64,000 bases of DNA from a bacterium 210917-DFI.7.65. Lineage in GTDB: Bacteria > Bacillota > Clostridia > Oscillospirales > Oscillospiraceae. The translations under genes and the position numbers were made by a program. Shown piece by piece: positions 1 through 64,000 of this stretch. Positions within the stretch are counted from its first letter, which is position 1. Every line of letters starts with the position of its first letter. A model generated the notes under the pieces. The model did not search any database. It was not told where the DNA came from and saw only the letters and a list, made by a program, of their open reading frames with translations. The DNA is taken from positions 124,001-188,000 of the forward strand of contig JAJCJJ010000004.1 of assembly GCA_020555865.1 (NCBI GenBank), read 5' to 3'.

Positions 1-118
1 CGGATTGCTTGTCCATAAAAATATTTTCTTCCGGAATACAAAGCTCCCGCAGCGCGATATATTGCCTGTCCTCATTTTGATCTTTCGTACTGACCCTGAC
101 ATATCCGTAATTTCTCAA
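1..118 (-). CDS. Serine recombinase (resolvase/invertase), 5' fragment cut by window edge
   Basis: Reading leftwards from a TTG codon at 118, 39 codons stay open to the window edge. The product begins YGYVRVSTKDQ, the N-terminal signature of resolvase/invertase-type serine recombinases. The Ser in the VSTKDQ stretch is the expected nucleophile that forms the phosphoserine link to DNA. A strong ribosome site (GGAGGG) lies 6-7 bases upstream of the TTG, which supports this start. The rest of the gene lies outside the window, so it could be a small resolvase or a large serine integrase. It reads in the same direction as the his operon but is separated from it by a terminator. It suggests a mobile element or its remnant next to the core chromosome. 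Confidence 0.8.
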   Translation of the reverse strand, partial: MRNYGYVRVSTKDQNEDRQYIALRELCIPEENIFMDKQS

Positions 119-180
119 TCTGCTCCCTCCTATTTGTAGCAAAATCTCAATTTATATTTTCTCAAATCCTAACAGAATAT

Positions 181-214
181 AAAAAAAGCCAACTCATTTT
201 GAGTTGGCTTTTTT
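181..214 (-). terminator. Intrinsic terminator of the his operon
   Basis: A perfect 9-bp stem (GCCAACTCA/TGAGTTGGC) with a 3-base loop is flanked by A and T runs on both sides. It can stop transcription in either direction. It lies 57 bases past the hisE stop codon, so its main role is likely to end the his transcript. Confidence 0.9.
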
Positions 215-270
215 GTCGATGGATCATGAAAGTATTGTTTTAACGAGCTGCTGCTTCCTTATTCTGCCGC

Positions 271-594
271 TCAGGTATTGTGATCAGAAACATGAAATGT
301 TTTCAGATTTCCGATTTTCTCTGCGCGCGCATCCATTTCCTGACACACATCTGCCAGCGTGACGCCGCATTCATTCATCATTACCAGAAGATGATAGAAA
401 ATATCGTTAATCTCACCTACCAGTTCCGCTTTTTCGCCGTTTTTTGCAGCAATAATGGTTTCAGCACACTCTTCTCCCACTTTTTTCAGGATTTTATCCA
501 GGCCTTTCTCAAACAAATAGCAGGTATAAGAACCTGCCTGGGGCTGCGCGCGGCGCTGCACAATCACCGACTCCATTTGTTCAAACGAATTCAT
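271..594 (-). CDS. hisE: Phosphoribosyl-ATP pyrophosphatase HisE
   Basis: 107 residues, normal for free-standing HisE. It hydrolyses phosphoribosyl-ATP to phosphoribosyl-AMP, the second step of histidine synthesis. The helical MazG-like core with the acidic metal-binding cluster is visible (KKVGEECAETIIAAK, then GEINDIFYHLLVMM). It is the last gene of the his operon and is separate from hisI, whereas many bacteria fuse the two. A good ribosome site (AAGGAGG) precedes the ATG. The 33 bases upstream follow the stop of a small hydrophobic ORF that separates it from hisI. Confidence 0.95.
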   Translation of the reverse strand: MNSFEQMESVIVQRRAQPQAGSYTCYLFEKGLDKILKKVGEECAETIIAAKNGEKAELVGEINDIFYHLLVMMNECGVTLADVCQEMDARAEKIGNLKTFHVSDHNT

Positions 595-627
595 CCTTCT
601 TTTCCTCCTTACTTCCTCTGCGGTTCC

Positions 628-705
628 TCAGCGACAAAGTGTGATCACAACAGCCAATACTACCATTGCTGCAGCAGTGATCATCAACAGGAATACCAGT
701 GACAT
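628..705 (-). CDS. 25-residue hydrophobic peptide coupled to hisI
   Basis: An ATG at 705 overlaps the hisI stop codon in a TGATG arrangement and opens a 25-codon frame ending with TGA at 628. The product is a single hydrophobic segment (MSLVFLLMITAAAMV, then VLAVVITLCR) with no charge except a C-terminal Arg, so it would form one membrane helix. The stop/start overlap is typical of translational coupling, and the reading continues to just ahead of the hisE ribosome site. I recognise no family. It could be a real membrane micropeptide, or a spacer ORF that carries ribosomes from hisI towards hisE. Confidence 0.45.
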   Translation of the reverse strand: MSLVFLLMITAAAMVVLAVVITLCR

Positions 706-1040
706 CAACGTGCCTCTCCTTCTTCCCATAAAGTATGGAAAAAACAGGAGCGACGGCCGGTGTGGCAGGTAGGTCCATCCGGCCGGCAGACATAGAGCAG
801 CGTATCTGTATCACAATCGGCAAGCATTTTCACCACATGCAGAAAGTGCCCACTGCTCTCCCCCTTGTTCCACAGCTTCTGCCGGGAACGGGACCAGAAC
901 CATGCCGTTTTCGTCTGCAGTGTCCTTTCCACGGCCTCACGGTTGGTAAAGCCCAACATCAGCACCGCCCCGTCGCCGGCATCCTGAATAATCACCGGGA
1001 TCAGCTTTGATTTCTGAAACAGCAAATCCAAATCCAGCAT
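705..1040 (-). CDS. hisI: Phosphoribosyl-AMP cyclohydrolase HisI
   Basis: 111 residues, typical of a single-domain HisI. It opens the adenine ring of phosphoribosyl-AMP (third histidine step). The zinc-binding signature is present near the C-terminus (CRPDGPTCHTGRRSCFF), as is the WSRSRQKLWNKGESSGH motif. It starts 15 bases after the hisF stop codon and its own stop overlaps the ATG of a 25-codon ORF. No fused HisE domain follows, which matches the separate hisE gene downstream. Confidence 0.95.
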   Translation of the reverse strand: MLDLDLLFQKSKLIPVIIQDAGDGAVLMLGFTNREAVERTLQTKTAWFWSRSRQKLWNKGESSGHFLHVVKMLADCDTDTLLYVCRPDGPTCHTGRRSCFFHTLWEEGEAR

Positions 1041-1055
1041 TGCAGTCCCTCCTTC

Positions 1056-1814
1056 TCATAGCCGTACGGGAATGTTTCGGTTATGCAGATATTCTTTGAC
1101 CTGCCCCACGGTCAGTGCACCGAAATGGAACAGGGACGCAGCCAATGCCGCATCGGCATCCGTTTGCTCAAACACCTGAACAAAGTGCCCCAGTGTACCG
1201 CAACCACCGGAGGCAATGACGGGAATACGCACCGCTTCCGTTACGGCACGGAGCATGGGGAGGTCAAATCCCTCCTTTGTGCCGTCTGCATCCATACTGG
1301 TCAGCAGGATTTCGCCGGCTCCCAACTGCTCGGCCCGCACTACCCAGTCTATGAGATCCATCCCTGTGAAACGGCGGCCGCCTTCCACCACAATCTCATA
1401 CCGGCCGTCCGACCGCCGTTTGGCATCTGCCGCCAAAACGATGCACTGGCTGCCGAAACGCTCCGCCGCCCGGGTAATCAGCGTTGGATCATCCACCGCA
1501 GCGGAATTGACCGAAATTTTATCCGCCCCGGCACGCAACAGCAGCTGAAAATCCTCCACAGTGCGAATACCGCCGCCCACAGTCAGAGGAACAAACACCT
1601 GCTCCGCCGTGCGCGCTACTACATCGGCCACGGTTTTGCGCGCTTCATGAGTGGCGGTAATATCCAGAAAGACGATCTCATCAGCTCCGGCGTCACTGTA
1701 GTACTTGGCCAGCGCCACCGGATCGCCGGCATCGCGGATATTGGCAAAGTTCACGCCTTTGACCACACGCCCGTCTTTTACGTCCAGGCAGGGAATAATC
1801 CGTTTGGCTAACAT
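1056..1814 (-). CDS. hisF: Imidazole glycerol phosphate synthase cyclase subunit HisF
   Basis: 252 residues with the complete TIM-barrel layout of HisF. The N-terminal [20 protein letters not shown] motif and the VGGGIRT phosphate-binding loop are both visible. It closes the imidazole ring, using ammonia from its glutaminase partner HisH, to give imidazole glycerol phosphate and AICAR. The start overlaps the hisA stop codon by 7 bases, implying coupled translation. HisH and HisA are encoded immediately upstream in the same operon. Confidence 0.97.
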
Positions 1815-2530
1815 TGCACACCCGCCTCCTCAATGGCCAGAGCCAGATCAATGGTCCCGGCATAATACGCTTTACCGATAATAGCGCCGTACAGCCCCAT
1901 ATCCCGCAGAGTTCGGATGTCCTCGTTACAGGATACGCCACCGCTGGCAATGATGCAGCAGGACACACGTTGCTGCAGTTTCGCAAGCCACTCCACCGAA
2001 GGACCTGAAAGCATGCCATCGGTGGAAATATCTGTAAAGATCAGCGTTTCCACACCCAGATCCTCCATTTGCCGCGCAAAATCCAGGCAGTCGCACCGTG
2101 AGTCCTGCTCCCAGCCGGACACGCGGACAGTACCTTCCAGCGCGTCGATACCCACGGCAATGCGTGTCCCATACTCCCGCACAGCTGCAGCCACAAAAGA
2201 CGGGTCAGACACCGCCGCAGAGCCAATGCACAAGCGCTGTACGCCGCTGTCGGCAGCGGCACGCAGATCTTCCATAGTGCGCAGCCCGCCGCCCAATTCA
2301 ATCTTCAAGCCACTCTCCCGGGCCACTGCAGCCACGATGGGCGCATTGACGCGCACGCCGCTGCGGGCGCCATCCAGATCCACCATATGAATCCACTGCG
2401 CTCCGGCAGCACGGAACGCCAGCGCTGTGGTCACCGGATCAGCGGCCACCTGGTGCACGGTGTCAAAATTACCTTTCTGTAAACGGACGCACTGCCGGTT
2501 TTTCAAGTCGATGGCCGGTTCAATAATCAT
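1808..2530 (-). CDS. hisA: ProFAR isomerase HisA
   Basis: 240 residues; a TIM-barrel paralogue of HisF. It isomerises the aminoaldose ProFAR to the ketose PRFAR. The [12 protein letters not shown] motif at the start, the internal LGGGLRT loop and IASGGV near the C-terminus match the family. Its ATG overlaps the hisH stop by 4 bases (ATGA), and its own stop overlaps hisF. The order hisH-hisA-hisF-hisI is the classic compact histidine arrangement. Confidence 0.97.
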
Positions 2531-3135
2531 CCCTGGAGCCTCACAAAATTCTTTAGGATTTCCAATCCCACATCGCCGCTTTTTTCGGGATGGAACTGGG
2601 TGCCGTATACATTGCCGCGGCCTACCGCTGCGCTAACAGGGCCGCCGTAGTCCGTCACCGCATACACATCGCGTTCCAGTTCCACCATAGCGCAATAGGT
2701 ATGGACAAAATAGACATACGCCCCCTCATCCACTCCGGCAAAAAGCGGCGTGGGCGTTTTGAAGTGCAGAGTGTTCCAACCGATATGGGGCAGCTTCAAG
2801 TTCGTTTTGATCTTATCTACCGTACCAGGCACGAGATGAAGCCCCCGGCAGGGACGCACCTCGGTACTGCTGGTCATCAGCAGCTGCATACCGAGACAAA
2901 TACCGAGGATGGGCTTATGTTCCGCCTGACGGCGCAAAACCGCGGGCAGCCCGCGCTGCTGCAGCTCTGACCAGGCATCGGGAAACGCGCCCACACCGGG
3001 CAGGACAATGCCGTCAGCCCCCTCGAGCACCGCTTCCTCCGCCGTAATCCGCGTTGGCGCGCCGATGTATTCCAGCGCGTGGCAGATGCTGGATAGATTG
3101 CCCACATTGTAATCCACAATCGCAGTGTATCCCAT
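2527..3135 (-). CDS. hisH: Imidazole glycerol phosphate synthase glutaminase subunit HisH
   Basis: 202 residues from the ATG at 3135; a GTG one codon earlier is a possible alternative. It is a class I glutamine amidotransferase that releases ammonia for HisF. The nucleophile motif LGICLGMQL (Cys) and the C-terminal GTQFHPEKS (His, Glu) give the full catalytic triad. The ATG overlaps the hisB stop (TGATG), and GGGAG upstream can serve as the ribosome site. Confidence 0.96.
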   Translation of the reverse strand: MGYTAIVDYNVGNLSSICHALEYIGAPTRITAEEAVLEGADGIVLPGVGAFPDAWSELQQRGLPAVLRRQAEHKPILGICLGMQLLMTSSTEVRPCRGLHLVPGTVDKIKTNLKLPHIGWNTLHFKTPTPLFAGVDEGAYVYFVHTYCAMVELERDVYAVTDYGGPVSAAVGRGNVYGTQFHPEKSGDVGLEILKNFVRLQG

Positions 3136-3713
3136 CACAGCACTCCCTTTGTGGAGGTGACAGCTCCGCCTTCCACACGCTTTGCGTCCTTGAGCGCCAG
3201 CCCCAACGCCTTGAACAACCCCTCAGTGATGTGGTGAGCATTGGCGCCATAAAAGGCTTTCATATGCAGCGTCAGCGCTGCATGCATGGCAAACGCACGC
3301 ATAAACTCCACCGTCAGGCAGGTATCGTATTCTCCGCAGCGCTCCTGGGGCATCGGCGCATCAAAGACCAGATAGGGGCGGCCGGACACATCCAGCGCCG
3401 CAAAGAGCAGCGCTTCATCCATGGGAACATAAGCGCTGGCAAAGCGGCGGATCCCTGTTTTTTCACCAAACGCGCCTCGCAGCGCCTCACCGAGCACAAT
3501 GCCCACATCCTCCACCGTGTGGTGACCGTCCACCTGCAAATCGCCCTTGGCCTGTACCGTCAGGCCAAGGCCGCCATAAAAGGCAAAGGCATGGAGCATA
3601 TGATCGAAAAAGCCGATTCCGGTATCCAGCGCGATTTCGCCGCCATCCAGTTGCAGCTCCACCAATATATCCGTTTCTTTTGTTTTTCGCTCAACTTTTG
3701 CAGCCCGTTCCAT
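3135..3713 (-). CDS. hisB: Imidazoleglycerol-phosphate dehydratase HisB
   Basis: 192 residues, the usual size of a monofunctional HisB without the phosphatase domain found in enterobacteria. It dehydrates imidazole glycerol phosphate to imidazole acetol phosphate using manganese. The metal-binding motifs FFDHMLHAF and DGHHTVEDVGI, and near the C-terminus YGANAHHITEGLFKA, are intact. The separate histidinol-phosphate phosphatase that this enzyme type requires is not encoded in the window. The transaminase hisC is also missing from its usual place between hisD and hisB. Confidence 0.97.
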   Translation of the reverse strand: MERAAKVERKTKETDILVELQLDGGEIALDTGIGFFDHMLHAFAFYGGLGLTVQAKGDLQVDGHHTVEDVGIVLGEALRGAFGEKTGIRRFASAYVPMDEALLFAALDVSGRPYLVFDAPMPQERCGEYDTCLTVEFMRAFAMHAALTLHMKAFYGANAHHITEGLFKALGLALKDAKRVEGGAVTSTKGVL

Positions 3714-3733
3714 AATATTCTCCCCCTTTTCCC

Positions 3734-5020
3734 TCAGTCCGTTTCATCTTCAAAACGCACTTCAATGGAATTTGCGTGGGCAGTCAGCGATTCCGCATTG
3801 GCAAATGCTGCGATCTGTTTCCACTGCTGCTGCAGATTTTCTCTGGAATATTCCAGCACACTCATGGTTTTGAGGAAACTGTCCACCGACAAAGGAGAGA
3901 AAAACCGAGCCGTACCGGATGTAGGCAGAACGTGGTTCGGCCCTGCCAGGTAATCCCCCAAAGGCTCCGGCGCGTTTTCTCCCAGAAATACCGCTCCTGC
4001 GTTCAAAATCAGCGGCAGCAGCGCCCTCGGCTCTTTGGTACAGATTTCCAGATGTTCCGGCGCAATTTCGTTGGCCAACGCGGCACAGGCGCTCAAATCG
4101 GGACAGACAATAGCTGCGCCGAAATCCGTCAGCGACTGCTCGATGATCGCCCGGCGGCTAAGATACGCGCTCTGGCGAAGGATCTCTTCATCGACCTTCC
4201 GTGCCAGCGTTTCACTGGTGGTCAGCAGCACTGCAGAAGCCAGCACATCGTGTTCCGCCTGGCTAAGCAAGTCGGCGGCAATGTATTTTGGATTGGCCGA
4301 TTCATCCGCAATCACCAACACTTCAGAGGGACCAGCCACCATATCGATATCAATCGTACCATACACCAACCGTTTTGCGGCAGCCACATAAGCATTGCCC
4401 GGTCCGCAGATTTTATCTACCTTTGGAATAAAACCCGCACCATAAGTCAGCGCAGCAACAGCCTGGATACCGCCCACGCCGATCACCCGATCCACCCCGG
4501 CAATTTTTGCTGCTGCCAACACCGCCTGATTCAGGTTCTCCGTGGGCGGCGTAACCATCACAATCTCCTGTACGCCGGCCACTTTAGCAGGCACTGCGTT
4601 CATCAATACCGAGGATGGATAGGCCGCCGTGCCGCCGGGCACATAGATGCCCACCCGCGTCAGGCCCCGCACGATGCGCCCCACCGTGCCACCGGCGGGA
4701 TTGTGCCATTCCATGGTTCTCGGAAGCAGCTTTGCATTGTAGTCCCGAATATTTTCCGCCGCTGTTTCCATAGCTTCGATCAGCTCTTGAGGGCAGGCAG
4801 CATAGGCCGCTTCCACTTCCTCTTTTGTAATCTCCCTCGGCGCAGCTTTGTCGAATTGCATGGAGTAACGCTCCACAGCTTTATAACCGCTCTCCCACAC
4901 ATCTTTGAGCACCGCTGCAGCGGTGGCGTTGATGCCCTCGCCGGTCTCGGCTGCCCGTGCCCGCATGTCGGCAATTTGTCTGCGCTCGGCTTCGCCGTCG
5001 GCCTGAATAATTTTAAGCAT
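3734..5020 (-). CDS. hisD: Histidinol dehydrogenase HisD
   Basis: 428 residues, full length. It oxidises histidinol to histidine in two NAD-dependent steps, the end of the pathway. The conserved VPGGTAAYPSSVLMNAVPAKVAGV block, the DMVAGPSEVLVIAD stretch and the zinc-binding SQAEHD motif are present. The ATG lies inside the hisG stop region (8-base overlap), showing coupled translation. It ends 20 bases before hisB, with no hisC between them. Confidence 0.97.
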   Translation of the reverse strand: MLKIIQADGEAERRQIADMRARAAETGEGINATAAAVLKDVWESGYKAVERYSMQFDKAAPREITKEEVEAAYAACPQELIEAMETAAENIRDYNAKLLPRTMEWHNPAGGTVGRIVRGLTRVGIYVPGGTAAYPSSVLMNAVPAKVAGVQEIVMVTPPTENLNQAVLAAAKIAGVDRVIGVGGIQAVAALTYGAGFIPKVDKICGPGNAYVAAAKRLVYGTIDIDMVAGPSEVLVIADESANPKYIAADLLSQAEHDVLASAVLLTTSETLARKVDEEILRQSAYLSRRAIIEQSLTDFGAAIVCPDLSACAALANEIAPEHLEICTKEPRALLPLILNAGAVFLGENAPEPLGDYLAGPNHVLPTSGTARFFSPLSVDSFLKTMSVLEYSRENLQQQWKQIAAFANAESLTAHANSIEVRFEDETD

Positions 5021-5651
5021 GGCGTTCCAGCTCCTTTTCCAATCGTTCCAGAAATTCGTTGATCTCTTTTTGATATAGCTTCATGCTGGCAGTGTTGACG
5101 ATCAAGCGAGCACTGATGGGCGCCACATCCTCGATCACTTCCAGCCCGTTGACTTTCAGCGTCGCACCGGTTTCCACAATATCCACAATAGCGTCGGCAA
5201 GGCCCACGATGGGAGCCAGTTCCACAGATCCCTCGATTTTGATAATATTGACATCCATGCCTTTCTTATCGAAAAATGCCCGGGTCACATTGGGGTATTT
5301 ACTGGCAATCATTCTTGTATGGTAGCCACTGTAAAGGTCTGTCCCTTTCGGGGCAGCCAAAGCAAATTTACACCGTCCGAATCCAAGATCCAACACTTCA
5401 TAGAAGGAGTGCCCCTTTTCCAGGATGGTATCCTTGCCCACAATGCCCAAATCACATACGCCATGTTCCACATAAGTGATCACATCAGGTGCTTTAGCGA
5501 GGAACGCATCCATGGGATAGTCGGGCAGCGGGTGAATCAGCCGGCGACCCGGATCACGAATCGGTGCACAGTCAATACCGCTCTTTTCAAACAGCTCTAC
5601 CGATTTGTCCTGGAGCCGCCCTTTTGTCAGGGCAATCTGCAAACGATGCAT
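5013..5651 (-). CDS. hisG: ATP phosphoribosyltransferase, short form HisG
   Basis: 212 residues from the ATG at 5651, where the product begins MHRLQIALTKGRLQ. Longer upstream reading adds non-conserved sequence and would overlap hisZ. A GGGGAAGG ribosome site precedes this ATG. It catalyses the committed step, joining ATP and PRPP. It lacks the C-terminal regulatory domain of long HisG, so it should need HisZ, encoded 13 bases upstream. The phosphate-binding ADAIVDIVETGATLK motif is visible. Confidence 0.95.
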   Translation of the reverse strand: MHRLQIALTKGRLQDKSVELFEKSGIDCAPIRDPGRRLIHPLPDYPMDAFLAKAPDVITYVEHGVCDLGIVGKDTILEKGHSFYEVLDLGFGRCKFALAAPKGTDLYSGYHTRMIASKYPNVTRAFFDKKGMDVNIIKIEGSVELAPIVGLADAIVDIVETGATLKVNGLEVIEDVAPISARLIVNTASMKLYQKEINEFLERLEKELERHA

Positions 5652-5664
5652 AATCCTTCCCCTT

Positions 5665-6843
5665 TCAGACGGATTCTTCCCGCACGCCGGAAGCGGTAAG
5701 CACAACCAGTGTGGGAATCCCTTTTTGATGCGCCAAACGGCGGCTCTCTTCCTCGTTTTCGCAGCAGGAAAGCTCAATCTCTCCCGCCCCGGCAGAGCAT
5801 TGCAGCTTCATGGCCGCCCCAAGACATCCGGCCTCATAATGCACCAGTTTGTGCGCTGTTTTCACTTCCTGCACGGGCAGCGCGCCGGCCACACCAGCCA
5901 CATCCACAGCAAACCCCGTAGCCGGTGCGCTGCGGCCAAACTTGCCCATCAGCGCATCGTACCGCCCGCCGGTGACCACCACATGGCCGCTTCCCTCCAC
6001 ATAACCGCAGAAGACCATCCCAGTATAATAATCAAGCTGATGCACCAGCCCCAGGTCGAACCCCACATAGGCTCCCCATCCAGCGGCGCACAGGGCATCA
6101 TAGATAGCAGAAAGCTCATCCAGTGCCTGCAGGGCCGCGGGGTTGTCCGTCAGGCTACGGGCTTCGGCAAGTACCTCCGCCCCGCCAAACAAGCGGGACA
6201 GGCGGCGCAGCGCCTGATAAGACGGTTTATCGGAATATTGCTCCCGCAGGAGATCGTCCAACGCAGCAAAACTCTTTTGCTCAATCAGCGCACGGATCTC
6301 TTCCACCTGTATTTCATCCGCCTCCAACTCTCCAGCCAGCGCCCGGAAAAAGGCGGCATGCCCCAATTCAATACGGTAGTTCTGCAACTGACAGCTTTGC
6401 AGCGCTTCCAGCGCCACGGCAACCGCCTCGGCATCTGCCCGCGTCCCGTCAGCGCCAATCAGCTCAACGCCGCACTGGTCCACTTCGCTCATATGTCCGG
6501 CGTTGACCGTAGCGGCGCGGAAAATGGTTTCATCGTAATACAGACGCTGGGGCAGCGGCTCATGCTGCAAATGCGTTGCCGTCACCCGGGCAATGGGCAG
6601 TGTGCAGTCTGGCCGCAGCACCAGAATACGACCGCTGCGATCGATCATTTTCAGCGTTCCCTCCTCCGGCACAGAGCGGCCAGCCTTGGAAAACACATTA
6701 TAGTACTCCACCACAGGCGTAGCAATTTCACTATAGCCGCAGCGCTGAAACACGGCGGTCAACTCCTGCCGTACAGTTCGGTACAGCTGGCACTCACCGT
6801 AAAGCAAATCCCGGGTGCCTTCGGGCGTATTCATCATAGCCAT
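5665..6843 (-). CDS. hisZ: ATP phosphoribosyltransferase regulatory subunit HisZ
   Basis: 392 residues; a catalytically inactive relative of histidyl-tRNA synthetase. The N-terminal TPEGTRDLLYGE, the motif-2-like region and the later YYTGMVFCGYV segment (class II synthetase fold) are recognisable. It forms the octameric ATP-PRT complex with short HisG and provides histidine feedback inhibition. It is the first gene of the his operon. AGGAGA precedes the ATG with 9-base spacing. Confidence 0.93.
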   Translation of the reverse strand: MAMMNTPEGTRDLLYGECQLYRTVRQELTAVFQRCGYSEIATPVVEYYNVFSKAGRSVPEEGTLKMIDRSGRILVLRPDCTLPIARVTATHLQHEPLPQRLYYDETIFRAATVNAGHMSEVDQCGVELIGADGTRADAEAVAVALEALQSCQLQNYRIELGHAAFFRALAGELEADEIQVEEIRALIEQKSFAALDDLLREQYSDKPSYQALRRLSRLFGGAEVLAEARSLTDNPAALQALDELSAIYDALCAAGWGAYVGFDLGLVHQLDYYTGMVFCGYVEGSGHVVVTGGRYDALMGKFGRSAPATGFAVDVAGVAGALPVQEVKTAHKLVHYEAGCLGAAMKLQCSAGAGEIELSCCENEEESRRLAHQKGIPTLVVLTASGVREESV

Positions 6844-6889
6844 GGAAAACGTCTCCTTTTCACAGCGGAAGTTTCCTATACTTTAATTC

Positions 6890-6925
6890 GCTAATATATT
6901 AGCACAATAAACCTTCTCCTGTCAA
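6890..6925 (-). promoter_or_regulatory. his operon promoter with palindromic operator over the -10
   Basis: On the minus strand TTGACA (6920-6925) is followed after 18 bases by TAATAT (6896-6901). The -10 lies inside a perfect 14-bp palindrome, GCTAATATATTAGC (6890-6903). A repressor bound there would block RNA polymerase, so this is a good candidate operator for histidine-responsive control. The regulator is not in the window. No terminator is visible between the polC stop and this promoter, so some read-through from polC is possible. Confidence 0.65.
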
Positions 6926-6960
6926 GCGCCCAGTTCTCTTTCTCGGCATTCGATTACACA

Positions 6961-9900
6961 TCAGCCAAACAGGGAAATCTGGCTGGTATCCGGCATTCCG
7001 GCAAAGCTGCCTAAAGCGCGCAGGGTATCAATGTGGGTTTTTGAGAGCTTGTTGCAGCACAAAGAGAATTCCTCCACCGAAATGAAATGCTTGCCTGCGC
7101 GCTGCTCCACCGTGGCCAGTGCCGCGGATTCGCCCAAACCGCTGACCGCTACAAAGGGCGGAATCAAACCGTTTTCACTGATGACAAAATGCGTGGCATC
7201 CGACTCGTAAATATTAATCGGATCGAAATGATAGCCGCGCAGATAGAATTCATAGCACACCTCCAGCGTAGTGGCAAGGCTCTGTTCCACCGCGGTGGCT
7301 TCTTTGTTGTTCATGATCTCCAGCATTTTCTGCTTGACCGCTTCCTGGCCGGCACAGCAGTATTCAGCATCGAAGGCTTTGGCACGAATCGAGAAAAAGG
7401 CCGCATAAAATGCCAGAGGTTTATGTACCTTGAACCAAGCAATGCGGAATGCCATCATCACATAAGCCACAGCATGGGCTTTCGGGAACAGATAGCCAAT
7501 CTTGGCCAGGGACTCGATATACCAAGCAGGTACATTATGCTCCTGCATAGCTTCCACCCAGCCTTCCTGGAAACCGCCCTTTTTCACTTTTCCCTTACGC
7601 ACAGCCTCCATGATTTTGAATGACATTTTGGCATCCATTCCCAAGGAAATAAGATAAATCATAATGTCGTCACGGCAGCCCACTGTCTCTGCAACGCTGG
7701 CCGTACCGCCCACAATCAGATCCCGGGCGTTGCCCAGCCACACGTCCGTACCGTGGGAAAAACCGGACAGGCGCACCAGGGTATTAAAATCTGTAGGCTG
7801 CGTGTCCTCCAGCATCTGCCGGGTAAAGCGGGTATTGAATTCCGGGATCGCCACAGCACCGGTGGGACCCAAAATCGGGTCGTTTTCATAGCCCAGCACC
7901 GCAGACGAAGTGAAAATGCTCATAGTGTCTGCATCGTCCAGCGGAATGGCCCGAGCATTAACACCGGTCAGATCCTCCAACATGCGGACAATGGTGGGAT
8001 CATCGTGCCCCAGCATATCCAGCTTGAGAAGATTATCTTCCATACAGTGGTATTCAAAATGGGTAGTAACCGTGTCGCTGTCAGCAGCATCGGCCGGATG
8101 CTGAACCGGGCAGAAATCTTCGATTTCCATATCGTCCGGCACAACCACCAGTCCACCGGGATGCTGCCCTGTGGTGCGGCGCACGCCCACAATTCCCTGC
8201 GTCAGACGGTTTTCCTCTGCCCTGCCCGCCGTAAGGCTGCGCTCTTCCAGGAATTTGCGTACATAGCCGTAGGCTGTCTTGTCGGCCAGCGTACCAATAG
8301 TTCCGGCGCGAAACACCTGGGTTTCGCCGAACATCTCGATGGCATGACGGTGCGCTTTGGCCTGGTACTCTCCAGAAAAATTCAGATCGATGTCCGGCAC
8401 TTTGTCGCCGCCAAACCCCAGGAACGTTTCAAATGGAATATAAAAGCCATCTTTCACATAAGGCGTTCCACACTCCGGGCACATTTGATCCGGCATATCG
8501 GCGCCACAGCCATAAGAACCATCCAGAATAAACTCGCTATGCTTACATTTGGGGCAGCGGTAATGAGGCGGCAGCGAGTTAACTTCCGTAATCCCGGACA
8601 TATACGCCACCAGCGACGATCCAACCGAACCACGGGAGCCCACCAGATAACCATTTTCCAGCGAACGCTGTACCAGCTTCTGTGCTGACATATAAATCAC
8701 GTCATAGCCGCGTCCCAGAATGGAATTCATTTCTGTATCCAAACGATCCTGAACGATCTGCGGCAACTGCTCGCCATACAGTTCATGGGCCTTGCCCCAC
8801 ACCAGATTGTAAAGATCCTCCCTGGAGTTTTCCAGTCTCGGCGGAAACAGCTGCCCTTTTGGCAGCAGCTGAATATCCTCCACCATATCGGCGATCCGGT
8901 TTGGATTGGTAACCACCACTTCCATAGCCTTCTCCGATCCCAGGTAAGCGCATTCCTGCAGCATTTCCTCCGTAGTTTTGAAATAGATCGGCAGTTCCGA
9001 ATCAGCGTCGTCAAATTTCTTGCTGGCCAAAAGAATATGGCGGTAAATTTCATCTTCAGGATTCAAAAAATGCACATCCCCTGTGGCTACCACGGGCTTG
9101 CCCAATTCTTCCCCCAGACGGACAATAACACGGTTAAAGTCCTGCAGGTCCTTCACGGAGCGCACTTTCCCCTGACGCAGCATAAACATGTTGTTGCAGA
9201 TCGGCTGGATCTCCAGATAATCATAAAAAGAAGCGATGCGCTTGAGTTCGTCCCAGCCTTTATGCTCGATCACCGCCTGAAACAGTTCGCCCGCTTCGCA
9301 GGCGGCGCCAATGATCAAACCTTCGCGCCATTTCACCAACTCTGTTTTGGGAATAATTGGCTGCCGCTTGAAATATTTGAGATTCGACAGGGAAATCAGC
9401 TTGTACATATTGTGCATGCCCAGCTTGTTCTTGGCCAAAATGATCATATGCCGGGGCCGGCGGTTGGCCTTGCCCAGCGGGCGGAGTTTGAGCATTTCCT
9501 CGTTGATTTCCTGGATTCTGGAAATCCCACGCGCACGGAGCATATCAAAAAAGGGCGCCAGCATATAGCCCACCGTCGCACCGTCATCGCTGGCGCGATG
9601 ATGGTTGAAAGCGGGCAATTTCAGCCGTTCGGCCACCACATCCAGCTTAAAATGCGTCAGCTCCGGCAGCAGATTTTGAGCCAGGATCAGTGAATCGATG
9701 TATGTCGGATCAAAAGGCAGACCTTCTTTGCGGCAGTTCTCCCGGATAAAACCGATATCAAACTCAGCATTGTGCGCTGCTAAAGGACGGCCGCCCACAA
9801 ACTTCAAAAAACGTTCCAGCGCTTCTCTGGGCTGCGGCGCCCCTTTGAGCATTTCATCGGTAATACCTGTTAACCCGATAATCTCCGGCGTCAAACGGCG

Positions 9901-10971
9901 GTTGGGATTAACAAAGGTCTGAAAAGTATCGGTAATCTTTCCGTTCTTCAATATTACAGCGCCAATTTCTGTAATGGCTTCATACTTTACATTAAGCCCT
10001 GTCGTTTCGATGTCAAAACAGACGATTTCATCCTCAAAAGCCGCATCCTGTGTACCATGTACAGCCAAGCGATCATCCAGATTGTTGACAAAATAGGCCT
10101 CCACGCCATAGAGGATTTTGATTTTCCCGCCAGCGGCAGAGGCGGCATCCGGAAAGGACTGCGTCACGCCGTGATCCGTAATAGCAATAGCGGGATGTCC
10201 CCAACGGATGGCTGTTTTCACCGCTTTCTTGGTATCTGTCAGCGCATCCATGTTAGACATGCGGGTATGCAGATGCAGTTCCACCCGTTTTTGCGGGGCG
10301 TTGTCCATGCGTTCACTGTGCCCGGCCAGACAGATGCTGTAAGGTTCCATCTGTAAGTCCATACCGTCCCGGGTGAGTTTCATCCGCCCCTGTACTGTTA
10401 CATACATATCCACATTAATTTTTCCCCGCAGCGGATCAATTTCCTTTTCTTTCAGATATTTCACCACACGGACAGAATTCTGCTCATCAGTCATATCAAA
10501 GGTCAGGCACCAAACGCCTGGGCGGCGCGTTTCATAAATTTCTTCGGCAAAAATGCGCCCGGTAACGGCAAAATTGGGCGTTTTCAGGCTCAGCCCTGTC
10601 ATCGGCACCACATCAGCTGTAATGGGGCCGCCAAACAGAACGCTTTCATCGCCGGAAACCACTGCCCGCCCTTTACGTTCCCAGCTCTTACGCTCTGTCG
10701 TCTCCGTTTTTTTCTTTTTGGCCGGTTCCGGCGCACACACGCGGACGCTCAGTTCAACTGATTTCAGCCGATACAGCTGACACATTTGTTCCTGTACCTT
10801 TTCCAGCGCGCTTTCCGGCAGCAACTGGCTGGAAAGGAGCTTTACGGACATCGTCAGCGCTTCTTTATCGATAGCAGCCTCTTCAATCAATACTTCCAGG
10901 AGCAGGATACGGAGCTCCCGCTCTGGGATATAGTCAGAAAATAAATCAAAAAAAGGAATCGTTTTGCTCAT
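6961..10971 (-). CDS. polC: DNA polymerase III alpha subunit, PolC type
   Basis: 1336 residues; the main replicative polymerase of Firmicutes with built-in proofreading. The N-terminal and OB-like regions fill roughly residues 1-220. The PHP domain begins at HLHTRMS (233-239). The DEDD exonuclease is inserted with DIETTG (320-325) and HHRASDDG (457-464). The zinc-binding cysteines of the polymerase domain lie around 806-834, and the catalytic PDIDLNF is at 859-865. It is somewhat shorter than the roughly 1430-residue Bacillus enzyme. It follows ispG by 64 bases, and a purine-rich GAGGATA precedes the ATG. Confidence 0.97.
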   Translation of the reverse strand: MSKTIPFFDLFSDYIPERELRILLLEVLIEEAAIDKEALTMSVKLLSSQLLPESALEKVQEQMCQLYRLKSVELSVRVCAPEPAKKKKTETTERKSWERKGRAVVSGDESVLFGGPITADVVPMTGLSLKTPNFAVTGRIFAEEIYETRRPGVWCLTFDMTDEQNSVRVVKYLKEKEIDPLRGKINVDMYVTVQGRMKLTRDGMDLQMEPYSICLAGHSERMDNAPQKRVELHLHTRMSNMDALTDTKKAVKTAIRWGHPAIAITDHGVTQSFPDAASAAGGKIKILYGVEAYFVNNLDDRLAVHGTQDAAFEDEIVCFDIETTGLNVKYEAITEIGAVILKNGKITDTFQTFVNPNRRLTPEIIGLTGITDEMLKGAPQPREALERFLKFVGGRPLAAHNAEFDIGFIRENCRKEGLPFDPTYIDSLILAQNLLPELTHFKLDVVAERLKLPAFNHHRASDDGATVGYMLAPFFDMLRARGISRIQEINEEMLKLRPLGKANRRPRHMIILAKNKLGMHNMYKLISLSNLKYFKRQPIIPKTELVKWREGLIIGAACEAGELFQAVIEHKGWDELKRIASFYDYLEIQPICNNMFMLRQGKVRSVKDLQDFNRVIVRLGEELGKPVVATGDVHFLNPEDEIYRHILLASKKFDDADSELPIYFKTTEEMLQECAYLGSEKAMEVVVTNPNRIADMVEDIQLLPKGQLFPPRLENSREDLYNLVWGKAHELYGEQLPQIVQDRLDTEMNSILGRGYDVIYMSAQKLVQRSLENGYLVGSRGSVGSSLVAYMSGITEVNSLPPHYRCPKCKHSEFILDGSYGCGADMPDQMCPECGTPYVKDGFYIPFETFLGFGGDKVPDIDLNFSGEYQAKAHRHAIEMFGETQVFRAGTIGTLADKTAYGYVRKFLEERSLTAGRAEENRLTQGIVGVRRTTGQHPGGLVVVPDDMEIEDFCPVQHPADAADSDTVTTHFEYHCMEDNLLKLDMLGHDDPTIVRMLEDLTGVNARAIPLDDADTMSIFTSSAVLGYENDPILGPTGAVAIPEFNTRFTRQMLEDTQPTDFNTLVRLSGFSHGTDVWLGNARDLIVGGTASVAETVGCRDDIMIYLISLGMDAKMSFKIMEAVRKGKVKKGGFQEGWVEAMQEHNVPAWYIESLAKIGYLFPKAHAVAYVMMAFRIAWFKVHKPLAFYAAFFSIRAKAFDAEYCCAGQEAVKQKMLEIMNNKEATAVEQSLATTLEVCYEFYLRGYHFDPINIYESDATHFVISENGLIPPFVAVSGLGESAALATVEQRAGKHFISVEEFSLCCNKLSKTHIDTLRALGSFAGMPDTSQISLFG

Positions 10972-11035
10972 TTTTATCCTCTCGTACTCTATTTCACGCA
11001 GTATTCTGCAGCGCCATGCACCTACCGCATCTTGC

Positions 11036-12073
11036 TTACAGCCGCTCGATCTCTTCCATCAGCGCATCCACCAGTTTTTCCTGCGGTACTTTACGCAAGA
11101 CCTCGCCTTTTCGGAATACCAGGCCCTCGCCATTCCCGCCGGCGATTCCCACATCGGCCGCAGCAGCTTCTCCGGGACCATTGACGACACAGCCCATCAC
11201 TGCCACCGTCAATGTTTTCCTGCAGTCAGCCAGGCGGCGCTCCACCTCTTCGGCAATGGGGATCAAATCGATTTTTGTGCGGCCGCAGGTAGGACAGGCA
11301 ATCAGATTGACCCCTTCCCGGCGCAGCCCCGCAGCCTTTAAAATATCCTTGGCCACGCCGATTTCTTCCACCGGGTCTGCTGTCAGCGTAACCCGAAAAG
11401 TATCACCGATCCCAAGGCACAGCAGCCCACCGATGCCCATGGCCGATTTGACGACTCCCTGCTTGGGCGTCCCCGCTTCGGTAACTCCCAGGTGCAGCGG
11501 ATAACTGCACCGCTCGTGAAGAAGCTGATAGGCTCGTATTGTAACCGGCACACTGGAACATTTGACCGAAATACAAATGTCGTCAAAATCAAACTTATTT
11601 AACAGCGCCACATGACCAAACGCGCTTTCCACCAAAGCTTCGGCAGTCACACCGCCGTATTTGCGCAGCAACGGCTTCTCCAGGCTTCCCCCGTTGACGC
11701 CGATGCGGATGGGGATATCGTTTTTGCGGCAGGCATCCGCCACTGCCTTCACCCGATCCTCCGCGCCGATATTGCCGGGATTGATGCGGATCTTGTCGAT
11801 GCCGGAATCCACACACTGCAGCGCCAGCTTATAATCGAAATGAATATCCGCCACCAGCGGGACATGAATCCGCGAGCGAATTCTGCCCACAGCAGCTGCC
11901 GCAGCTTGATCCGGCACTGCCACACGCACGATCTGGCAGCCAGCTTCCTCCAAGCGATGAATCTGTTCCACCGTCGCTTCCACATCGGCGGTATTGGTAT
12001 TGCACATGGACTGAATCGCCACCGGTGCGCCGCCGCCCACCGTTACAGAGCCGATCTTGATCTGCTTTGTCAT
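11036..12073 (-). CDS. ispG: 4-hydroxy-3-methylbut-2-enyl diphosphate synthase IspG
   Basis: 345 residues from the ATG at 12073 (product begins MTKQIKIGSVTVGG). A longer reading would overlap rseP and adds unconserved residues. It is the iron-sulfur enzyme that converts MEcPP to HMBPP in the non-mevalonate isoprenoid pathway. The AIQSMCNT motif, ACPTCGRT (two cluster cysteines) and VMGCVVNGPGE (third cysteine) are intact. The rseP-ispG and dxr neighbourhood is common in Clostridia and links isoprenoid supply with envelope genes. Confidence 0.96.
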   Translation of the reverse strand: MTKQIKIGSVTVGGGAPVAIQSMCNTNTADVEATVEQIHRLEEAGCQIVRVAVPDQAAAAAVGRIRSRIHVPLVADIHFDYKLALQCVDSGIDKIRINPGNIGAEDRVKAVADACRKNDIPIRIGVNGGSLEKPLLRKYGGVTAEALVESAFGHVALLNKFDFDDICISVKCSSVPVTIRAYQLLHERCSYPLHLGVTEAGTPKQGVVKSAMGIGGLLCLGIGDTFRVTLTADPVEEIGVAKDILKAAGLRREGVNLIACPTCGRTKIDLIPIAEEVERRLADCRKTLTVAVMGCVVNGPGEAAAADVGIAGGNGEGLVFRKGEVLRKVPQEKLVDALMEEIERL

Positions 12074-12092
12074 CTTTCCTGCGTGCCTCCCG

Positions 12093-13154
12093 TCATACAA
12101 AAAGCTTAAAGATATCGCTGGCTGTGACAACCAGCATAAACAGCATCAAAGCCACAAATCCGGCATAGTTGAGATACCCCGCATATTTCGGGTTGACCGG
12201 CCGTTTCGTCACTTTCGTCACCAAAGTCGTTACAAACATGATAAAAATCTGTCCGCCGTCCAGCGCCGGAATCGGCAATAAATTCATCACCGCCAGATTG
12301 ATGGCGATCAACGCCGTCAAATAGCCGATATTGGCCGCCGCCATAAAAAGAGACGTGGAGCCCTGCCCTACATCAGAAATCGTCGTCACAATCCCCACAG
12401 GCCCAGACATATCAGACAGCCCCACCTGGCCAGTGACCAGCATTTCCAGACTGTACCATACCAGCCGGACAAAATCCACAGAATGCAGTCCTGCCATTTT
12501 CAGCTTCATCAGAGGCGTCGCCTCCACAATTTCGCCGAAATTGAGTCCAAAGCGCACGCTGCTGGTGCCGTCCTCATTGGGATATTCTCTGGGCGCAAGG
12601 GGCAAATCCGTCAACGTAATCTGCCGGCCGTCCCGTTCTACCACGAAATCATACGTTTCGCCATTGCCCAGATTCAAAAAAATTGAAATATCTTCATACA
12701 GAAGCACCCGTTCTCCGTCAATACTGACGATGCGGTCTCCCGCCATCAGGGCGTTCTCGCCCTGCGCTTCAAAACCGTCGGCAAAACCTGTAATCACCGG
12801 CGCATAAACAAAGGACAGATTGCTGCATAACCAGACCAGAATCAAAAATCCCGTCAGGAAATTCATAAAGGCACCGGCAGCAAAAATAATAAAGCGCGGG
12901 AACATCCTTTTGTTGTTCAGCGCTCTGGGATCGTCAGATCCTTCTTCTTCCCCCTCCATGGCACAAAACCCGCCAATGGGCAAAAGGCGCAGAGAGTAAG
13001 CCGTTTCTCCCTTTTTTCTCTGCCAGACAGCCGGCCCCATACCGATGGAAAATTCATTGACCCGCACACCAAACAGCTTGGCTGCCAGAAAATGTCCCAG
13101 TTCATGCACGGCAATCAGCACGCCGAAAATCAGTATTGCAACGATGATATACAT
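12093..13154 (-). CDS. rseP: Site-2 intramembrane zinc protease RseP/RasP
   Basis: 353 residues. The first membrane helix carries the zinc motif HELGH (IAVHELGHFLAAKLFG). A PDZ domain follows around residues 120-200. The second active-site motif, NLLPIPALDGG, lies in a later helix. It cuts membrane-anchored anti-sigma factors and leftover signal peptides inside the membrane. It sits between dxr and ispG with a 16-base gap to dxr, the usual order in Firmicutes. Confidence 0.95.
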   Translation of the reverse strand: MYIIVAILIFGVLIAVHELGHFLAAKLFGVRVNEFSIGMGPAVWQRKKGETAYSLRLLPIGGFCAMEGEEEGSDDPRALNNKRMFPRFIIFAAGAFMNFLTGFLILVWLCSNLSFVYAPVITGFADGFEAQGENALMAGDRIVSIDGERVLLYEDISIFLNLGNGETYDFVVERDGRQITLTDLPLAPREYPNEDGTSSVRFGLNFGEIVEATPLMKLKMAGLHSVDFVRLVWYSLEMLVTGQVGLSDMSGPVGIVTTISDVGQGSTSLFMAAANIGYLTALIAINLAVMNLLPIPALDGGQIFIMFVTTLVTKVTKRPVNPKYAGYLNYAGFVALMLFMLVVTASDIFKLFV

Positions 13155-13170
13155 GAATGCAAAAAACTCC

Positions 13171-14337
13171 TTACACTTTTACCAGATGATGATACGCGTC
13201 CATGGCCGCTTCCCTGGCCTGGGCATCTGCATGCAGAATTTCAGCAAGATCCGGGTTCTGTACCACACCCAGCCGTTGCAAGGCCGCATCCACAAGTTCT
13301 GGGATCTGCCCGAAAACGATCCTGTTCTGTAAAAATAGAGAAACCGCTGTCTCATTGGCCCCGTTGAGTACTGCACAGGCCGTCCCACCCGCCTGCACCG
13401 CCTCCATTGCCAAACGCAGGCAGGGAAACGTATCCAGATCCGGCCGGGCAAAAGTCAGTTCACCGCAGGAAAAGGGATCAAACCGCTGCGCCGGAGATGT
13501 CAGACGCTCCGGATGCGTCATAGCATACTGAATTGGAATACGCATATCCGGCGCGCCCAACTGGGCTAATACCGCGCCATCACAGTATTCCACCATGGAA
13601 TGAATGATGCTCTGCCGGTGTACCACCACACAGACCTTTTTCAGCGGAAGGTCATACAGCCGCATGGCCTCAATTACTTCCAGCCCTTTATTCATCAACG
13701 TTGCGCTGTCCAGCGTCACCTTTGCGCCCATATCCCAGTTAGGATTCTTCAGCGCTTCGCGGGCTGTGGCGTGATAGATCTCTTCTTTTTTGCGGCCGTA
13801 AAAGGTGCCGCCGGAACATGTGAGCAAAATGCGCGCTACTTCTGAACAGTCGCGGCAGGATTGGAGGCATTGAAAAATCGCCGAGTGCTCGCTGTCCACC
13901 GGCACAATCTCTGCGCCCTTTTCCGCCGCAGCCGCCATCACCAGTTCGCCGCCACATACCAGAGTTTCCTTGTTTGCCAGCGCAATCTTTTTCCCCGCTT
14001 CGATGGCGGCCAGCGTGGGCTGCAAGCCCACCATGCCCACCACAGCAGTCAGCACAGTGTCGGCTTCATCCACCACAGCAGCACGAAGCAAGCCTTCCAT
14101 ACCGGAGCACACTTCTGTTTCTTTTTGGTCGGAAAGCCGTTCCCGCAACGCCTGTGCTGCGTTTTCGTCATAAAGCACAACAAGACGCGGAAGATATTTC
14201 CGCGCCTGCTGTTCCATCAAATCCACGTTGCTCCGCGCCGTTAGAGCGGCCACCTGCAGTCCCAGCTGATCCACCACTTCCAGCGTCTGGGTCCCGATCG
14301 AACCGGTCGAACCCAAAATCGAAATACATTTCGTCAT
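13171..14337 (-). CDS. dxr: 1-deoxy-D-xylulose 5-phosphate reductoisomerase Dxr
   Basis: 388 residues, full length. It makes MEP from DXP with NADPH, the second step of the non-mevalonate route. The N-terminal nucleotide-binding motif LGSTGSIGTQTLEV, the ALANKETLVCGGE stretch and the metal-binding VPVDSEHSA are clear. It is cotranscribed with cdsA upstream and rseP and ispG downstream. Dxs, the previous enzyme, is also in this window at 55254-57125. Confidence 0.97.
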   Translation of the reverse strand: MTKCISILGSTGSIGTQTLEVVDQLGLQVAALTARSNVDLMEQQARKYLPRLVVLYDENAAQALRERLSDQKETEVCSGMEGLLRAAVVDEADTVLTAVVGMVGLQPTLAAIEAGKKIALANKETLVCGGELVMAAAAEKGAEIVPVDSEHSAIFQCLQSCRDCSEVARILLTCSGGTFYGRKKEEIYHATAREALKNPNWDMGAKVTLDSATLMNKGLEVIEAMRLYDLPLKKVCVVVHRQSIIHSMVEYCDGAVLAQLGAPDMRIPIQYAMTHPERLTSPAQRFDPFSCGELTFARPDLDTFPCLRLAMEAVQAGGTACAVLNGANETAVSLFLQNRIVFGQIPELVDAALQRLGVVQNPDLAEILHADAQAREAAMDAYHHLVKV

Positions 14338-14372
14338 CTCAAACCCTCTTTTTGATTCAAAACACTCTGCCT

Positions 14373-15185
14373 TCAGGAAAATATGGGCACAAAATGAAGC
14401 AGAAGTTCCAGCGCCGGCGCAGCAAAAATAACGCTGTCAAAACGATCCAGCACACCGCCGTGACCCATAAAAATGCGCCCATAATCCTTAATACCAAATT
14501 CCCGTTTGATATAGGAAAAGACCAGATCGCCGAACTGGGAAATCACGCTTAGCGGGATGCCGAGCAGACCCAGCACTGCATAATTGGGCTGCAGGCCGAA
14601 GCCATAGTGCGCTACCGCACCGAACAACAACCCGCCCACTACCGCAAAGAGCACTGCGCCGATCGAACCTTCAATGGTCTTTTTCGGCGAAAGCTCCGGG
14701 GCCAATTTGTGCTTTCCAAACAGGCGTCCGGCAAAATAACCGCCAGCATCGCTGATAAAGGGATAAATTAGTGGGAGATAAAAAATCAAACGTGTTTCCA
14801 TCTCCATTTCCATGCGCAGGAAAGAGGATAAAAAGCACGGCACAATCAGGGCGCCGAACAGCGCCGCACAGACCATTTCAAATTTGACTTTCGCCTGGTG
14901 CAGCATTCCATCCAGAAAACACAGTGAAACCAGCAAGAATGCGCCCAAAAGCAGAAGATAAAACTCCGAACTGTAATACGTCCACAACGGCACCAACGCT
15001 GCGAACACTGCGCTGATAACACACAGCCGCTTCTGCCGAACAAGCCCGGTAGCCCACAGCAACTCATACACAGCCACCACAGACAGTGCCGAGATTGCCA
15101 ACGCGATGGCCCACACTGGCGCAAAGGCAAATCCCAGCGCCGCAATGGGAAGCCAGATCACTGCGGTTAAAATACGCTTTGCCAT
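14373..15185 (-). CDS. cdsA: Phosphatidate cytidylyltransferase CdsA
   Basis: 270 residues from the ATG at 15185, which overlaps the uppS stop (TGATG); a TTG one codon earlier is less likely. It is a polytopic membrane enzyme with about seven hydrophobic segments that makes CDP-diacylglycerol from CTP and phosphatidic acid. The family signature is present in SDAGGYFAGRLFGKHKL followed by LSPKKTIEG. Coupling to uppS and dxr is standard in Firmicutes. Confidence 0.95.
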   Translation of the reverse strand: MAKRILTAVIWLPIAALGFAFAPVWAIALAISALSVVAVYELLWATGLVRQKRLCVISAVFAALVPLWTYYSSEFYLLLLGAFLLVSLCFLDGMLHQAKVKFEMVCAALFGALIVPCFLSSFLRMEMEMETRLIFYLPLIYPFISDAGGYFAGRLFGKHKLAPELSPKKTIEGSIGAVLFAVVGGLLFGAVAHYGFGLQPNYAVLGLLGIPLSVISQFGDLVFSYIKREFGIKDYGRIFMGHGGVLDRFDSVIFAAPALELLLHFVPIFS

Positions 15186-15934
15186 CAAATTCCTCCATAT
15201 CTGCGATGACGGCGCTGATATTCCACCAGTGCTGCATCCAGATCTTCTTTTCTAAAATCAGGCCACAGGGTGTCGGTGAACAGGAACTCCGCATAAGCCC
15301 CCTGCCACAGCAAAAAATTGGACACCCGCTTTTCTCCGCCGGGGCGGATGATCAGATCCGGATCCGGAAGACCTGCAGAGGAAAGCTCCGATGCAAACAG
15401 CTCTTCATCCAATTCCTCCGGCCGGCGCTTTCCCGCAGCACAGTCGGCGGCAAACGCACGGGCTGCGCGCAGAATTTCGTCCCGCCCACCGTAATTCAGG
15501 CAGATGTTGGCTTGGAAACCATCCAAAGTTTCGGTAATGGCATTGGTCCGTGCCGTCAGTTGCTGTAGTTCCTCCGGCAGTGCCGAAAGATCCCCAAGAA
15601 ACCGAAGACGGATATTATCCCTGGCCATCGTGTCGATCGCCTCCAAGAGATACCGCTTCAAAAGGCCCATGATGGTATCTACTTCATCCTTAGGACGTTT
15701 CCAGTTCTCGGTGGAAAACGCATACACCGTAAGATACTCTATGCCCAGATCCTTACAATATGTCGCAATGGTACGAAATACTTCCGCTCCCACTTTATGC
15801 CCGGCCGTGCGAGGCAGCGCCCGCCGTTTGGCCCAGCGGCCGTTTCCGTCCATAATAATAGCGATGTGGCGGGGCAGGTGGGCCATATCCACCAACCCCG
15901 CCGTTTGCTCTGATTTCGACTTGAAAAAAGCCAT
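15185..15934 (-). CDS. uppS: Undecaprenyl diphosphate synthase UppS
   Basis: 249 residues; a cis-prenyltransferase that builds the C55 lipid carrier for peptidoglycan synthesis. The catalytic IIMDGNGRWAKRRALPR motif (Asp, Asn, Arg), GHKVG and the C-terminal RPGGEKRVSNFLLWQ substrate loop are intact. It lies between frr and cdsA, a conserved order. The prenyl donor would come from the MEP genes and the prenyl synthase in this window. Confidence 0.96.
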   Translation of the reverse strand: MAFFKSKSEQTAGLVDMAHLPRHIAIIMDGNGRWAKRRALPRTAGHKVGAEVFRTIATYCKDLGIEYLTVYAFSTENWKRPKDEVDTIMGLLKRYLLEAIDTMARDNIRLRFLGDLSALPEELQQLTARTNAITETLDGFQANICLNYGGRDEILRAARAFAADCAAGKRRPEELDEELFASELSSAGLPDPDLIIRPGGEKRVSNFLLWQGAYAEFLFTDTLWPDFRKEDLDAALVEYQRRHRRYGGI

Positions 15935-15955
15935 GACTGCATACCGCTGCGCCCG

Positions 15956-16513
15956 TCAAACGGACATCAGTTCCTTCTGCTTTTTCTCCAGGAGCGTATC
16001 AATCTCCTTGCATTTTTTATCCGTCAGATCCTGCATGTCTTTCTCAATATCTTTCAGGTCGTCGTCCGTAATCTCGGACTTCTTCTTCTGGGCCTTAAAG
16101 GTATCCATCGCATCGCGGCGGATATTACGAATGGCTACCTTAGCGCTTTCGGCATATTTGCGCACTTGCTTACTCAGTTCCTGGCGGCGCTCCTCGGTTA
16201 ACTGCGGGAACGACAGACGGATGCAGGTGCCGTCGTTCTGTGGATGGATACCCAGGTCGGATTCATTAATCGCTTTTTCCACCAGTTTCAGCGCTGTTTT
16301 GTCCCAAGGCTGGATCACCAGCGTGCGGGAATCGGGAGAACTGATGCCGCCGATCTGATTGATGGGCGTAGGAGCACCGTAATATTCCACTTTGATTTTA
16401 TCGAGCACCTGGGCATTGGCCCGGCCGGCGCGGACGCTGGCAAAATCCCCCTGGAGCGAATCCAGCGTTTTATTCATCTTTTCCTCGTAAATACGGTATT
16501 CTTCCTTCATCAT
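15956..16513 (-). CDS. frr: Ribosome recycling factor
   Basis: 185 residues, the family standard. It splits the post-termination ribosome with EF-G. The RAGRANAQVLDKIKVEYYG and PLINQ-type (TPINQIGGIS) motifs, and the long helices (for example VRKYAESAKVAIRNIRRDA), match the family. It starts just after the pyrH stop with a one-base gap, the widespread pyrH-frr pairing. A ribosome site lies in the pyrH 3' end. Confidence 0.97.
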   Translation of the reverse strand: MMKEEYRIYEEKMNKTLDSLQGDFASVRAGRANAQVLDKIKVEYYGAPTPINQIGGISSPDSRTLVIQPWDKTALKLVEKAINESDLGIHPQNDGTCIRLSFPQLTEERRQELSKQVRKYAESAKVAIRNIRRDAMDTFKAQKKKSEITDDDLKDIEKDMQDLTDKKCKEIDTLLEKKQKELMSV

Positions 16514-16514
16514 G

Positions 16515-17234
16515 TTAATCCTCCTTCACGATTGTTCCCACATTTTCTCCGCAAATGGCGCGGATAATATTCTGCGGATCCTCCAGCGCAAAGAGCAGTA
16601 CGGGGATCTTATTGTCCATTGACAGGGATGTGGCCGTGGAATCCATTACGCTCAGGTGCTGAGCCAATATGTCATCATAGCTGATCTGATCGTATTTTTT
16701 CGCGTCGGGATTCTGCACGGGGTCAGAATCGTAAACGCCGTCCACATTCTTTGCCAGCATAATCACGTCGGCATTGATTTCCGCAGCGCGGAGCACGGCT
16801 GCCGTATCAGTGGAAAAGTATGGATTTCCAGTACCGCAGCCAAAAATGACCACGCTGCCTTTTTCCAGCTGATGCACGGCCCGCAAGCGGATATACGGCT
16901 CGGCGATGGCCCGCATTTCAATGGCAGTCTGTACACGGACGGGAACGCCCTTTTGCTCCAGCACATCCGCCACAGCAAGGCAGTTCATCACTGTAGCCAG
17001 CATGCCCATATGATCGGCGCGGGTGCGTTCCATTTTTCCGGTCCCGTTTCTCACACCGCGCCAGAAATTTCCGCCGCCGATGACAATGCCCACCTGAACG
17101 CCCATATCCACGCATTGCTTCACCACATCGCATACGTTTCCGATGACATCAAAATCAAGGCCAAAATGTTTATCTCCCGCCAGTGCTTCTCCGCTGATCT
17201 TCAGCAGGATTCGTTTATACTGGGGTGTCTGCAT
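16515..17234 (-). CDS. pyrH: Uridylate kinase PyrH
   Basis: 239 residues; phosphorylates UMP to UDP and belongs to the amino-acid-kinase fold. [13 protein letters not shown] at the start, [10 protein letters not shown], and the later [13 protein letters not shown] region are diagnostic. It is the first gene of the pyrH-frr-uppS-cdsA-dxr-rseP-ispG-polC run. The region upstream (17235-17378) is AT-rich and must hold the promoter, but no hexamer pair stands out. TTGGAGGG precedes the ATG. Confidence 0.96.
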
Positions 17235-17378
17235 TCTGTTTTCCCTCCAATGTTCTTTTTCTAAAGTCTGAACGATCCTAAAATGAATCTTTTGTTATTT
17301 TATATTATTTTTACCTTTTTGCATAGGGGAAAAACAAAAGTTTTTCCGATTCTTTACATTTTTTTGCCATCCTGGGTG

Positions 17379-17415
17379 AAAAAAGCGCTGGGAAGCATAT
17401 GCCGCTTCCCAGCGC
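17379..17415 (-). terminator. Terminator after engB
   Basis: An 11-bp perfect stem (GCGCTGGGAAG/CTTCCCAGCGC) with a 9-base loop is followed, on the minus strand, by six U residues. It begins right after the engB stop and ends the lon-engB transcript, insulating the pyrH operon. Confidence 0.9.
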
Positions 17416-17418
17416 GCT

Positions 17419-18003
17419 TCAAGCATGCAGTTTATCGTGAATTCGATGGATCAGTTCTTCCTTGCCCACCCCGGTCTCAGCGGAAAATGGGATCACTTCC
17501 GCCTCGTTCTTCGGACAAAGCGTTTGACGGATGCGCACAAGATTCGGTTCAATCTCGCTTTTTTTCAGCTTATCCAGCTTATTGGCCACGATCAGCACCG
17601 GGCAGCCTGTGGCATAAAACCACTCTGCCATGGTCCGGTCATCCGCCGTAGGCTGATGGCGGGCGTCCACAATCTGCACACCCAGTGAAATCAGCCCTGC
17701 CGCAAAATAACTCTCCATCAGTTTTCCCCAACGGTCGCGTTCCGCCTTGGATACCTTGGCATAACCGTAACCCGGCAGATCCACCAGATATGCCGCGCCG
17801 TCCAGCTTAAAATAATTAACCTGGGATGTTTTACCGGGCGTGGCGCCTACATGGGCAAAATTCTTGCGTCCCAGAAGGCGGTTGATCACTGAAGACTTTC
17901 CCACATTGGAGCGCCCGGCAAAGGCAATCTGCGGCAGCCCGTCGCGCAGAAATTTGGACGGCTCCACCGCTGACAGGATAAACTCCGCTTTACTGAAGTT
18001 CAA
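17419..18003 (-). CDS. engB: Ribosome-biogenesis GTPase EngB (YsxC/YihA)
   Basis: 194 residues. The G1 motif GRSNVGKSS, the G3 DLPGYG and the G4 NKLDK are all visible, with the TPGKTSQ switch I. It is a GTPase needed for assembly of the large ribosomal subunit. It sits 26 bases behind lon, the conserved lon-engB pair of Firmicutes, and a strong terminator follows directly. Confidence 0.96.
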   Translation of the reverse strand: MNFSKAEFILSAVEPSKFLRDGLPQIAFAGRSNVGKSSVINRLLGRKNFAHVGATPGKTSQVNYFKLDGAAYLVDLPGYGYAKVSKAERDRWGKLMESYFAAGLISLGVQIVDARHQPTADDRTMAEWFYATGCPVLIVANKLDKLKKSEIEPNLVRIRQTLCPKNEAEVIPFSAETGVGKEELIHRIHDKLHA

Positions 18004-18029
18004 CGCCCTTCCTCCTTTTCTCTGGCCTG

Positions 18030-20435
18030 TTACTGTCGAATGGATGCACGCGGCTTTTTTTCGCGTTTGCCCGGCACCGCAGCGTTGCTGCTTTGCTTTC
18101 CCTTCCCGCGTGGTGCCGTCAGTGGCAACGCCTCAGCCAGGACTTCGTCAATCGTCTCCACCGGGACAAACGTTAGCTGCGCACGCACCAAGGGATCAAT
18201 CTCCTCCAGATCCGGCACATTATCTTTGGGGATAATGACTGTTTTTACCCCATTGCGCAGGGCCGCCATGGTTTTCTCCCGCAGGCCCCCGATGGGCAGC
18301 ACGCGTCCATGCAGGGAAATCTCCCCGGTCATTGCCAGGTCACGGCGCACGATCTGTTCCGTCAGAGCCGATACAATGGCCGTAGTAATCGTGATGCCGG
18401 CAGAGGGTCCGTCCTTCGGAATTGCTCCTTCAGGGAAGTGCACATGGATATCCCGCTCCTTATAAAAGCCGGGATCGATTCCAAGCCGTTTGGCGCGGCT
18501 GCGCAGGCAGGACACAGCAATATGAACGGATTCCTTCATCACATCGCCCAAATTCCCGGTGCATTCCAGTTTACCGGAGCCATCCATAAGGTTTACTTCC
18601 ACTTCCAGCAGTTCGCCGCCCACTGCCGTCCAGGCAAGGCCCGTGACAACGCCGGGATCTTTTCCTGCGCCGCGCACCTCAGGGTGCACTTTGGCCGGCC
18701 CAAGGATCTCCTGCAGATTCTTCGGCGTCACACTCAGCAACTGCTCCTCGCCTGCCACCAGCCGAAGAGCCGTTTTACGGCAGATGCGGCCCATTTCCCG
18801 CTCCAAACGGCGCACACCGGATTCGCGGGTATAACCATCGATCACCGCCCGCAGCGCCGCGTCACTGACGCGCAGCTGGACGCGTTTGATGCCATTGAGT
18901 TCCATTTGCTTGGGCAGAAGATACCGCTTGGCAATCTGCACTTTTTCCTCATCCGTATAGCTGGACAGTTCAATCACTTCCATACGATCCAAAAGAGGAC
19001 GCGGAATTGTGTCAGTGGTATTGGCGGTGGTGATAAACATAACATTGGACAGATCCAGCGGGATCTCCAGATAGTGATCCCGGAAAGAGCTGTTCTGTGC
19101 ACTGTCAAGCACTTCCAGCAGCGCAGCAGAAGGATCGCCTCGATAATCATTGCCCAGCTTATCCACCTCGTCGAGCACCATCAGAGGATTCATGGAACCG
19201 CACTGGATCAGGGCGTTGACAATGCGGCCGGGCATGGCTCCCACATAGGTTTTGCGGTGGCCGCGAATCTCAGCTTCATCCCGCACGCCGCCCAGCGACA
19301 GGCGCGCAAGCTTGCGGTTCATCGCCTCCGCTACCGAAATAGCAATGGAGGTCTTGCCCACACCGGGAGGGCCCACCAAACACAAAATCTGTCCCTTCGC
19401 ATCCGGATGGATCTGCCGCACGGCTAAATATTCCAGAATACGCTCTTTGACTTTCTGCAAGCCAAAATGGTCGCGATCCAAGAGTTTGCGCGCCTGCGCC
19501 ACATCGGTGCGGTCTTCATTATACTGGTTCCAGGGAAGCTCCAAACACACATCGAGGTAATTGCGCAATACACTGCCCTCGGCGCTGCCGTAGGGCTGCT
19601 TAGCCATACGCTCCGCTTCCTTCAGAAGCTTTTCTTCAATTTCCTCAGGCAAATGCAGCGCCAAAATCTTTTCTTGATATTCCGCCGCCTCTGCATTGGG
19701 ATCGCCTTCTCCCAATTCCTCCTGCAGTACCTTCAGCTGTTCGCGCAGTATGTAATCTTTCTGCATGCGCCCCAAGCGTTCACGCACTTTGCCCTCCAGC
19801 TCCTGCTCGATGGAAAGAACCTCCAGCTCCCGCGCTAGGATGCCATTTAAATTCTTCAACCGTTCCAACGGCTGAAGCTCTTCGAGAATCGCCTGTTTAT
19901 CCTGATGGCGCAGATTGATGTTCTGAGCAATGTAATCAGCAAGGTACCCGGGATCACGGCTGGAAAGCACAGTAGTCAAGACATCTGCGCTCATACGCGG
20001 CATCGCTTCATGATACTCCCCGAACGCGGAATAGCACTGACGCAGCAATGCCTCCACCATCAGCGTATCCTGAGCAGCAGGTTCCTGTTCCTGCAGCAGC
20101 TCTACCTCTCCCATGAGGTAAGGCTCTGTCTGCAGCAGAGCTTTGAGCCGCGCACGGCTCTTCCCCTCAATCATCACGCGGATATTTCCCTCAGATACCC
20201 GCAGAATCTGACGGATATGGGAAACCGTTCCAACGCTGTAAAGATCTTTCTGCCCTGGCTCCTCCGTTGCGATCTCTCGTTGGGCCACCAGAAGAATATC
20301 CTGATTATTCTCCATCGCCGCTTCCAGCGCTTTAACGGAAATATCCCGTTCCACATCAAAATGCATCAGCATATTGGGAAAGATTGTCAGTCCGCGCAGC
20401 GCCAGAACCGGCACATTCGTATTCTTTTCTTCCAT
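18030..20435 (-). CDS. lon: ATP-dependent protease Lon
   Basis: 801 residues from the ATG at 20435 (product MEEKNTNVPVLALRGL), preceded by AGGAGGTG. Longer reading upstream would run into a terminator hairpin. The N-terminal substrate-binding domain spans about 1-200. The AAA+ module has Walker A GPPGVGKTS and Walker B LDEVDK. The C-terminal protease domain has the Ser of PKDGPSAGIT and the Lys of GGLREKTMAA. It degrades damaged and regulatory proteins. It follows clpX but is separated from it by a terminator. Confidence 0.96.
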   Translation of the reverse strand: MEEKNTNVPVLALRGLTIFPNMLMHFDVERDISVKALEAAMENNQDILLVAQREIATEEPGQKDLYSVGTVSHIRQILRVSEGNIRVMIEGKSRARLKALLQTEPYLMGEVELLQEQEPAAQDTLMVEALLRQCYSAFGEYHEAMPRMSADVLTTVLSSRDPGYLADYIAQNINLRHQDKQAILEELQPLERLKNLNGILARELEVLSIEQELEGKVRERLGRMQKDYILREQLKVLQEELGEGDPNAEAAEYQEKILALHLPEEIEEKLLKEAERMAKQPYGSAEGSVLRNYLDVCLELPWNQYNEDRTDVAQARKLLDRDHFGLQKVKERILEYLAVRQIHPDAKGQILCLVGPPGVGKTSIAISVAEAMNRKLARLSLGGVRDEAEIRGHRKTYVGAMPGRIVNALIQCGSMNPLMVLDEVDKLGNDYRGDPSAALLEVLDSAQNSSFRDHYLEIPLDLSNVMFITTANTTDTIPRPLLDRMEVIELSSYTDEEKVQIAKRYLLPKQMELNGIKRVQLRVSDAALRAVIDGYTRESGVRRLEREMGRICRKTALRLVAGEEQLLSVTPKNLQEILGPAKVHPEVRGAGKDPGVVTGLAWTAVGGELLEVEVNLMDGSGKLECTGNLGDVMKESVHIAVSCLRSRAKRLGIDPGFYKERDIHVHFPEGAIPKDGPSAGITITTAIVSALTEQIVRRDLAMTGEISLHGRVLPIGGLREKTMAALRNGVKTVIIPKDNVPDLEEIDPLVRAQLTFVPVETIDEVLAEALPLTAPRGKGKQSSNAAVPGKREKKPRASIRQ

Positions 20436-20481
20436 GGTCAAACTACACCTCCTGTGTGGATGTACAGCCTGCTGCGGCTGT

Positions 20482-20514
20482 AAAAACAAGGGGGCGCTTA
20501 AAAACGCCCCCTTG
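20482..20514 (-). terminator. Terminator between clpX and lon
   Basis: A perfect 10-bp GC-rich stem (CAAGGGGGCG/CGCCCCCTTG) with an 8-base loop, followed on the minus strand by UUUUU. It lies 15 bases past the clpX stop and 47 bases ahead of the lon start, so lon probably depends partly on its own promoter or on read-through. Confidence 0.9.
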
Positions 20515-20528
20515 CCGCTATACTTCAT

Positions 20529-21836
20529 TTAAGACGCCGAGGCACTATTCACAACGCCGCCGGCCTTCTGTTCCGAATGCAGCCTGGCACGGCGCGACAC
20601 CTGTTCCTCACTGCGGACCAGTTTTACGTCTTCTTCGCCGCGGACATACCCCGCCGTAATGACAACCTGCTCAATGGAAAGGTCGGACGGGATATCATAC
20701 ATAATCGGCGTCAGTAATCCTTCCATAACAGCACGCAGGCCGCGGGCACCAATATTTCGCTCAATTGCTTTATCTGCCACAGCCTCCAATGCGCCTTCGG
20801 CAAACGTCAGCTTTACATCGTCATAGGCCAACAGCGCCTCATACTGCTTTACAAGCGCATTCTTCGGCTCTTTCAGGATGCGCACAAGTTCGGGTTTGCC
20901 CAGGGATTCCAACGGCGCAATAACCGGCAGACGGCCCACCAGCTCCGGAATAATACCGAACTTCAGCAGATCATGGGGCTGCACTCCCTTCAGGACCTCG
21001 CCCACGGGACGTTCCTTTTTGCTATGCACTTCGTTGCCGAAACCAATTCCCTGCTTATTGGTGCGCTTTTCAATGATTTTTTCCAAACCATCGAATGCGC
21101 CGCCGCAGATAAACAGAATATTGGTAGTATCAATATGGATGAATTCCTGATGAGGGTGCTTGCGGCCGCCCTGGGGCGGGACATTGGCCACAGTGCCTTC
21201 CAAAATCTTCAGCAGCGCCTGTTGCACGCCTTCGCCGGACACATCGCGGGTAATGGATGTGTTCTCACTTTTGCGGGCAATTTTATCGACCTCATCGACA
21301 TAAATGATGCCGTGCTCGGCGCGCTCCACGTCATAATCCGCCGCCTGCAGCAACCGAAGAAGGATATTCTCCACGTCATCGCCCACATACCCTGCTTCGG
21401 TCAGCGTGGTCGCGTCGGCAATGGCAAAAGGCACTTTCAGAATGCGGGCCAGGGTCTGGGCAAACAGCGTCTTGCCGCTGCCGGTAGGACCGATCATCAG
21501 AATATTGCTCTTTTGCAGCTCCACATCGTTGCTGCCGCCGAAATAGATGCGCTTGTAGTGGTTATAAACCGCCACAGACAAGGCGACCTTGGCGCTTTCC
21601 TGGCCAATCACATACTGATCCAGGATTTCCTTGACTTCCTTCGGCGTGGGCAGCTGCTCCACCGTCTCCGGAAATTCGTTGTGCTCCTCACCGTACCCTT
21701 CATCGTCCAGCAAACTCATGCAAAGCTGCACGCATTCGTTGCAGATATAGGCCCCGGGACCGGCGATGATGCGTTCGACTTCATCTTCATGCTTCCCGCA
21801 AAAAGAGCAGCGAATCGACTTTTTTTCATCATTCAT
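20529..21836 (-). CDS. clpX: ATP-dependent Clp protease ATP-binding subunit ClpX
   Basis: 435 residues from the ATG at 21836 (product [15 protein letters not shown]). The N-terminal zinc-binding domain has the C-x2-C...C-x2-C pattern ([14 protein letters not shown]). The AAA+ part has [12 protein letters not shown] and [10 protein letters not shown]. The RFGL-type sensor and the pore loop GYVG are present. It unfolds substrates and feeds them to ClpP, encoded 22 bases upstream. Confidence 0.97.
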
Positions 21837-21858
21837 AAATGAAACAAACCTCCACGCC

Positions 21859-22440
21859 TCAGCGGCTGTAGATGACCTTATCAATCAGGCCAAAATCTTT
21901 TGCTTCCTCTGCTGTCATCCAGTGATCGCGCTCCGAGGCTGCCTTGACCTCTTCTGCTGTTTTGCCGGTATTTTTGGCAAGGATCTCATTCAAATGCTTC
22001 TTGATCCGCAGGAAATGCTCCACATCGATCTCCATGTCTGTAACCTTACCCTGCGTACCTGCCGAAGGCTGATGGATCATCACCTCGGCATTGGGCAGTG
22101 CCAAGCGCTTTCCCTTTGCGCCCGAAGAGAGCAGGAACGCACCCATACTGGCAGCCATACCGATACAGATGGTGGACACCTCGCATTTTACATACTGCAT
22201 AGTGTCATAAATTGCCATACCAGCCGTAACGCTACCGCCGGGAGAATTGATATACATCTGGATCTCTTTGTCCGGATCCTGCGCCTCCAGATACAGCAAC
22301 TGTGCCACAACCAAGCTGGCTGTGGTATCGTTCACCTCTTCACCCAGGAATATAATGCGGTCATTCAGCAGCCGGGAAAATATATCGTAGGATCGTTCGC
22401 CGCGGCTGGTCTGCTCAACAACATAAGGAATTAAACTCAT
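21859..22440 (-). CDS. clpP: ATP-dependent Clp protease proteolytic subunit ClpP
   Basis: 193 residues from the ATG at 22440 ([16 protein letters not shown]), which has AGGAGG upstream; seven extra upstream codons are not conserved. The catalytic Ser is in [11 protein letters not shown], the His in MIHQPSAG and the Asp in the DHWMTAEEA region. It forms the barrel protease with ClpX. The tig-clpP-clpX order is standard in bacteria. Confidence 0.97.
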
Positions 22441-22519
22441 AATAACAGCCTCCTGTCCCAATAGCTACCGTTAAGTATTGCCAGAATTGTCAGTTTTCAC
22501 TCAACAGACCTCTGCACCT

Positions 22520-23803
22520 TTATTCTGCAACTTTCACGCTGGCGCTGTCCACCACGAGCTTGAGCGCCTTCTCGCGCTTGATCTGCTCTTCCACATCGGC
22601 CGAACGCAGATACTTTTTCACATCCTCCAAGGAAAGGCCGTACTGATCCGCCATTTTCTGCATTTCAGCATCCACCTCTTCTTCCGTGGCTTCAATCCCC
22701 TCGGCCTTGATAATGGCCTCCAATGCCAAACTGCCGCGCAGCTGGCGCAGCGCAGGCTCCTTGGCCGAATCCAGCAGGTCGGCTTCCTTCATGCCGGTCA
22801 TCTGCAGATAATCGGCAAAACGCATACCCTGGGACTGCACCTGCATCTTATAATCATCCACCACGCGGCGGGCCTGATTTTCCACCATGGCCTCGGGAAT
22901 GTCGCATTCCATATTCTCGGCCACCAGTTCCATCAAATTGTTTTCAAAAGCCTGCTTGGCAGATGCCTCACGGCTCTCCTCTTCCTTTTTGCGCAAGTCA
23001 GCTTTCAGTTCCTCCAGAGTATCAAACTCCGACACATCCTTGGCAAATTCATCATCCAGTTCCGGCATGTCTTTGGCCTTCACTTCGTGGAGCTTGATGG
23101 AGAACACAACCGGCTGACCAGCCAGTTCCTCGGCTTGGTAATCTTCCGGGAACGTCACATCGATATCCTTTTCCTCGCCCGCTTTCATACCGACGATCTG
23201 CTCTTCAAAGCCGGGAATAAACGAACCCGAACCCAGTTCCAGAGGATAGCTCTCACCCTTGCCGCCGTCGAAAGGCACACCGTCTTTCTTACCTTCAAAA
23301 TCGATCACAGCCGTGTCGCCATTCTGTGCCTCGCGCTCCACGCTCACCAAACGGGCATTACGCTCACGCATCTGCTGCAGCTTTTTCTCCACATCCTCGT
23401 CGCTGACCTCAACAGAGGGCTTCTCCGCACTCAGGCCCTTATACTCGCCCAGCTTAACCTCTGGGTAGTTGGCAAAGGTAGCCTTGAACGTGAAACCGTC
23501 GGCACTGACCTCGGTCACTTCGACCTGAGGATGCTCCACCGGCTCCAGCTTGGCTTCCTCCAACGCGGCCTGATATGCTTCGGGGAACGCAAAATTCATC
23601 GCTTCGTCAAAAAAGATCTCCACGCCATACATTCCCTCAATGACTTTGCGGGGCGCATGGCCAGGACGGAAACCGGGAATCTTCATCTGCTTGACCTGCT
23701 TTTTGTATGCTTTCTCAATAGCGGGCGCAAATTCGTCCTTGCCAACCTCAACGGTCACGGTGACCATATTTTTTTCATGCTTTTCGACATTTTTCAAATT
23801 CAT
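22520..23803 (-). CDS. tig: Trigger factor
   Basis: 427 residues with the three expected parts. The ribosome-binding N-domain carries a GFRPGHAPRKVIE signature near residue 43. The FKBP-type prolyl isomerase domain lies around 150-240 (GDTAVIDFEGKKDG, GSFIPGFEEQIVGM). The C-terminal helical chaperone domain is rich in charged residues. It shelters nascent chains at the ribosome exit and precedes clpP. Confidence 0.97.
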   Translation of the reverse strand: MNLKNVEKHEKNMVTVTVEVGKDEFAPAIEKAYKKQVKQMKIPGFRPGHAPRKVIEGMYGVEIFFDEAMNFAFPEAYQAALEEAKLEPVEHPQVEVTEVSADGFTFKATFANYPEVKLGEYKGLSAEKPSVEVSDEDVEKKLQQMRERNARLVSVEREAQNGDTAVIDFEGKKDGVPFDGGKGESYPLELGSGSFIPGFEEQIVGMKAGEEKDIDVTFPEDYQAEELAGQPVVFSIKLHEVKAKDMPELDDEFAKDVSEFDTLEELKADLRKKEEESREASAKQAFENNLMELVAENMECDIPEAMVENQARRVVDDYKMQVQSQGMRFADYLQMTGMKEADLLDSAKEPALRQLRGSLALEAIIKAEGIEATEEEVDAEMQKMADQYGLSLEDVKKYLRSADVEEQIKREKALKLVVDSASVKVAE

Positions 23804-23894
23804 TTTGTTTATCCTCCGTTCCGTGTGCAGTTTATATCACACGCAGTCTATAATTTTAACAGAAACAGTATGAAAAAGCTACTCTTTTTTCTGT

Positions 23895-24587
23895 TTATTC
23901 ACAGATTTTTTTCAATTGGAAACGCAGATAATCCGCTGCGATCAGGGAAAAATCAACGCCCGCGTGCATTCCCTCGATAGCCCGCTTGTGGCTTGGCCCG
24001 TGAAGATGCCCGTAATAACACGCTTTCACAGGATAGCGCTCCAAAAGCTCCAAGATCTCCGGACAGGCATAACCCTGGTACAAAGGCGGATAATGCAGGA
24101 AGCACAGGATCTGCCTGCCCCCGGCTGCTTTCATTGATGTTTCCAACCGCATTGCCTCCCGATTGAGCACTTTGCGGTTATGCGCCATATCCGGCGTTTC
24201 CTCATCGCTGAACCAGCCACGGGTGCCACACAGGGCATAATTCCCATAGTAAAAGCAGTTGTTGTGCAGCAACTGGAGCGTATGGATTTCATGCTCTGCA
24301 AAAAAGGCGTTCATTTTTGCCGCTGTCTCCCACCAGTAATCGTGATTTCCTTTGAGCAGGATCTTCCGGCCGGGCAATCGGTCCAAAAAGCGAAAATCCT
24401 CCAGCGCCTCCTCCAACGAAATTCCCCAGGACGTGTCCCCGCACAGCACAATGGTATCATCATCCCGCAGTTGCGAAAAACTTGCACGGAGCTTTTCGGT
24501 ATGGTCTTTCCAAACTTCACCGAAAATATCCATCGGTTTGTTCACCGACAGCGACAGATGAAGATCACCGATTGCATATAATCCCAT
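23895..24587 (-). CDS. Calcineurin-like metallophosphoesterase
   Basis: 230 residues with all metal-binding blocks of the family in order: GDLHLS near the start, GDTSWG, GNHDYWW, a HYPP segment and GHLHG near the C-terminus. It should bind two metal ions and hydrolyse phosphoesters. The substrate cannot be deduced; small clostridial members of this type are mostly unstudied. It lies between thrC (20-base gap) and tig, in the same direction. Confidence 0.85.
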   Translation of the reverse strand: MGLYAIGDLHLSLSVNKPMDIFGEVWKDHTEKLRASFSQLRDDDTIVLCGDTSWGISLEEALEDFRFLDRLPGRKILLKGNHDYWWETAAKMNAFFAEHEIHTLQLLHNNCFYYGNYALCGTRGWFSDEETPDMAHNRKVLNREAMRLETSMKAAGGRQILCFLHYPPLYQGYACPEILELLERYPVKACYYGHLHGPSHKRAIEGMHAGVDFSLIAADYLRFQLKKICE

Positions 24588-24607
24588 GCCGTTCCTCCAG
24601 AGCTTTC

Positions 24608-26095
24608 TCAGTTCAGATAATCCAGCACGACCTGCTCCATGGCATGCTTCTCCGTGCTCTCGGTAAAACGCACCGCTTTGCCGCCCAACTCCGCCAGGCG
24701 CCAGGGCGCTTTCACACCGGTGGCCTCCTGCAGCTGCGCAATCAGCTCCACTCCGTCGCCTGCCGGCACAGCGCCGATGGCGCGCAGCACGGGGCTGCAG
24801 AATTTATAGGGACTGGCAGTGGAAACTATTACAGCCGGCCCGCCGTCACCGCTTTCGGCGCGGTATTGCTCCAGCACATGAGCCGCCACAGCGGTGTGGG
24901 TATCCATCAGATAATTTCGCTGTGTGTAATAACGGCGAATCGTGTCCATCGTATCCTCCTCGCCGCAGGAGCCGGCCCAGAACAGCTTGCGCACTTTTGC
25001 GAGCACAGTATCGCTGACCTGATACCGGCCCTCAGCGTTCAGCTGTTTCATATAACTGCGCACCTCAGCGTCATTGCCGTCAGAGAGCGCATAAAGCAGG
25101 CGTTCAAGGTTGCTGGAAATCAGGATGTCCATAGACGGCGACATAGTGGTATAAAACGGGCGGTTGCGATCATACACACCGGTGCGCAGGAATTCCGTCA
25201 GCACATCATTCCGGTTGGACGCACAGATCAGCCTGCCGATGGGCGCGCCCATGCACTTGGCATAGTATGCTGACAGAATATTACCAAAATTGCCTGTGGG
25301 AACACAGAGATTGACCTTCTCCCCTTCTTTGAGCTTTCCATCCCGGACAAGGTCGCAACAAACAGACACATAGTAGACCACCTGCGGCAACACGCGGCCC
25401 CAGTTGATCGAGTTGGCCGAAGAGAGGAAATAGCCCCGCTCCAGCAGCTGCGCACGGATCGCCTCATCGGAAAAAATGCGCTTCACACCGGTCTGGGCGT
25501 CATCAAAGTTGCCCAGAACCGCATACACGCTGACATTACTGCCTTCCTGGGTCACCATCTGCAGTTTCTGAATTTCAGACACGCCGTCTTTGGGATAAAA
25601 CACCATGATTTTAGTGTGATCCACATCCCGGAAACCTTCCAGCGCCGCCTTCCCGGTGTCGCCGGAGGTCGCCACCAGAATGCAGGCGGTTTTTTCCTCA
25701 CCGGTTTTTTTCAGGCTGGCATACAGCAAATGCGGGAGCATCTGCAGAGCCATATCCTTAAACGCGCTGGTGGGACCGTGCCACAGTTCCAAGCTGTGCG
25801 TCGCCGCGTCCAGAGACCGCACCGGAGCCACTGCGGGATCGTCAAATTTTTCCGGGCTGTAAGCTGCATCTGCAAACGCGCGCAGTTCTTCGCGGCTGTA
25901 GTCCTCCAAAAACAGGCTCATAATCTCCACGGCCCGCTCCTGGTAGGACATGGACTCCATCGCTTTTATCTGCCGGGCGCTCAGCGCAGGCAGCATTTCC
26001 GGCAAAAACAGCCCGCCGTCCCGTGACAGGCCCTGCTTGATCGCTTCCGCAGCTGTAAAGTGCAGCGTACGGTCTCTCGTGCTCAAATAATGCAT
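24608..26095 (-). CDS. thrC: Threonine synthase
   Basis: 495 residues, the long form of the enzyme (ThrC with the N-terminal MHYLSTRDRTLHF motif). It converts O-phosphohomoserine to threonine using PLP. The PLP lysine lies in the GPTSAFKDMALQ stretch, and the phosphate-binding loop is VATSGDTGKAAL. No other threonine genes (hom, thrB) are nearby. It follows the dipeptidase gene by 14 bases and may be cotranscribed with it. Confidence 0.95.
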   Translation of the reverse strand: MHYLSTRDRTLHFTAAEAIKQGLSRDGGLFLPEMLPALSARQIKAMESMSYQERAVEIMSLFLEDYSREELRAFADAAYSPEKFDDPAVAPVRSLDAATHSLELWHGPTSAFKDMALQMLPHLLYASLKKTGEEKTACILVATSGDTGKAALEGFRDVDHTKIMVFYPKDGVSEIQKLQMVTQEGSNVSVYAVLGNFDDAQTGVKRIFSDEAIRAQLLERGYFLSSANSINWGRVLPQVVYYVSVCCDLVRDGKLKEGEKVNLCVPTGNFGNILSAYYAKCMGAPIGRLICASNRNDVLTEFLRTGVYDRNRPFYTTMSPSMDILISSNLERLLYALSDGNDAEVRSYMKQLNAEGRYQVSDTVLAKVRKLFWAGSCGEEDTMDTIRRYYTQRNYLMDTHTAVAAHVLEQYRAESGDGGPAVIVSTASPYKFCSPVLRAIGAVPAGDGVELIAQLQEATGVKAPWRLAELGGKAVRFTESTEKHAMEQVVLDYLN

Positions 26096-26109
26096 AGTTG
26101 CATCGCTCC

Positions 26110-27054
26110 TTATTGTTCTGATTGCTCAAAAATCACCCGTTTGAGATTTCTATAGAAGAGATCCTCGATCAATTCTGCACTGTAATTGCGCCGGAGCATC
26201 CCCTCATAAATCCGTTCCATGTCCTGCACACCGCAGATACCGTCAGGCAGCCGGTCACAGCCATCCCAGTCGCCGCCAAAGCCCACATACTTTTCACCGC
26301 CCAGATCAAGGAAATGCTCCAAATGGGCGAACACGGCGTCCAGAGAATGATCGAGTCCCAGAAACGGCGTGTAGAAATTCAAACCGGCAAAGCCCCCGGT
26401 GGCGCAAATACACCGGAACATTTCGTCGGTCAGATTCCTTGTGTTTGAGCACAGCGCTCTGGCATCACTGTGGCTGGCCACCACGGGCTTTTCACTTTGG
26501 TCCATGAGATCCCAAAAGCCCGCGTCGGAAAGATGGGATACATCCACCAAAATGCCAAGGCTCTGCGCACGGCGCACAAAGTCTTTTCCCTGCGCACTCA
26601 GCCCACGCTCCGGCTCCTCCAGATGGGAACCGGACAAAGCATTGGCCCGGTTCCAGGTGAGATTAATGAGCCTCACGCCCCATTGCGCCGCCGTCTCAAG
26701 ACGGGCCGGATCACATTCCAGCAGATCTGCTCCTTCAATAGACAGTATGGCCGCACATTTTCCCGCGCGCTCTGTCTGTTCCAAATCTGCCGCCGTGCGG
26801 CAGGGCGCCACCAGCGCCGCATTCCGTTTCATCTGCACAAAAAATTCTTCCGCTTGCCGACAGCACTCGGCGAACATCCCGTCCATCGGCGCCCGGGCCG
26901 CATCGTGAAAAATGGCAAACACCTGCGCGTAGCGCTGAAATTGCCCGCCCCGCTCCAAATCTGTGTGTCCAGGGCTGCTGCGCAGATCCCACCCCAGATG
27001 TAAGCAGCAGCTTAATGTATCACAATGGGCGTCAAAAAATGAAAAAGGTAGCAT
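26110..27054 (-). CDS. Membrane-dipeptidase-type zinc peptidase (M19)
   Basis: 314 residues from the ATG at 27054, which has AAAGGAGG upstream and avoids a long overlap with yraN. The zinc motif DAHCDT near the N-terminus, SIEGAD, and SHSDARALC in the middle mark the renal-dipeptidase (M19) family. It lacks a signal peptide, so it is probably cytoplasmic and hydrolyses dipeptides, possibly with D-residues at one end. Its substrate is not evident from context. Confidence 0.9.
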   Translation of the reverse strand: MLPFSFFDAHCDTLSCCLHLGWDLRSSPGHTDLERGGQFQRYAQVFAIFHDAARAPMDGMFAECCRQAEEFFVQMKRNAALVAPCRTAADLEQTERAGKCAAILSIEGADLLECDPARLETAAQWGVRLINLTWNRANALSGSHLEEPERGLSAQGKDFVRRAQSLGILVDVSHLSDAGFWDLMDQSEKPVVASHSDARALCSNTRNLTDEMFRCICATGGFAGLNFYTPFLGLDHSLDAVFAHLEHFLDLGGEKYVGFGGDWDGCDRLPDGICGVQDMERIYEGMLRRNYSAELIEDLFYRNLKRVIFEQSEQ

Positions 27055-27082
27055 GGCATTCCTCCTTTGCTCGCGTTTGGCT

Positions 27083-27448
27083 TTATTCAAAGGCCGCTTC
27101 CAAATACTCAATTCTCACGTTCGCCTCGTCCAGGACACCGCCGGTATAAACTTCAGCCACATCAAAACGAACCGGACAATCCAATGCATAACGCATCAGA
27201 TACTGTGCCGCCGCAGTGCGAATGCGCCGCTGTTTGGAAGGGCTGACAAATTCCCGTGGCAGTCCATGCTCTGTTTCCGCCCGCGTTTTGACCTCCACAA
27301 AGCAGAGCACACCGTCCCGGCTGGCAATCAAATCAACCTCTCCCATACGGCAGCGAAACTGACTCGCTTCAATGCGATATCCATTCCGGCGAAGATACGC
27401 CGCCACGCAGGCTTCGCCCCAGTCACCCGTCAACTTTTTTGCATTCAC
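27083..27448 (-). CDS. yraN: UPF0102 family protein YraN
   Basis: 121 residues of the UPF0102/YraN family, which has an endonuclease-like fold. The core GEVDLIASRDGVLCFVEVKTR has the Glu-Asp and E-x-K residues of that nuclease superfamily. Its cellular role is not established. It overlaps the 3' end of rnhB by 26 bases; the rbgA-rnhB-yraN cluster is widely conserved. Confidence 0.92.
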   Translation of the reverse strand: MNAKKLTGDWGEACVAAYLRRNGYRIEASQFRCRMGEVDLIASRDGVLCFVEVKTRAETEHGLPREFVSPSKQRRIRTAAAQYLMRYALDCPVRFDVAEVYTGGVLDEANVRIEYLEAAFE

Positions 27449-28085
27449 TGCGCCGCGCCTCCCATTTCACCAGAAAACTGCGCCGATGGGCCGGACAGGG
27501 CCCACAGCGGTCCAGCGCCGCATAGTGCTGCTTCGTTCCATACCCTTTATGCTGTCCAAAGCCATACTCTGGATATTTCTCTGACAGGCGTTCCATATAA
27601 CGGTCACGGCTAACTTTTGCCAGAACCGAAGCTGCCGCAATGTTTGCGCTGCGGCTGTCACCTTTGACCAGCAGCGCATGCGGTATGGCGATACTGCAGC
27701 GGCTCCCATGATCCCGGTTTCCGTCAATCAATGCAAAATCCGGCTTCGGCACCAGCTGCCTGATCGCTTCATCCATCGCCCGGATACGGGCATTGAGAAT
27801 ATCGATGCCATCAATAGTCTGCTCATCTACCGAAGCAACAGCATACGCCTGCGCTTCCGCACAAATCTGATCGAACAGTATCTCCCGCTGCCGGGCAGTC
27901 AGCTTCTTGGAATCGTTCAGGCCGGGAATCAGCCGTCCCGGCGGGAGAATCACTGCTGCAGCATATACCGGCCCCGCCAGCGGGCCGGCTCCCGCCTCGT
28001 CCGCACCGCAGATACAGGTGCAGCCAGATTCCCAGAAGCGGCGCTCTTCGCTCCAAAGGTCGCTTTCTTCCTGCTTATTCTTCAT
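27423..28085 (-). CDS. rnhB: Ribonuclease HII
   Basis: 220 residues from the ATG at 28085 (MKNKQEESDLW), which overlaps the rbgA end by 11 bases. It removes RNA from RNA-DNA hybrids and single ribonucleotides from DNA. The active-site acidic residues lie in CGADEAGAGPLAGPV, and in LIDGNRDHG; the SRDRYMERL segment also fits the family. A longer frame upstream would sit wholly inside rbgA and is rejected. Confidence 0.95.
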   Translation of the reverse strand: MKNKQEESDLWSEERRFWESGCTCICGADEAGAGPLAGPVYAAAVILPPGRLIPGLNDSKKLTARQREILFDQICAEAQAYAVASVDEQTIDGIDILNARIRAMDEAIRQLVPKPDFALIDGNRDHGSRCSIAIPHALLVKGDSRSANIAAASVLAKVSRDRYMERLSEKYPEYGFGQHKGYGTKQHYAALDRCGPCPAHRRSFLVKWEARRSECKKVDG

Positions 28086-28953
28086 AACGCTGCTCCTGTA
28101 CCGCTTCCGGCTGTTCCAGTGTAAAGCGTCCCAGCTTTCCACTGCGGAATTCATCCATCAGCACCTTTGCCATACGCTCCGTATCCACTTCTCCGCCGGA
28201 AATCAGAAAACCGCGTTTGCGGCCCGTCCGGCACAGCAGATCATAGCCGCTCTCCCCCGTTTCCGGACTTACTTTGTAACGCTCCAAAAGACAGGCGGGA
28301 TAATCCCGGGCCAGGAATTCCATCAGTGCGCAGGCCAGTTCTTCCAGATCCATAACCTCGTCGCGAATCGCTCCAATAAACGCCAAACGCAACGCTGCAG
28401 CCTGATCTTCAAACTTGGGCCACAAAATCCCCGGTGTATCCAAAAGCTCCAGGCTGCCGCCCACATTGACCCACTGATTGGAGCGGGTTACGCCCGGCCG
28501 GTTTTCCGCCTTGGCACGGATCTTGCCTGCCACGCGGTTGATAAAGGTGGACTTGCCCACATTGGGGATTCCTACGACCATCACGCGGATCGTGCGCCCG
28601 GCCTGCCCTTTTTCGGCATAGCGCTGCAATTTTTCGGAAAGCAGCGCACGCACGGCAGGCACAAATTCTTTCACGCCCGCACCGCTTTTGGCTGCCGTTT
28701 CCATCACCGCATAGCCGCAACAGCGGAAATAGGCGCTCCACAGCTTTGTTTTAGCACTGTCTGCCTGATCGGTATGATTGAGTACGATCAAGCGCGGCTT
28801 GCCTGCCGTCAGTGCGTCAATATCGGGATTGCGGCTGGAAAGCGGAATGCGGGCGTCCAAAATTTCACACACGGCATCCACCTTTTTGATGACTTCTTCT
28901 ATAGCCCGCTGGGTTTTTTTCATATGACCCGGAAAATAATGCAGATCCTGCAT
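28075..28953 (-). CDS. rbgA: Ribosome biogenesis GTPase RbgA (YlqF)
   Basis: 292 residues. The circularly permuted GTPase order is seen: G4 NHTDQAD comes first (around residue 75), then G1 GIPNVGKST and G3 DTPG (LLDTPGILWP). It promotes late assembly of the 50S subunit. It starts one base after lepB ends, and the rplS-lepB-rbgA-rnhB order is common in Firmicutes. Confidence 0.96.
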   Translation of the reverse strand: MQDLHYFPGHMKKTQRAIEEVIKKVDAVCEILDARIPLSSRNPDIDALTAGKPRLIVLNHTDQADSAKTKLWSAYFRCCGYAVMETAAKSGAGVKEFVPAVRALLSEKLQRYAEKGQAGRTIRVMVVGIPNVGKSTFINRVAGKIRAKAENRPGVTRSNQWVNVGGSLELLDTPGILWPKFEDQAAALRLAFIGAIRDEVMDLEELACALMEFLARDYPACLLERYKVSPETGESGYDLLCRTGRKRGFLISGGEVDTERMAKVLMDEFRSGKLGRFTLEQPEAVQEQRYEE

Positions 28954-28954
28954 G

Positions 28955-29575
28955 CTACTTCACCCCTCCAATGCGGCTCCAATCGGTTCGGCCCGTTTCA
29001 TCCGGCCCCGGAATGAGAATACAGACAGCCTGCCCCAACAGATACCGGCGGTCCAGTTCCCCCAATACACTCTGACGGCTATCTGTGCTGGCGTTGCGAT
29101 TATCCCCCAGCACAAACACACAGCCGGGCGATACCGTGAACGGAAACGTGATGTCTCCGGCAGTCAGGGTAGGTTCCTTGATATACGATTCCTCCAACAC
29201 TGTGCCGTCTACCGTCACCGCACCTGTATTAAAATCAATGTCTACCGTCTGCCCTTCCGTGGCGATAATGCGCTTGATCACCGCTTCGCTCAAAAAACTG
29301 TCCTTCCGAAACACCACTATATCTCCATTCTGTGGAGCGTGCCAGAGGGTAGACAAAACCAGCACCCGGTCGTTCTGCCGCAAGGCCGGTTCCATGGAAA
29401 TACCTTCCACACAGATAATGCGCACAAAAAAAGTAAAACACAGCGCCACTAGTACCACCGACCAAACCAATGCATGCAGTAGATCCAGCCACAGCGGAGG
29501 GGCTTCCGCGCCTGTTTTCTCCCGCCGGGGCGGATGTATCCGCTTTTTCTGCTCTGTCTGTGTCTCTTGGCCCAC
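28955..29575 (-). CDS. lepB: Signal peptidase I
   Basis: 206 residues starting at a GTG with GGGAGG about 15 bases upstream. One membrane helix (about residues 29-50) is followed by the extracellular catalytic domain. The nucleophile Ser is in GISMEPALR, the general-base Lys in VIKRIIA, and GDNRNASTDSR is the conserved third box. It removes signal peptides from secreted proteins. The 146 bases upstream contain a TATAAT at a plausible position but no clear -35. Confidence 0.95.
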   Translation of the reverse strand: MGQETQTEQKKRIHPPRREKTGAEAPPLWLDLLHALVWSVVLVALCFTFFVRIICVEGISMEPALRQNDRVLVLSTLWHAPQNGDIVVFRKDSFLSEAVIKRIIATEGQTVDIDFNTGAVTVDGTVLEESYIKEPTLTAGDITFPFTVSPGCVFVLGDNRNASTDSRQSVLGELDRRYLLGQAVCILIPGPDETGRTDWSRIGGVK

Positions 29576-29718
29576 GGTTTTTTCGTTCCTCCCGCTGCTG
29601 ATCGATAACCATACTACAATAGTTTATTATTATATCTGATTTCTGTTTCAAAAGAAAGAGGTTCTTTCCCGTTTTTTAGATTTTTTCTATAGGGACAGCC
29701 TGTATGCCTTCAAAAACA

Positions 29719-29749
29719 AAAAAAGAGGAGCAAAACGCTCCTCTTTTTT
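29719..29749 (-). terminator. Terminator after rplS
   Basis: A GAGGAGC/GCTCCTC stem with a 5-base loop is bounded by A and T runs on both sides, so it works on the minus strand directly after rplS. It separates rplS from lepB. Confidence 0.85.
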
Positions 29750-29765
29750 GCGGTAAAAATCAATA

Positions 29766-30107
29766 TCAGATCTTTTCCTTGACTTTGGCAGCCTTGCCCA
29801 CGCGGCCGCGCAGATAGTACAGCTTTGCTCTGCGGACCTTACCGTGGCGAACCACTTCGACCTTGTCGATAATAGGCGAGTTGACCGGGAAAATTTTCTC
29901 CACACCAACGCCGTAAGACACGCGGCGGACGGTGAAAGTCTCCTCAACGCCACCATGCTTCTTGGCAATGACGGTGCCCTCGAAAACCTGAATTCTCTCA
30001 CGGCTGCCTTCTTTCACCTTCACGTGAACCTTGACAAAATCGCCGATGGCAACCTCGGGGCGATTTTCTCTGACCTGAGATTCTCTCAGTGCCTGCATCA
30101 AATCCAT
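29766..30107 (-). CDS. rplS: Ribosomal protein L19
   Basis: 113 residues from the ATG at 30107 ([17 protein letters not shown]), preceded by GAGGAGG. L19 lies at the interface of the two ribosomal subunits. The signature [23 protein letters not shown] and the terminal [16 protein letters not shown] are typical. It is transcribed alone, from a clear promoter about 100 bases upstream to a strong terminator. Confidence 0.97.
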
Positions 30108-30208
30108 GGATATGTTCCTCCTCAAGTATAGGCGTTCATGCCGCTTTCTCGGCTGCACAGTTTAAAAAATGCGCAGCACGACAGAGGACCGCCCTTTTAG
30201 ACTGAAAT

Positions 30209-30237
30209 ATTTTATCACAGACTCGCTCCCAATGCAA
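30209..30237 (-). promoter_or_regulatory. rplS promoter and structured 5' leader
   Basis: On the minus strand TTGCAT (30232-30237) and TAAAAT (30209-30214) are separated by exactly 17 bases. The leader from here to the rplS ATG is about 95 bases. It contains a stem CTGCGCA/TGTGCAG (about 30148-30171), so an L19-type autoregulatory leader is possible but unproven. Confidence 0.75.
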
Positions 30238-30280
30238 GCATTATTTTCATTTTTTGACAAAGCAGACTGTTTTCAAGATT

Positions 30281-30943
30281 TCAGCGAAACGGCTTTCCCT
30301 CAGCATCCAAAACATCTGTTCGCCGTACCAGTGAAAAATCTGGAACGTACTGCGGCAATTCTTTTTCCACAGCCACAGCCAACAGCGCCGGATTCAGTCC
30401 GGGGTTCTGCGCCGAAACGATCGTATGAATGCACAGCTGCCTCTCTTCCTCTTCCAGTTCAAAAGAGCGAATCAAGGGGATCAGATCCACATCGGCCAAA
30501 GCTTTGCGCTTCGTTTTTTTCCGGATCAGTACTTCCTTCCGGGAAAAAAGTGCCCGCACAGCATCCGCCGCCCCCAAGGGCACACCATGGTCGTACAGCA
30601 AGATCACATCCGCCGCCACAAAAGCAAGATCCCGCACCGGACGCACCGCCTCATAAGCTTTGCATACCCGCAGCCCTTCCGGGCACCCTGCGTTCAGCAA
30701 AGCGGGAAGCGTCTCCAGATCCACTTCGCTTTCCACTTCAAAATCCAGCAGTTCACAGCAGCTGCTCTGCCCCACCGGCAATGGGAGCAAAATGGACATG
30801 ATCGGATGCGGATGAAACCCCTGAGAGTGTTTGACAAACATGCCGCCCCGCAAAAAAAGCCGCTGGAAAGTACGCATCAGATCGAGATGGGAAATATAGC
30901 AGGCCGTCCCCTGCTTTTCAAACAGCAAACGTAATTTAGACAT
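30281..30943 (-). CDS. TIGR03936-family protein paired with a radical SAM enzyme (DUF2344)
   Basis: 220 residues from the ATG at 30943. The conserved opening LRLLFEKQGTACYISHLDLMRTFQR and the QGFHPHP motif identify the family, which is nearly always encoded beside or fused to a TIGR03960-type radical SAM protein. Its reaction is unknown. The start overlaps the end of the radical SAM gene by 8 bases, so the two are translationally coupled and probably form one enzyme system acting on RNA or ribosomes. Confidence 0.88.
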   Translation of the reverse strand: MSKLRLLFEKQGTACYISHLDLMRTFQRLFLRGGMFVKHSQGFHPHPIMSILLPLPVGQSSCCELLDFEVESEVDLETLPALLNAGCPEGLRVCKAYEAVRPVRDLAFVAADVILLYDHGVPLGAADAVRALFSRKEVLIRKKTKRKALADVDLIPLIRSFELEEEERQLCIHTIVSAQNPGLNPALLAVAVEKELPQYVPDFSLVRRTDVLDAEGKPFR

Positions 30944-32771
30944 CGCACTTTCCTCCCCCAATCAGGCAGTTGGCTCCGCAGCCGGTGCACTGGGTGCGGC
31001 AGTCCGGCGTGGTAATGCCCTCATAAGCGCGCTGGCGTTCCCGCCACAGGAACTTCTGCGAAACGCCGGAAGAAATCATCGACCAGGGCAGGATCTCGTC
31101 TCCCGGACGGACACGATTGGCATAAAAAGCCGGCTCAAGCCCGCAGTCCTCAAAAGCAGCCATCCAGAGATCCAAATTGTAATAATCCTGCCAGGCATCC
31201 ATTTTGGCCCCCCGGCGCCAGGCCGCTTCCAGCACGCGCCCAATGCGGCGATCGCCGCGGGAGAGCACCGCCTCCAAAAAGCTGGTGTCGGAATCGTGCC
31301 ACTTATACGATACCGCCTTAGCCTTAATATTGTCCCGCAGCAGCTGCACGCGGCGCTCATATTCTTCTTTGGTAATCTGCGCCTCCCACTGAAAAGCAGT
31401 GTGGGGTTTGGGCACAAACCAGGACGTAGACACTGTAACGCTGACGCCCCGGCGCTTGTCTGGCGCGCTCTCACGCCAAGTATGCACCACGTGGTCGGCA
31501 ATGCGGGCGATTTCCACAATGTCCTCGTCGGTCTCCGTGGGCAATCCCAGCATAAAGTAGAGCTTGACGGAACTCCATCCCCCCTCGAACGCAATGCGGC
31601 AGGAATGAAGCAGATCCTCCTCCGTCAGATTTTTATTGATCACATCGCGCAGGCGCTGGCTGCCAGCCTCCGGGGCGAAAGTCAGCCCCGCCTTGCGCCC
31701 TCGGGACAGGCGCTGCTGCAACTCCATGGAAAAATTGTCCGCCCGCAGCGATGGCAGAGAAAGATGCACTTTGTTGGCCTCACAATATTCCATCAGGCCG
31801 TCGCACAGATCGTTAAGTGGCTTATAATCACTGGTGCTCAGCGAGGAAAGGGTCATTTCCTGATAGCCTGAATCTTTCAGGGCTTCTACCCCATATTGCA
31901 GCAGCAAATCCTTGCTGCGGTTGCGTACCGGACGGTAAACGTATCCCGCCTGGCAGAAACGGCAGCCGCGGATGCAGCCGCGGAACAGCTCCAGCGTTAC
32001 ACGGTCGTTGATGACCTCCGTGGAAGGCACAATCGTTTTGGCCGGAAAATAAGCTTTGTCCATATCCTGCACAATCCGCTTGGTAACCACCTGCGGCGCG
32101 CCGTCTCTGGCCTCAATCGCGGCGACAGTGCCGTCGGCATGGTAGGAAACGTCGTACAGGCTGGGGACATACACGCCTTCGATCCGTGCCGCCGCACGCA
32201 GGAAGCGGGGCTTGTCCCACCCCTCGCGTTTAGCCCGACGATACAGCTCAATGATTTCCACCGTCACATCTTCCCCTTCGCCCAGGGAAAACAAATCGAT
32301 AAATTCTGCCAGCGGCTCAGCGTTGAAGCAGGCTGTGCCGCCAGCCATGATCAGCGGCGTCAGGGCCGTGCGCTCCGAGGCATGGAGCGGGATACCTGCC
32401 AGATCCAGCACATTGAGTACATTGGAAAAAGCCATTTCATACCCCAGAGAAAACCCAAGGATGTCAAATTCCCGAACGGCGTCGCCGGACTCCAGGGCAT
32501 ACAGAGGAATCTGCGCTCGGCGCAGTTCCTCCTCCATATCCGGCCAGGGAGCAAACACCCGCTCACACCAAACGCCGTCTATATTATTCATCACACCATA
32601 TAAAATCCGCATGCCCAGATTGGACATGCCGATTTCATAAGTGTCCGGAAAACAGAACGCAAAGCGCACATCTACCTGCGCTTTGTCCTTTACCACCTGA
32701 TTGTACTCTCCGCCCACATAGCGCGCCGGTTTCTGCACCCGGGGCAAAATGCGCTCCAGTCGTTTCTCCAC
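30936..32771 (-). CDS. Radical SAM protein of the TIGR03960 family
   Basis: 611 residues. A cobalamin-binding-like N-terminal region comes first. The radical SAM core follows, with the CxxxCxxC cluster-binding cysteines at 266, 270 and 273 (RGCIRGCRFC). A cysteine-rich tail (CTGCGANC...GGGKC) may hold a second cluster. The function is not established. In many Clostridia this gene precedes its DUF2344 partner near the spoIVF genes and rplU, as here. It lies 39 bases after the SpoIVFB-like gene. Confidence 0.9.
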   Translation of the reverse strand: MEKRLERILPRVQKPARYVGGEYNQVVKDKAQVDVRFAFCFPDTYEIGMSNLGMRILYGVMNNIDGVWCERVFAPWPDMEEELRRAQIPLYALESGDAVREFDILGFSLGYEMAFSNVLNVLDLAGIPLHASERTALTPLIMAGGTACFNAEPLAEFIDLFSLGEGEDVTVEIIELYRRAKREGWDKPRFLRAAARIEGVYVPSLYDVSYHADGTVAAIEARDGAPQVVTKRIVQDMDKAYFPAKTIVPSTEVINDRVTLELFRGCIRGCRFCQAGYVYRPVRNRSKDLLLQYGVEALKDSGYQEMTLSSLSTSDYKPLNDLCDGLMEYCEANKVHLSLPSLRADNFSMELQQRLSRGRKAGLTFAPEAGSQRLRDVINKNLTEEDLLHSCRIAFEGGWSSVKLYFMLGLPTETDEDIVEIARIADHVVHTWRESAPDKRRGVSVTVSTSWFVPKPHTAFQWEAQITKEEYERRVQLLRDNIKAKAVSYKWHDSDTSFLEAVLSRGDRRIGRVLEAAWRRGAKMDAWQDYYNLDLWMAAFEDCGLEPAFYANRVRPGDEILPWSMISSGVSQKFLWRERQRAYEGITTPDCRTQCTGCGANCLIGGGKCDV

Positions 32772-32810
32772 AGATAAAACGCTCCTATTTCTATAATATT
32801 ACGTTTCATT

Positions 32811-33452
32811 TTACCCGCAAAGACGTGATTTGACAATACCTGTTTCTGCGCACCAGCACAAAACGAACCAGAATTCCAGTACGACAAGCGGCAGCTGCAG
32901 CCCCACTGCCCCCTGCAACGCGGCGGTCAGCAGCAGCGCCACACACAGGAAAAAGCAGCCGACCCCATGTCCGATCCGGTCCGCCGTAATCGGGTCCAGC
33001 AGCCAGGAAAGCATCAGATACAGCGCTCTGCCGCCGTCCAGTTGCCGCAGCGGCAGCAGATTGAACAGCGCCAGCAACATATGGATACCCGAAAGCAGAT
33101 AGCCCCGCTCCCAGGAAAGCTCCGCCGCCGCGCGGCCCAGCACCAAAGCGCACACTAAGTTGACCCCTGGCCCAGCCAGAACGGAAGCGATTTCCCTTCC
33201 GTAGGAAAGCCATTCACTGCGCCGAATGCGCAGTTCTCCGCCAAAAGGCGTCAAAGTGAACTGCTCAATCTGTCCGCCCACCAGACGCAGTACCGCAAGG
33301 TGCCCCGCCTCATGCAGCGCTGCAGCCGACAAGATCGGAAACAGCAGCCTTTGCCGGTCCACTGCCGCAAACAGAGCCAGCAGCAGAAAGAAAAAAGGGC
33401 TGACCGCAATCCGCCCCGCTTTAGTCCGACGGCGCTTCTTCCAATGTGACAT
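32811..33452 (-). CDS. SpoIVFB-like M50 intramembrane zinc protease
   Basis: 213 residues, mostly hydrophobic with about five to six membrane segments. The zinc motif is HEAGH (ALHEAGHLAVLRL) and the second motif is NLLPLRQLDGG. Size and gene partner match SpoIVFB, which in Bacillus cuts pro-sigma-K in the mother cell. It overlaps the upstream M23 gene by 32 bases, the same order as spoIVFA-spoIVFB. A generic M50 role is possible, but the sporulation context and sigma-E-like promoter favour the Spo assignment. Confidence 0.82.
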   Translation of the reverse strand: MSHWKKRRRTKAGRIAVSPFFFLLLALFAAVDRQRLLFPILSAAALHEAGHLAVLRLVGGQIEQFTLTPFGGELRIRRSEWLSYGREIASVLAGPGVNLVCALVLGRAAAELSWERGYLLSGIHMLLALFNLLPLRQLDGGRALYLMLSWLLDPITADRIGHGVGCFFLCVALLLTAALQGAVGLQLPLVVLEFWFVLCWCAETGIVKSRLCG

Positions 33453-34485
33453 AATAAATCGGGTTCAAGTAGACATCTTTCTGCTGCATAGCAAAATGCA
33501 GATGCGCGCCTGTGGCTAACCCCGTGCTCCCCACTTCCGCAATTTTTTCTCCTTTTTTCACCACTGCACCGCCGCTGGCCGTGATCTTACTGCAATGCCC
33601 ATAAATCGTCGTCAGCCCTCCACTGTGGCTGAGCATGATATACTTTCCCAAAGAACTGCTCTCGCCCACCGCTTTGACCGTTCCATCCGCAAAAGCGCCG
33701 ATGTCCGTGCCGGCGGGGGCAGCAATATCCAATCCACGGTGGAACTTCTCTTCCCCTTCAATAGGATGCTCCCGATAGCCGAATGGCGAGGAAAGCCAGC
33801 CGGACACCGGCGTCGTATAGGAAATTCCCAGCACGCACTGTTCCATAATGACTCCTTCCGGCACCTCTTCGGCCGGGGCTGTCTGCACCTGCGCCTCCTC
33901 CGGTTGCGTTTCGGAAGCAGATGCAGCCCCCGGCGGCAGTGCGCTTTCTGCCGTTTCCGCACCCTTTTCTGCCACCAATTCCTGACGAGAAGAACGTTCA
34001 CCCTGGCGCTGCAGCCAAGTGCCGCAGTCATCCCAATGCCGTGAAAAAGCCAGCAAGGCGTTTACCGGCTCTTGCTGGCTGATGTCTGAAAGGGGTACTG
34101 TGACCGTAGTTTCCACGGCCTGCCCCTCTACTTCTGCGGGGTGGAACACCTCGGCATAAACATCTCCGGCGACTTTTTGCAAGCTCTCCTCTCCGCTCAC
34201 CGCCCGTCCCACTGCACTGAATACCTCCCGATAATCCACACTGTGCTCCATTTGTGCAGAGAACGCAGCGCGCAGGCTTTCAAAACGCGCCGGCATATTG
34301 ATTTTTGCTACCACCAAAGCGAGAAAAATCGATGCACATACGATCAGCTGTATCCAGCGCAGCAGTTCGCCACGGCCCATGGCATCATCTTTTCTCCGGG
34401 TTCTTTCCCGGCCGGCGCTGTATAGCCGGCCCTTGCCGCTTCGATAATCCTCCGCCACCGTACTGTAACGCAGATCCGCCAACAC
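33421..34485 (-). CDS. SpoIVFA-like M23 (LytM) domain membrane protein
   Basis: 354 residues from a GTG with AAAGGAGG upstream. One membrane helix lies at about residues 43-60, followed by a variable Glu/Ala-rich spacer. A C-terminal LytM domain has HRGLDIAAP and GAHLHF, so the metal-binding His and Asp are kept and peptidase activity is possible. In Bacillus, SpoIVFA holds the SpoIVFB protease in check in the outer forespore membrane. The 32-base overlap with the M50 gene and the promoter below support the same role. Confidence 0.78.
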   Translation of the reverse strand: MLADLRYSTVAEDYRSGKGRLYSAGRERTRRKDDAMGRGELLRWIQLIVCASIFLALVVAKINMPARFESLRAAFSAQMEHSVDYREVFSAVGRAVSGEESLQKVAGDVYAEVFHPAEVEGQAVETTVTVPLSDISQQEPVNALLAFSRHWDDCGTWLQRQGERSSRQELVAEKGAETAESALPPGAASASETQPEEAQVQTAPAEEVPEGVIMEQCVLGISYTTPVSGWLSSPFGYREHPIEGEEKFHRGLDIAAPAGTDIGAFADGTVKAVGESSSLGKYIMLSHSGGLTTIYGHCSKITASGGAVVKKGEKIAEVGSTGLATGAHLHFAMQQKDVYLNPIYYVTLEEAPSD

Positions 34486-34518
34486 GCCCCGCCTCCTTTG
34501 GAAAATATTTGATGTTCT

Positions 34519-34546
34519 ACTGTATGCCTTTATCCCTGAAATATGT
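34519..34546 (-). promoter_or_regulatory. Sigma-E-type promoter of the spoIVFA/B-like pair
   Basis: On the minus strand ACATATT (34540-34546) and CATACAGT (34519-34526) are 13 bases apart. This matches the mother-cell sigma-E consensus known from Bacillus (ATATT-like -35, CATACANT -10). It lies about 35 bases ahead of the GTG start of the M23 gene. Confidence 0.65.
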
Positions 34547-34598
34547 CTGTTACAGCTTATCGACTATATCCCAGCAGTATCCCATCTGCCAAAAGCAA

Positions 34599-34634
34599 AA
34601 AAGAAAGACACAACTTCCGTTGTGTCTTTCTTTT
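34599..34634 (-). terminator. Terminator after tRNA-Pro
   Basis: A 14-bp stem (AAGAAAGACACAAC/GTTGTGTCTTTCTT) with a 4-base loop begins right at the encoded CCA end of the tRNA. A run of U residues follows on the minus strand. Confidence 0.88.
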
Positions 34635-34711
34635 TGGTCGGAGTGTCGGGATTCGAACCCGAGGCCTCATGGACCCGAACCATGCGCGATACCAAACTTC
34701 GCCACACCCCG
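34635..34711 (-). tRNA. tRNA-Pro (anticodon CGG), CCA encoded
   Basis: The minus strand folds into a full cloverleaf. The 7-bp acceptor stem is CGGGGTG/CACTCCG with one G-T pair. The anticodon stem CATGG/CCATG encloses the loop TTCGGGT, giving anticodon CGG. The T arm contains GGTTCGAATCC. The discriminator is A and CCA is encoded. It reads proline CCG codons, with a consensus promoter upstream and a terminator immediately after. Confidence 0.96.
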
Positions 34712-34724
34712 ATGAACTTTATTT

Positions 34725-34753
34725 ATTATATAGATCGCTTTCATTTCTGTCAA
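34725..34753 (-). promoter_or_regulatory. tRNA-Pro promoter (full consensus)
   Basis: TTGACA (34748-34753) and TATAAT (34725-34730) on the minus strand are separated by exactly 17 bases. This is a perfect housekeeping promoter, as expected for a tRNA gene. Confidence 0.92.
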
Positions 34754-34799
34754 GTATTTCTTTTTTCTTTTTCTGCCGCAGAAAATATGCGCCTTCCTC

Positions 34800-34828
34800 T
34801 TGACAAAAAACAGAGTCGGATATAATAT
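34800..34828 (+). promoter_or_regulatory. leuA promoter
   Basis: TTGACA (34800-34805) is followed after 17 bases by TAATAT (34823-34828). It drives the T-box leader and leuA and is divergent from the tRNA promoter. Confidence 0.85.
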
Positions 34829-34835
34829 AAAAATC

Positions 34836-35097
34836 AAAGACGATGAAGGGAAAAAGATTGGTTTCTCTTTCTTTCAGAGAGCTGGCGGTTGGTGCAAGGC
34901 AGCAGAAACGATCCAATGGATAACTGGTCCCGGAGTTGGCAGTCCGAAACAGACGCGTAGGGCTGCACGGTGAGCACCGTTATATGCTCAGGCCTTGTTG
35001 GAGGCCGATGAGGGTCTGCCGGGTAACCGCAGGCTGAACCAGGGTGGTAACGCGTTAGTACACGCCCCTGACTGAAACAGTCGGGGGCGTTTTTTTC
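34836..35097 (+). promoter_or_regulatory. T-box riboswitch, leucine specific, ahead of leuA
   Basis: The T-box sequence AGGGTGGTAACGCG sits at 35041-35054. A terminator follows: a CGCCCCTGACTG/CAGTCGGGGGCG stem (35063-35089) and a T run. Stem I contains the GGCGGTTGGTGCAAGGC distal region. The specifier loop lies between two helices, ATTGG/CCAAT (34857-34861 with 34913-34917) and GGGA/TCCC (34848-34851 with 34928-34931). The triplet at its end is CTG (34924-34926), a leucine codon. Uncharged tRNA-Leu should therefore allow transcription of leuA. Confidence 0.93.
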
Positions 35098-35123
35098 ATG
35101 CCCCCCGAAAGGAGTTTTTTATC

Positions 35124-36827
35124 ATGATGTACGAAGGCTGCAAAAAATACATTCCGTTCCATCCGGAATACATTCCCGACCGCACTTGGCCGGACAAGGT
35201 AATCGACCATGCCCCCATCTGGTGCAGCGTGGATCTGCGCGATGGCAACCAGGCCCTGATCGACCCCATGAATCTGGAAGAAAAGCTGGAATATTTCCAG
35301 ACGTTGGTGGATATTGGATTCAAGGAAATCGAAGTAGGCTTCCCCTCCGCCTCGGAAACGGAATACGAAATTCTGCGCACCCTGATCGAACGAAATATGA
35401 TCCCGGACGACGTGACCATCCAAGTGCTGGTGCAGGCCCGTGAACATCTGATCAAAAAAACCTTCGAGGCCATCGACGGTGCCAAAAATGTGATTCTGCA
35501 CTTCTATAACTCCACCTCCACCCTGCAGCGCAAAGTGGTGTTCCACATGGAGATGGACGGCATCATCAAAATCGCCACGGATGCCGCCAAATTGATCCGG
35601 GAGTTGAGCGAACCCGTCATTGCCAAAGGTATGAACCTCCGCTATGAATATTCTCCCGAGAGTTTCTCCGGCACAGAAATGGACAACGCCGCACTGATTT
35701 GTCAGAAAGTGATTGAAACCATCGGCGCTACACCGGAAAACAAGATCATCCTGAACCTGCCGGCCACGGTGGAAGGCAGCATGCCCAATCAATATGCCGA
35801 CCAGATCGAATACTTCATCCGCCATCTCCCCTCCCGGGACTGCGCCATCATCTCCATCCACCCCCACAACGACCGGGGCACTGGCGTGGCCACTACAGAA
35901 ATGGCTCTTCTGGCCGGCGCTGAGCGCGTGGAGGGCACCCTGTTCGGAAACGGCGAACGCACCGGCAACGTGGATATCGTAACCGTGGCCATGAACATGT
36001 ATACGCAGGGCATCGACCCGCACCTTGATTTCTCCCAAATCAACAAAATTAAGGAGATGTACGAACGGTGCACCAAAATGGTGGTGCCGCCCCGTCAGCC
36101 CTACGCCGGGCAGCTGGTGTTCACCGCTTTCTCCGGCAGCCATCAGGACGCCATCAACAAAGGCACCCAGTATATGAAAGAGAGCCAGAGCCCTTATTGG
36201 GAGATCCCATATCTTCCCATCGACCCGGCAGACGTAGGCCGCGAATATGAGCCGATCATCCGCATCAACAGCCAAAGCGGCAAGGGCGGCGCAGCCTTTG
36301 TCATGCAGCATAACTTTGGCTACGACCTGCCAAAAGTCATGCACGCTGAGTTCGGACATATCGTGCAGGTGGAAACCGACAAGGTGGGCAAGGAACTGCC
36401 CGCCGAGCGCGTTTATGAATTGTTTAAAGAAAATTATATTGACGCTTCCTATCCTTATGAACTGCTGCGCCATTCCTTTGAGGAAACTACGGGCGAAGAC
36501 GGCAGATCTCATGTGAAGTTCTGCGGCACGCTGCGGCACACTGACACGACTTTTGATGTATCCGGTGAGGGCAACGGCCCCATCGACGCATTCTTTAATG
36601 CCATCCACGGCCAAAAGATGGATCGTTTCACCTTTGTAGACTATAAGGAGCACGCCATTTCCGACGGCTCTGATTCCATGGCTGTAGCTTATATCCAGCT
36701 GCGCGATCACGATGGCAACGACGTATTCGGCGTTGGTATTGATCATAACATCAACCTCGCACCGCTGCGCGGCATCCTCTCTGCCATCAACCGCGCCTGG
36801 TGTGCACGGCATCACAAACAAATCTGA
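35124..36827 (+). CDS. leuA: 2-isopropylmalate synthase LeuA (long, fungal-like type)
   Basis: 567 residues; the LeuA type related to yeast and actinobacterial enzymes. It condenses acetyl-CoA with 2-oxoisovalerate, the first step of leucine synthesis. The TIM-barrel has the metal motif DLRDGNQAL near residue 38 and ISIHPHNDRGTGVA (two metal His). The C-terminal regulatory domain (from about residue 430) should bind leucine. AAAGGAG precedes the ATG. No leuBCD genes are in the window. A leucine T-box in its leader adds tRNA-level control to allosteric control. Confidence 0.95.
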   Translation: MMYEGCKKYIPFHPEYIPDRTWPDKVIDHAPIWCSVDLRDGNQALIDPMNLEEKLEYFQTLVDIGFKEIEVGFPSASETEYEILRTLIERNMIPDDVTIQVLVQAREHLIKKTFEAIDGAKNVILHFYNSTSTLQRKVVFHMEMDGIIKIATDAAKLIRELSEPVIAKGMNLRYEYSPESFSGTEMDNAALICQKVIETIGATPENKIILNLPATVEGSMPNQYADQIEYFIRHLPSRDCAIISIHPHNDRGTGVATTEMALLAGAERVEGTLFGNGERTGNVDIVTVAMNMYTQGIDPHLDFSQINKIKEMYERCTKMVVPPRQPYAGQLVFTAFSGSHQDAINKGTQYMKESQSPYWEIPYLPIDPADVGREYEPIIRINSQSGKGGAAFVMQHNFGYDLPKVMHAEFGHIVQVETDKVGKELPAERVYELFKENYIDASYPYELLRHSFEETTGEDGRSHVKFCGTLRHTDTTFDVSGEGNGPIDAFFNAIHGQKMDRFTFVDYKEHAISDGSDSMAVAYIQLRDHDGNDVFGVGIDHNINLAPLRGILSAINRAWCARHHKQI

Positions 36828-36840
36828 TCTCCGCATATTA

Positions 36841-36882
36841 AAAAGGAGCTGCAGCACTTGTAAAGTGCTGCAGCTCCTTTTT
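36841..36882. terminator. Bidirectional terminator between leuA and the SDR gene
   Basis: A long near-perfect stem (AAAAGGAGCTGCAGCACTT/AGTGCTGCAGCTCCTTTT) with a GTAA loop and A/T runs on both sides. It serves the convergent genes leuA and the short-chain dehydrogenase. Confidence 0.93.
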
Positions 36883-36898
36883 CAGATCCACTCGTTGC

Positions 36899-37678
36899 TC
36901 ACTGCGCCGTGTAGCCGCCGTCCACCATCAGCGTAGTACCGGTGACAAAAGCAGAATCTGCACAGGCAAGATACAGATAGGCCTTGGCCACCTCTTCCGG
37001 TGTGCCTAACCGCCCGATGGGATGCAGGGCAATAAACTCCCGGCAATACTCTTCAATACTCTGGCCGTTCTGGCGGGCATCCTCTTCCGCCATGGGCGTG
37101 AGGATATAGCCGGGCGCCACAGCATTGACACGAATATTGAGGCCTTTTTGTCCACAATAGAGCGCCGCACAGCGGGTCATGGCCTGCACAGCGGCTTTGG
37201 TGGCGCAATATGAGAAGAAGTCCGCGTCGCCCACTACGCCATCAATCGACGCTGTGGACACGACAGCGCCGGCTTCGCCGTTTTCTGCCATGGCAGCGAT
37301 GCAAAGCTGCATACCGTAATACACGCCGGTCTGATTGGTTGCGATCGTCTTTTCCCAGCTCTCCGGCGTTGTTTCTGCCAGCGTTTCACGGAAACTGATG
37401 CCGGCATTGTTGATGAGAATGTTCAGTTTGCCGAACGTGTCTTTTACAAAAGAAACCGCCTGCTTCCAGTTTTCATAATCCGCCACATCCAGCGCAAAAA
37501 ACGCCGCTCGCTGTTCGCCGCCGCCGTTCAACTCTGCGGCGATACGCTCTCCGTCCTGTCGCGCACGGCCACAGAGCACCACGCGGGCCCCCTCCTGCAC
37601 AAAAAGCCGCACAGCAGCCTCGCCGATTCCTTTCGTTCCACCGGTAATCAGCGCTACCTGACCATCCAGCTTACCCAT
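36899..37678 (-). CDS. Short-chain dehydrogenase/reductase (SDR)
   Basis: 259 residues with the classical SDR motifs: the TGGTKGIG cofactor loop (residues 12-19), NNAG, the catalytic Ser in VVSTAS, and YCATK (Tyr and Lys). The end, MVDGGYTAQ, is typical of FabG-like and sugar or steroid dehydrogenase relatives. The cofactor is NAD(H) or NADP(H), and the substrate cannot be read from sequence. It has its own promoter and lies divergent to the aconitase-like gene. Confidence 0.9.
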   Translation of the reverse strand: MGKLDGQVALITGGTKGIGEAAVRLFVQEGARVVLCGRARQDGERIAAELNGGGEQRAAFFALDVADYENWKQAVSFVKDTFGKLNILINNAGISFRETLAETTPESWEKTIATNQTGVYYGMQLCIAAMAENGEAGAVVSTASIDGVVGDADFFSYCATKAAVQAMTRCAALYCGQKGLNIRVNAVAPGYILTPMAEEDARQNGQSIEEYCREFIALHPIGRLGTPEEVAKAYLYLACADSAFVTGTTLMVDGGYTAQ

Positions 37679-37725
37679 ATGTACATCCCCTTTCTCTGTT
37701 TTCTTTTATAAGTTTGATTGGCCTT

Positions 37726-37754
37726 ATTCTACCATACCCTTCCAATACTGTCCA
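37726..37754 (-). promoter_or_regulatory. Promoter of the SDR gene
   Basis: TGGACA (37749-37754) and TAGAAT (37726-37731) on the minus strand, 17 bases apart; each is one base off consensus. Confidence 0.75.
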
Positions 37755-37789
37755 GACATCCTATTCCGGCAGGAATTTTTAACCAAGTA

Positions 37790-37818
37790 TTGTGTGAAAG
37801 TCCTCTTTTTGCTATAAT
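37790..37818 (+). promoter_or_regulatory. Promoter of the aconitase-like gene
   Basis: TTGTGT (37790-37795) and a perfect TATAAT (37813-37818) with 17-base spacing, 34 bases ahead of the ATG. Confidence 0.8.
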
Positions 37819-37852
37819 ACAAGGTATCCTACTTAAAGACAGGTGATTTTTC

Positions 37853-40093
37853 ATGTTGAATATTCACTCCGATGGCATGTACCTCCGCGGCGGCGCGCTG
37901 ATCCCCGCTGCAGATGGACCTGCCGCCGGTCTCCCCTCCCCTGCCGAGGCCAAAAAGGGTACTATCGCTTACCGCATTCTGCAAAGCCACAACACCAGCG
38001 GAAACAGCGATGCTCTTGAAATTACCTTTGACGCCATGGCGTCTCACGACATTACATATGTGGGCATTATTCAAACGGCCCGCGCCTCCGGTATGCGCGC
38101 TTTCCCCTTGCCCTATGTCCTCACCAACTGTCACAACAGCCTGTGTGCTGTGGGCGGCACCATCAACGAGGACGACCATGTATTTGGCCTGTCCGCCGCC
38201 CAAAAATACGGCGGCGAGTTTGTGCCCGCACACCAGGCCGTCATTCATTCCTATATGCGCGAGCGTTATGCCGGCGGCGGCAAGATGATTATCGGTTCCG
38301 ATTCCCACACCCGCTACGGAGCCTACGGCACGGTAGCCATCGGCGAAGGCGGCCCGGAGTTGGCCCGGCAGCTTCTGAAAAAGACTTATAACATCGCTTA
38401 CCCCAAAGTGATCGCCGTGTATCTCACCGGCGCGCCCCGGCCCGGAGTTGGCCCTCAGGACGTAGCTCTGACCCTAATCGGAGAAACGTTCCCGGCGGGC
38501 ATCGTCAAAAACGCCGTGCTGGAATTCATCGGCCCCGGTGTTTCGGCCTTGGCCATGGAATACCGCAACGGAATCGATGTGATGACCACGGAAACCGCCT
38601 GCCTCTCCTCCGTCTGGCAGACGGACGAAACGGTGCGCCGCGCCCTGGCTTCTTACGGCCGTGCCGGGGACTACCAAGAACTTCTGCCAGCCGACGGCGC
38701 ATATTATGACAAATTGATCGAGCTGGATCTGTCCAAAGTCGAGCCGATGATCGCCTTGCCTTTCCACCCCAGCAATGCTTTTACAATTGCCAATTTCAAA
38801 GCCAATCTGACGGATCTTCTGCATCAGGTGGACATGGACACCGAAAAACAGCTGGGCGTGAAAAACGCCCCATCGCTGCTGAGCAAGATCAAAAACGGCC
38901 AGTTCTGTGTGGACCAGGGCGTGATCGCCGGATGCTCCGGCGGAACGTACCAGAACCTGATGCGCGCTGCGGACATTCTAAAAAGCCACAGTACCGGCAG
39001 CGGTGCGTTTTGGCTTTCCTGCTACCCCGGCTCCATGCCTGTGATGCAGGCACTGACAAAAAACGGCGCCATCGCTGCACTGATGAGTGCAGGCGCCTCC
39101 ATCCGCTCCTGTTTCTGCGGTCCCTGCTTTGGCGCCGGAGACGTACCTGCCAATGGCGCATTCTCCATCCGTCACTCCACCCGCAACTTCCCCAACCGCG
39201 AAGGTTCCAAGCCCTCCGACGGACAGGTATCCTACGTGGCTCTGATGGATGCCCGGTCCATTGCGGCGACTGCTCTGAACGGCGGTGTGCTTACCGCCGC
39301 CACGGAACTGGATTGTGTTCCCGCAGACACAGCGGAGGAACTGTACGAATTCGACGACAGCTCCTACAAGGCGCGGGTTTACTATGGTGCAGGCAAGCCT
39401 GAAAGCGACGCAGAACTGATTCTCGGCCCTAACATCACCGACTGGCCTGAGCAGATCGCCCTGCCGGAAAATCTGCTGCTCACCGTGGCCGCCGCAATCT
39501 ACGATCCTGTGACCACCACCGACGAGTTAATTCCCTCGGGCGAAACGTCGTCTTACCGTTCCAACCCCGTGCGCCTGTCCGAATTTACTCTGAGCCGGAA
39601 AGATCCCCAATATGTCCCCCGAGCCAAAGCGGTGAAGGAACTGGAGCTGGCACGCCGCAGAGGCGAGCACAGCGAGGCTCTCACGGAAGCTCTGGCCGGA
39701 CATGATGCAGCTACGACGGGTCTGGGCACCTTGGTGCTGGCCATGCGGCCTGGCGACGGTTCCGCCCGCGAGCAGGCCGCCTCCTGCCAGCGTGTGCTGG
39801 GCGGCTGCGCTAACATTGCCGAGGATTACGCCACCAAACGCTACCGCTCCAATGTGGTCAACTGGGGCATGCTCCCGTTCATTCTGCCGAATTTGAAAGA
39901 GTATCATCTGCAAAGCGGCGACCGGGTGCATATCCCCGGCATCCGTGCCCTGCTGGAAGGCACGGACGAGGAAATTTCTGCAACGCTTTGCCAAGGCGGC
40001 AAAGAAACTGCCGTGACGCTGTATCTGCCGGGTCTTACCCGGGAAGAGCGCGACATTATTCTGGCAGGCTGCCTGATCAACTATTATGCATAA
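37853..40093 (+). CDS. Aconitase-superfamily hydratase (YbhJ-like)
   Basis: 746 residues spanning all aconitase domains in one chain. Cluster cysteines are found in [12 protein letters not shown] and in [11 protein letters not shown], so a [4Fe-4S] cluster is likely. The swivel domain near the C-terminus has [14 protein letters not shown] with the substrate Arg-Ser pair. It resembles the E. coli YbhJ group of putative hydratases more than citrate aconitase or LeuC/LeuD. The substrate is unknown. It is monocistronic, with its own promoter and no pathway genes beside it. Confidence 0.85.
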
Positions 40094-40198
40094 ACCGCTT
40101 TACAATATTTCCTGCAGCCATCTCCTAAATACGGAACCTGCCTAACACAAGTCTCTTCCCCCATACAGCTACCGTAAATCTGGTCGTTAACAGGCTAA

Positions 40199-40235
40199 AA
40201 AATGCAGCTTTATCCATTGTCTTGCGCTGCATTTT
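40199..40235 (+). terminator. Likely terminator of the aconitase-like gene
   Basis: A perfect 10-bp stem (AAAATGCAGC/GCTGCATTTT) with a 17-base loop and a T-rich 3' arm, 105 bases after the stop codon. The long loop makes it weaker than other terminators here. Confidence 0.55.
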
Positions 40236-40281
40236 CTTGACAAACAGAGCGGCAAGCAAAATTTTACGGAGGTATAAAGTT

Positions 40282-40437
40282 ATGAAAGAGTATCAAAATT
40301 TAATTGGCAGCATTGTGATTGCAGCTGCGATTATTATGGGAGCCGTACTTATTGGTAATGCAATGATTGAGGCAAGCGGCAATATTGGAAGCCAAATCGC
40401 TTCTGCACTAAGTACAATTGCATCGCAAATCGAATAA
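40282..40437 (+). CDS. Small single-helix membrane protein, 51 residues
   Basis: ATG at 40282 with ACGGAGG 8 bases upstream. The product starts MKEYQNLIGSIVIAAAI and has one hydrophobic helix (about residues 8-28). An amphipathic Ser/Ile/Ala-rich tail follows (SQIASALSTIASQIE). An in-frame ATG further upstream lacks a ribosome site. The gene stands alone and a terminator follows at 40489. I do not recognise the family; a membrane micropeptide is the best description. Confidence 0.7.
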   Translation: MKEYQNLIGSIVIAAAIIMGAVLIGNAMIEASGNIGSQIASALSTIASQIE

Positions 40438-40488
40438 TGATTTCGTTGGATCCAGCAGTACACAGTACAAACAAATACTTCCTCCATA

Positions 40489-40516
40489 AGGGCAGCCGAT
40501 TTTCCGGCTGCCCTTT
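40489..40516 (+). terminator. Terminator after the small membrane protein gene
   Basis: An 11-bp perfect stem (AAGGGCAGCCG/CGGCTGCCCTT) with a 6-base loop and a short T run. The next 170 bases to the fur promoter region hold no other feature that I can support. Confidence 0.75.
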
Positions 40517-40692
40517 CACTGCATTTTGGCAGACAGAAAAGGATGCTGTTCCAGGGGAAACCGCGCGAAAAAGCCCGCACAGAGCAGAGCTCTGCGATGG
40601 TAGCCAGCGCTGCTTCGTACATTCTGGCAAATTAATCTGTACGGGTTCCGGCGCAGTTGCGTCAGGAATATAAAAGGAGCACAGGAGAAATT

Positions 40693-40756
40693 TGAAAAAC
40701 AATTTCATTTTCCTTGACAAATCCCTTCTCTGCGCATAAAATGAAAAAAGTTTTCA
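40693..40756 (+). promoter_or_regulatory. fur/znu promoter flanked by two Fur-family-like boxes
   Basis: TTGACA (40714-40719) and TAAAAT (40737-40742) are spaced by 17 bases. A 15-bp 7-1-7 inverted repeat, TGAAAAAAGTTTTCA, covers 40742-40756 at the transcription start. A second related 15-mer, TGAAAAACAATTTCA, lies at 40693-40707 just upstream of the -35. The geometry is that of Fur-family operators, and the next gene is a Fur-family regulator followed by zinc transport genes. This suggests autoregulation, probably by zinc. Confidence 0.72.
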
Positions 40757-40781
40757 AATTCAACGAAACGGAGCCATTTCC

Positions 40782-41213
40782 ATGAATACCGGAAAAACCT
40801 ACAAAACCAGACAGCGCGAGTGCATCCTTGAATGCATCCGAAAAAAGGCAGACGCTTATATCACCATTCAGCAACTTTCCGAAGAATTGGAAAAGCAAAA
40901 TCGAAAAGTCGGCCTGACTACCATTTACCGTACGCTGGATCGTCTGGAAGCCGAGAAAGCCATCGCCCGGGTCTCGATTGATGGCGTAGCCGCCGCATGC
41001 TATCGCTACCTTCCCAAAAAGAACGACGTGTTCTTCTCCATGAAATGCGAACAGTGCGGCAGTGTAGTGAACATCGACTGTGCAGAACTGTCCCACCTTT
41101 ACCGCCATCTCTCCCAGGCCCACCAGATTGCCATCAATCCTGGAAAAACCATGTTTTACGGCACCTGTGCCGCCTGCTGTGCGGACCGGGAACAACGCAC
41201 AGCGCAGCCGTAA
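40782..41213 (+). CDS. Fur-family metal regulator, probably Zur-like
   Basis: 143 residues. The N-terminal winged helix includes the recognition region VGLTTIYRTLDRLE. The C-terminal dimerisation domain has two CxxC pairs (CEQCGS, CAACC) that would hold structural zinc. It lies directly upstream of a znuABC-type zinc uptake cluster, which points to a zinc-sensing Zur role rather than iron (Fur) or peroxide (PerR). AACGGAG precedes the ATG. Confidence 0.85.
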   Translation: MNTGKTYKTRQRECILECIRKKADAYITIQQLSEELEKQNRKVGLTTIYRTLDRLEAEKAIARVSIDGVAAACYRYLPKKNDVFFSMKCEQCGSVVNIDCAELSHLYRHLSQAHQIAINPGKTMFYGTCAACCADREQRTAQP

Positions 41214-41237
41214 TAAATAAAAGGAGCACATACCGCT

Positions 41238-42209
41238 ATGAAAAAGCATTCTATCTTCCCGTTTCTATCCGCTGCCATTCTCTCACTTTCGCTCTTGCTG
41301 AGCGGCTGCGGAGCACGTCAAACGGCTCCCTCGGCAGAAGACGACAGCGTTTTGACCATTGCCGCCACCACATACCCCGTCTACGAGTTGCTTGCAGCAC
41401 TGACTGGCGGTATGGACCATGTGGTACTTACTTTGGTGGTCGATCAGCAGATCAGCTGTCTGCACGACTATACGCTGACCGTAGAGGACATGCGCACACT
41501 GGAACATGCAGATGTGATCGTAATCAACGGCGCAGGGCTGGAAGCCTTTATGGCGGACGCTCTTTCCACAGTAGACGTGCCGGTGATTGACTGCTCTGAA
41601 GGCATCAGCCTGCTTCCCGCCACGGGACATGGCAACCACGATCACAGTGCCGCCGAAAACGAGGACGACCATTATGACCCCCATCTCTGGCTTGACCCGG
41701 AGCGTTACATGCAAATGATGGACAATGCCGCCCAAGGTCTTTCCGCTCTCGGTTACGGTAATTACGACGACTACCGCGCCGTCATGCGTATGTCCTGTTC
41801 CCGCATCGACGAGCGTTTCCTAACATGGAAAAAACACTTCGACGCACTGCCTCAGGAGAAAAAGTTGCTCATCACGTTTCACGACGGTTTTTCCTACCTC
41901 GCCGATGCCTACGGCCTGACCATCCTGCGCGCCGTTGAAGAAGAGGCCGGCAGCGAAGCCAGCGCCAAAGACATCAAAGAAATTGTGGAATTGATTCGGG
42001 AATATGATATTCCAATGATTTTTGTCGAAGAAAACGGCTCAGACGCCACAGCGAAAGCCATCCAACGAGAAACCGGCGTAGCCATCGGTACACTGAGCAT
42101 GCTGATGAGTCCGGACGACAGCACAGACTATATCCAGCGAGACGACAACAACCTGAAAGTAATCTATGAAGGCCTGAGCGGAGAGGAATTGCCCGAACAT
42201 GAAGAATGA
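41238..42209 (+). CDS. znuA: Zinc ABC transporter substrate-binding lipoprotein (ZnuA-like)
   Basis: 323 residues with a lipoprotein signal peptide; the lipobox is LLSGC, with Cys24 as the lipid anchor. The cluster A-I fold follows, starting TIAATTYPVYELL. A His/Asp-rich loop (GHGNHDHSAAENEDDHYDPHLWLDP) lies near residue 135, as in ZnuA proteins. It captures zinc outside the cell and hands it to the ABC transporter encoded next. It follows the regulator by 24 bases. Confidence 0.9.
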   Translation: MKKHSIFPFLSAAILSLSLLLSGCGARQTAPSAEDDSVLTIAATTYPVYELLAALTGGMDHVVLTLVVDQQISCLHDYTLTVEDMRTLEHADVIVINGAGLEAFMADALSTVDVPVIDCSEGISLLPATGHGNHDHSAAENEDDHYDPHLWLDPERYMQMMDNAAQGLSALGYGNYDDYRAVMRMSCSRIDERFLTWKKHFDALPQEKKLLITFHDGFSYLADAYGLTILRAVEEEAGSEASAKDIKEIVELIREYDIPMIFVEENGSDATAKAIQRETGVAIGTLSMLMSPDDSTDYIQRDDNNLKVIYEGLSGEELPEHEE

Positions 42210-42996
42210 AACGATTTACAAAAGAATGCGCATTGACAAGCATCCAGGCCTCCACGACATTGGCTGCCATGGCGCCTGCTGCCTGCGGGCCACAGATCTG
42301 GGACTGCAGCTGGGCGAAACGACAGTGTTCGAGCATGTGGATCTGCACATCCACTGCGGCCAGATCGTAGCCCTGATCGGTCCCAACGGCGCAGGAAAAA
42401 GCTCTCTGCTCAAAGCCATTTTGGGGCAGGTTCCCCACACAGGCAAGCTGGAATTCTTTCTGGCCACCGGCGACAAAGCCCAGCCCACCTTCGGCTATGT
42501 GCCGCAGAACCCGGTCTTTGACCGCAGTGATCCTATCAGCGTGCTGGATCTGTTTGTCTCCTGCATCTCCCAATGGCCTGTATTTTTACCCGTACCCAAA
42601 GCATTGCGGGAAAAAGTGATCCAGTGCCTCGCACGCGTTCATGCCGAAAAGCTGATCGACCGGCGGCTGGGCGCTCTGTCCGGCGGGGAACTGCAGCGGG
42701 TGCTGCTGGCTCTGGCTTTGGAGCCGGTACCCCATATTCTGATTTTGGACGAGCCGATGTCCGGCGTGGATATCGATGGCATGAAACTGCTGCTGGATAT
42801 GCTCGATGAGATCCGCACCAAATACGATTTGTCCATCCTTATGTCCACCCACGATTTCACCATGCTGGATCCGTATGTGGACAAAGTGCTGTTGCTTAAC
42901 GACACCATTCAAGCCGCCGGCACGCCCCGTGTTGTGCTCAATTCCGACGCATTTCGCGAAGCATTCCACCTGGGACAGGAATGGAGGGCAAAATGA
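42199..42996 (+). CDS. znuC: Zinc ABC transporter ATP-binding protein (ZnuC-like)
   Basis: 265 residues. Walker A is GPNGAGKSS, the ABC signature LSGGELQR, and Walker B ILILDEP. A 35-residue N-terminal extension is rich in His and Cys (KHPGLHDIGCHGACCLR), as in some clostridial zinc transporters, and may bind metal. The ATG overlaps the znuA stop region by 11 bases and the end overlaps znuB. It powers zinc import. Confidence 0.9.
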   Translation: MKNETIYKRMRIDKHPGLHDIGCHGACCLRATDLGLQLGETTVFEHVDLHIHCGQIVALIGPNGAGKSSLLKAILGQVPHTGKLEFFLATGDKAQPTFGYVPQNPVFDRSDPISVLDLFVSCISQWPVFLPVPKALREKVIQCLARVHAEKLIDRRLGALSGGELQRVLLALALEPVPHILILDEPMSGVDIDGMKLLLDMLDEIRTKYDLSILMSTHDFTMLDPYVDKVLLLNDTIQAAGTPRVVLNSDAFREAFHLGQEWRAK

Positions 42997-43838
42997 TGGA
43001 ATTCTGGTATTCCCTGCTCAGCCTTCTGCCATTCACCTGGGCGCAGGCAGACGGACTGCTGTTTATGAAAAACGCCTTTTTGGCGGTGCTGGTCATCACG
43101 CCTCTGTTCGGCCTGCTCTCCACCATGGTGGTAACCAACAAAATGAGCTTTTTCTCCGACGCACTGGGACACAGCGCATTCACCGGCATGGCCGTGGGCA
43201 CGCTGGCCGGCGCGCTCGCCCCCACGCCATGCGCAGTCGTGTTTGCGGTGGTGTTTGCCCTGCTGTTCACACTCGTGCAGCGCAAAGCCCACATGTCCAG
43301 CGATACAGTCATCGGCGTGTTTTCCTCCACCGCCGTGGCTTTGGGCATTTTCATCGCCACCCTGGGCGGACAAAGTTTCACCAAGTTCAACGCCCTTCTA
43401 ATCGGTGACGTTTTGAGCGTTTCGCCGGCAGAAATCGGACTGCTTTTCTGCATTCTGGTGGGCGTAGCCGTATTCTGGCTGTTTGCCCTGAACCGCATGC
43501 TGCTCACCGGCGTTCATCCTGCCCTGGCAGACAGCCGCGGCATCCGTGTAGTGCTGTATGAAGCGCTGTTTGCCGTGGCCATTGCCGTGGTGGTCACGCT
43601 GTCCATGTCCTGGATTGGACTGATGGTTATCAACTCCATGCTGGTGCTGCCCGGCGCGGCGGCACGGAATATCGCCCGCAACATGCGCCAATACCATCTG
43701 CTTTCCGTACTGGGAGCGCTGGCGGCAGGTATTGCCGGCGTAATGACTTCCTTTGCCATCGGCGCCAGCGCCGGCGCTACGATCACGCTCTATCTGGCCA
43801 TATTTTTCGCACTGTCTTTCCTGCTGCGAAAAAATTAA
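42993..43838 (+). CDS. znuB: Zinc ABC transporter membrane protein (ZnuB-like)
   Basis: 281 residues from the ATG at 42993, which overlaps the znuC stop as ATGA; GGAGGG lies 7 bases upstream, so the ATG at 42981 is not used. It has about eight to nine membrane helices of the ABC-3 family. The SDALGHSAFTGMAVG segment is the conserved coupling region. It forms the channel through which zinc passes. Confidence 0.92.
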   Translation: MMEFWYSLLSLLPFTWAQADGLLFMKNAFLAVLVITPLFGLLSTMVVTNKMSFFSDALGHSAFTGMAVGTLAGALAPTPCAVVFAVVFALLFTLVQRKAHMSSDTVIGVFSSTAVALGIFIATLGGQSFTKFNALLIGDVLSVSPAEIGLLFCILVGVAVFWLFALNRMLLTGVHPALADSRGIRVVLYEALFAVAIAVVVTLSMSWIGLMVINSMLVLPGAAARNIARNMRQYHLLSVLGALAAGIAGVMTSFAIGASAGATITLYLAIFFALSFLLRKN

Positions 43839-44087
43839 CACATTCCATCGCCAAATCATGTATCATCTTTCCAGCTGTAACGGCAGGGTGACGCGCATCG
43901 AAATTTCACGTTCGATCTCTTTAGCCGGTATGAGGATTGGTTTTGGCATCCGTCGGCTGCGTCCAGGCTTTCCCAAAAAGAGAAGCTGAAATCCAACCGG
44001 TAAATGACAATGCTGCCTCACTTTGAAGCAGCGGAAAGAATTCTTATTTGATTTTTTCATTCCCGCCCTACAAAAAATAAAAACAGT

Positions 44088-44123
44088 AAAAGGCAGTCAT
44101 CTTCGCTATGATGACTGCCTTTT
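44088..44123. terminator. Terminator between znuB and the DUF6440 gene
   Basis: A perfect 14-bp stem (AAAAGGCAGTCATC/GATGACTGCCTTTT) with an 8-base loop. A-rich and T-rich arms let it work for both convergent genes. The stretch 43839-44087 holds no other feature I can support. Confidence 0.9.
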
Positions 44124-44146
44124 GCTGCAAGTAAAACCTACAGAGA

Positions 44147-44308
44147 TTACAATGCCACAACCGGTTTTCCATCTTGATCAAGCAACGGAGTAAAACCCGC
44201 AGCATTCCCATTTCGGTGAAACACATAATGGACGCCTGTTTCCGTATCTTTCCAGATTTCCATCACTTCAATCGTTCCCTGGCTATATACTTTCTGAAAA
44301 CGATCCAT
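44147..44308 (-). CDS. DUF6440-like small protein, 53 residues
   Basis: ATG at 44308 with GGAGGGG 6 bases upstream; stop TAA at 44147. The product begins MDRFQKVYSQGTIEVMEIW. It carries the pattern DTETGVHYVFHRNGNAAGFTP followed by LLDQDGKPVV. This D-x-x-T-G-V-x-Y-x-F and P-L-L-D-x-D-G-K-P pattern is characteristic of small DUF6440 proteins, which are common in Firmicutes and of unknown function. It is below the usual size cut-off of gene finders. Confidence 0.8.
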   Translation of the reverse strand: MDRFQKVYSQGTIEVMEIWKDTETGVHYVFHRNGNAAGFTPLLDQDGKPVVAL

Positions 44309-44368
44309 CTTCTCCCCTCCGTAGTCTCTGATTGTTGTGTTCGGAACCGGCTCTGACAGCCGGCCTGT

Positions 44369-44794
44369 TCAAAAGCACCCGTTCAGCGGGGACACTTTTT
44401 TCATAAAAATCTCCCGATCACGCACAAACCCGAACGGCTCATAGAGAGAAAAGGCATCGTCTGTCACCAAAATCCCCTTGAGCCGGCAAATCGGTTCCTG
44501 TGCAAGGATCGTCTTCACCAGCGCTTTTCCCAGTCCGCAGCCTCTGTGCTCCGGATGGATCACCACATCTTCCAGATAAAATACAGTGGTCGCATCCGTA
44601 ACGCACCGGGCAAAGCCCACCTGCATTCCCCCGGCATAAGCGCCCATGCAAAGGGAGTTCCGGATGATTCCATCGATGGTATCCAGCGTGTAGTGCCGCG
44701 CCCAAGCTGTTTCTTTCAAAAGCGCCAAAATGCGCTCCGGCTGAAGGAGTGCTTTCTCATCGCTGAGAATGTATTCCAGATACGCTTCCTGCAT
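44369..44794 (-). CDS. GNAT family N-acetyltransferase
   Basis: 141 residues with the acetyl-CoA loop EHRGCGLGKALV and the conserved central strands (VGFARCVTDATTVFYLEDVVI). The substrate is unknown. It follows tyrS by 19 bases in the same direction and has no terminator between, so it probably belongs to the tyrosine T-box operon. Confidence 0.88.
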   Translation of the reverse strand: MQEAYLEYILSDEKALLQPERILALLKETAWARHYTLDTIDGIIRNSLCMGAYAGGMQVGFARCVTDATTVFYLEDVVIHPEHRGCGLGKALVKTILAQEPICRLKGILVTDDAFSLYEPFGFVRDREIFMKKVSPLNGCF

Positions 44795-44813
44795 CGCTCT
44801 GTTTCCTTTCCAC

Positions 44814-46043
44814 TCACCCGTTCAGACGCGCCCGATGGAACACCTTTTTGCCCTTTTTGATCATCACGCCGTCCCCGGCAAAAGCTTCCTTGGCAAACAT
44901 GGTATCCGCCGCAATCACTTTTGCATCGTTTACAGACACACCGCCCTGCTGCACAAGCCGTCTCGCTTCGCCATTGGACGCACACAGCCCGCAGGCAGTG
45001 AGCAGATGCAAGATGCCGATCGACCCGTCGGTAAAGTTTTCCTCCGACAGTTCCGTCGTCGGCATATGGGCACTGTCGCCCGCGCCGGCAAAAAGTGCTT
45101 TCGCAGCGTTCTGGGCTTTGTCGGCCTCTTCCTCTCCGTGCACCATCTTGGTCAGCTCCCAGGCCAGAATCTCCTTGGCGCGATTCAGCTGGCTGCCTTC
45201 CCAGCTGTCCATTTCATCGATCTGTTCCATGGGCAAGAAGGTCAGCATGCGGATGCATTTAAGCACGTCGGCGTCATCCACATTGCGCCAATACTGGTAG
45301 AAATCATAGGGCGATGTTTTATTGGCGTCCAGCCAGACGGCGTTTCCTGCGGTTTTACCCATCTTTTTGCCCTGGGAATCTGTCAGGAGCGTAATGGTCA
45401 TGGCGTGGGCATCCTGACCCAGCTTACGGCGGATCAATTCCGTGCCGCCCAGCATGTTGCTCCACTGGTCGTCGCCACCAAACTGCATGTTGCAGCCGTA
45501 ATGCTGGAACATGTAATAAAAGTCATAGGACTGCATGATCATATAGTTGAATTCCAGGAACGAAAGGCCCTTCTCCATGCGCTGTTCGTAGCATTTGGCG
45601 CGGAGCATGTTGTTCACACTGAAGCACGCGCCCACTTCGCGCAGCAGCTCCACATAATTCAGGTTCAAAAGCCACTCGGCATTGTTCAGCATCATGGCCT
45701 TGCCTTCACCGAACTCAATAAAGCGCTCCATCTGACGCTTGAAGCACTCGGCATTGTGCGCAATATCCTCCTTGGTCAGCATTTTGCGCATATCCGTCCG
45801 GCCGGAAGGATCGCCGATCATGGTGGTGCCGCCGCCAATCAGCGCAATGGGCCTGTTGCCCGCCAGCTGCAGGCGCTTCATCAGCGTCAGAGCCATAAAA
45901 TGGCCGGCAGTCAAGCTATCTGCCGTGCAGTCAAAGCCGATATAAAAAACAGCTTTGCCTTCGTTGATCATTTTGGAAATTTCTTCTTCGTTGGTGACCT
46001 GGGCAATCAGTCCACGGGCCTTGAGTTCTTCATAGCAAGTCAT
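44814..46043 (-). CDS. tyrS: Tyrosyl-tRNA synthetase
   Basis: 409 residues from the ATG at 46043. AGGAGA is 6 bases upstream of it, and an ATG two codons earlier sits too close to that site. The class I motifs are TAGHFMAL (HIGH-like) and KKMGKT (KMSKS-like). The C-terminal S4-type RNA-binding domain has CASNGEARRLVQQGGVSVN. It charges tRNA-Tyr. It is the second gene of an operon headed by a tyrosine T-box and an EamA transporter. Confidence 0.95.
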   Translation of the reverse strand: MTCYEELKARGLIAQVTNEEEISKMINEGKAVFYIGFDCTADSLTAGHFMALTLMKRLQLAGNRPIALIGGGTTMIGDPSGRTDMRKMLTKEDIAHNAECFKRQMERFIEFGEGKAMMLNNAEWLLNLNYVELLREVGACFSVNNMLRAKCYEQRMEKGLSFLEFNYMIMQSYDFYYMFQHYGCNMQFGGDDQWSNMLGGTELIRRKLGQDAHAMTITLLTDSQGKKMGKTAGNAVWLDANKTSPYDFYQYWRNVDDADVLKCIRMLTFLPMEQIDEMDSWEGSQLNRAKEILAWELTKMVHGEEEADKAQNAAKALFAGAGDSAHMPTTELSEENFTDGSIGILHLLTACGLCASNGEARRLVQQGGVSVNDAKVIAADTMFAKEAFAGDGVMIKKGKKVFHRARLNG

Positions 46044-46084
46044 GATCATTCTCCTTTTTATCGGTTATTATAGGTTCTTCCGTA

Positions 46085-47002
46085 TTATGGCACTTTGATT
46101 CCGTCTTCTTTCCCGGGCGCCGAAGAAACGGCATTGCCGCTGCACGCCGGCACGTCCTGCGTCTCTTTTCCCTTTCGCTTTGTCAGCAGGACATTGTATC
46201 CCACAACGCCGCCGACCACAATCACAGCGCCAAGGAACGAAAGCGGCCCCATCACCTCTCCGTAAAACAGCGCGACCAGAACAGGATTGAGCACCGGCTC
46301 AATGCCGGACACCAGGCTGGCCGTCACCGGCGGCGTAGTGCGCAGGCCGATTGTCAGGCATAAAAATGCCCCGCCCATCTGAAAAACGCCCAACACCAGC
46401 ATACTGACAACGCCGGCCGTTCCCAGCGGAGGCAGATCAGTCATAAACGGCAAGCCTGCCAGCACGCTGCCGACAGCCCCCCAAAAGACCGACGCAATGG
46501 GATCCCCGTCCGGCATATCGTTGAGCAGGAATACGCCTGCGTAGGTAATCCCGGACACAAGTGAAATGACATCCCCCGCCAGCTGCCCGCCGCCGAGGCT
46601 TTCGACAAAAAAGCATACCACACCGAGAAAAACCACCGCGCAGGCCACCAGATCCAAGCGACCCGGCTTCTTTTTCAACAACACAAAAGAGAGCAGAATC
46701 ACAAAGATCGGAGCTGTATACTGCAGCACGATGGCATTGGCTGCCGTAGTCATTTTATTGGCCAGCGCAAAAAGCACATTTGTGCCGCATACCGCAGCCG
46801 CCCCCAGCAATACCCAGCGATTCAGCTTTGGTTTATGGCGTGTTATCAGCAAATACGCACCGAACACTCCCAACGCAATAATGCTGCGTCCGCCGTTAAG
46901 AGCCATCCCACTCCACGGGATCAACTTCATGCAAAGTCCGGCTGTACTGTACAGAACTGCTGCCAGAAATACAAACATCGTTCCACTGCAGCGCACAGAC
47001 AT
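46085..47002 (-). CDS. EamA/DMT family transporter under a tyrosine T-box
   Basis: 305 residues from the ATG at 47002 (MSVRCSGTMFVFLAAVLYS), preceded by AAAGGGGA. About ten membrane helices in two EamA repeats; QYTAPIFVILLSF and GIEPVLNPVLVALFYGE are the repeated core segments. The family exports or imports small metabolites, including aromatic amino acids (YddG). It lies between a tyrosine-specific T-box and tyrS with only 41 bases to tyrS. I infer that its substrate is tyrosine or a related compound. Confidence 0.85.
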   Translation of the reverse strand: MSVRCSGTMFVFLAAVLYSTAGLCMKLIPWSGMALNGGRSIIALGVFGAYLLITRHKPKLNRWVLLGAAAVCGTNVLFALANKMTTAANAIVLQYTAPIFVILLSFVLLKKKPGRLDLVACAVVFLGVVCFFVESLGGGQLAGDVISLVSGITYAGVFLLNDMPDGDPIASVFWGAVGSVLAGLPFMTDLPPLGTAGVVSMLVLGVFQMGGAFLCLTIGLRTTPPVTASLVSGIEPVLNPVLVALFYGEVMGPLSFLGAVIVVGGVVGYNVLLTKRKGKETQDVPACSGNAVSSAPGKEDGIKVP

Positions 47003-47021
47003 ATTTCTTCCCCCTTTTCCG

Positions 47022-47300
47022 CTCAAAAGAAAAACACCCACCGTCCGCTTCATGCGGACAGAGGGCGTTCACAAACGCGGTACCACCTCTGGTTTACCCA
47101 TATACTCACGCATATCGGTCTCATGCTGTGCCATCACACAGCCTGCGCGTTATCGGGCGCATCCCGGCCAGCCCTACTGCGCTTGTCGGTTCAGGCGGCG
47201 GCTCAGAGGCGTATTCACAAAGTGCGCCTCTCTTCCTTTCACCAAACGGAAGCTCTCTTTACAGGCGGAGACTCTGCTACTCTTCCTCATCATCGCTGAT
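47022..47300 (-). promoter_or_regulatory. T-box riboswitch, tyrosine specific, ahead of EamA-tyrS
   Basis: Read on the minus strand, the T-box AGAGGTGGTACCGCG lies at 47076-47090. A terminator (GTCCGC/GCGGAC core, then TTTTT) lies near 47030-47066. Stem I has the base helix CAGAG/CTCTG (47272-47276 with 47204-47208) and a specifier loop reading GAA-TAC-G. TAC (47211-47213) is a tyrosine codon. A distal GTTTGGTGAAAGG loop is present. Uncharged tRNA-Tyr should switch on the EamA gene, tyrS and the acetyltransferase. Confidence 0.92.
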
Positions 47301-47307
47301 GGGTGCC

Positions 47308-47337
47308 ACTATACCACACTCCGCCGCGCTTTGTCAA
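47308..47337 (-). promoter_or_regulatory. Promoter of the tyrosine T-box operon
   Basis: TTGACA (47332-47337) and TATAGT (47308-47313) on the minus strand with an 18-base spacer, just upstream of the T-box leader. Confidence 0.85.
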
Positions 47338-47513
47338 CTATCCTGTACATCAAAAAAATGCAAAAAAGATAAAAAACTTTTGTTTTTCTGTTCCCAAAAA
47401 CGTCATCCCTTTCGATTTTCATACAGATTATGTAATACATTCTGCATATGGTCCCTTATAATAAAAAAACCACCGGCACCAAGCTGAACTCGATCCACAT
47501 GGAGGAAATCTTT

Positions 47514-49590
47514 ATGGAAAACCATGCATTTTATCTCACCGACCGATTACATTCTTTGAAAGAACGCTATCTGAAAACCGTGCCGAGCATTACCATTCAC
47601 CGGGCTGTGGCATTTACGGAAATAGCCGGAAAATACCCAAACCTTCCAGCAAATCTGCACATTGCAAAAAGTTTTCGCCGCGCGTGCGAAACGGCACCAT
47701 GCTAATCCAGCCGGGGGAGCTGATCGTCGGACCTCCCTGCGGAAAACCGCGCGCCGGCGCATTTTCCCGGATATTTCCTGGGACTGGCTGGAATCGGAAC
47801 TAAATACCATCGCTACCCGCGCGCAGGATCCCTATTATATCAGCGAAGCGGATAAACGGGTAATACGCAATGAACTGTTTCCATTCTGGAAAGGGAAATC
47901 TTCGTCCGAAGCATGCGACGCAGAACTGAAAAAGGCCGGTTTGTGGGACTACGGCGTAGGCGCCGCCATCACCGATCTCACTTATCATATGACCAGCGGC
48001 GGCGACACCAGCCCCGGTTTTGATATCATTTTGCTCAAAAAGGGCGTTCTCGCTATTCTGGCAGAGGCAGAATAGCATCTGCAGGAGCTGGATCCCCAGG
48101 CGGAGGATTATCCCATCCGAAAAGCGTTGTCTGTCAGGGAATCATCACCTATTCCAGCCGGCTGGCCGCTCATGCCGCATCGCTGGCAACTTCAGAAAGC
48201 GACCCGAGCCGAAAGGCAGAATTATTCAAAATCGCCGAAGTAAATGCAAAGGTGCACGCCCATCCCCCGGAAACGTTCATGAAAGCACTACAGTCCATCT
48301 GGACGATCCAATCCCTCCAGTCTCTGGAAACCAACCAGTGCAGCACCTCTCTGGGCCGTGTCGATCAATACCTGTATCCTTATTTCCAGCGTGATATCGA
48401 GTGCGGCCGTATCACAGCACAGGACGCTTTTGAACTATTCTCCTGCTTTATGCTCAAATGCTCCGAAGTGATCTGGTACACCCCAAGCGCCACCGCAAAA
48501 TATTTTGTCGGCTATATGCCTTTCATCAACATGTGTGCCAACGGCATCAAGCGCCACGGCGGCGACAGCGTGAACGAACTGACTTACCTCATCATGGACG
48601 CTGTGCGCCAGATAAAGCTGTACCAGCCCACGCTGGCCTGCCGCATTCACAATTTGTCCCCAAGAAAGTACCTGAACAAAATCGCGGACGTAATTGCAGC
48701 AGGCGCCGGCATGCCCGCCTGCCACTTTGACGATGCTCATATCAAGATGATGCTGCGCAAAGGCTACTCCTATGAAGATGCCTGTGATTATTGCCTGATG
48801 GGTTGCGTGGAGGAACAGCGGAGCGGCCGCGTACACCAGTGGACCTCAGGTGGCTTCACCCAGTGGCCCATCTGCATCGATATGGCGCTGCACGGCGGTG
48901 TGGCTGGACAGCGGGGACACTTCCTCTTTCAAAACCTATGAAGACTTTGAAGCCGCCGTAAAACGGCAGCTGGACTATCTGATCGACGTAAACTGCCGCG
49001 GCACCGTCATCATTGAAAAGGTTTTCCGGGACGTGAGCCCCACGCCTTTTATGTCCCTGTTCGTCGACGGCTGCATGGAAAAGGGCCGGGATGTAATGGA
49101 CGGCGGCGCAGTGCTGTATGCCTATCAGATCCACGGAACCCTGTCCCAATCCTTCAATACGCCTCTGGGCGAAATGGTCGGCGCCACGCCCGATGGACGC
49201 GCGGCATATGCGTCTCTGTCCGACGGCATGAGTCCAAGCCAGGGAATGGATCGGAACAGCCCCACGGCGATCATCAAATCCGTGTCCAAAATCAATGTGG
49301 AAAACATGAGCCTCGGTATGGCGCACAATTTTAAACTCTCGCCTCAATTTATCGCCACGGAGGAAGGGCGAAATGCCGTGATCGCCCTCCTTTCCACCGC
49401 CTCGCTCCTGGGCAACGCGCAGATGCAGTTCAACTGTGTAGACAACGCAGAGCTGCGTGCAGCCCAGAAAAAACCGGAAGAACACCGCGATCTGATCGTT
49501 CGCGTGGCTGATTATTCCGCTTTCTTTGTAGAGCTGTGTAAAGAGGTGCAGGACGAGATCATCAGCCGGACCACCATTGACCGAAACTGA
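47514..49590 (+). pseudogene. Decayed glycyl-radical enzyme (PFL/diol-dehydratase superfamily)
   Basis: The homologous product can be followed from MENHAFYLTDRLH (47514, GGAGG upstream) to the C-terminus. The frame changes near 47702, 47768, 48131 and 48900, with an in-frame TAG at 48073. Around 100 residues typical of the family are missing between the GGAVLYAYQIHG segment and GEMVGATPDGR. The active-site Cys is kept (LMGCVEEQ). The radical loop, normally RVAGYS, reads RVADYSAFF, a GGT-to-GAT type change that removes the radical glycine. No activating enzyme is nearby. The substrate class (CutC, diol or hydroxyproline dehydratase-like) is not resolved. Confidence 0.93.
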
Positions 49591-49621
49591 CGCTTGCCCC
49601 GGAACGCAGCGGTACCCTGAC

Positions 49622-49664
49622 AAAAACGATAAGGCGGCGGGCATCAAGCCCGCGCCTTATCATT
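49622..49664 (-). terminator. Terminator after the permease gene
   Basis: A long stem (GATAAGGC-GCGGGC / GCCCGC-CGCCTTATC with a one-base bulge) and a short loop. On the minus strand it is followed by GTTTTTG, so it ends the uracil permease transcript. Confidence 0.8.
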
Positions 49665-49683
49665 TCAGTGCACAGGGAGAAAA

Positions 49684-51093
49684 TCAATCCTTTTTCTCCG
49701 CACCTTCGCCATAAGTTCCCATATTTCCGGATCCATTTCCCTCATCATCTGCACCGAACACATAATCGTTGCCGGGCAGAATAGCGTTGAGCACGATGCC
49801 CGCAATCGCGGCCACGGCCAGTCCTGTCAGTGTGATGGACGTACCTGCCACCACAAAGGTCAGGCCGGAAGAAAAGCCCAGGCCGCACACCAAAATTACC
49901 GCTGCAATGATCAGATTGCGGGATTTGGTGAAATCCACCTTGCTCTCCACCACATTGCGCACACCAATGGCAGAAATCATACCGTAGAGCATAAAGCTGA
50001 CACCGCCGATAATAGCGCTGGGCATGGAACCAATCACATCGGCAAATTTCGGAATAAAGCTGAGCGCAATTGCATAGACCGCAGCCAAGCGGATGACGCG
50101 AGGATCGTAAACCTTGGAAAGCACCAGCACGCCGGTATTTTCGCCATACGTCGTATTGGCAGGCCCGCCGAACAGCGCAGCCATCGCCGTGGCGATGCCA
50201 TCGCCGACCAGCGTGCGGTGAAGCCCGGGATTGGCCAGGTAATTCTTCCCCACCGTAGCGGAAATCGCAGACATATCACCGATGTGCTCCATCATTGTGG
50301 CCAGTGCAATCGGGGCCATGACCAGAATAGCAGTCAGATCAAATTTGCACAGCTGCACCGGCGGAAGCCCCACCCAACTGGCCGCCGCCACTTCAGTAAA
50401 ATTCAGAATAGCCGTACCATCTGGATTCGTCATCCCCATGAAATGCATCGCCAGCGCGACGCCATAAGAAATCAGAACACCCAAAAGAATCGGAATGATT
50501 TTAAACATTCCCTTGCCCCAAATATTGAAAATGATGATTACGGCCAGCGCCACAATCGCCAAAAACCAGTTGCTGGATGCGTTGGAAACGGCGGACGGCG
50601 CCAGCGTCAGACCGATACAGATGATAATCGGGCCGGTGACCACCGGCGGCAGAAAGCGCATCACACGGTACACGCCCACCGTTTTGATAATGGCCGCCAA
50701 TACCAGGTACATGAGACCCGCCACCACAATGCCGCCGCAGGCATAGGGCAGGCGCTCACTCATGGGCATGCCGGCAAAAATACCGGTATCCAGTGTTGCA
50801 ATCGTTTGAAAACCACCCAGAAATGCAAAGGATGAGCCCAAAAATGCAGGGATCTGAAATTTACTGCACAGATGGAAAAACAGTGTGCCAAGGCCGGCAA
50901 ACAGCAGCGTAACCTGAATAGACAGGCCATAAGAGGCACCATTTTCCGAAAAATAGATCCCGGTCAGAATTGGCACAAGGATCGTTGCGCCGAACATGGC
51001 GAACATATGCTGCAGTCCCAGAATCGCCATTTTCGGCCGCCCCAGCGTGCGGGCGTCATAAATAGGCTGTTGTGTGGTTGTTTGCTGTTTCAT
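49684..51093 (-). CDS. NCS2 nucleobase permease, probably uracil (UraA/PyrP-like)
   Basis: 469 residues with about 14 membrane segments of the NCS2 family. The signature LQHMFAMFGATILVP opens the protein. The substrate-site regions SSFAFLGGF, MEHIGDMSAISATVGKN and GGPANTTYGENTGVL are those of uracil permeases rather than xanthine or urate carriers. It imports uracil with protons. It stands alone with a terminator-containing leader upstream, consistent with pyrimidine control. Confidence 0.88.
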   Translation of the reverse strand: MKQQTTTQQPIYDARTLGRPKMAILGLQHMFAMFGATILVPILTGIYFSENGASYGLSIQVTLLFAGLGTLFFHLCSKFQIPAFLGSSFAFLGGFQTIATLDTGIFAGMPMSERLPYACGGIVVAGLMYLVLAAIIKTVGVYRVMRFLPPVVTGPIIICIGLTLAPSAVSNASSNWFLAIVALAVIIIFNIWGKGMFKIIPILLGVLISYGVALAMHFMGMTNPDGTAILNFTEVAAASWVGLPPVQLCKFDLTAILVMAPIALATMMEHIGDMSAISATVGKNYLANPGLHRTLVGDGIATAMAALFGGPANTTYGENTGVLVLSKVYDPRVIRLAAVYAIALSFIPKFADVIGSMPSAIIGGVSFMLYGMISAIGVRNVVESKVDFTKSRNLIIAAVILVCGLGFSSGLTFVVAGTSITLTGLAVAAIAGIVLNAILPGNDYVFGADDEGNGSGNMGTYGEGAEKKD

Positions 51094-51146
51094 TAATAAA
51101 ACTCCCCCTTTTATGGTTCCAGAAGCCGCACAGTATCTGCAGCCCT

Positions 51147-51260
51147 AAAAAAAGCAACCGCTTTATGAACCGAACATAAAAGCGATTGCAACCTCAAATG
51201 GAACAGTGAAAACAAACGGAGCACCATACCCAAAAACGTGTTTCCTTTTCCGGACTTTCG
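51147..51260 (-). promoter_or_regulatory. Leader attenuator of the uracil permease gene
   Basis: Between the promoter region and the ATG, the minus strand forms a strong stem (GCAATCGCTTTTATG/CATAAAGCGGTTGC, 51154-51189) followed by seven U residues (51147-51153). That is a terminator inside a 5' leader, about 54 bases before the start codon. Further upstream AGTCCGGAAAAGG (51244-51256) resembles the PyrR-binding sequence (AGUCC-N-GAGAGG-like), but the match is loose. The 51190-51398 stretch also holds a possible promoter (TTGACA near 51345). No pyrR is in the window. Confidence 0.6.
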
Positions 51261-51398
51261 ACTCATCTGCTTCCGCCTCCATCCTCATTCCGCTTTATGG
51301 TAGCAGAAAGCCCCATAAAAAGCAAGGGAAAAATATGGAAAAGAAAAAAAGAATGTCAAATCCCGGTTGCCCATAGAGGCAGCCGGGACTCTTTTTCT

Positions 51399-53084
51399 TC
51401 AATGCAGCCGGGCGCGGAACTGCTCAGCATCCTCCAACATTTCCTCTGCGCTACGCAGCAATGTGTCCGTAATCTGTGCGCCGCCGGTAATACGAGCCAA
51501 TTCTTTCCGACGCTGCACGCGGGAAAGGCAGGTGATTCTGGTAAACGTTCTGCCGCCCTCTTCTCCCTTTTCCACCAGGAAATGCGCATCGGCCATCGCC
51601 GCCAACTGCGGCAGATGCGTCACGCACAGCACCTGCTTACGCCGTGACACTGCAGCCATTTTTTCCGCCACTTTCTGGGCTGCCCGCCCAGACACGCCGG
51701 TATCCACTTCATCAAACACCAGCGTCATCACGTGATCCGTTTCTGCCAACACATTTTTCAATCCGAGCATGATGCGGGCCAGTTCGCCGCCGGAGGCAAT
51801 TTTATGAATGGGCCGCAACTCCTCGCCCACGTTGGCCGACATCAGGAAACGTACTTGATCCTGCCCATCCCCTTCAAGCGCTTTCGGTTCCACGACGATC
51901 TCAAAGCGCACCTTATTCATATCCAGATCCCGCAGTTCTGCCAAAATCCTTCTCTGCAAATCGCCGGCAGCCTGTTTCCGCGTTTCTGTAAGCCGGTCGG
52001 CAGCCTGCTTTGCCACATCACCTGCAGCATGATATTTCTTTTGAAGCCGCAGCAGCGTATCGTCGGCATATTGAATTTCGTCCAATTCCGCATGGGCACG
52101 TTCCAAGTAAGCCAGCATATCCGCCACGGTGGCACCATATTTCTTTTTCAGCCGATAGATTTCATCCAATCGCCCTTCAATCCCATCCAACTCCGCCGGT
52201 GAGAAATCAAATTGCTCTTTCATATCCCGCACAGTTTCGGCAATGTCATAAAGCTCATGACGCACTTCAACAAGACGGTGCAGCAGAGTAGAAAATACAT
52301 CCCCAAGCTGACGCACTCCTGAGAGGGCGTTTTCAGCCTCTGTAACCTGTGATACTGCCCCGTCGCTGTTTTCACTGCCGTTCAGGCAATAGTTGGCTCC
52401 CTCCATTGCCGCGCTGAAGCGTTCGCCGTTGCGCAGCAGGTTCCGGCGCTCCAGCAGGCGCTCTTCCTCGCCTTCTTTCAGTTCCGCCCGCTCCAATTCC
52501 TCAATCTCCCGCTCCAGGGTATCGATCCGGCGGCTGCGTTCAGCATCGTCCATCTGCATCCGCTCAATATCCCTGCCCAGCGCCCGCATGACGCTATAAG
52601 CTTCCTGATAGGCATGGAGCGGTGCGTCCACCTTGCCAAAGCTGTCCAGATAACGGATATGCTGTGTTTCATCCAACAACTGTTGTCCATCGTGCTGGCC
52701 ATGGATATTGAGCAGCGCCGTCCCGACCTGCCGCAGCTGAGCAGCGGTACAGGGACGGCCGTTGATACGGCATACGGATTTTCCATCGGCCTGGATATCC
52801 CGCTGCAGCAGGAGCATTCCTTCCTCATCGGGCGCAATTCCCTGCCCCTGCAGCACTTCCAGCGACGAATCCACATCTGAGAACATGGCGCTGACCGAAG
52901 CACGCTGTTCCCCCGTCCGCACCAGATCGCGGGAGACGCGCTGCCCCAGCACCGCTCCCATGGCGTCAATCACGATAGACTTTCCCGCGCCAGTCTCGCC
53001 TGTCAGCGCGTTAAAGCCGGGCTGAAACGTAATATCCGCCCGTTCGATCACAGCAATATTCTCAATATGCAGCAATAGCAGCAT
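51399..53084 (-). CDS. recN: DNA repair protein RecN
   Basis: 561 residues, an SMC-like ATPase. The N-terminal Walker A is TGETGAGKS. Long coiled-coil regions span about residues 150-350. The ABC signature and Walker B are IASGGELARIMLGLK and VFDEVDTGVSG. It acts early in repair of double-strand breaks. It follows argR, matching the conserved tlyA-nadK-argR-recN order of Firmicutes. Confidence 0.95.
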   Translation of the reverse strand: MLLLLHIENIAVIERADITFQPGFNALTGETGAGKSIVIDAMGAVLGQRVSRDLVRTGEQRASVSAMFSDVDSSLEVLQGQGIAPDEEGMLLLQRDIQADGKSVCRINGRPCTAAQLRQVGTALLNIHGQHDGQQLLDETQHIRYLDSFGKVDAPLHAYQEAYSVMRALGRDIERMQMDDAERSRRIDTLEREIEELERAELKEGEEERLLERRNLLRNGERFSAAMEGANYCLNGSENSDGAVSQVTEAENALSGVRQLGDVFSTLLHRLVEVRHELYDIAETVRDMKEQFDFSPAELDGIEGRLDEIYRLKKKYGATVADMLAYLERAHAELDEIQYADDTLLRLQKKYHAAGDVAKQAADRLTETRKQAAGDLQRRILAELRDLDMNKVRFEIVVEPKALEGDGQDQVRFLMSANVGEELRPIHKIASGGELARIMLGLKNVLAETDHVMTLVFDEVDTGVSGRAAQKVAEKMAAVSRRKQVLCVTHLPQLAAMADAHFLVEKGEEGGRTFTRITCLSRVQRRKELARITGGAQITDTLLRSAEEMLEDAEQFRARLH

Positions 53085-53135
53085 CGCACAGCACCATCCT
53101 TTTTCCCGTATCGTTCCGCGTCAGAGGCTGGTTGT

Positions 53136-53588
53136 TCACTCGATCATTTTCCGGATATCCTCACAGAATGCCAAAGCGCTTTCGTTGTCTCGCATCACCA
53201 GAAGCACTGTGTCATCTCCGGCCAAAGAGCCTACCAAAACGCTGATGTGCATATTGTCCAGCGCCATGCAGGCTGCAGATGCCAAGCCAGGCAGCGTTTT
53301 TAAAACCACAAGATTCTGCGCACAGTCAAAGCTGCTGACACTTTCCCGAAAGATCGTGCGCAGCCGGCCGGCGTTGCTGAAGGTTTCCTTATGCACCGAA
53401 ACGGCATAATGATAACTGCCGCGCCCGGTTTGTTCTTTAATCAGATGCAGCTCCTTGATGTCCCGCGAAATCGTGGCCTGCGTCACGTTCATGCCGGCAC
53501 TGCGCAGCGCCGCCAGCAGCTGCTCCTGCGTTTCAATCGACTCGGAGGCAATAATCTCCAGAATTTTTTCCTGACGCTTTGCTTTCAT
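53136..53588 (-). CDS. argR: Arginine repressor ArgR/AhrC
   Basis: 150 residues. The N-terminal winged helix begins KAKRQEKILEIIASESIETQEQLL and includes VTQATISRDIKEL. The C-terminal hexamer and arginine-binding domain ends with GDDTVLLV. It controls arginine synthesis and catabolism genes. It abuts nadK, and its presence between nadK and recN is conserved and independent of arginine genes. Confidence 0.95.
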   Translation of the reverse strand: MKAKRQEKILEIIASESIETQEQLLAALRSAGMNVTQATISRDIKELHLIKEQTGRGSYHYAVSVHKETFSNAGRLRTIFRESVSSFDCAQNLVVLKTLPGLASAACMALDNMHISVLVGSLAGDDTVLLVMRDNESALAFCEDIRKMIE

Positions 53589-54461
53589 TTATTTACTCAT
53601 CTCCCGATTCGCCATTTTCCGGCACAGCGTTTCATAAAAGCTCCGATCTTTCAGTTTGATCAGTTCCGTTTCATATTTCGCGCGGCGCACAACCATGCGG
53701 TCTCCCTCCCGCAGCAAAAAGGCCTTTCCCCCGTCCGCGGACAGGTAGACCGTCTTGTTTCCGTTTCCTGCAGAATGCACTTCAATCACCTGATCCGGGC
53801 CAAGCACATACGAAGATGTGGTCAGCGTGTGCGCACAGATGGGAGTGAGCAGGATATTCTGCGCCGCCGGATCCACAATCGGGCCGCCGGCAGAGAGCGA
53901 ATAGGCCGTAGAGCCGGTCGGCGTGGCGAAAATCATGCCGTCTCCACCGATCCGAATGAACTCCTTTTGATTGAGATACATTTGCAGATGGATCACTCGG
54001 GCCACAGCACCTTTCGTAATCACAGCATCATTCAAAACAATGTTGGAATAGACCTGTTTTTCCGCACGAAACACCCGCACATCCAACATCATCCTCGCTT
54101 CGCGCTTTACCTTCCCGCTTTTCAGCTTGCGCAGCAACCCGATATCTGTACTCTCCAGCTCTGCAATATAGCCCAGATTTCCCAAATTGATGCCCAAAAT
54201 CGGCAAATGGTTCACCGCAGCGGTTTTGGCCAAATGCAGGATGCTCCCGTCGCCGCCGAACGCAATCATCAGATCTGCACCCTTGATTGCCGTTTTTACC
54301 GGGAGGTAAGTCAATTCCTTCGGTAAAACATCTCCCTCCGGCTGGAAGGGAAGGCTGATCACGCTTTCAATACCCTCTTCTGCCAAAATTTCGCGTACTT
54401 TCTGTGTCATGCGCAGTCCATGATCCCGGTAGGGATTCGGGCATAACACGATCTTTTTCAT
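53589..54461 (-). CDS. nadK: NAD kinase
   Basis: 290 residues from the ATG at 54461 (MKKIVLCPNPYRD), preceded by a GGTGAGG site. The GGDGSILH motif near residue 70 binds ATP, and TPTGSTAYSLSAGGP is the conserved NAD-binding loop. It makes NADP from NAD. It lies 5 bases after tlyA and abuts argR. Confidence 0.95.
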   Translation of the reverse strand: MKKIVLCPNPYRDHGLRMTQKVREILAEEGIESVISLPFQPEGDVLPKELTYLPVKTAIKGADLMIAFGGDGSILHLAKTAAVNHLPILGINLGNLGYIAELESTDIGLLRKLKSGKVKREARMMLDVRVFRAEKQVYSNIVLNDAVITKGAVARVIHLQMYLNQKEFIRIGGDGMIFATPTGSTAYSLSAGGPIVDPAAQNILLTPICAHTLTTSSYVLGPDQVIEVHSAGNGNKTVYLSADGGKAFLLREGDRMVVRRAKYETELIKLKDRSFYETLCRKMANREMSK

Positions 54462-54466
54462 TTTCC

Positions 54467-55273
54467 TCACCCCTCGCCCCTAAATGCGCGGTGGGACGCA
54501 TCGATCACCGCCTGCAGATCCAGTCTGCGGCCACGGCCTGCCCCCTTCTCCAGAAAGCCAAGATATTCAATATTGCCCTCCTGTCCCGTAATGGGGGAAT
54601 ACGTCAGATCCAGAACCGAAAAATCGGCAGCTTCTGCATGCTCCAGATACTGTTCCAACACCATCCGGTGCACTTTTGGATCGCGCACGATCCCTTTTTT
54701 CCCAACAAACTCCCGGCCGGCTTCAAACTGCGGCTTGATCAGGCTCACTACCTGCCCGCCTTCGCGCAACAGATCATGAAGGGCCGGAAAAATCAGTTTC
54801 AGAGAAATAAACGAAACGTCCACCGATGCAAAATCCAGCGGATCCGGTACCTGTGCACGACTCAGGTACCGCGCGTTAGTACGCTCAAGCACTATGACCC
54901 GTTCATCGCTGCGCAGTTTCCAGGCCAGTTCGCCGTAGCCCACATCCACCGAATAAACCTTTTTCGCTCCGTTTTGCAACATACAGTCAGTAAAGCCACC
55001 GGTGGAAGCACCGATATCAGCGGCTGTGCAGCCGTTAAGATCGATGGGAAACACTTCCATAGCCTTTTCCAGCTTGAGACCGCCTCGTCCCACATAGCGC
55101 AGCGTATTGCCGCGTACTTCCAGCGGGATGGTATCCTCCACACTCATACCGGCTTTATCCAGTTTCCGGTCACCGGAAAATACCTCTCCGGCCATAATCA
55201 GCGCCTGAGCCTTTTGGCGGCTTTCCGCCAGGCCGCGTTCCGTGACAAGCACGTCAAGTCGCTTTTTCGCCAT
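54467..55273 (-). CDS. tlyA: TlyA family rRNA (cytidine-2'-O)-methyltransferase
   Basis: 268 residues. An N-terminal S4 RNA-binding domain (KKRLDVLVTERGLAESRQKAQALIM) is followed by a FtsJ-like methyltransferase domain with the SAM motif DIGASTGGFTD. The family methylates rRNA 2'-OH groups; older names call it hemolysin. It overlaps the end of dxs by 20 bases, so the two are coupled. Confidence 0.93.
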   Translation of the reverse strand: MAKKRLDVLVTERGLAESRQKAQALIMAGEVFSGDRKLDKAGMSVEDTIPLEVRGNTLRYVGRGGLKLEKAMEVFPIDLNGCTAADIGASTGGFTDCMLQNGAKKVYSVDVGYGELAWKLRSDERVIVLERTNARYLSRAQVPDPLDFASVDVSFISLKLIFPALHDLLREGGQVVSLIKPQFEAGREFVGKKGIVRDPKVHRMVLEQYLEHAEAADFSVLDLTYSPITGQEGNIEYLGFLEKGAGRGRRLDLQAVIDASHRAFRGEG

Positions 55274-57125
55274 GCCCCAAGGCCTCCTCTACAGCAGCGG
55301 CAACGCTTGCGCCATCCAGCGCCTTGGCTTTACGCAGCAGCGAAACGCTGCCCTGCGCCGTATAGGCATTGCCGAGATTTTTCAAAAGAATGGTACGCGG
55401 CAAAGCGTTTTTCTTCGCCAGTTCCGCCGTCAGGCGCTGCCCTACGCTGCCGTTTTCCACGCAGTCTTCCAAAACCAGGAATCCCCCGGTTTTTTCCACC
55501 GAAGCCGCAACGGCATCCACATCCAGCGGAACAATGGTGTTGAGCTTTATGATTTCTGCCGAAATTCCTTTTTCCTCCAGCAGATCCGCCGCCGTGAGCA
55601 GTTCATTGAACAGCACACCGTAGGATACCAGTGTAAAATCCTTTCCTTCCCGGCAGCATTCGGAAGCACCGCAGGAAAGGCCTTTGTATGCGCCCTCTCC
55701 GCCGCGCGCATACCGCACAGCCACAGGCCCGGAATCTTCCAGCACGGCGCGCTCCAACATGGCGCGCATCTCCGCAAAACTGGCTGGGCAATAAATCCGG
55801 ATCCCTGGGAGCTGGCTGAGATATCCTACATCAAAAACGCCATGATGCGTTTCACCGTCTTCGCCCACCAGTCCGGCGCGGTCTACTGCAAACACCACAT
55901 GGAGCTGCATCAACCCCACATCGTGAAGCAACATATCGAATCCGCGCTGCAGAAAACTGGAATAAACGGCAAACACCGGCACCATGCCCTGGGCCGCCAT
56001 ACCGGCCGCCATAGCCACCGCATGCCCCTCGGCGATGCCTACATCAAAAAAGCGCTCCGGGTAATCTTTTGCAAAAAGATCCAGCCCCGTACCAGATTCC
56101 ATGGCCGCCGTGATGGTGCAGATGCGCGCGTCCTGCCGTGCCAAATCGCACAGCGTTTTTCCGGCAACCTTACTGAAATTTTCCCCGGAAAGCTTTAAAA
56201 CCATCCCGGTCTGCGGATTAAAGGGCGCGACCCCATGAAAACGATCGGGGTTTTCCTCTGCAAAAGAATACCCTTTCCCTTTCACCGTATTCACATGCAC
56301 CACCACCGGCGCGCGAAGTTCCTTGGCCCAATTGAGCACATGGCACAACTGATCCAGATCATGCCCATCTACAGGCCCCAGGTACTGAAATCCCATGTCC
56401 TCAAAAAAGCTGCAGGGCCACAGCGCTTTTTTGACACTGGTCTTTACCCTGTGGACGCCGTGATACACGGCCCTGCCACCGGGAAGATGGTGCATCATGT
56501 TGTGATAACATTTTTTGAACTGATAATATCCGGGCCGTGTGCGTATGCGCGCCAAATGCGAAGCCACGCCGCCCACGTTCTGCCCGATGGACATGCCATT
56601 GTCGTTCAGCAAGATAATCAGCGGTTCCTGCGAGGCGCCGGCATTGTTCAGCCCTTCGTAGGCCAGACCGCCTGTCAGGGCACCGTCCCCAATCAGCGCA
56701 AGCACACGGTAATCGGCGCCCTGCAAGGTTCTGGCCCGCGCCATCCCCAGCGCCACCGACACTGAGTTGGACGCATGCCCTGCAACAAAAGCATCATGGA
56801 CACTTTCATGGGGCTTGGGGAACCCAGACATTCCTCCAAAACTGCGCAGCATGGAAAACAGCGCTTGCCGCCCCGTCAGGGCCTTATGCACATAGCACTG
56901 ATGGCCCACATCAAAAACAAGGCGATCCTTCGCCGTATCAAACACGCGATGGATCGCCACGGTCAGTTCCACCGCGCCAAGATTCGACGCCAGATGTCCT
57001 CCGGTTTCAGATACCGAATCCAGCAAAAAAGCGCGCAGTTCTTCACATAGCTGTTTGCATTCCTCCGATGAAAGTTTCTTCACATCATCCGGAGAAGCAA
57101 TCATTTTCAAAATAGTATGTTTCAT
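55254..57125 (-). CDS. dxs: 1-deoxy-D-xylulose-5-phosphate synthase
   Basis: 623 residues, full length. The first enzyme of the non-mevalonate isoprenoid pathway joins pyruvate and glyceraldehyde 3-phosphate using thiamine diphosphate. GHQCYVHKALTGR, the ThDP motif GDGALTGGLAYEGLNNAG...NDNGMSIG, and DRAGLVGEDGETHHG are intact. It lies 42 bases after the OapA-like gene, the same neighbour order as in Bacillus halodurans OLE loci. Confidence 0.97.
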   Translation of the reverse strand: MKHTILKMIASPDDVKKLSSEECKQLCEELRAFLLDSVSETGGHLASNLGAVELTVAIHRVFDTAKDRLVFDVGHQCYVHKALTGRQALFSMLRSFGGMSGFPKPHESVHDAFVAGHASNSVSVALGMARARTLQGADYRVLALIGDGALTGGLAYEGLNNAGASQEPLIILLNDNGMSIGQNVGGVASHLARIRTRPGYYQFKKCYHNMMHHLPGGRAVYHGVHRVKTSVKKALWPCSFFEDMGFQYLGPVDGHDLDQLCHVLNWAKELRAPVVVHVNTVKGKGYSFAEENPDRFHGVAPFNPQTGMVLKLSGENFSKVAGKTLCDLARQDARICTITAAMESGTGLDLFAKDYPERFFDVGIAEGHAVAMAAGMAAQGMVPVFAVYSSFLQRGFDMLLHDVGLMQLHVVFAVDRAGLVGEDGETHHGVFDVGYLSQLPGIRIYCPASFAEMRAMLERAVLEDSGPVAVRYARGGEGAYKGLSCGASECCREGKDFTLVSYGVLFNELLTAADLLEEKGISAEIIKLNTIVPLDVDAVAASVEKTGGFLVLEDCVENGSVGQRLTAELAKKNALPRTILLKNLGNAYTAQGSVSLLRKAKALDGASVAAAVEEALGHGEKAT

Positions 57126-57167
57126 ATTAGAACCCTTCTGCGTTTCACAAAAGAGAATCGCCTGCTT

Positions 57168-57743
57168 TTATTTTCTTTTGACCATATGGATCACGCGGGA
57201 TACTGAATGTACTACCTGCGTACTGTTGTTAATAGCAATTTTTTTGCCGATCGCTTTACCGCCAATGGTCAATCCGGAAACCAGCGCCGAAATCACAAGA
57301 GACATCACCATAGAATCCAAGTCAAAAGAGGTGCAGAGCTTCGTTACAATCACCGCCGCGGTGGAACCGCTGACAATACCGGAAATATCGCCCACCACAT
57401 CGTTACACACACTGCTGACTTTTTCGGCGTTGCGGATTAGCTGCATCGCGCAGGAGGCGCTCTTTTCGCCGTGAGCCGCCATGGAATGGAACGGGCGCTC
57501 TTCCGCCACTGTGACCGAAACGCCAATGATATCAAACACAATGCCGATCAGGATAAATGCCGCCAGCAGCAAAAAGGCGATAATATATCCCGCCCCGTTG
57601 AGCACATTGGATGACACCAAGCTGAACACAGCCGAAATGATGATGGACATCAAAAAAATTTTTGGTATCCAGTAATCCCGCTTCTTCTTCCCCTTTTCAC
57701 CAATCTGCTTCTTTCCTCTGCCCGCTTTTTGGCTGTCCAACAA
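57168..57743 (-). CDS. oapA: OLE-associated membrane protein OapA
   Basis: 191 residues. A basic N-terminus (GRGKKQIGEKGKKKR, residues 8-22) is followed by about four hydrophobic helices (roughly 29-45, 51-77, 116-136, 145-167). A DVVGD (DxxxD) motif sits at residues 115-119. OapA is the membrane protein that binds OLE RNA in Bacillus halodurans; it is about this size, has four helices and lies between OLE and dxs. All three traits are seen here. The identification rests mainly on context and topology. The basic N-terminus suits RNA contact. Confidence 0.85.
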   Translation of the reverse strand: MLDSQKAGRGKKQIGEKGKKKRDYWIPKIFLMSIIISAVFSLVSSNVLNGAGYIIAFLLLAAFILIGIVFDIIGVSVTVAEERPFHSMAAHGEKSASCAMQLIRNAEKVSSVCNDVVGDISGIVSGSTAAVIVTKLCTSFDLDSMVMSLVISALVSGLTIGGKAIGKKIAINNSTQVVHSVSRVIHMVKRK

Positions 57744-57788
57744 AGAAACCTCCCATATCCGTCAAAACAATACAAACAAAAATAAAAC

Positions 57789-58426
57789 GCTAAACAGGAC
57801 GGCAGCATCAGAAGTAAATCTTACGGCTTAGGTACGGGTAGGCTTTCCCCATGGAGCGCCGCGCGTTTCCGCTTGGCGGTTTCCCTTTCAGCTCCATGTC
57901 AGCGCGTTGCCAACGCTGCGACCCGACTGCCACTTAGTCCGCACTGCAATCCTTCTGATACCCGGGAATCGACAGCCTAGGTGTTTTCCACAGCAGTCAA
58001 CCCATTTCTTAGCCTCTTTTGCAGCCGTGGTTTCAGCGGGCGATCGCAGCACTTCCCTGGCCGGGGAAGGCCTGCGTAGTTCCCGCATTCACCACGCCCA
58101 CTCAAGGCAGGCTACTCTGCACATAGCGACTTTGGAGCGAAGCCGCCCCAGCTGCACCACATTGCAGGTTTAACCCTGCTTCGTAACAAGTCACAAGCCT
58201 GCAGGCAGGTTTTACCTTGGCTCATCACAAGAGCAGGTCTCCACGGTAAGAGGGTCGAACTTGCATGCCGTTGCAAGCCGCCCCCAAACCTTAACCCCCA
58301 GCATCCACCCCAAACTGGGCGTAAGAAGCAAACACCAGGGACTTCATCGATATGCCCTTCAAAGGATTTTTAGGCCCTTCCTGGTAAACGGTTGAAACTG
58401 ACTAGGATACTGCGCCGCTGTTTAGC
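57789..58426 (-). ncRNA. ole: OLE (ornate large extremophilic) RNA
   Basis: A 638-base non-coding stretch lies between ispA and the OapA-like gene. Its ends are complementary (GCTAAACAG at 58418-58426 pairs with CTGTTTAGC at 57789-57797, minus strand), which would close the whole RNA. Internal helices include ATGGAGC/GCTCCAT (57851-57857 with 57891-57897, enclosing CCGC/GCGG), ACCAGG/CCTGGT (58334-58339 with 58380-58385) and CTTGCA/TGCAAG near 58260-58277. It has no credible ORF. OLE RNAs are about 600 bases and are found in exactly this operon (xseA-xseB-ispA-OLE-oapA-dxs-tlyA). A dedicated promoter lies just upstream. Confidence 0.87.
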
Positions 58427-58434
58427 AATTTTTA

Positions 58435-58462
58435 ATTATATCAAATTCCTGAAAATATGCAA
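58435..58462 (-). promoter_or_regulatory. Promoter of the OLE RNA
   Basis: On the minus strand TTGCAT (58457-58462) is followed after 16 bases by a perfect TATAAT (58435-58440). The expected start of transcription is near 58427, exactly where the 5' arm of the terminal helix begins. OLE, oapA and possibly dxs can thus be made independently of the xse-ispA transcript. Confidence 0.8.
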
Positions 58463-58509
58463 GTTTTATTCATTGCAAAACCGGTCATTTTTCGTATTTT
58501 TCACACTGT

Positions 58510-59412
58510 TTAGCGCCGTCTCAAGGCCAATTTATCCGCTATTGTGCATAAAAACTCTGTTTTTTGTTTCCATTCTCCCGTATTCAGAGCCTCTTTTGCC
58601 CGCTCGGTATAATCCAGCACACGGCGCTCGCACTCATCGCGGCCCAACAGCGCCACATAAGTGGATTTCTTATTCGCCGCATCCGAACCGATAGGTTTAC
58701 CAAGCTCTTCTGCCGTGGCAGTCACATCCAGGATGTCGTCACGGATCTGAAACGCGAGCCCCAGATATGTGGCATAGTCCCGGGCAGCGGTCATGCAGCT
58801 GTCGTCCACCGCCCGACGCCCCATGGCCGCTGCCACGCCCATCATGCAGGCAGCACGCAGCAACGCCCCGGTTTTGTGATCGTTGATCTCCGTCAGTTCT
58901 TCCGCCGTGCGGCTTTTTCCATCTCCAATGGTATCCAAATACTGACCGAGACACATGCCGCGCTCCCCGGCCGCTTCCGCCAGGATCTGCGTGGCGTACG
59001 CACGCGCGGCTCCCTCCCCGGCGCTCCAGTTTCCCTTCGCAGAAAGCACCGCAGAAAAAGCCGCTGCCTGCAGCGCGTCGCCCGCCAAGGTCGCAATGCA
59101 CTCGCCGTAAACTTTGTGGCAAGTAGGACGGCCCCGGCGCAGATCGTCGTTATCCATGCAGGGCAGATCATCGTGAATCAAAGAGTAAGTGTGCAGCATT
59201 TCCACACCACATCCAAAGTCCAGCGCCTCTTCCATGGTTCCGCCCGCCGCTTCGCAGAATTTCATGGTCAGAATCGGCCGGATGCGCTTTCCGCCCGCCA
59301 TCAAACTGTACCGCATGGCCTCTTCCAGTCCGCTGTCCGTAAAATATTCTGCCAAGCGCGCTTCCACCATGGCTCGCGCCATTTCCATTTCCTGAGCAAA
59401 CATATCCGCCAT
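58510..59412 (-). CDS. ispA: Polyprenyl (geranyl/farnesyl) diphosphate synthase IspA
   Basis: 300 residues. The two aspartate-rich motifs are IHDDLPCMDNDDLRRGRPT and QIRDDILDV. The GGKRIRP motif lies near residue 38. It condenses IPP with DMAPP to make farnesyl diphosphate, the primer for UppS. It abuts xseB directly and precedes the OLE RNA by 84 bases. Confidence 0.95.
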   Translation of the reverse strand: MADMFAQEMEMARAMVEARLAEYFTDSGLEEAMRYSLMAGGKRIRPILTMKFCEAAGGTMEEALDFGCGVEMLHTYSLIHDDLPCMDNDDLRRGRPTCHKVYGECIATLAGDALQAAAFSAVLSAKGNWSAGEGAARAYATQILAEAAGERGMCLGQYLDTIGDGKSRTAEELTEINDHKTGALLRAACMMGVAAAMGRRAVDDSCMTAARDYATYLGLAFQIRDDILDVTATAEELGKPIGSDAANKKSTYVALLGRDECERRVLDYTERAKEALNTGEWKQKTEFLCTIADKLALRRR

Positions 59413-59652
59413 TTATGCTTCCTCCCCGCTGTCAAACGGCTCTTCCCGCGGCGTTCCGTCGGCGCTTTTGACCAGCCGGACCACTTTCTGCTCCGCTTTA
59501 CCCAGCAGATCTGTACAGGAAGATACCAGCCTGGTTCCCTCTTCAAACAGTTTCAAAGAATCCGCCAGGGGCGCGTCGCCTTTTTCCAAAACGGCCACAA
59601 TCTCCTGCAAACGCTCAATGGATTGCTCAAAACTCAGTTTTTTTTCTGCCAT
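59413..59652 (-). CDS. xseB: Exodeoxyribonuclease VII small subunit
   Basis: 79 residues, the family size. SFEQSIERLQEIVAVLEKGDAPLADSLKLFEEG (all within residues 5-40) is diagnostic. It forms exonuclease VII with XseA, encoded 2 bases upstream, and degrades single-stranded DNA. The stop abuts the ispA start. Confidence 0.96.
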   Translation of the reverse strand: MAEKKLSFEQSIERLQEIVAVLEKGDAPLADSLKLFEEGTRLVSSCTDLLGKAEQKVVRLVKSADGTPREEPFDSGEEA

Positions 59653-59654
59653 TT

Positions 59655-60878
59655 TTATGCCTTCTCTCCCTTCCGGATGCCATCGACGGTGCAGTCCAGG
59701 CTGCCGTCGCCCAAAGTGACGGTGATTGCCTGTCCCACCTCTGTCTGTTCTATACTTCTCAAAAGCTGTCCCGTTGTGTCCTTTGCCACAGAGTAGCCCC
59801 TTCCCAAAACTTTCAATGGGCTGAGTGCATCCAACGATGCTGCCAGCGCAGCAAACTGCTGACGCCGGCGGGCCAGGTCAGCCTGCGCCAGGCCCGTAAG
59901 CTTCCGGTGGAGCAGGTCCAGTTCCATGCGTTTATCCTGCACCGCAGCAGCAGGATTCCGCAGAATACGGCTTTCGGAAAACGTTTGCAAGGTCTGCCGC
60001 CGCAGCTGCAGGCTCTGCCGGAGCACTTGGAGCATGTGGGCACGGGCACCGGACAGCTGCGCCGCCAGCTCCACAGCATCCGGCACAGCGATCTCCGCCG
60101 CATTGGACGGCGTGGACGCCCGCACATCCGCTACAAAATCGGAAATGGTCACATCCGGTTCATGTCCCACAGCGGAAATCACCGGAAGCTCCGATTCATA
60201 AATGGCGCGGGCCACCCGCTCGTCATTAAAGGCCCACAAGTCTTCCATGGAACCGCCGCCCCGGCCTGTGATAATCAGGTCCGCCACCCTCCAGCGGTTG
60301 GCATAGCGAATCGCGCCTACAATCTCCGGAGCCGCTTCAACGCCCTGCACGCGCACCGGCAAAACAATCACTTTGCAAATTGGATAACGCCGGCGAAGAA
60401 TCCGGAGCATATCGTGTACCGCAGCTCCGGACCCAGAGGTAATGATGGCGATACGCTGCGGAAACGGGGGCAGCGGTTTTTTATGGGACGCATCAAACAG
60501 GCCTTCCTGATACAGCCGCGCCTTGAGCTGTTCGAAAGCCACGGCCAAGTCGCCTGCGCCTTCCGGTGTAACGGCATCGCAGTAGAGCTGATACTGTCCG
60601 TCCCGCACAAATGCCGTAATCCGTCCCCGCACGATCACCTTCATACCGTTTTCCAGCCGAAAGCGAAGATGCGCGGCACTGGAACGGAACATGACGCAGC
60701 GCAGTACTCCCTCCGGATCTTTCAATGTAAAATAGTGATGCCCGGAAGGGTAAATTTTATAATTGGACAACTCGCCGCGCACATAAAGGTCCTGCAGAGC
60801 CGGCACGCCGTCCAGCATGGTTTTGATGAACTGATTGACCTCAGCCACCCCAAAAATGTGTTTTTCACTTCCGCTCAT
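59655..60878 (-). CDS. xseA: Exodeoxyribonuclease VII large subunit
   Basis: 407 residues from the ATG at 60878, which overlaps the TsaD-like stop (ATGA) and has GGGAGG upstream. The N-terminal OB domain has VRGELSNYKIYPSGHHYFTLKD. The catalytic part has GSGAAVHDML and RGGGSMEDLWAFND. The long helical tail binds XseB. It carries out exonuclease VII hydrolysis in both directions. Confidence 0.96.
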   Translation of the reverse strand: MSGSEKHIFGVAEVNQFIKTMLDGVPALQDLYVRGELSNYKIYPSGHHYFTLKDPEGVLRCVMFRSSAAHLRFRLENGMKVIVRGRITAFVRDGQYQLYCDAVTPEGAGDLAVAFEQLKARLYQEGLFDASHKKPLPPFPQRIAIITSGSGAAVHDMLRILRRRYPICKVIVLPVRVQGVEAAPEIVGAIRYANRWRVADLIITGRGGGSMEDLWAFNDERVARAIYESELPVISAVGHEPDVTISDFVADVRASTPSNAAEIAVPDAVELAAQLSGARAHMLQVLRQSLQLRRQTLQTFSESRILRNPAAAVQDKRMELDLLHRKLTGLAQADLARRRQQFAALAASLDALSPLKVLGRGYSVAKDTTGQLLRSIEQTEVGQAITVTLGDGSLDCTVDGIRKGEKA

Positions 60879-61813
60879 CGCTGCGCCTCCCGGCTTTCCC
60901 AAACGCGGCGCGCCAAAACGGCAATGCCCATCGCATTGTCCCGCGAATACTCCGGCAATGCAAACACCGTATCCTGCAATACAGAGCGGAGCACAGAATT
61001 CGACGCCACACCACCGGAACAGAGCACCGGCAATCCAGGATACATTTTTTTAGCAGCATTCGTGACCCGATAGACTGCCCCAACCACAGTATCCACCGCA
61101 AAGCGGGCAATGTTCGCTTCTGTTTCTCCCATTTCCCGCAGTGATTTCACTTTGTTTTCCACTCCGGAAAGCGAAAAGTACAATTCATTCACTTTCACAC
61201 GAAAAGACGACGTACTATCTGCCCGATAATAAAGCTCGTCCACATATTTTCCCGCAGGAAACGGCAGGCCCAGCAAAACGCCAGTACGATCCAGCAGCTG
61301 CCCGGCAGAAATATCCGTGGTGCCGCCGATTTTTTCCGCATAAGGCACCCCGTTTTTGGGCTGCACCAGTAAAAGTTCTGTAGTGCCGCCGGAAAGATGC
61401 CAGGCAAGAAACGGCTGATCCAGCAAATCTTCCCGCCCGGCAGACCAAGCCGCTGCCGCCAGATGGCCCTGTTGATGCGAAAACTCCATATACTCTGCGC
61501 CCAAAACACTGGCAAGGGTTTTCGCTTCACAGACGCCAGCAAGAAAACAGGGCATATAAGAGTCCTCCGCTGCGCGCGGACGGCTGCTGGCTGCCACCAC
61601 TTTTGCCTGATGCAGATCGTCCCGATCCGTTAAAAGCCGCGCCACAACTTCAGGAAGGCGTCGGACGTGCAAAAAAAGGGCGTCGCTCTGCCGCAGCCCC
61701 AACGCGCCCTGCGGCACATCCAGGATACGGCTTTCGTTCCGCCCTTCGCGGCCGTCCCACCAGGCGGCCGAGGTTGTATAGTTACTGGTATCAAATCCCA
61801 CACACAATGCCAT
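60875..61813 (-). CDS. TsaD-like (Kae1/M22 family) paralogue
   Basis: 312 residues, shorter than standard TsaD. The fold motifs GFDTSNYTTS near the start and HQQGH at residues 113-117 (the metal-binding HxxxH) are present, as are LSGGTTELL and SGGVASNS. True TsaD makes the t6A tRNA modification. This clostridial paralogue lies between nusB and xseA in many Firmicutes, and its role is not established. No tsaB or tsaE is nearby. Confidence 0.85.
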   Translation of the reverse strand: MALCVGFDTSNYTTSAAWWDGREGRNESRILDVPQGALGLRQSDALFLHVRRLPEVVARLLTDRDDLHQAKVVAASSRPRAAEDSYMPCFLAGVCEAKTLASVLGAEYMEFSHQQGHLAAAAWSAGREDLLDQPFLAWHLSGGTTELLLVQPKNGVPYAEKIGGTTDISAGQLLDRTGVLLGLPFPAGKYVDELYYRADSTSSFRVKVNELYFSLSGVENKVKSLREMGETEANIARFAVDTVVGAVYRVTNAAKKMYPGLPVLCSGGVASNSVLRSVLQDTVFALPEYSRDNAMGIAVLARRVWESREAQR

Positions 61814-61819
61814 TCCGGC

Positions 61820-62269
61820 TCACTCCCCGCACTCCTGCCGTACAAAACTGCCGAGAATCCCATTCAGAAAGGCAACAACCTTTTCATCCTCATATTTCTT
61901 GGCAATTTCCACCGCTTCGTTAATCGCCGCAGCATTGGGTATTTCCGGCATATAGAGAATCTCATACATAGCCACGCGCATGATTGCAGACGCTACCAGA
62001 GGAATGCGCTCAAACTTCCAGCCCACTGCATACTTTTCAATATAGGAATCCAGCTCCGCACCGTGCTCCGCCACGCCGCAGACCAATTTACGAATATAAG
62101 CAGACTGCTTTTCGCCGGGAAGTTCGGCATACAACGCATCTTCCTGGACCAGATTTCTAAAATAATCGGGGGTCAGCGTTTGATCCAGCAGTGCTTCGGC
62201 CCTGAGGTCGGTGAAGCTGAGTTCATAAGACAAACGAACCGCGATTTCCCGTGCAGTTGAACGAACCAT
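61820..62269 (-). CDS. nusB: Transcription antitermination factor NusB
   Basis: 149 residues from the ATG at 62269 (MVRSTAREIAVRLSYEL), preceded by AAGGA. The longer reading frame to 62359 passes through a hairpin and adds no family sequence. The helical core and the C-terminal INEAVEIAKKYEDEKVVAFLNGIL are typical. NusB with NusE and BoxA prevents premature termination in rRNA operons. It sits 6 bases upstream of the TsaD-like gene. Confidence 0.9.
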   Translation of the reverse strand: MVRSTAREIAVRLSYELSFTDLRAEALLDQTLTPDYFRNLVQEDALYAELPGEKQSAYIRKLVCGVAEHGAELDSYIEKYAVGWKFERIPLVASAIMRVAMYEILYMPEIPNAAAINEAVEIAKKYEDEKVVAFLNGILGSFVRQECGE

Positions 62270-62322
62270 ACTTAAAACATCCTTATCTATTTCGATCTTT
62301 TTCTCGTATCTTTGGAGCACAA

Positions 62323-62356
62323 ACGAGGCGGAGGAGTTTCTCCGCCTCGTTTGCAG
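62323..62356. repeat. Perfect 14-bp inverted repeat between asp23 and nusB
   Basis: CAAACGAGGCGGAG and its complement CTCCGCCTCGTTTG enclose a 6-base loop. No U run follows on either strand, so it does not look like an intrinsic terminator. It begins 10 bases after the asp23 stop and could stabilise or process the transcript. Confidence 0.8.
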
Positions 62357-62365
62357 CACTTCTTC

Positions 62366-62794
62366 TTACTGGGCGGAAGCTGCGTTTTCGCCGAATGTAA
62401 CGCCGCTGATGCGCACATTCACCTGGCACACCTTAAGCTCTGTCATGGATTCCACCGCATTCGTGACCGCTTCCTGCACATTCTGCGCCACCTGTGGAAT
62501 CGGCACGCCGTATTTCACAGTGATCTGCAGATCCACAATCACACTGCCATCGCCGATGGTCAGTTTGACGCCTTTGACAGCACTGCTCTTCTTGCCGCGG
62601 CGGCCGGCGCTTCCGGCATCCAGCTCACCCACACCGTCCACTTCCAGCGCAGCAGACACTGCAATAGCTGCCACAACGTCTTCCGATATATTGATGCTGC
62701 CCATCTCATCCGGACAGACCACATATTCCTTCTTGGTATCGCCCACAGTCGTGCACGCCCCTTCAAACAGTATTTGTATGTATTGTACCATCAT
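62366..62794 (-). CDS. Asp23/Gls24 family envelope stress protein
   Basis: 142 residues if the ATG at 62794 is used. A GTG at 62746 preceded by AAGGGG is an alternative start and would give a more typical N-terminus (GDTKKEYVV). GSINISEDVVAAIAVSAALEVDGV and VDLQITVKYGVPIPQVAQNVQ identify the family. Such proteins assemble at the membrane and respond to alkaline or envelope stress. The position before nusB and behind the spoIIIA operon is standard in Clostridia. Confidence 0.92.
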   Translation of the reverse strand: MMVQYIQILFEGACTTVGDTKKEYVVCPDEMGSINISEDVVAAIAVSAALEVDGVGELDAGSAGRRGKKSSAVKGVKLTIGDGSVIVDLQITVKYGVPIPQVAQNVQEAVTNAVESMTELKVCQVNVRISGVTFGENAASAQ

Positions 62795-62813
62795 CGGGCG
62801 TAAAAAACAATCC

Positions 62814-63374
62814 TTAATTTGCCTCCATGATCTTGATTTTATCAGCCGTCAGCCCGGTTTCTTCCATGACAATGTCCGTAACCTTGGCGATATCAGAATT
62901 CTGCAGCCCCTCTCCTGTGCCGGCAATCACCACGCTGACACTTTCCTTATTGACAAACGCCACACAGTCGCTGTAACCTTTGGCCATCACCAGATTTTCA
63001 ATGGTGGCCTCCGTCGTGGTGTTCTGGGCAATCTGCTGAATCTCCCGGTTGGCTTCATCGATTGCCGCTTGATCTGCCTTTTCATCCGCCGCAGCCTCCT
63101 TGAGCAGGCTGAGCGCGCTGTCTCTGGATTCCTGGCGGTTGAGACGCGCTGTGTCAAAATAATTCTTTTTTGCCCCAAAGGCTTCCTGATCCTCTCCGGA
63201 AGCGTCTTCCTCCAGGGATGATCCATCCGCTGTGCCGCTCACCAGTGCGGACTCTCCAAGAATTTTGCCTACATTCGCCGCGCTTTGTGAATAATTCCAG
63301 TTCAGGTATGCCGCCGCGCTGACAAACAGCACCACCGTCAAGATCATCAGATTGCGTTTCATTTTTTTATTCAT
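62814..63374 (-). CDS. spoIIIAH: Stage III sporulation protein AH
   Basis: 186 residues from the ATG at 63374 (MNKKMKRNLMILTVVLF), which has GAGGTG upstream. One N-terminal membrane helix (residues 9-24) precedes a variable Asp/Glu-rich linker. The C-terminal ring-building domain includes GKILGESALVSG and the DSALSLLKEAAADEKA stretch. SpoIIIAH forms a channel with SpoIIQ across the double membrane around the forespore. It lies at the end of the spoIIIA operon. Confidence 0.93.
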   Translation of the reverse strand: MNKKMKRNLMILTVVLFVSAAAYLNWNYSQSAANVGKILGESALVSGTADGSSLEEDASGEDQEAFGAKKNYFDTARLNRQESRDSALSLLKEAAADEKADQAAIDEANREIQQIAQNTTTEATIENLVMAKGYSDCVAFVNKESVSVVIAGTGEGLQNSDIAKVTDIVMEETGLTADKIKIMEAN

Positions 63375-63402
63375 GGTCCTTTTCACCTCATATAAGAATT
63401 TT

Positions 63403-63957
63403 TTAAGATTCCGTCCGCCTGGCAACGGAAATACAATCGCTTCCAAGCCCTGTCAGCACAGACACAGCCTCTTTTACTTTCAGCACTGTACCTGAATTGC
63501 CAGCGCCGTCGCATACCACCAGCGCCCCCACATAAGGCGGGTAGAGCTCCTGCGTCTGCAGCGCTTCGTCTCCGCTGCCGCTGCGGTCCAGCAGTACAGT
63601 CTGCGTAGTGCTGGTATAGTCCTCCGGCGTACTGGCCGGACCGCTGTAGGAGATCTCCCGGTCGCTTTGATACACGCGCTGTATGCCGGAGGCTACTGTC
63701 AGCATAACGCGCACACGCCCCACACCATCGATATCGGATAAGATTTCCTCAAGCTCTTTCTGTGTCTGTTCCACTGAAAAGTCCGCAGCATTTTGCAGCT
63801 GCGCAGTGCGGGCATCTTGTCCTTTTTCACCGCCGAATGAGGGCATCAGCATCAGTAAGATCCCCACTGCCGCTATCAGCAGCACGAAGCGGTATTTTGA
63901 GATCAACTCCATCGGTTTTGCCAGCGGCAGTATCTTTTTGTCCAAAATGGTTCTCAC
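63403..63957 (-). CDS. spoIIIAG: Stage III sporulation protein AG
   Basis: 184 residues from a GTG at 63957 with the start inside the spoIIIAF stop (GTGA). One membrane helix (about residues 24-40) is followed by the ring-building motif (LEEILSDIDGVGRVRVMLT) and a later second conserved block (PPYVGALVVCDGAGN). It forms the large ring of the SpoIIIA-SpoIIQ channel. It ends 28 bases before spoIIIAH. Confidence 0.92.
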   Translation of the reverse strand: MRTILDKKILPLAKPMELISKYRFVLLIAAVGILLMLMPSFGGEKGQDARTAQLQNAADFSVEQTQKELEEILSDIDGVGRVRVMLTVASGIQRVYQSDREISYSGPASTPEDYTSTTQTVLLDRSGSGDEALQTQELYPPYVGALVVCDGAGNSGTVLKVKEAVSVLTGLGSDCISVARRTES

Positions 63958-64000
63958 CCCGTTTCCTTGGTACCCCAGCTCTGGTATTGCTCGGCAATCC
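63954..64000 (-). CDS. spoIIIAF: SpoIIIAF C-terminal fragment
   Basis: Only the last 14 codons are in the window; one frame reads IAEQYQSWGTKETG and ends in TGA overlapping the spoIIIAG GTG. The gene before spoIIIAG in the spoIIIA operon is spoIIIAF, so the assignment rests on position. The other two frames show no stop coupled to spoIIIAG. Confidence 0.5.
   Translation of the reverse strand, partial: IAEQYQSWGTKETG

Follow-up and report, generated by a model that had tools for sequence, protein, structure and literature searches.

A full-length OLE RNA and its partner gene oapA in the xseA-to-recN cluster of a member of the Oscillospiraceae

The 64,000-nucleotide stretch of DNA analysed here (the window) carries on its minus strand a full-length OLE RNA and, next to it, the gene of its partner OapA. 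OLE is among the largest structured RNAs known in bacteria and OapA is its membrane-protein partner; their role in stress is known from Halalkalibacterium halodurans. In the preferred reading, to which a probability of about 0.88 is given, ole would be transcribed from a likely promoter of its own inside the xseA–recN cluster, the RNA would dimerise, OapA would hold it at the membrane, and the particle would help the cell to cope with stress and with a load of metal ions, as it does in H. halodurans. The comparisons below show the RNA family and its full length, the contact loops, the identity of OapA, the gene order and the OapB and OapC genes of the relatives.

Identity and structure of the OLE RNA

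57783–58434, minus strand: OLE RNA, 652 nt, full-length (Rfam RF01071)
58418–58426, minus strand: closing helix, 5′ strand, 9 bp with 57789–57797 (read from the sequence)
57789–57797, minus strand: closing helix, 3′ strand (read from the sequence)

The Rfam OLE model RF01071 (gathering score 50) matched positions 58434–57783 of the minus strand with 457.5 bits (E 4.5 × 10−131) and over model positions 1–616 of 616, the copy being 652 nt long and of the full-length form. The earlier note had placed an OLE RNA at about 57750–58450 of this strand and had proposed the RF01071 search, and the end-to-end match confirms it. The matching ends claimed for the non-coding stretch were found as well, the two ends of the RNA pairing over nine bases, GCUAAACAG (58426–58418) with CUGUUUAGC (57797–57789). 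The folding energy was −270.8 kcal/mol, compared with a shuffle mean of −238.9 (sd 6.8; z −4.7), and none of 20 shuffles folded as stably. That the stretch is free of open reading frames was nearly right: ORFs of 66 aa (minus strand, 57888–58088) and 88 aa (plus strand, 57907–58173) lie inside the RNA and are taken, by assumption, as chance.

Besides OLE, the above-threshold Rfam matches in the whole window were two T-box leaders and one tRNA, and nothing further. The T-box leaders, both above the gathering score, lie at 34834–35072 (plus strand), with the tRNA nearby at 34638–34711 (minus strand), and at 47058–47302 (minus strand).

The structure was compared across 74 aligned OLE sequences, window included, with helix names (P3, P5.1 and the like) assigned here from their order and from the descriptions in papers. 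Relative to the Rfam model the window OLE carries an extra 19 nt and a net extra 22 nt, as insertions, in the arms labelled P7 and P8. These arms average 51.8 nt each over the 74 sequences; the values for the window are 56 and 54 nt, which makes the insertions usual among relatives; P7, P8 and P9 are of normal length and the P13 loop is kept. The P5.1 arm measured 54 nt in the window, compared with a mean of 73 nt (54–89) across the 74 sequences, and 59 nt by a second measure, which gave 58–60 nt in a wider set (23 of 30 measured). The closest relative likewise has a short P5.1, so the window keeps a short arm, which many relatives have lengthened by about 20 nt.

The loops of P4, P5.1/P6.1 and P9 form dimer contacts in cryo-EM (PMC12286853, PMC12265935). 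In the window the A-rich P4 loop, the P5.1/P6.1 pair and the P9 GGCC are all present, and they are largely kept in the relatives: the A-rich P4 loop and the GCCCA of P5.1 are nearly invariant alignment columns, GCCCA being found by plain text match in 72 of the 74 sequences; GGCC lies within the P9 span in 70; and the P6.1 loop, which pairs with GCCCA, fits NGGCA in 55 (UGGCA in 50, CGGCA in five including the window; 19 unmatched).

A membrane-spanning model of OLE would expect a P3 of constant length (PMC12265935). The 5′ arm of P3 measured 24–26 nt in 73 of 74 sequences (26 nt in the window; one unmatched), P4 and P6 being equally constant, and 24–25 nt in all 30 copies of the wider set, which comprises the 30 best-scoring of 148 genomes and is no fair draw. 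The 3′ arm measured 19–21 nt in the alignment but 25–54 nt by text anchors (38 of 74 matched); several of these anchors fitted part of the sequences only, and the P7/P8 anchor rows misplace the window through a repeated motif. The constancy of P3 is non-specific, and the membrane-spanning model is not proved by it.

The OapA protein and further particle partners

57168–57743, minus strand: oapA, 191 aa, TTG start with GGAGG ahead (relatives beside OLE, DVVGD motif, CNNM-like AlphaFold2 model)

The TTG start of oapA lies 39 nt from the OLE RNA. Relatives of the gene were collected by a species-genome scan, the best 80 of 559 showing 83 % to 50 % identity; the titles of these 80 name Oscillospiraceae, Ruminococcaceae, Clostridia and Eubacteriales, with the genera Oscillibacter, Sporobacter and Papillibacter, and the order that contains them is presumably Oscillospirales. 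An alignment of 28 OapA sequences, window included, has 39 invariant columns, and D115-VVG-D119 is invariant in 28 of 28. The motif DxxxD is a mark of OapA that CNNM domains are without, and absence of the conserved CNNM proline is another OapA feature (PMC11332333); by its sequence, DVVGD would fit the DxxxD described there.

The AlphaFold2 model of the 191-aa protein (pLDDT 76.5) has four long helices (25–50, 53–79, 106–137 and 142–172), with which the hydrophobic stretches of a hydropathy scan coincide; the four-helix membrane protein of the earlier note is thus borne out at the level of prediction. The six best PDB fold matches of the model were all CNNM/CorB/CorC transporters (E 1.2 × 10−3 to 0.49), none reaching E 0.001. 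The sequence search against solved structures and the scan against NCBIfam gave no match, and the Pfam CNNM match was weak (E 4.8 × 10−4) and below the cut-off. The check on OapA proposed in the earlier note also came out positive, by the relatives beside OLE, the motif and the fold; the Pfam and NCBIfam libraries gave no OapA profile match. The relation of OapA to CNNM proteins is already in print (PMC11332333).

Further partners were sought in the genomes of 50 of the 80 oapA loci (best 80 of 559), which stand in for the window's host. A 94-aa protein encoded between map and infA in one relative matches OapB (PDB 7k9b, E 7 × 10−8). An OapB profile found the protein in 41 of the 50 genomes; among the nine without a match is the closest relative, the assembly of which is broken at infA, and in the other genomes read OapB lies at this gene. 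The KOW domain (PF00467) was rejected as an OapB probe, as its 12 matches in eight genomes included eight that could be named, six NusG and two ribosomal L24. L7Ae-family proteins occur in 39 of the 50 genomes, including some of a longer type near IF2; in 17 of 30 loci looked at, one lies near an S12 (rpsL) pattern. The OapC of the closest relative lies beside rpsL and matches YbxF/OapC with E 4 × 10−12, compared with E 4 × 10−5 for YlxQ. Judging by OapB and OapC in these genomes, the OLE particle is likely the standard one. CNNM matches were present in 49 of 50 genomes; 16 pass the Pfam cut-off, seven of them strong (160–182 bits, MpfA-like) and nine at 28–32 bits, and the rest are weak like OapA itself. 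The presence of a strong MpfA-type CNNM protein in only seven of 50 genomes is in line with the published anticorrelation. As a separate observation, the OapC–rpsL locus of one relative (L123, within 1224–1343) holds an ARG-box-like site with a score of 14.5.

Gene order and distribution

59655–60902, minus strand: xseA (TIGR00237)
59413–59652, minus strand: xseB (TIGR01280)
58510–59412, minus strand: ispA, farnesyl diphosphate synthase (NCBIfam NF045485)
55254–57125, minus strand: dxs (TIGR00204)
54467–55273, minus strand: tlyA (TIGR00478)
53589–54470, minus strand: nadK (Pfam NAD kinase domains)
53136–53588, minus strand: argR, arginine repressor (PF01316, PF02863, TIGR01529)
51399–53084, minus strand: recN (TIGR00634)
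62814–63446, upstream of xseA: SpoIIIAH (one of five upstream ORFs scanned)

By Pfam and NCBIfam the minus-strand order is xseA, xseB, FPP synthase, OLE, oapA, dxs, tlyA, nadK, argR, recN, which confirms the OLE operon order from xseA to recN that had been recognised in the window. It was compared with 52 loci, each longer than 12 kb, that surround related oapA genes. All 52 have the order OLE-oapA-dxs-tlyA-nadK, recN follows in 49, and the complete xseA-to-recN order is seen in 24; in 25 no xseA, xseB or ispA match lies ahead of OLE, which there heads the block. Since nadK is present in 52 of 52, it is a standard member among the relatives and not the addition that the earlier note had supposed.

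The description of the locus as lying beside spoIIIA genes holds for SpoIIIAH, no other spoIIIA gene being found among the five upstream ORFs scanned. Genes for TsaD-like, NusB and Asp23 proteins lie between SpoIIIAH and xseA, and the upstream ORF at 63403–63957 had no match in the profile scan. Downstream of the cluster lies a xanthine/uracil-type permease gene.

In three relatives, large lipoprotein-like genes (724–879 aa) lie between ole and oapA (L072: 3574–5880; L008: 919–3174 and 3251–5890; L041: 460–2634). Scans of three of these proteins gave one solute-binding match just below the cut-off and nothing for two; the proteins are possible new neighbours of the OLE particle.

A search with nhmmer and the window OLE found OLE in 81 of 81 loci (those of the best 80 of 559 oapA relatives, and L081), 26 of the matches being incomplete or lying over 200 nt away from the portion of oapA that was matched. 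In the closest relative (L001 and L081, both genome G001) OLE is split across two contigs by an assembly break. Of 199 genomes sampled from the phylum to which one relative belongs, 148 have OLE, and 2,822 OLE genomes are reported in Bacillota (PMC11332333); for this reason the find is ordinary in kind: the OLE–oapA pair is known and common in related bacteria, and the window copy is a further member that by itself adds one to a family of thousands. The same 148 of 199 genomes speak against the strict anaerobe as an unusual setting; occurrences of OLE in anaerobes and of its reduced forms in gut microbes have already been reported (PMC11332333).

Candidate promoter and operator-like element of ole

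58435–58462, minus strand: candidate OLE promoter, TTGCAT (58462–58457), 16 nt, TATAAT (58440–58435) (sequence and relatives)
58450–58473, minus strand: candidate operator, 24 nt, two TGNATA half-sites 11 nt apart, overlapping the −35 element (conservation)

The pattern TTGNNN-N15–19-TAYNMT was fitted by 62 of 72 ole upstream regions of relatives. The window −35 element TTGCAT agrees with the consensus at three of six positions, and a generic promoter scan listed another site, at 58524–58496, instead of the proposed one; the ole promoter of the window is a prediction from sequence. Among relatives' ole promoters with an extended −10, the −35 element is TTGNAT in 29 of 32. Among the 78 other extended −10 promoters of these loci TTGACG (23) and TTGACA (10) are preferred, with TTGTAT in 11; at least 13 of these 78 controls have TTGTAT or TTGCAT, and two of them lie on the opposite strand of ole-upstream DNA.

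Among 1024 gapped hexamers of the form XXNXXX, TGNATA was the most enriched in 69 ole-upstream windows, with 81 occurrences compared with 15.6 expected from shuffles. On either strand, at least one half-site occurs in 53 and at least two in 41 of 70 ole windows, as opposed to 16 % and 2 % of 106 composition-matched controls; among 29 ole promoters outside the clade, six have at least one and none has two or more. With the −35 element excluded, a half-site is still present in 42 of the 70 windows. Kinship was treated roughly by grouping the promoters into 47 similarity clusters; the median number of half-sites is one or more in 33 clusters and two or more in 25.

The commonest inverted geometry is TATNCA, 8 nt, TGNATA, and many relatives' ole promoters form a 20-bp element, TATNCNGNATATNNTGNATA. 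Of 40 relatives' genomes, the listed sizes of which add up to about 96 Mb, 24 have it, and 25 of 26 fetched loci were ole promoters, the remaining one lying inside a gene; as the 40 genomes were chosen in the knowledge that many ole promoters carried the element, its presence at ole is partly circular, its absence elsewhere not. Because it is found at two distances from the RNA, one group having it over the −35 element and another ahead of a −35 element that is separate from it, it is not a mere promoter hexamer. Among 394 genomes of the order the 20-mer occurred in 51 and a reversed control in 11. Two of 30 fetched places were at ole, and the other 28 comprised 18 inside a frame of at least 120 aa and 10 that were not; across the wider order the element is not tied to ole, by the places fetched, and may have other targets. 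The window is without the 20-mer and has a diverged version only. Its positions 58450–58473 share 23 of 24 bases with the closest relative (L081); farther upstream the two hardly align, and conservation continues downstream, through the promoter into the RNA.

Alternative readings

The OLE match could be a long structured leader that acts in cis on the oapA-dxs-argR-recN block, with no free RNA. Its place upstream of oapA and the following block in all 52 long loci, at the head of the block in 25 of them, would suit such a leader, as would the finding that no intrinsic terminator was detected in 57650–58650 and none between OLE and oapA. In L008 and L072, however, OLE and oapA are 5.1 and 2.4 kb apart and separated by other genes; in L041, where OLE is cut by the contig end, the distance is 2.4 kb; and the OLE of H. 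halodurans has a promoter to itself and is abundant as a separate RNA (PMC9723947). We regard a pure leader as improbable. Still less credit, next to none, is given to a decayed or reduced copy of the variant 1 or 2 type, as in the gut clades TANB77/RF39. To judge by their titles, several relatives are MAGs from gut or rumen, and reduced OLE forms are reported from gut clades (PMC11332333), but the match to the whole model, positions 1–616 of 616, already refutes such a copy, and the normal P7, P8 and P9 and the kept P13 loop speak against it as well. For the full-length OLE RNA with OapA, which is the preferred reading, we infer the dimer, the membrane anchoring and the stress role from the H. 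halodurans literature and from clostridial OLE as studied by cryo-EM.

A further proposal concerns the control of this RNA: in Oscillospirales, ole would have a dedicated operator and be switched by the ArgR encoded in the same cluster, which would also bind the RNA. The enrichment of TGNATA at ole, in number and over controls, counts in its favour. The argG regions of the same genomes have the same half-sites in 29 of 29 windows and at least two in 24; by the ARG-box consensus, these boxes are taken to be of the ArgR type. With a matrix built from 29 argG sites, a score of at least 8 was reached by 29 of 30 argG regions, same sites included, by 19 of 70 ole windows, by four of 486 controls and by three of 94 controls of like composition; nine of the 47 promoter clusters have a median of at least 8. 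In four relatives argR is missing from its place between nadK and recN, and no ArgR match was obtained anywhere in the genome; the other 15 of the 19 genomes examined have one. Three of these four genomes have look-alike promoters and no half-site at ole, whereas two or three half-sites are present in five look-alikes that do have ArgR; the loss amounts to one or two events and is no proof, and the fourth genome (L067) keeps some half-sites. Against the proposal, 14 of 58 argR-bearing loci are without half-sites, none of the 29 usable ole upstream regions outside the clade (30 less L218, which has no upstream DNA) scores at least 8, and the TATNCA-8 nt-TGNATA geometry differs from a canonical ARG box. 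Several ArgR targets would be expected, whereas the 20-bp element is nearly confined to ole in the 40 genomes. The window's own site is weak, its ole promoter failing as a canonical ARG box with a score of 4.2, compared with 7.1 in the closest relative. A link between box and operon layout was discarded, scores of at least 8 occurring in 9 of 29 loci with ispA just upstream and in 7 of 30 without (P 0.57), so that the sites are no commoner where OLE heads the block. Control of ole by ArgR may thus be entertained as a possibility, though a doubtful one. In H. halodurans ArgR contacts OLE RNA (PMC10898510); the portions of the literature on OLE RNA with ArgR that were covered mention no operator at ole, and the OLE RNA literature covered, likewise in part, says little on ole regulation and does not contain the 20-bp element.

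If ArgR does bind at ole, the proximity of ole and argR and the ArgR–OLE contact in H. halodurans would be parts of a single circuit, and ArgR, controlling ole as DNA and binding the RNA, would connect nitrogen status with the OLE stress particle in a closed loop. The 20-bp element, which in the 40 genomes marks ole in 24 and occurs once elsewhere, would offer a handle on ole regulation.

Comparison with known systems

With the full-length class of RF01071 the window RNA shares the whole-model match, the gene cluster, the contact loops and the adjoining OapA, and it differs in its P7/P8 insertions and the candidate promoter element. The window protein resembles OapA in position, size, DxxxD motif and CNNM-like predicted fold; in this comparison, made from sequence and model, divergence of sequence is the only difference seen. 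Its weak CNNM match and best fold matches are shared with the CNNM magnesium transporters MpfA, CorB and CorC, from which it differs in having only 191 aa and no detected CBS or CorC domain. The ole promoters of the relatives have the TGNATA half-site in common with ArgR operators (ARG boxes, by their consensus), as at argG, and are set apart by the geometry of the element and by the near confinement of its long form to ole in the 40 genomes.
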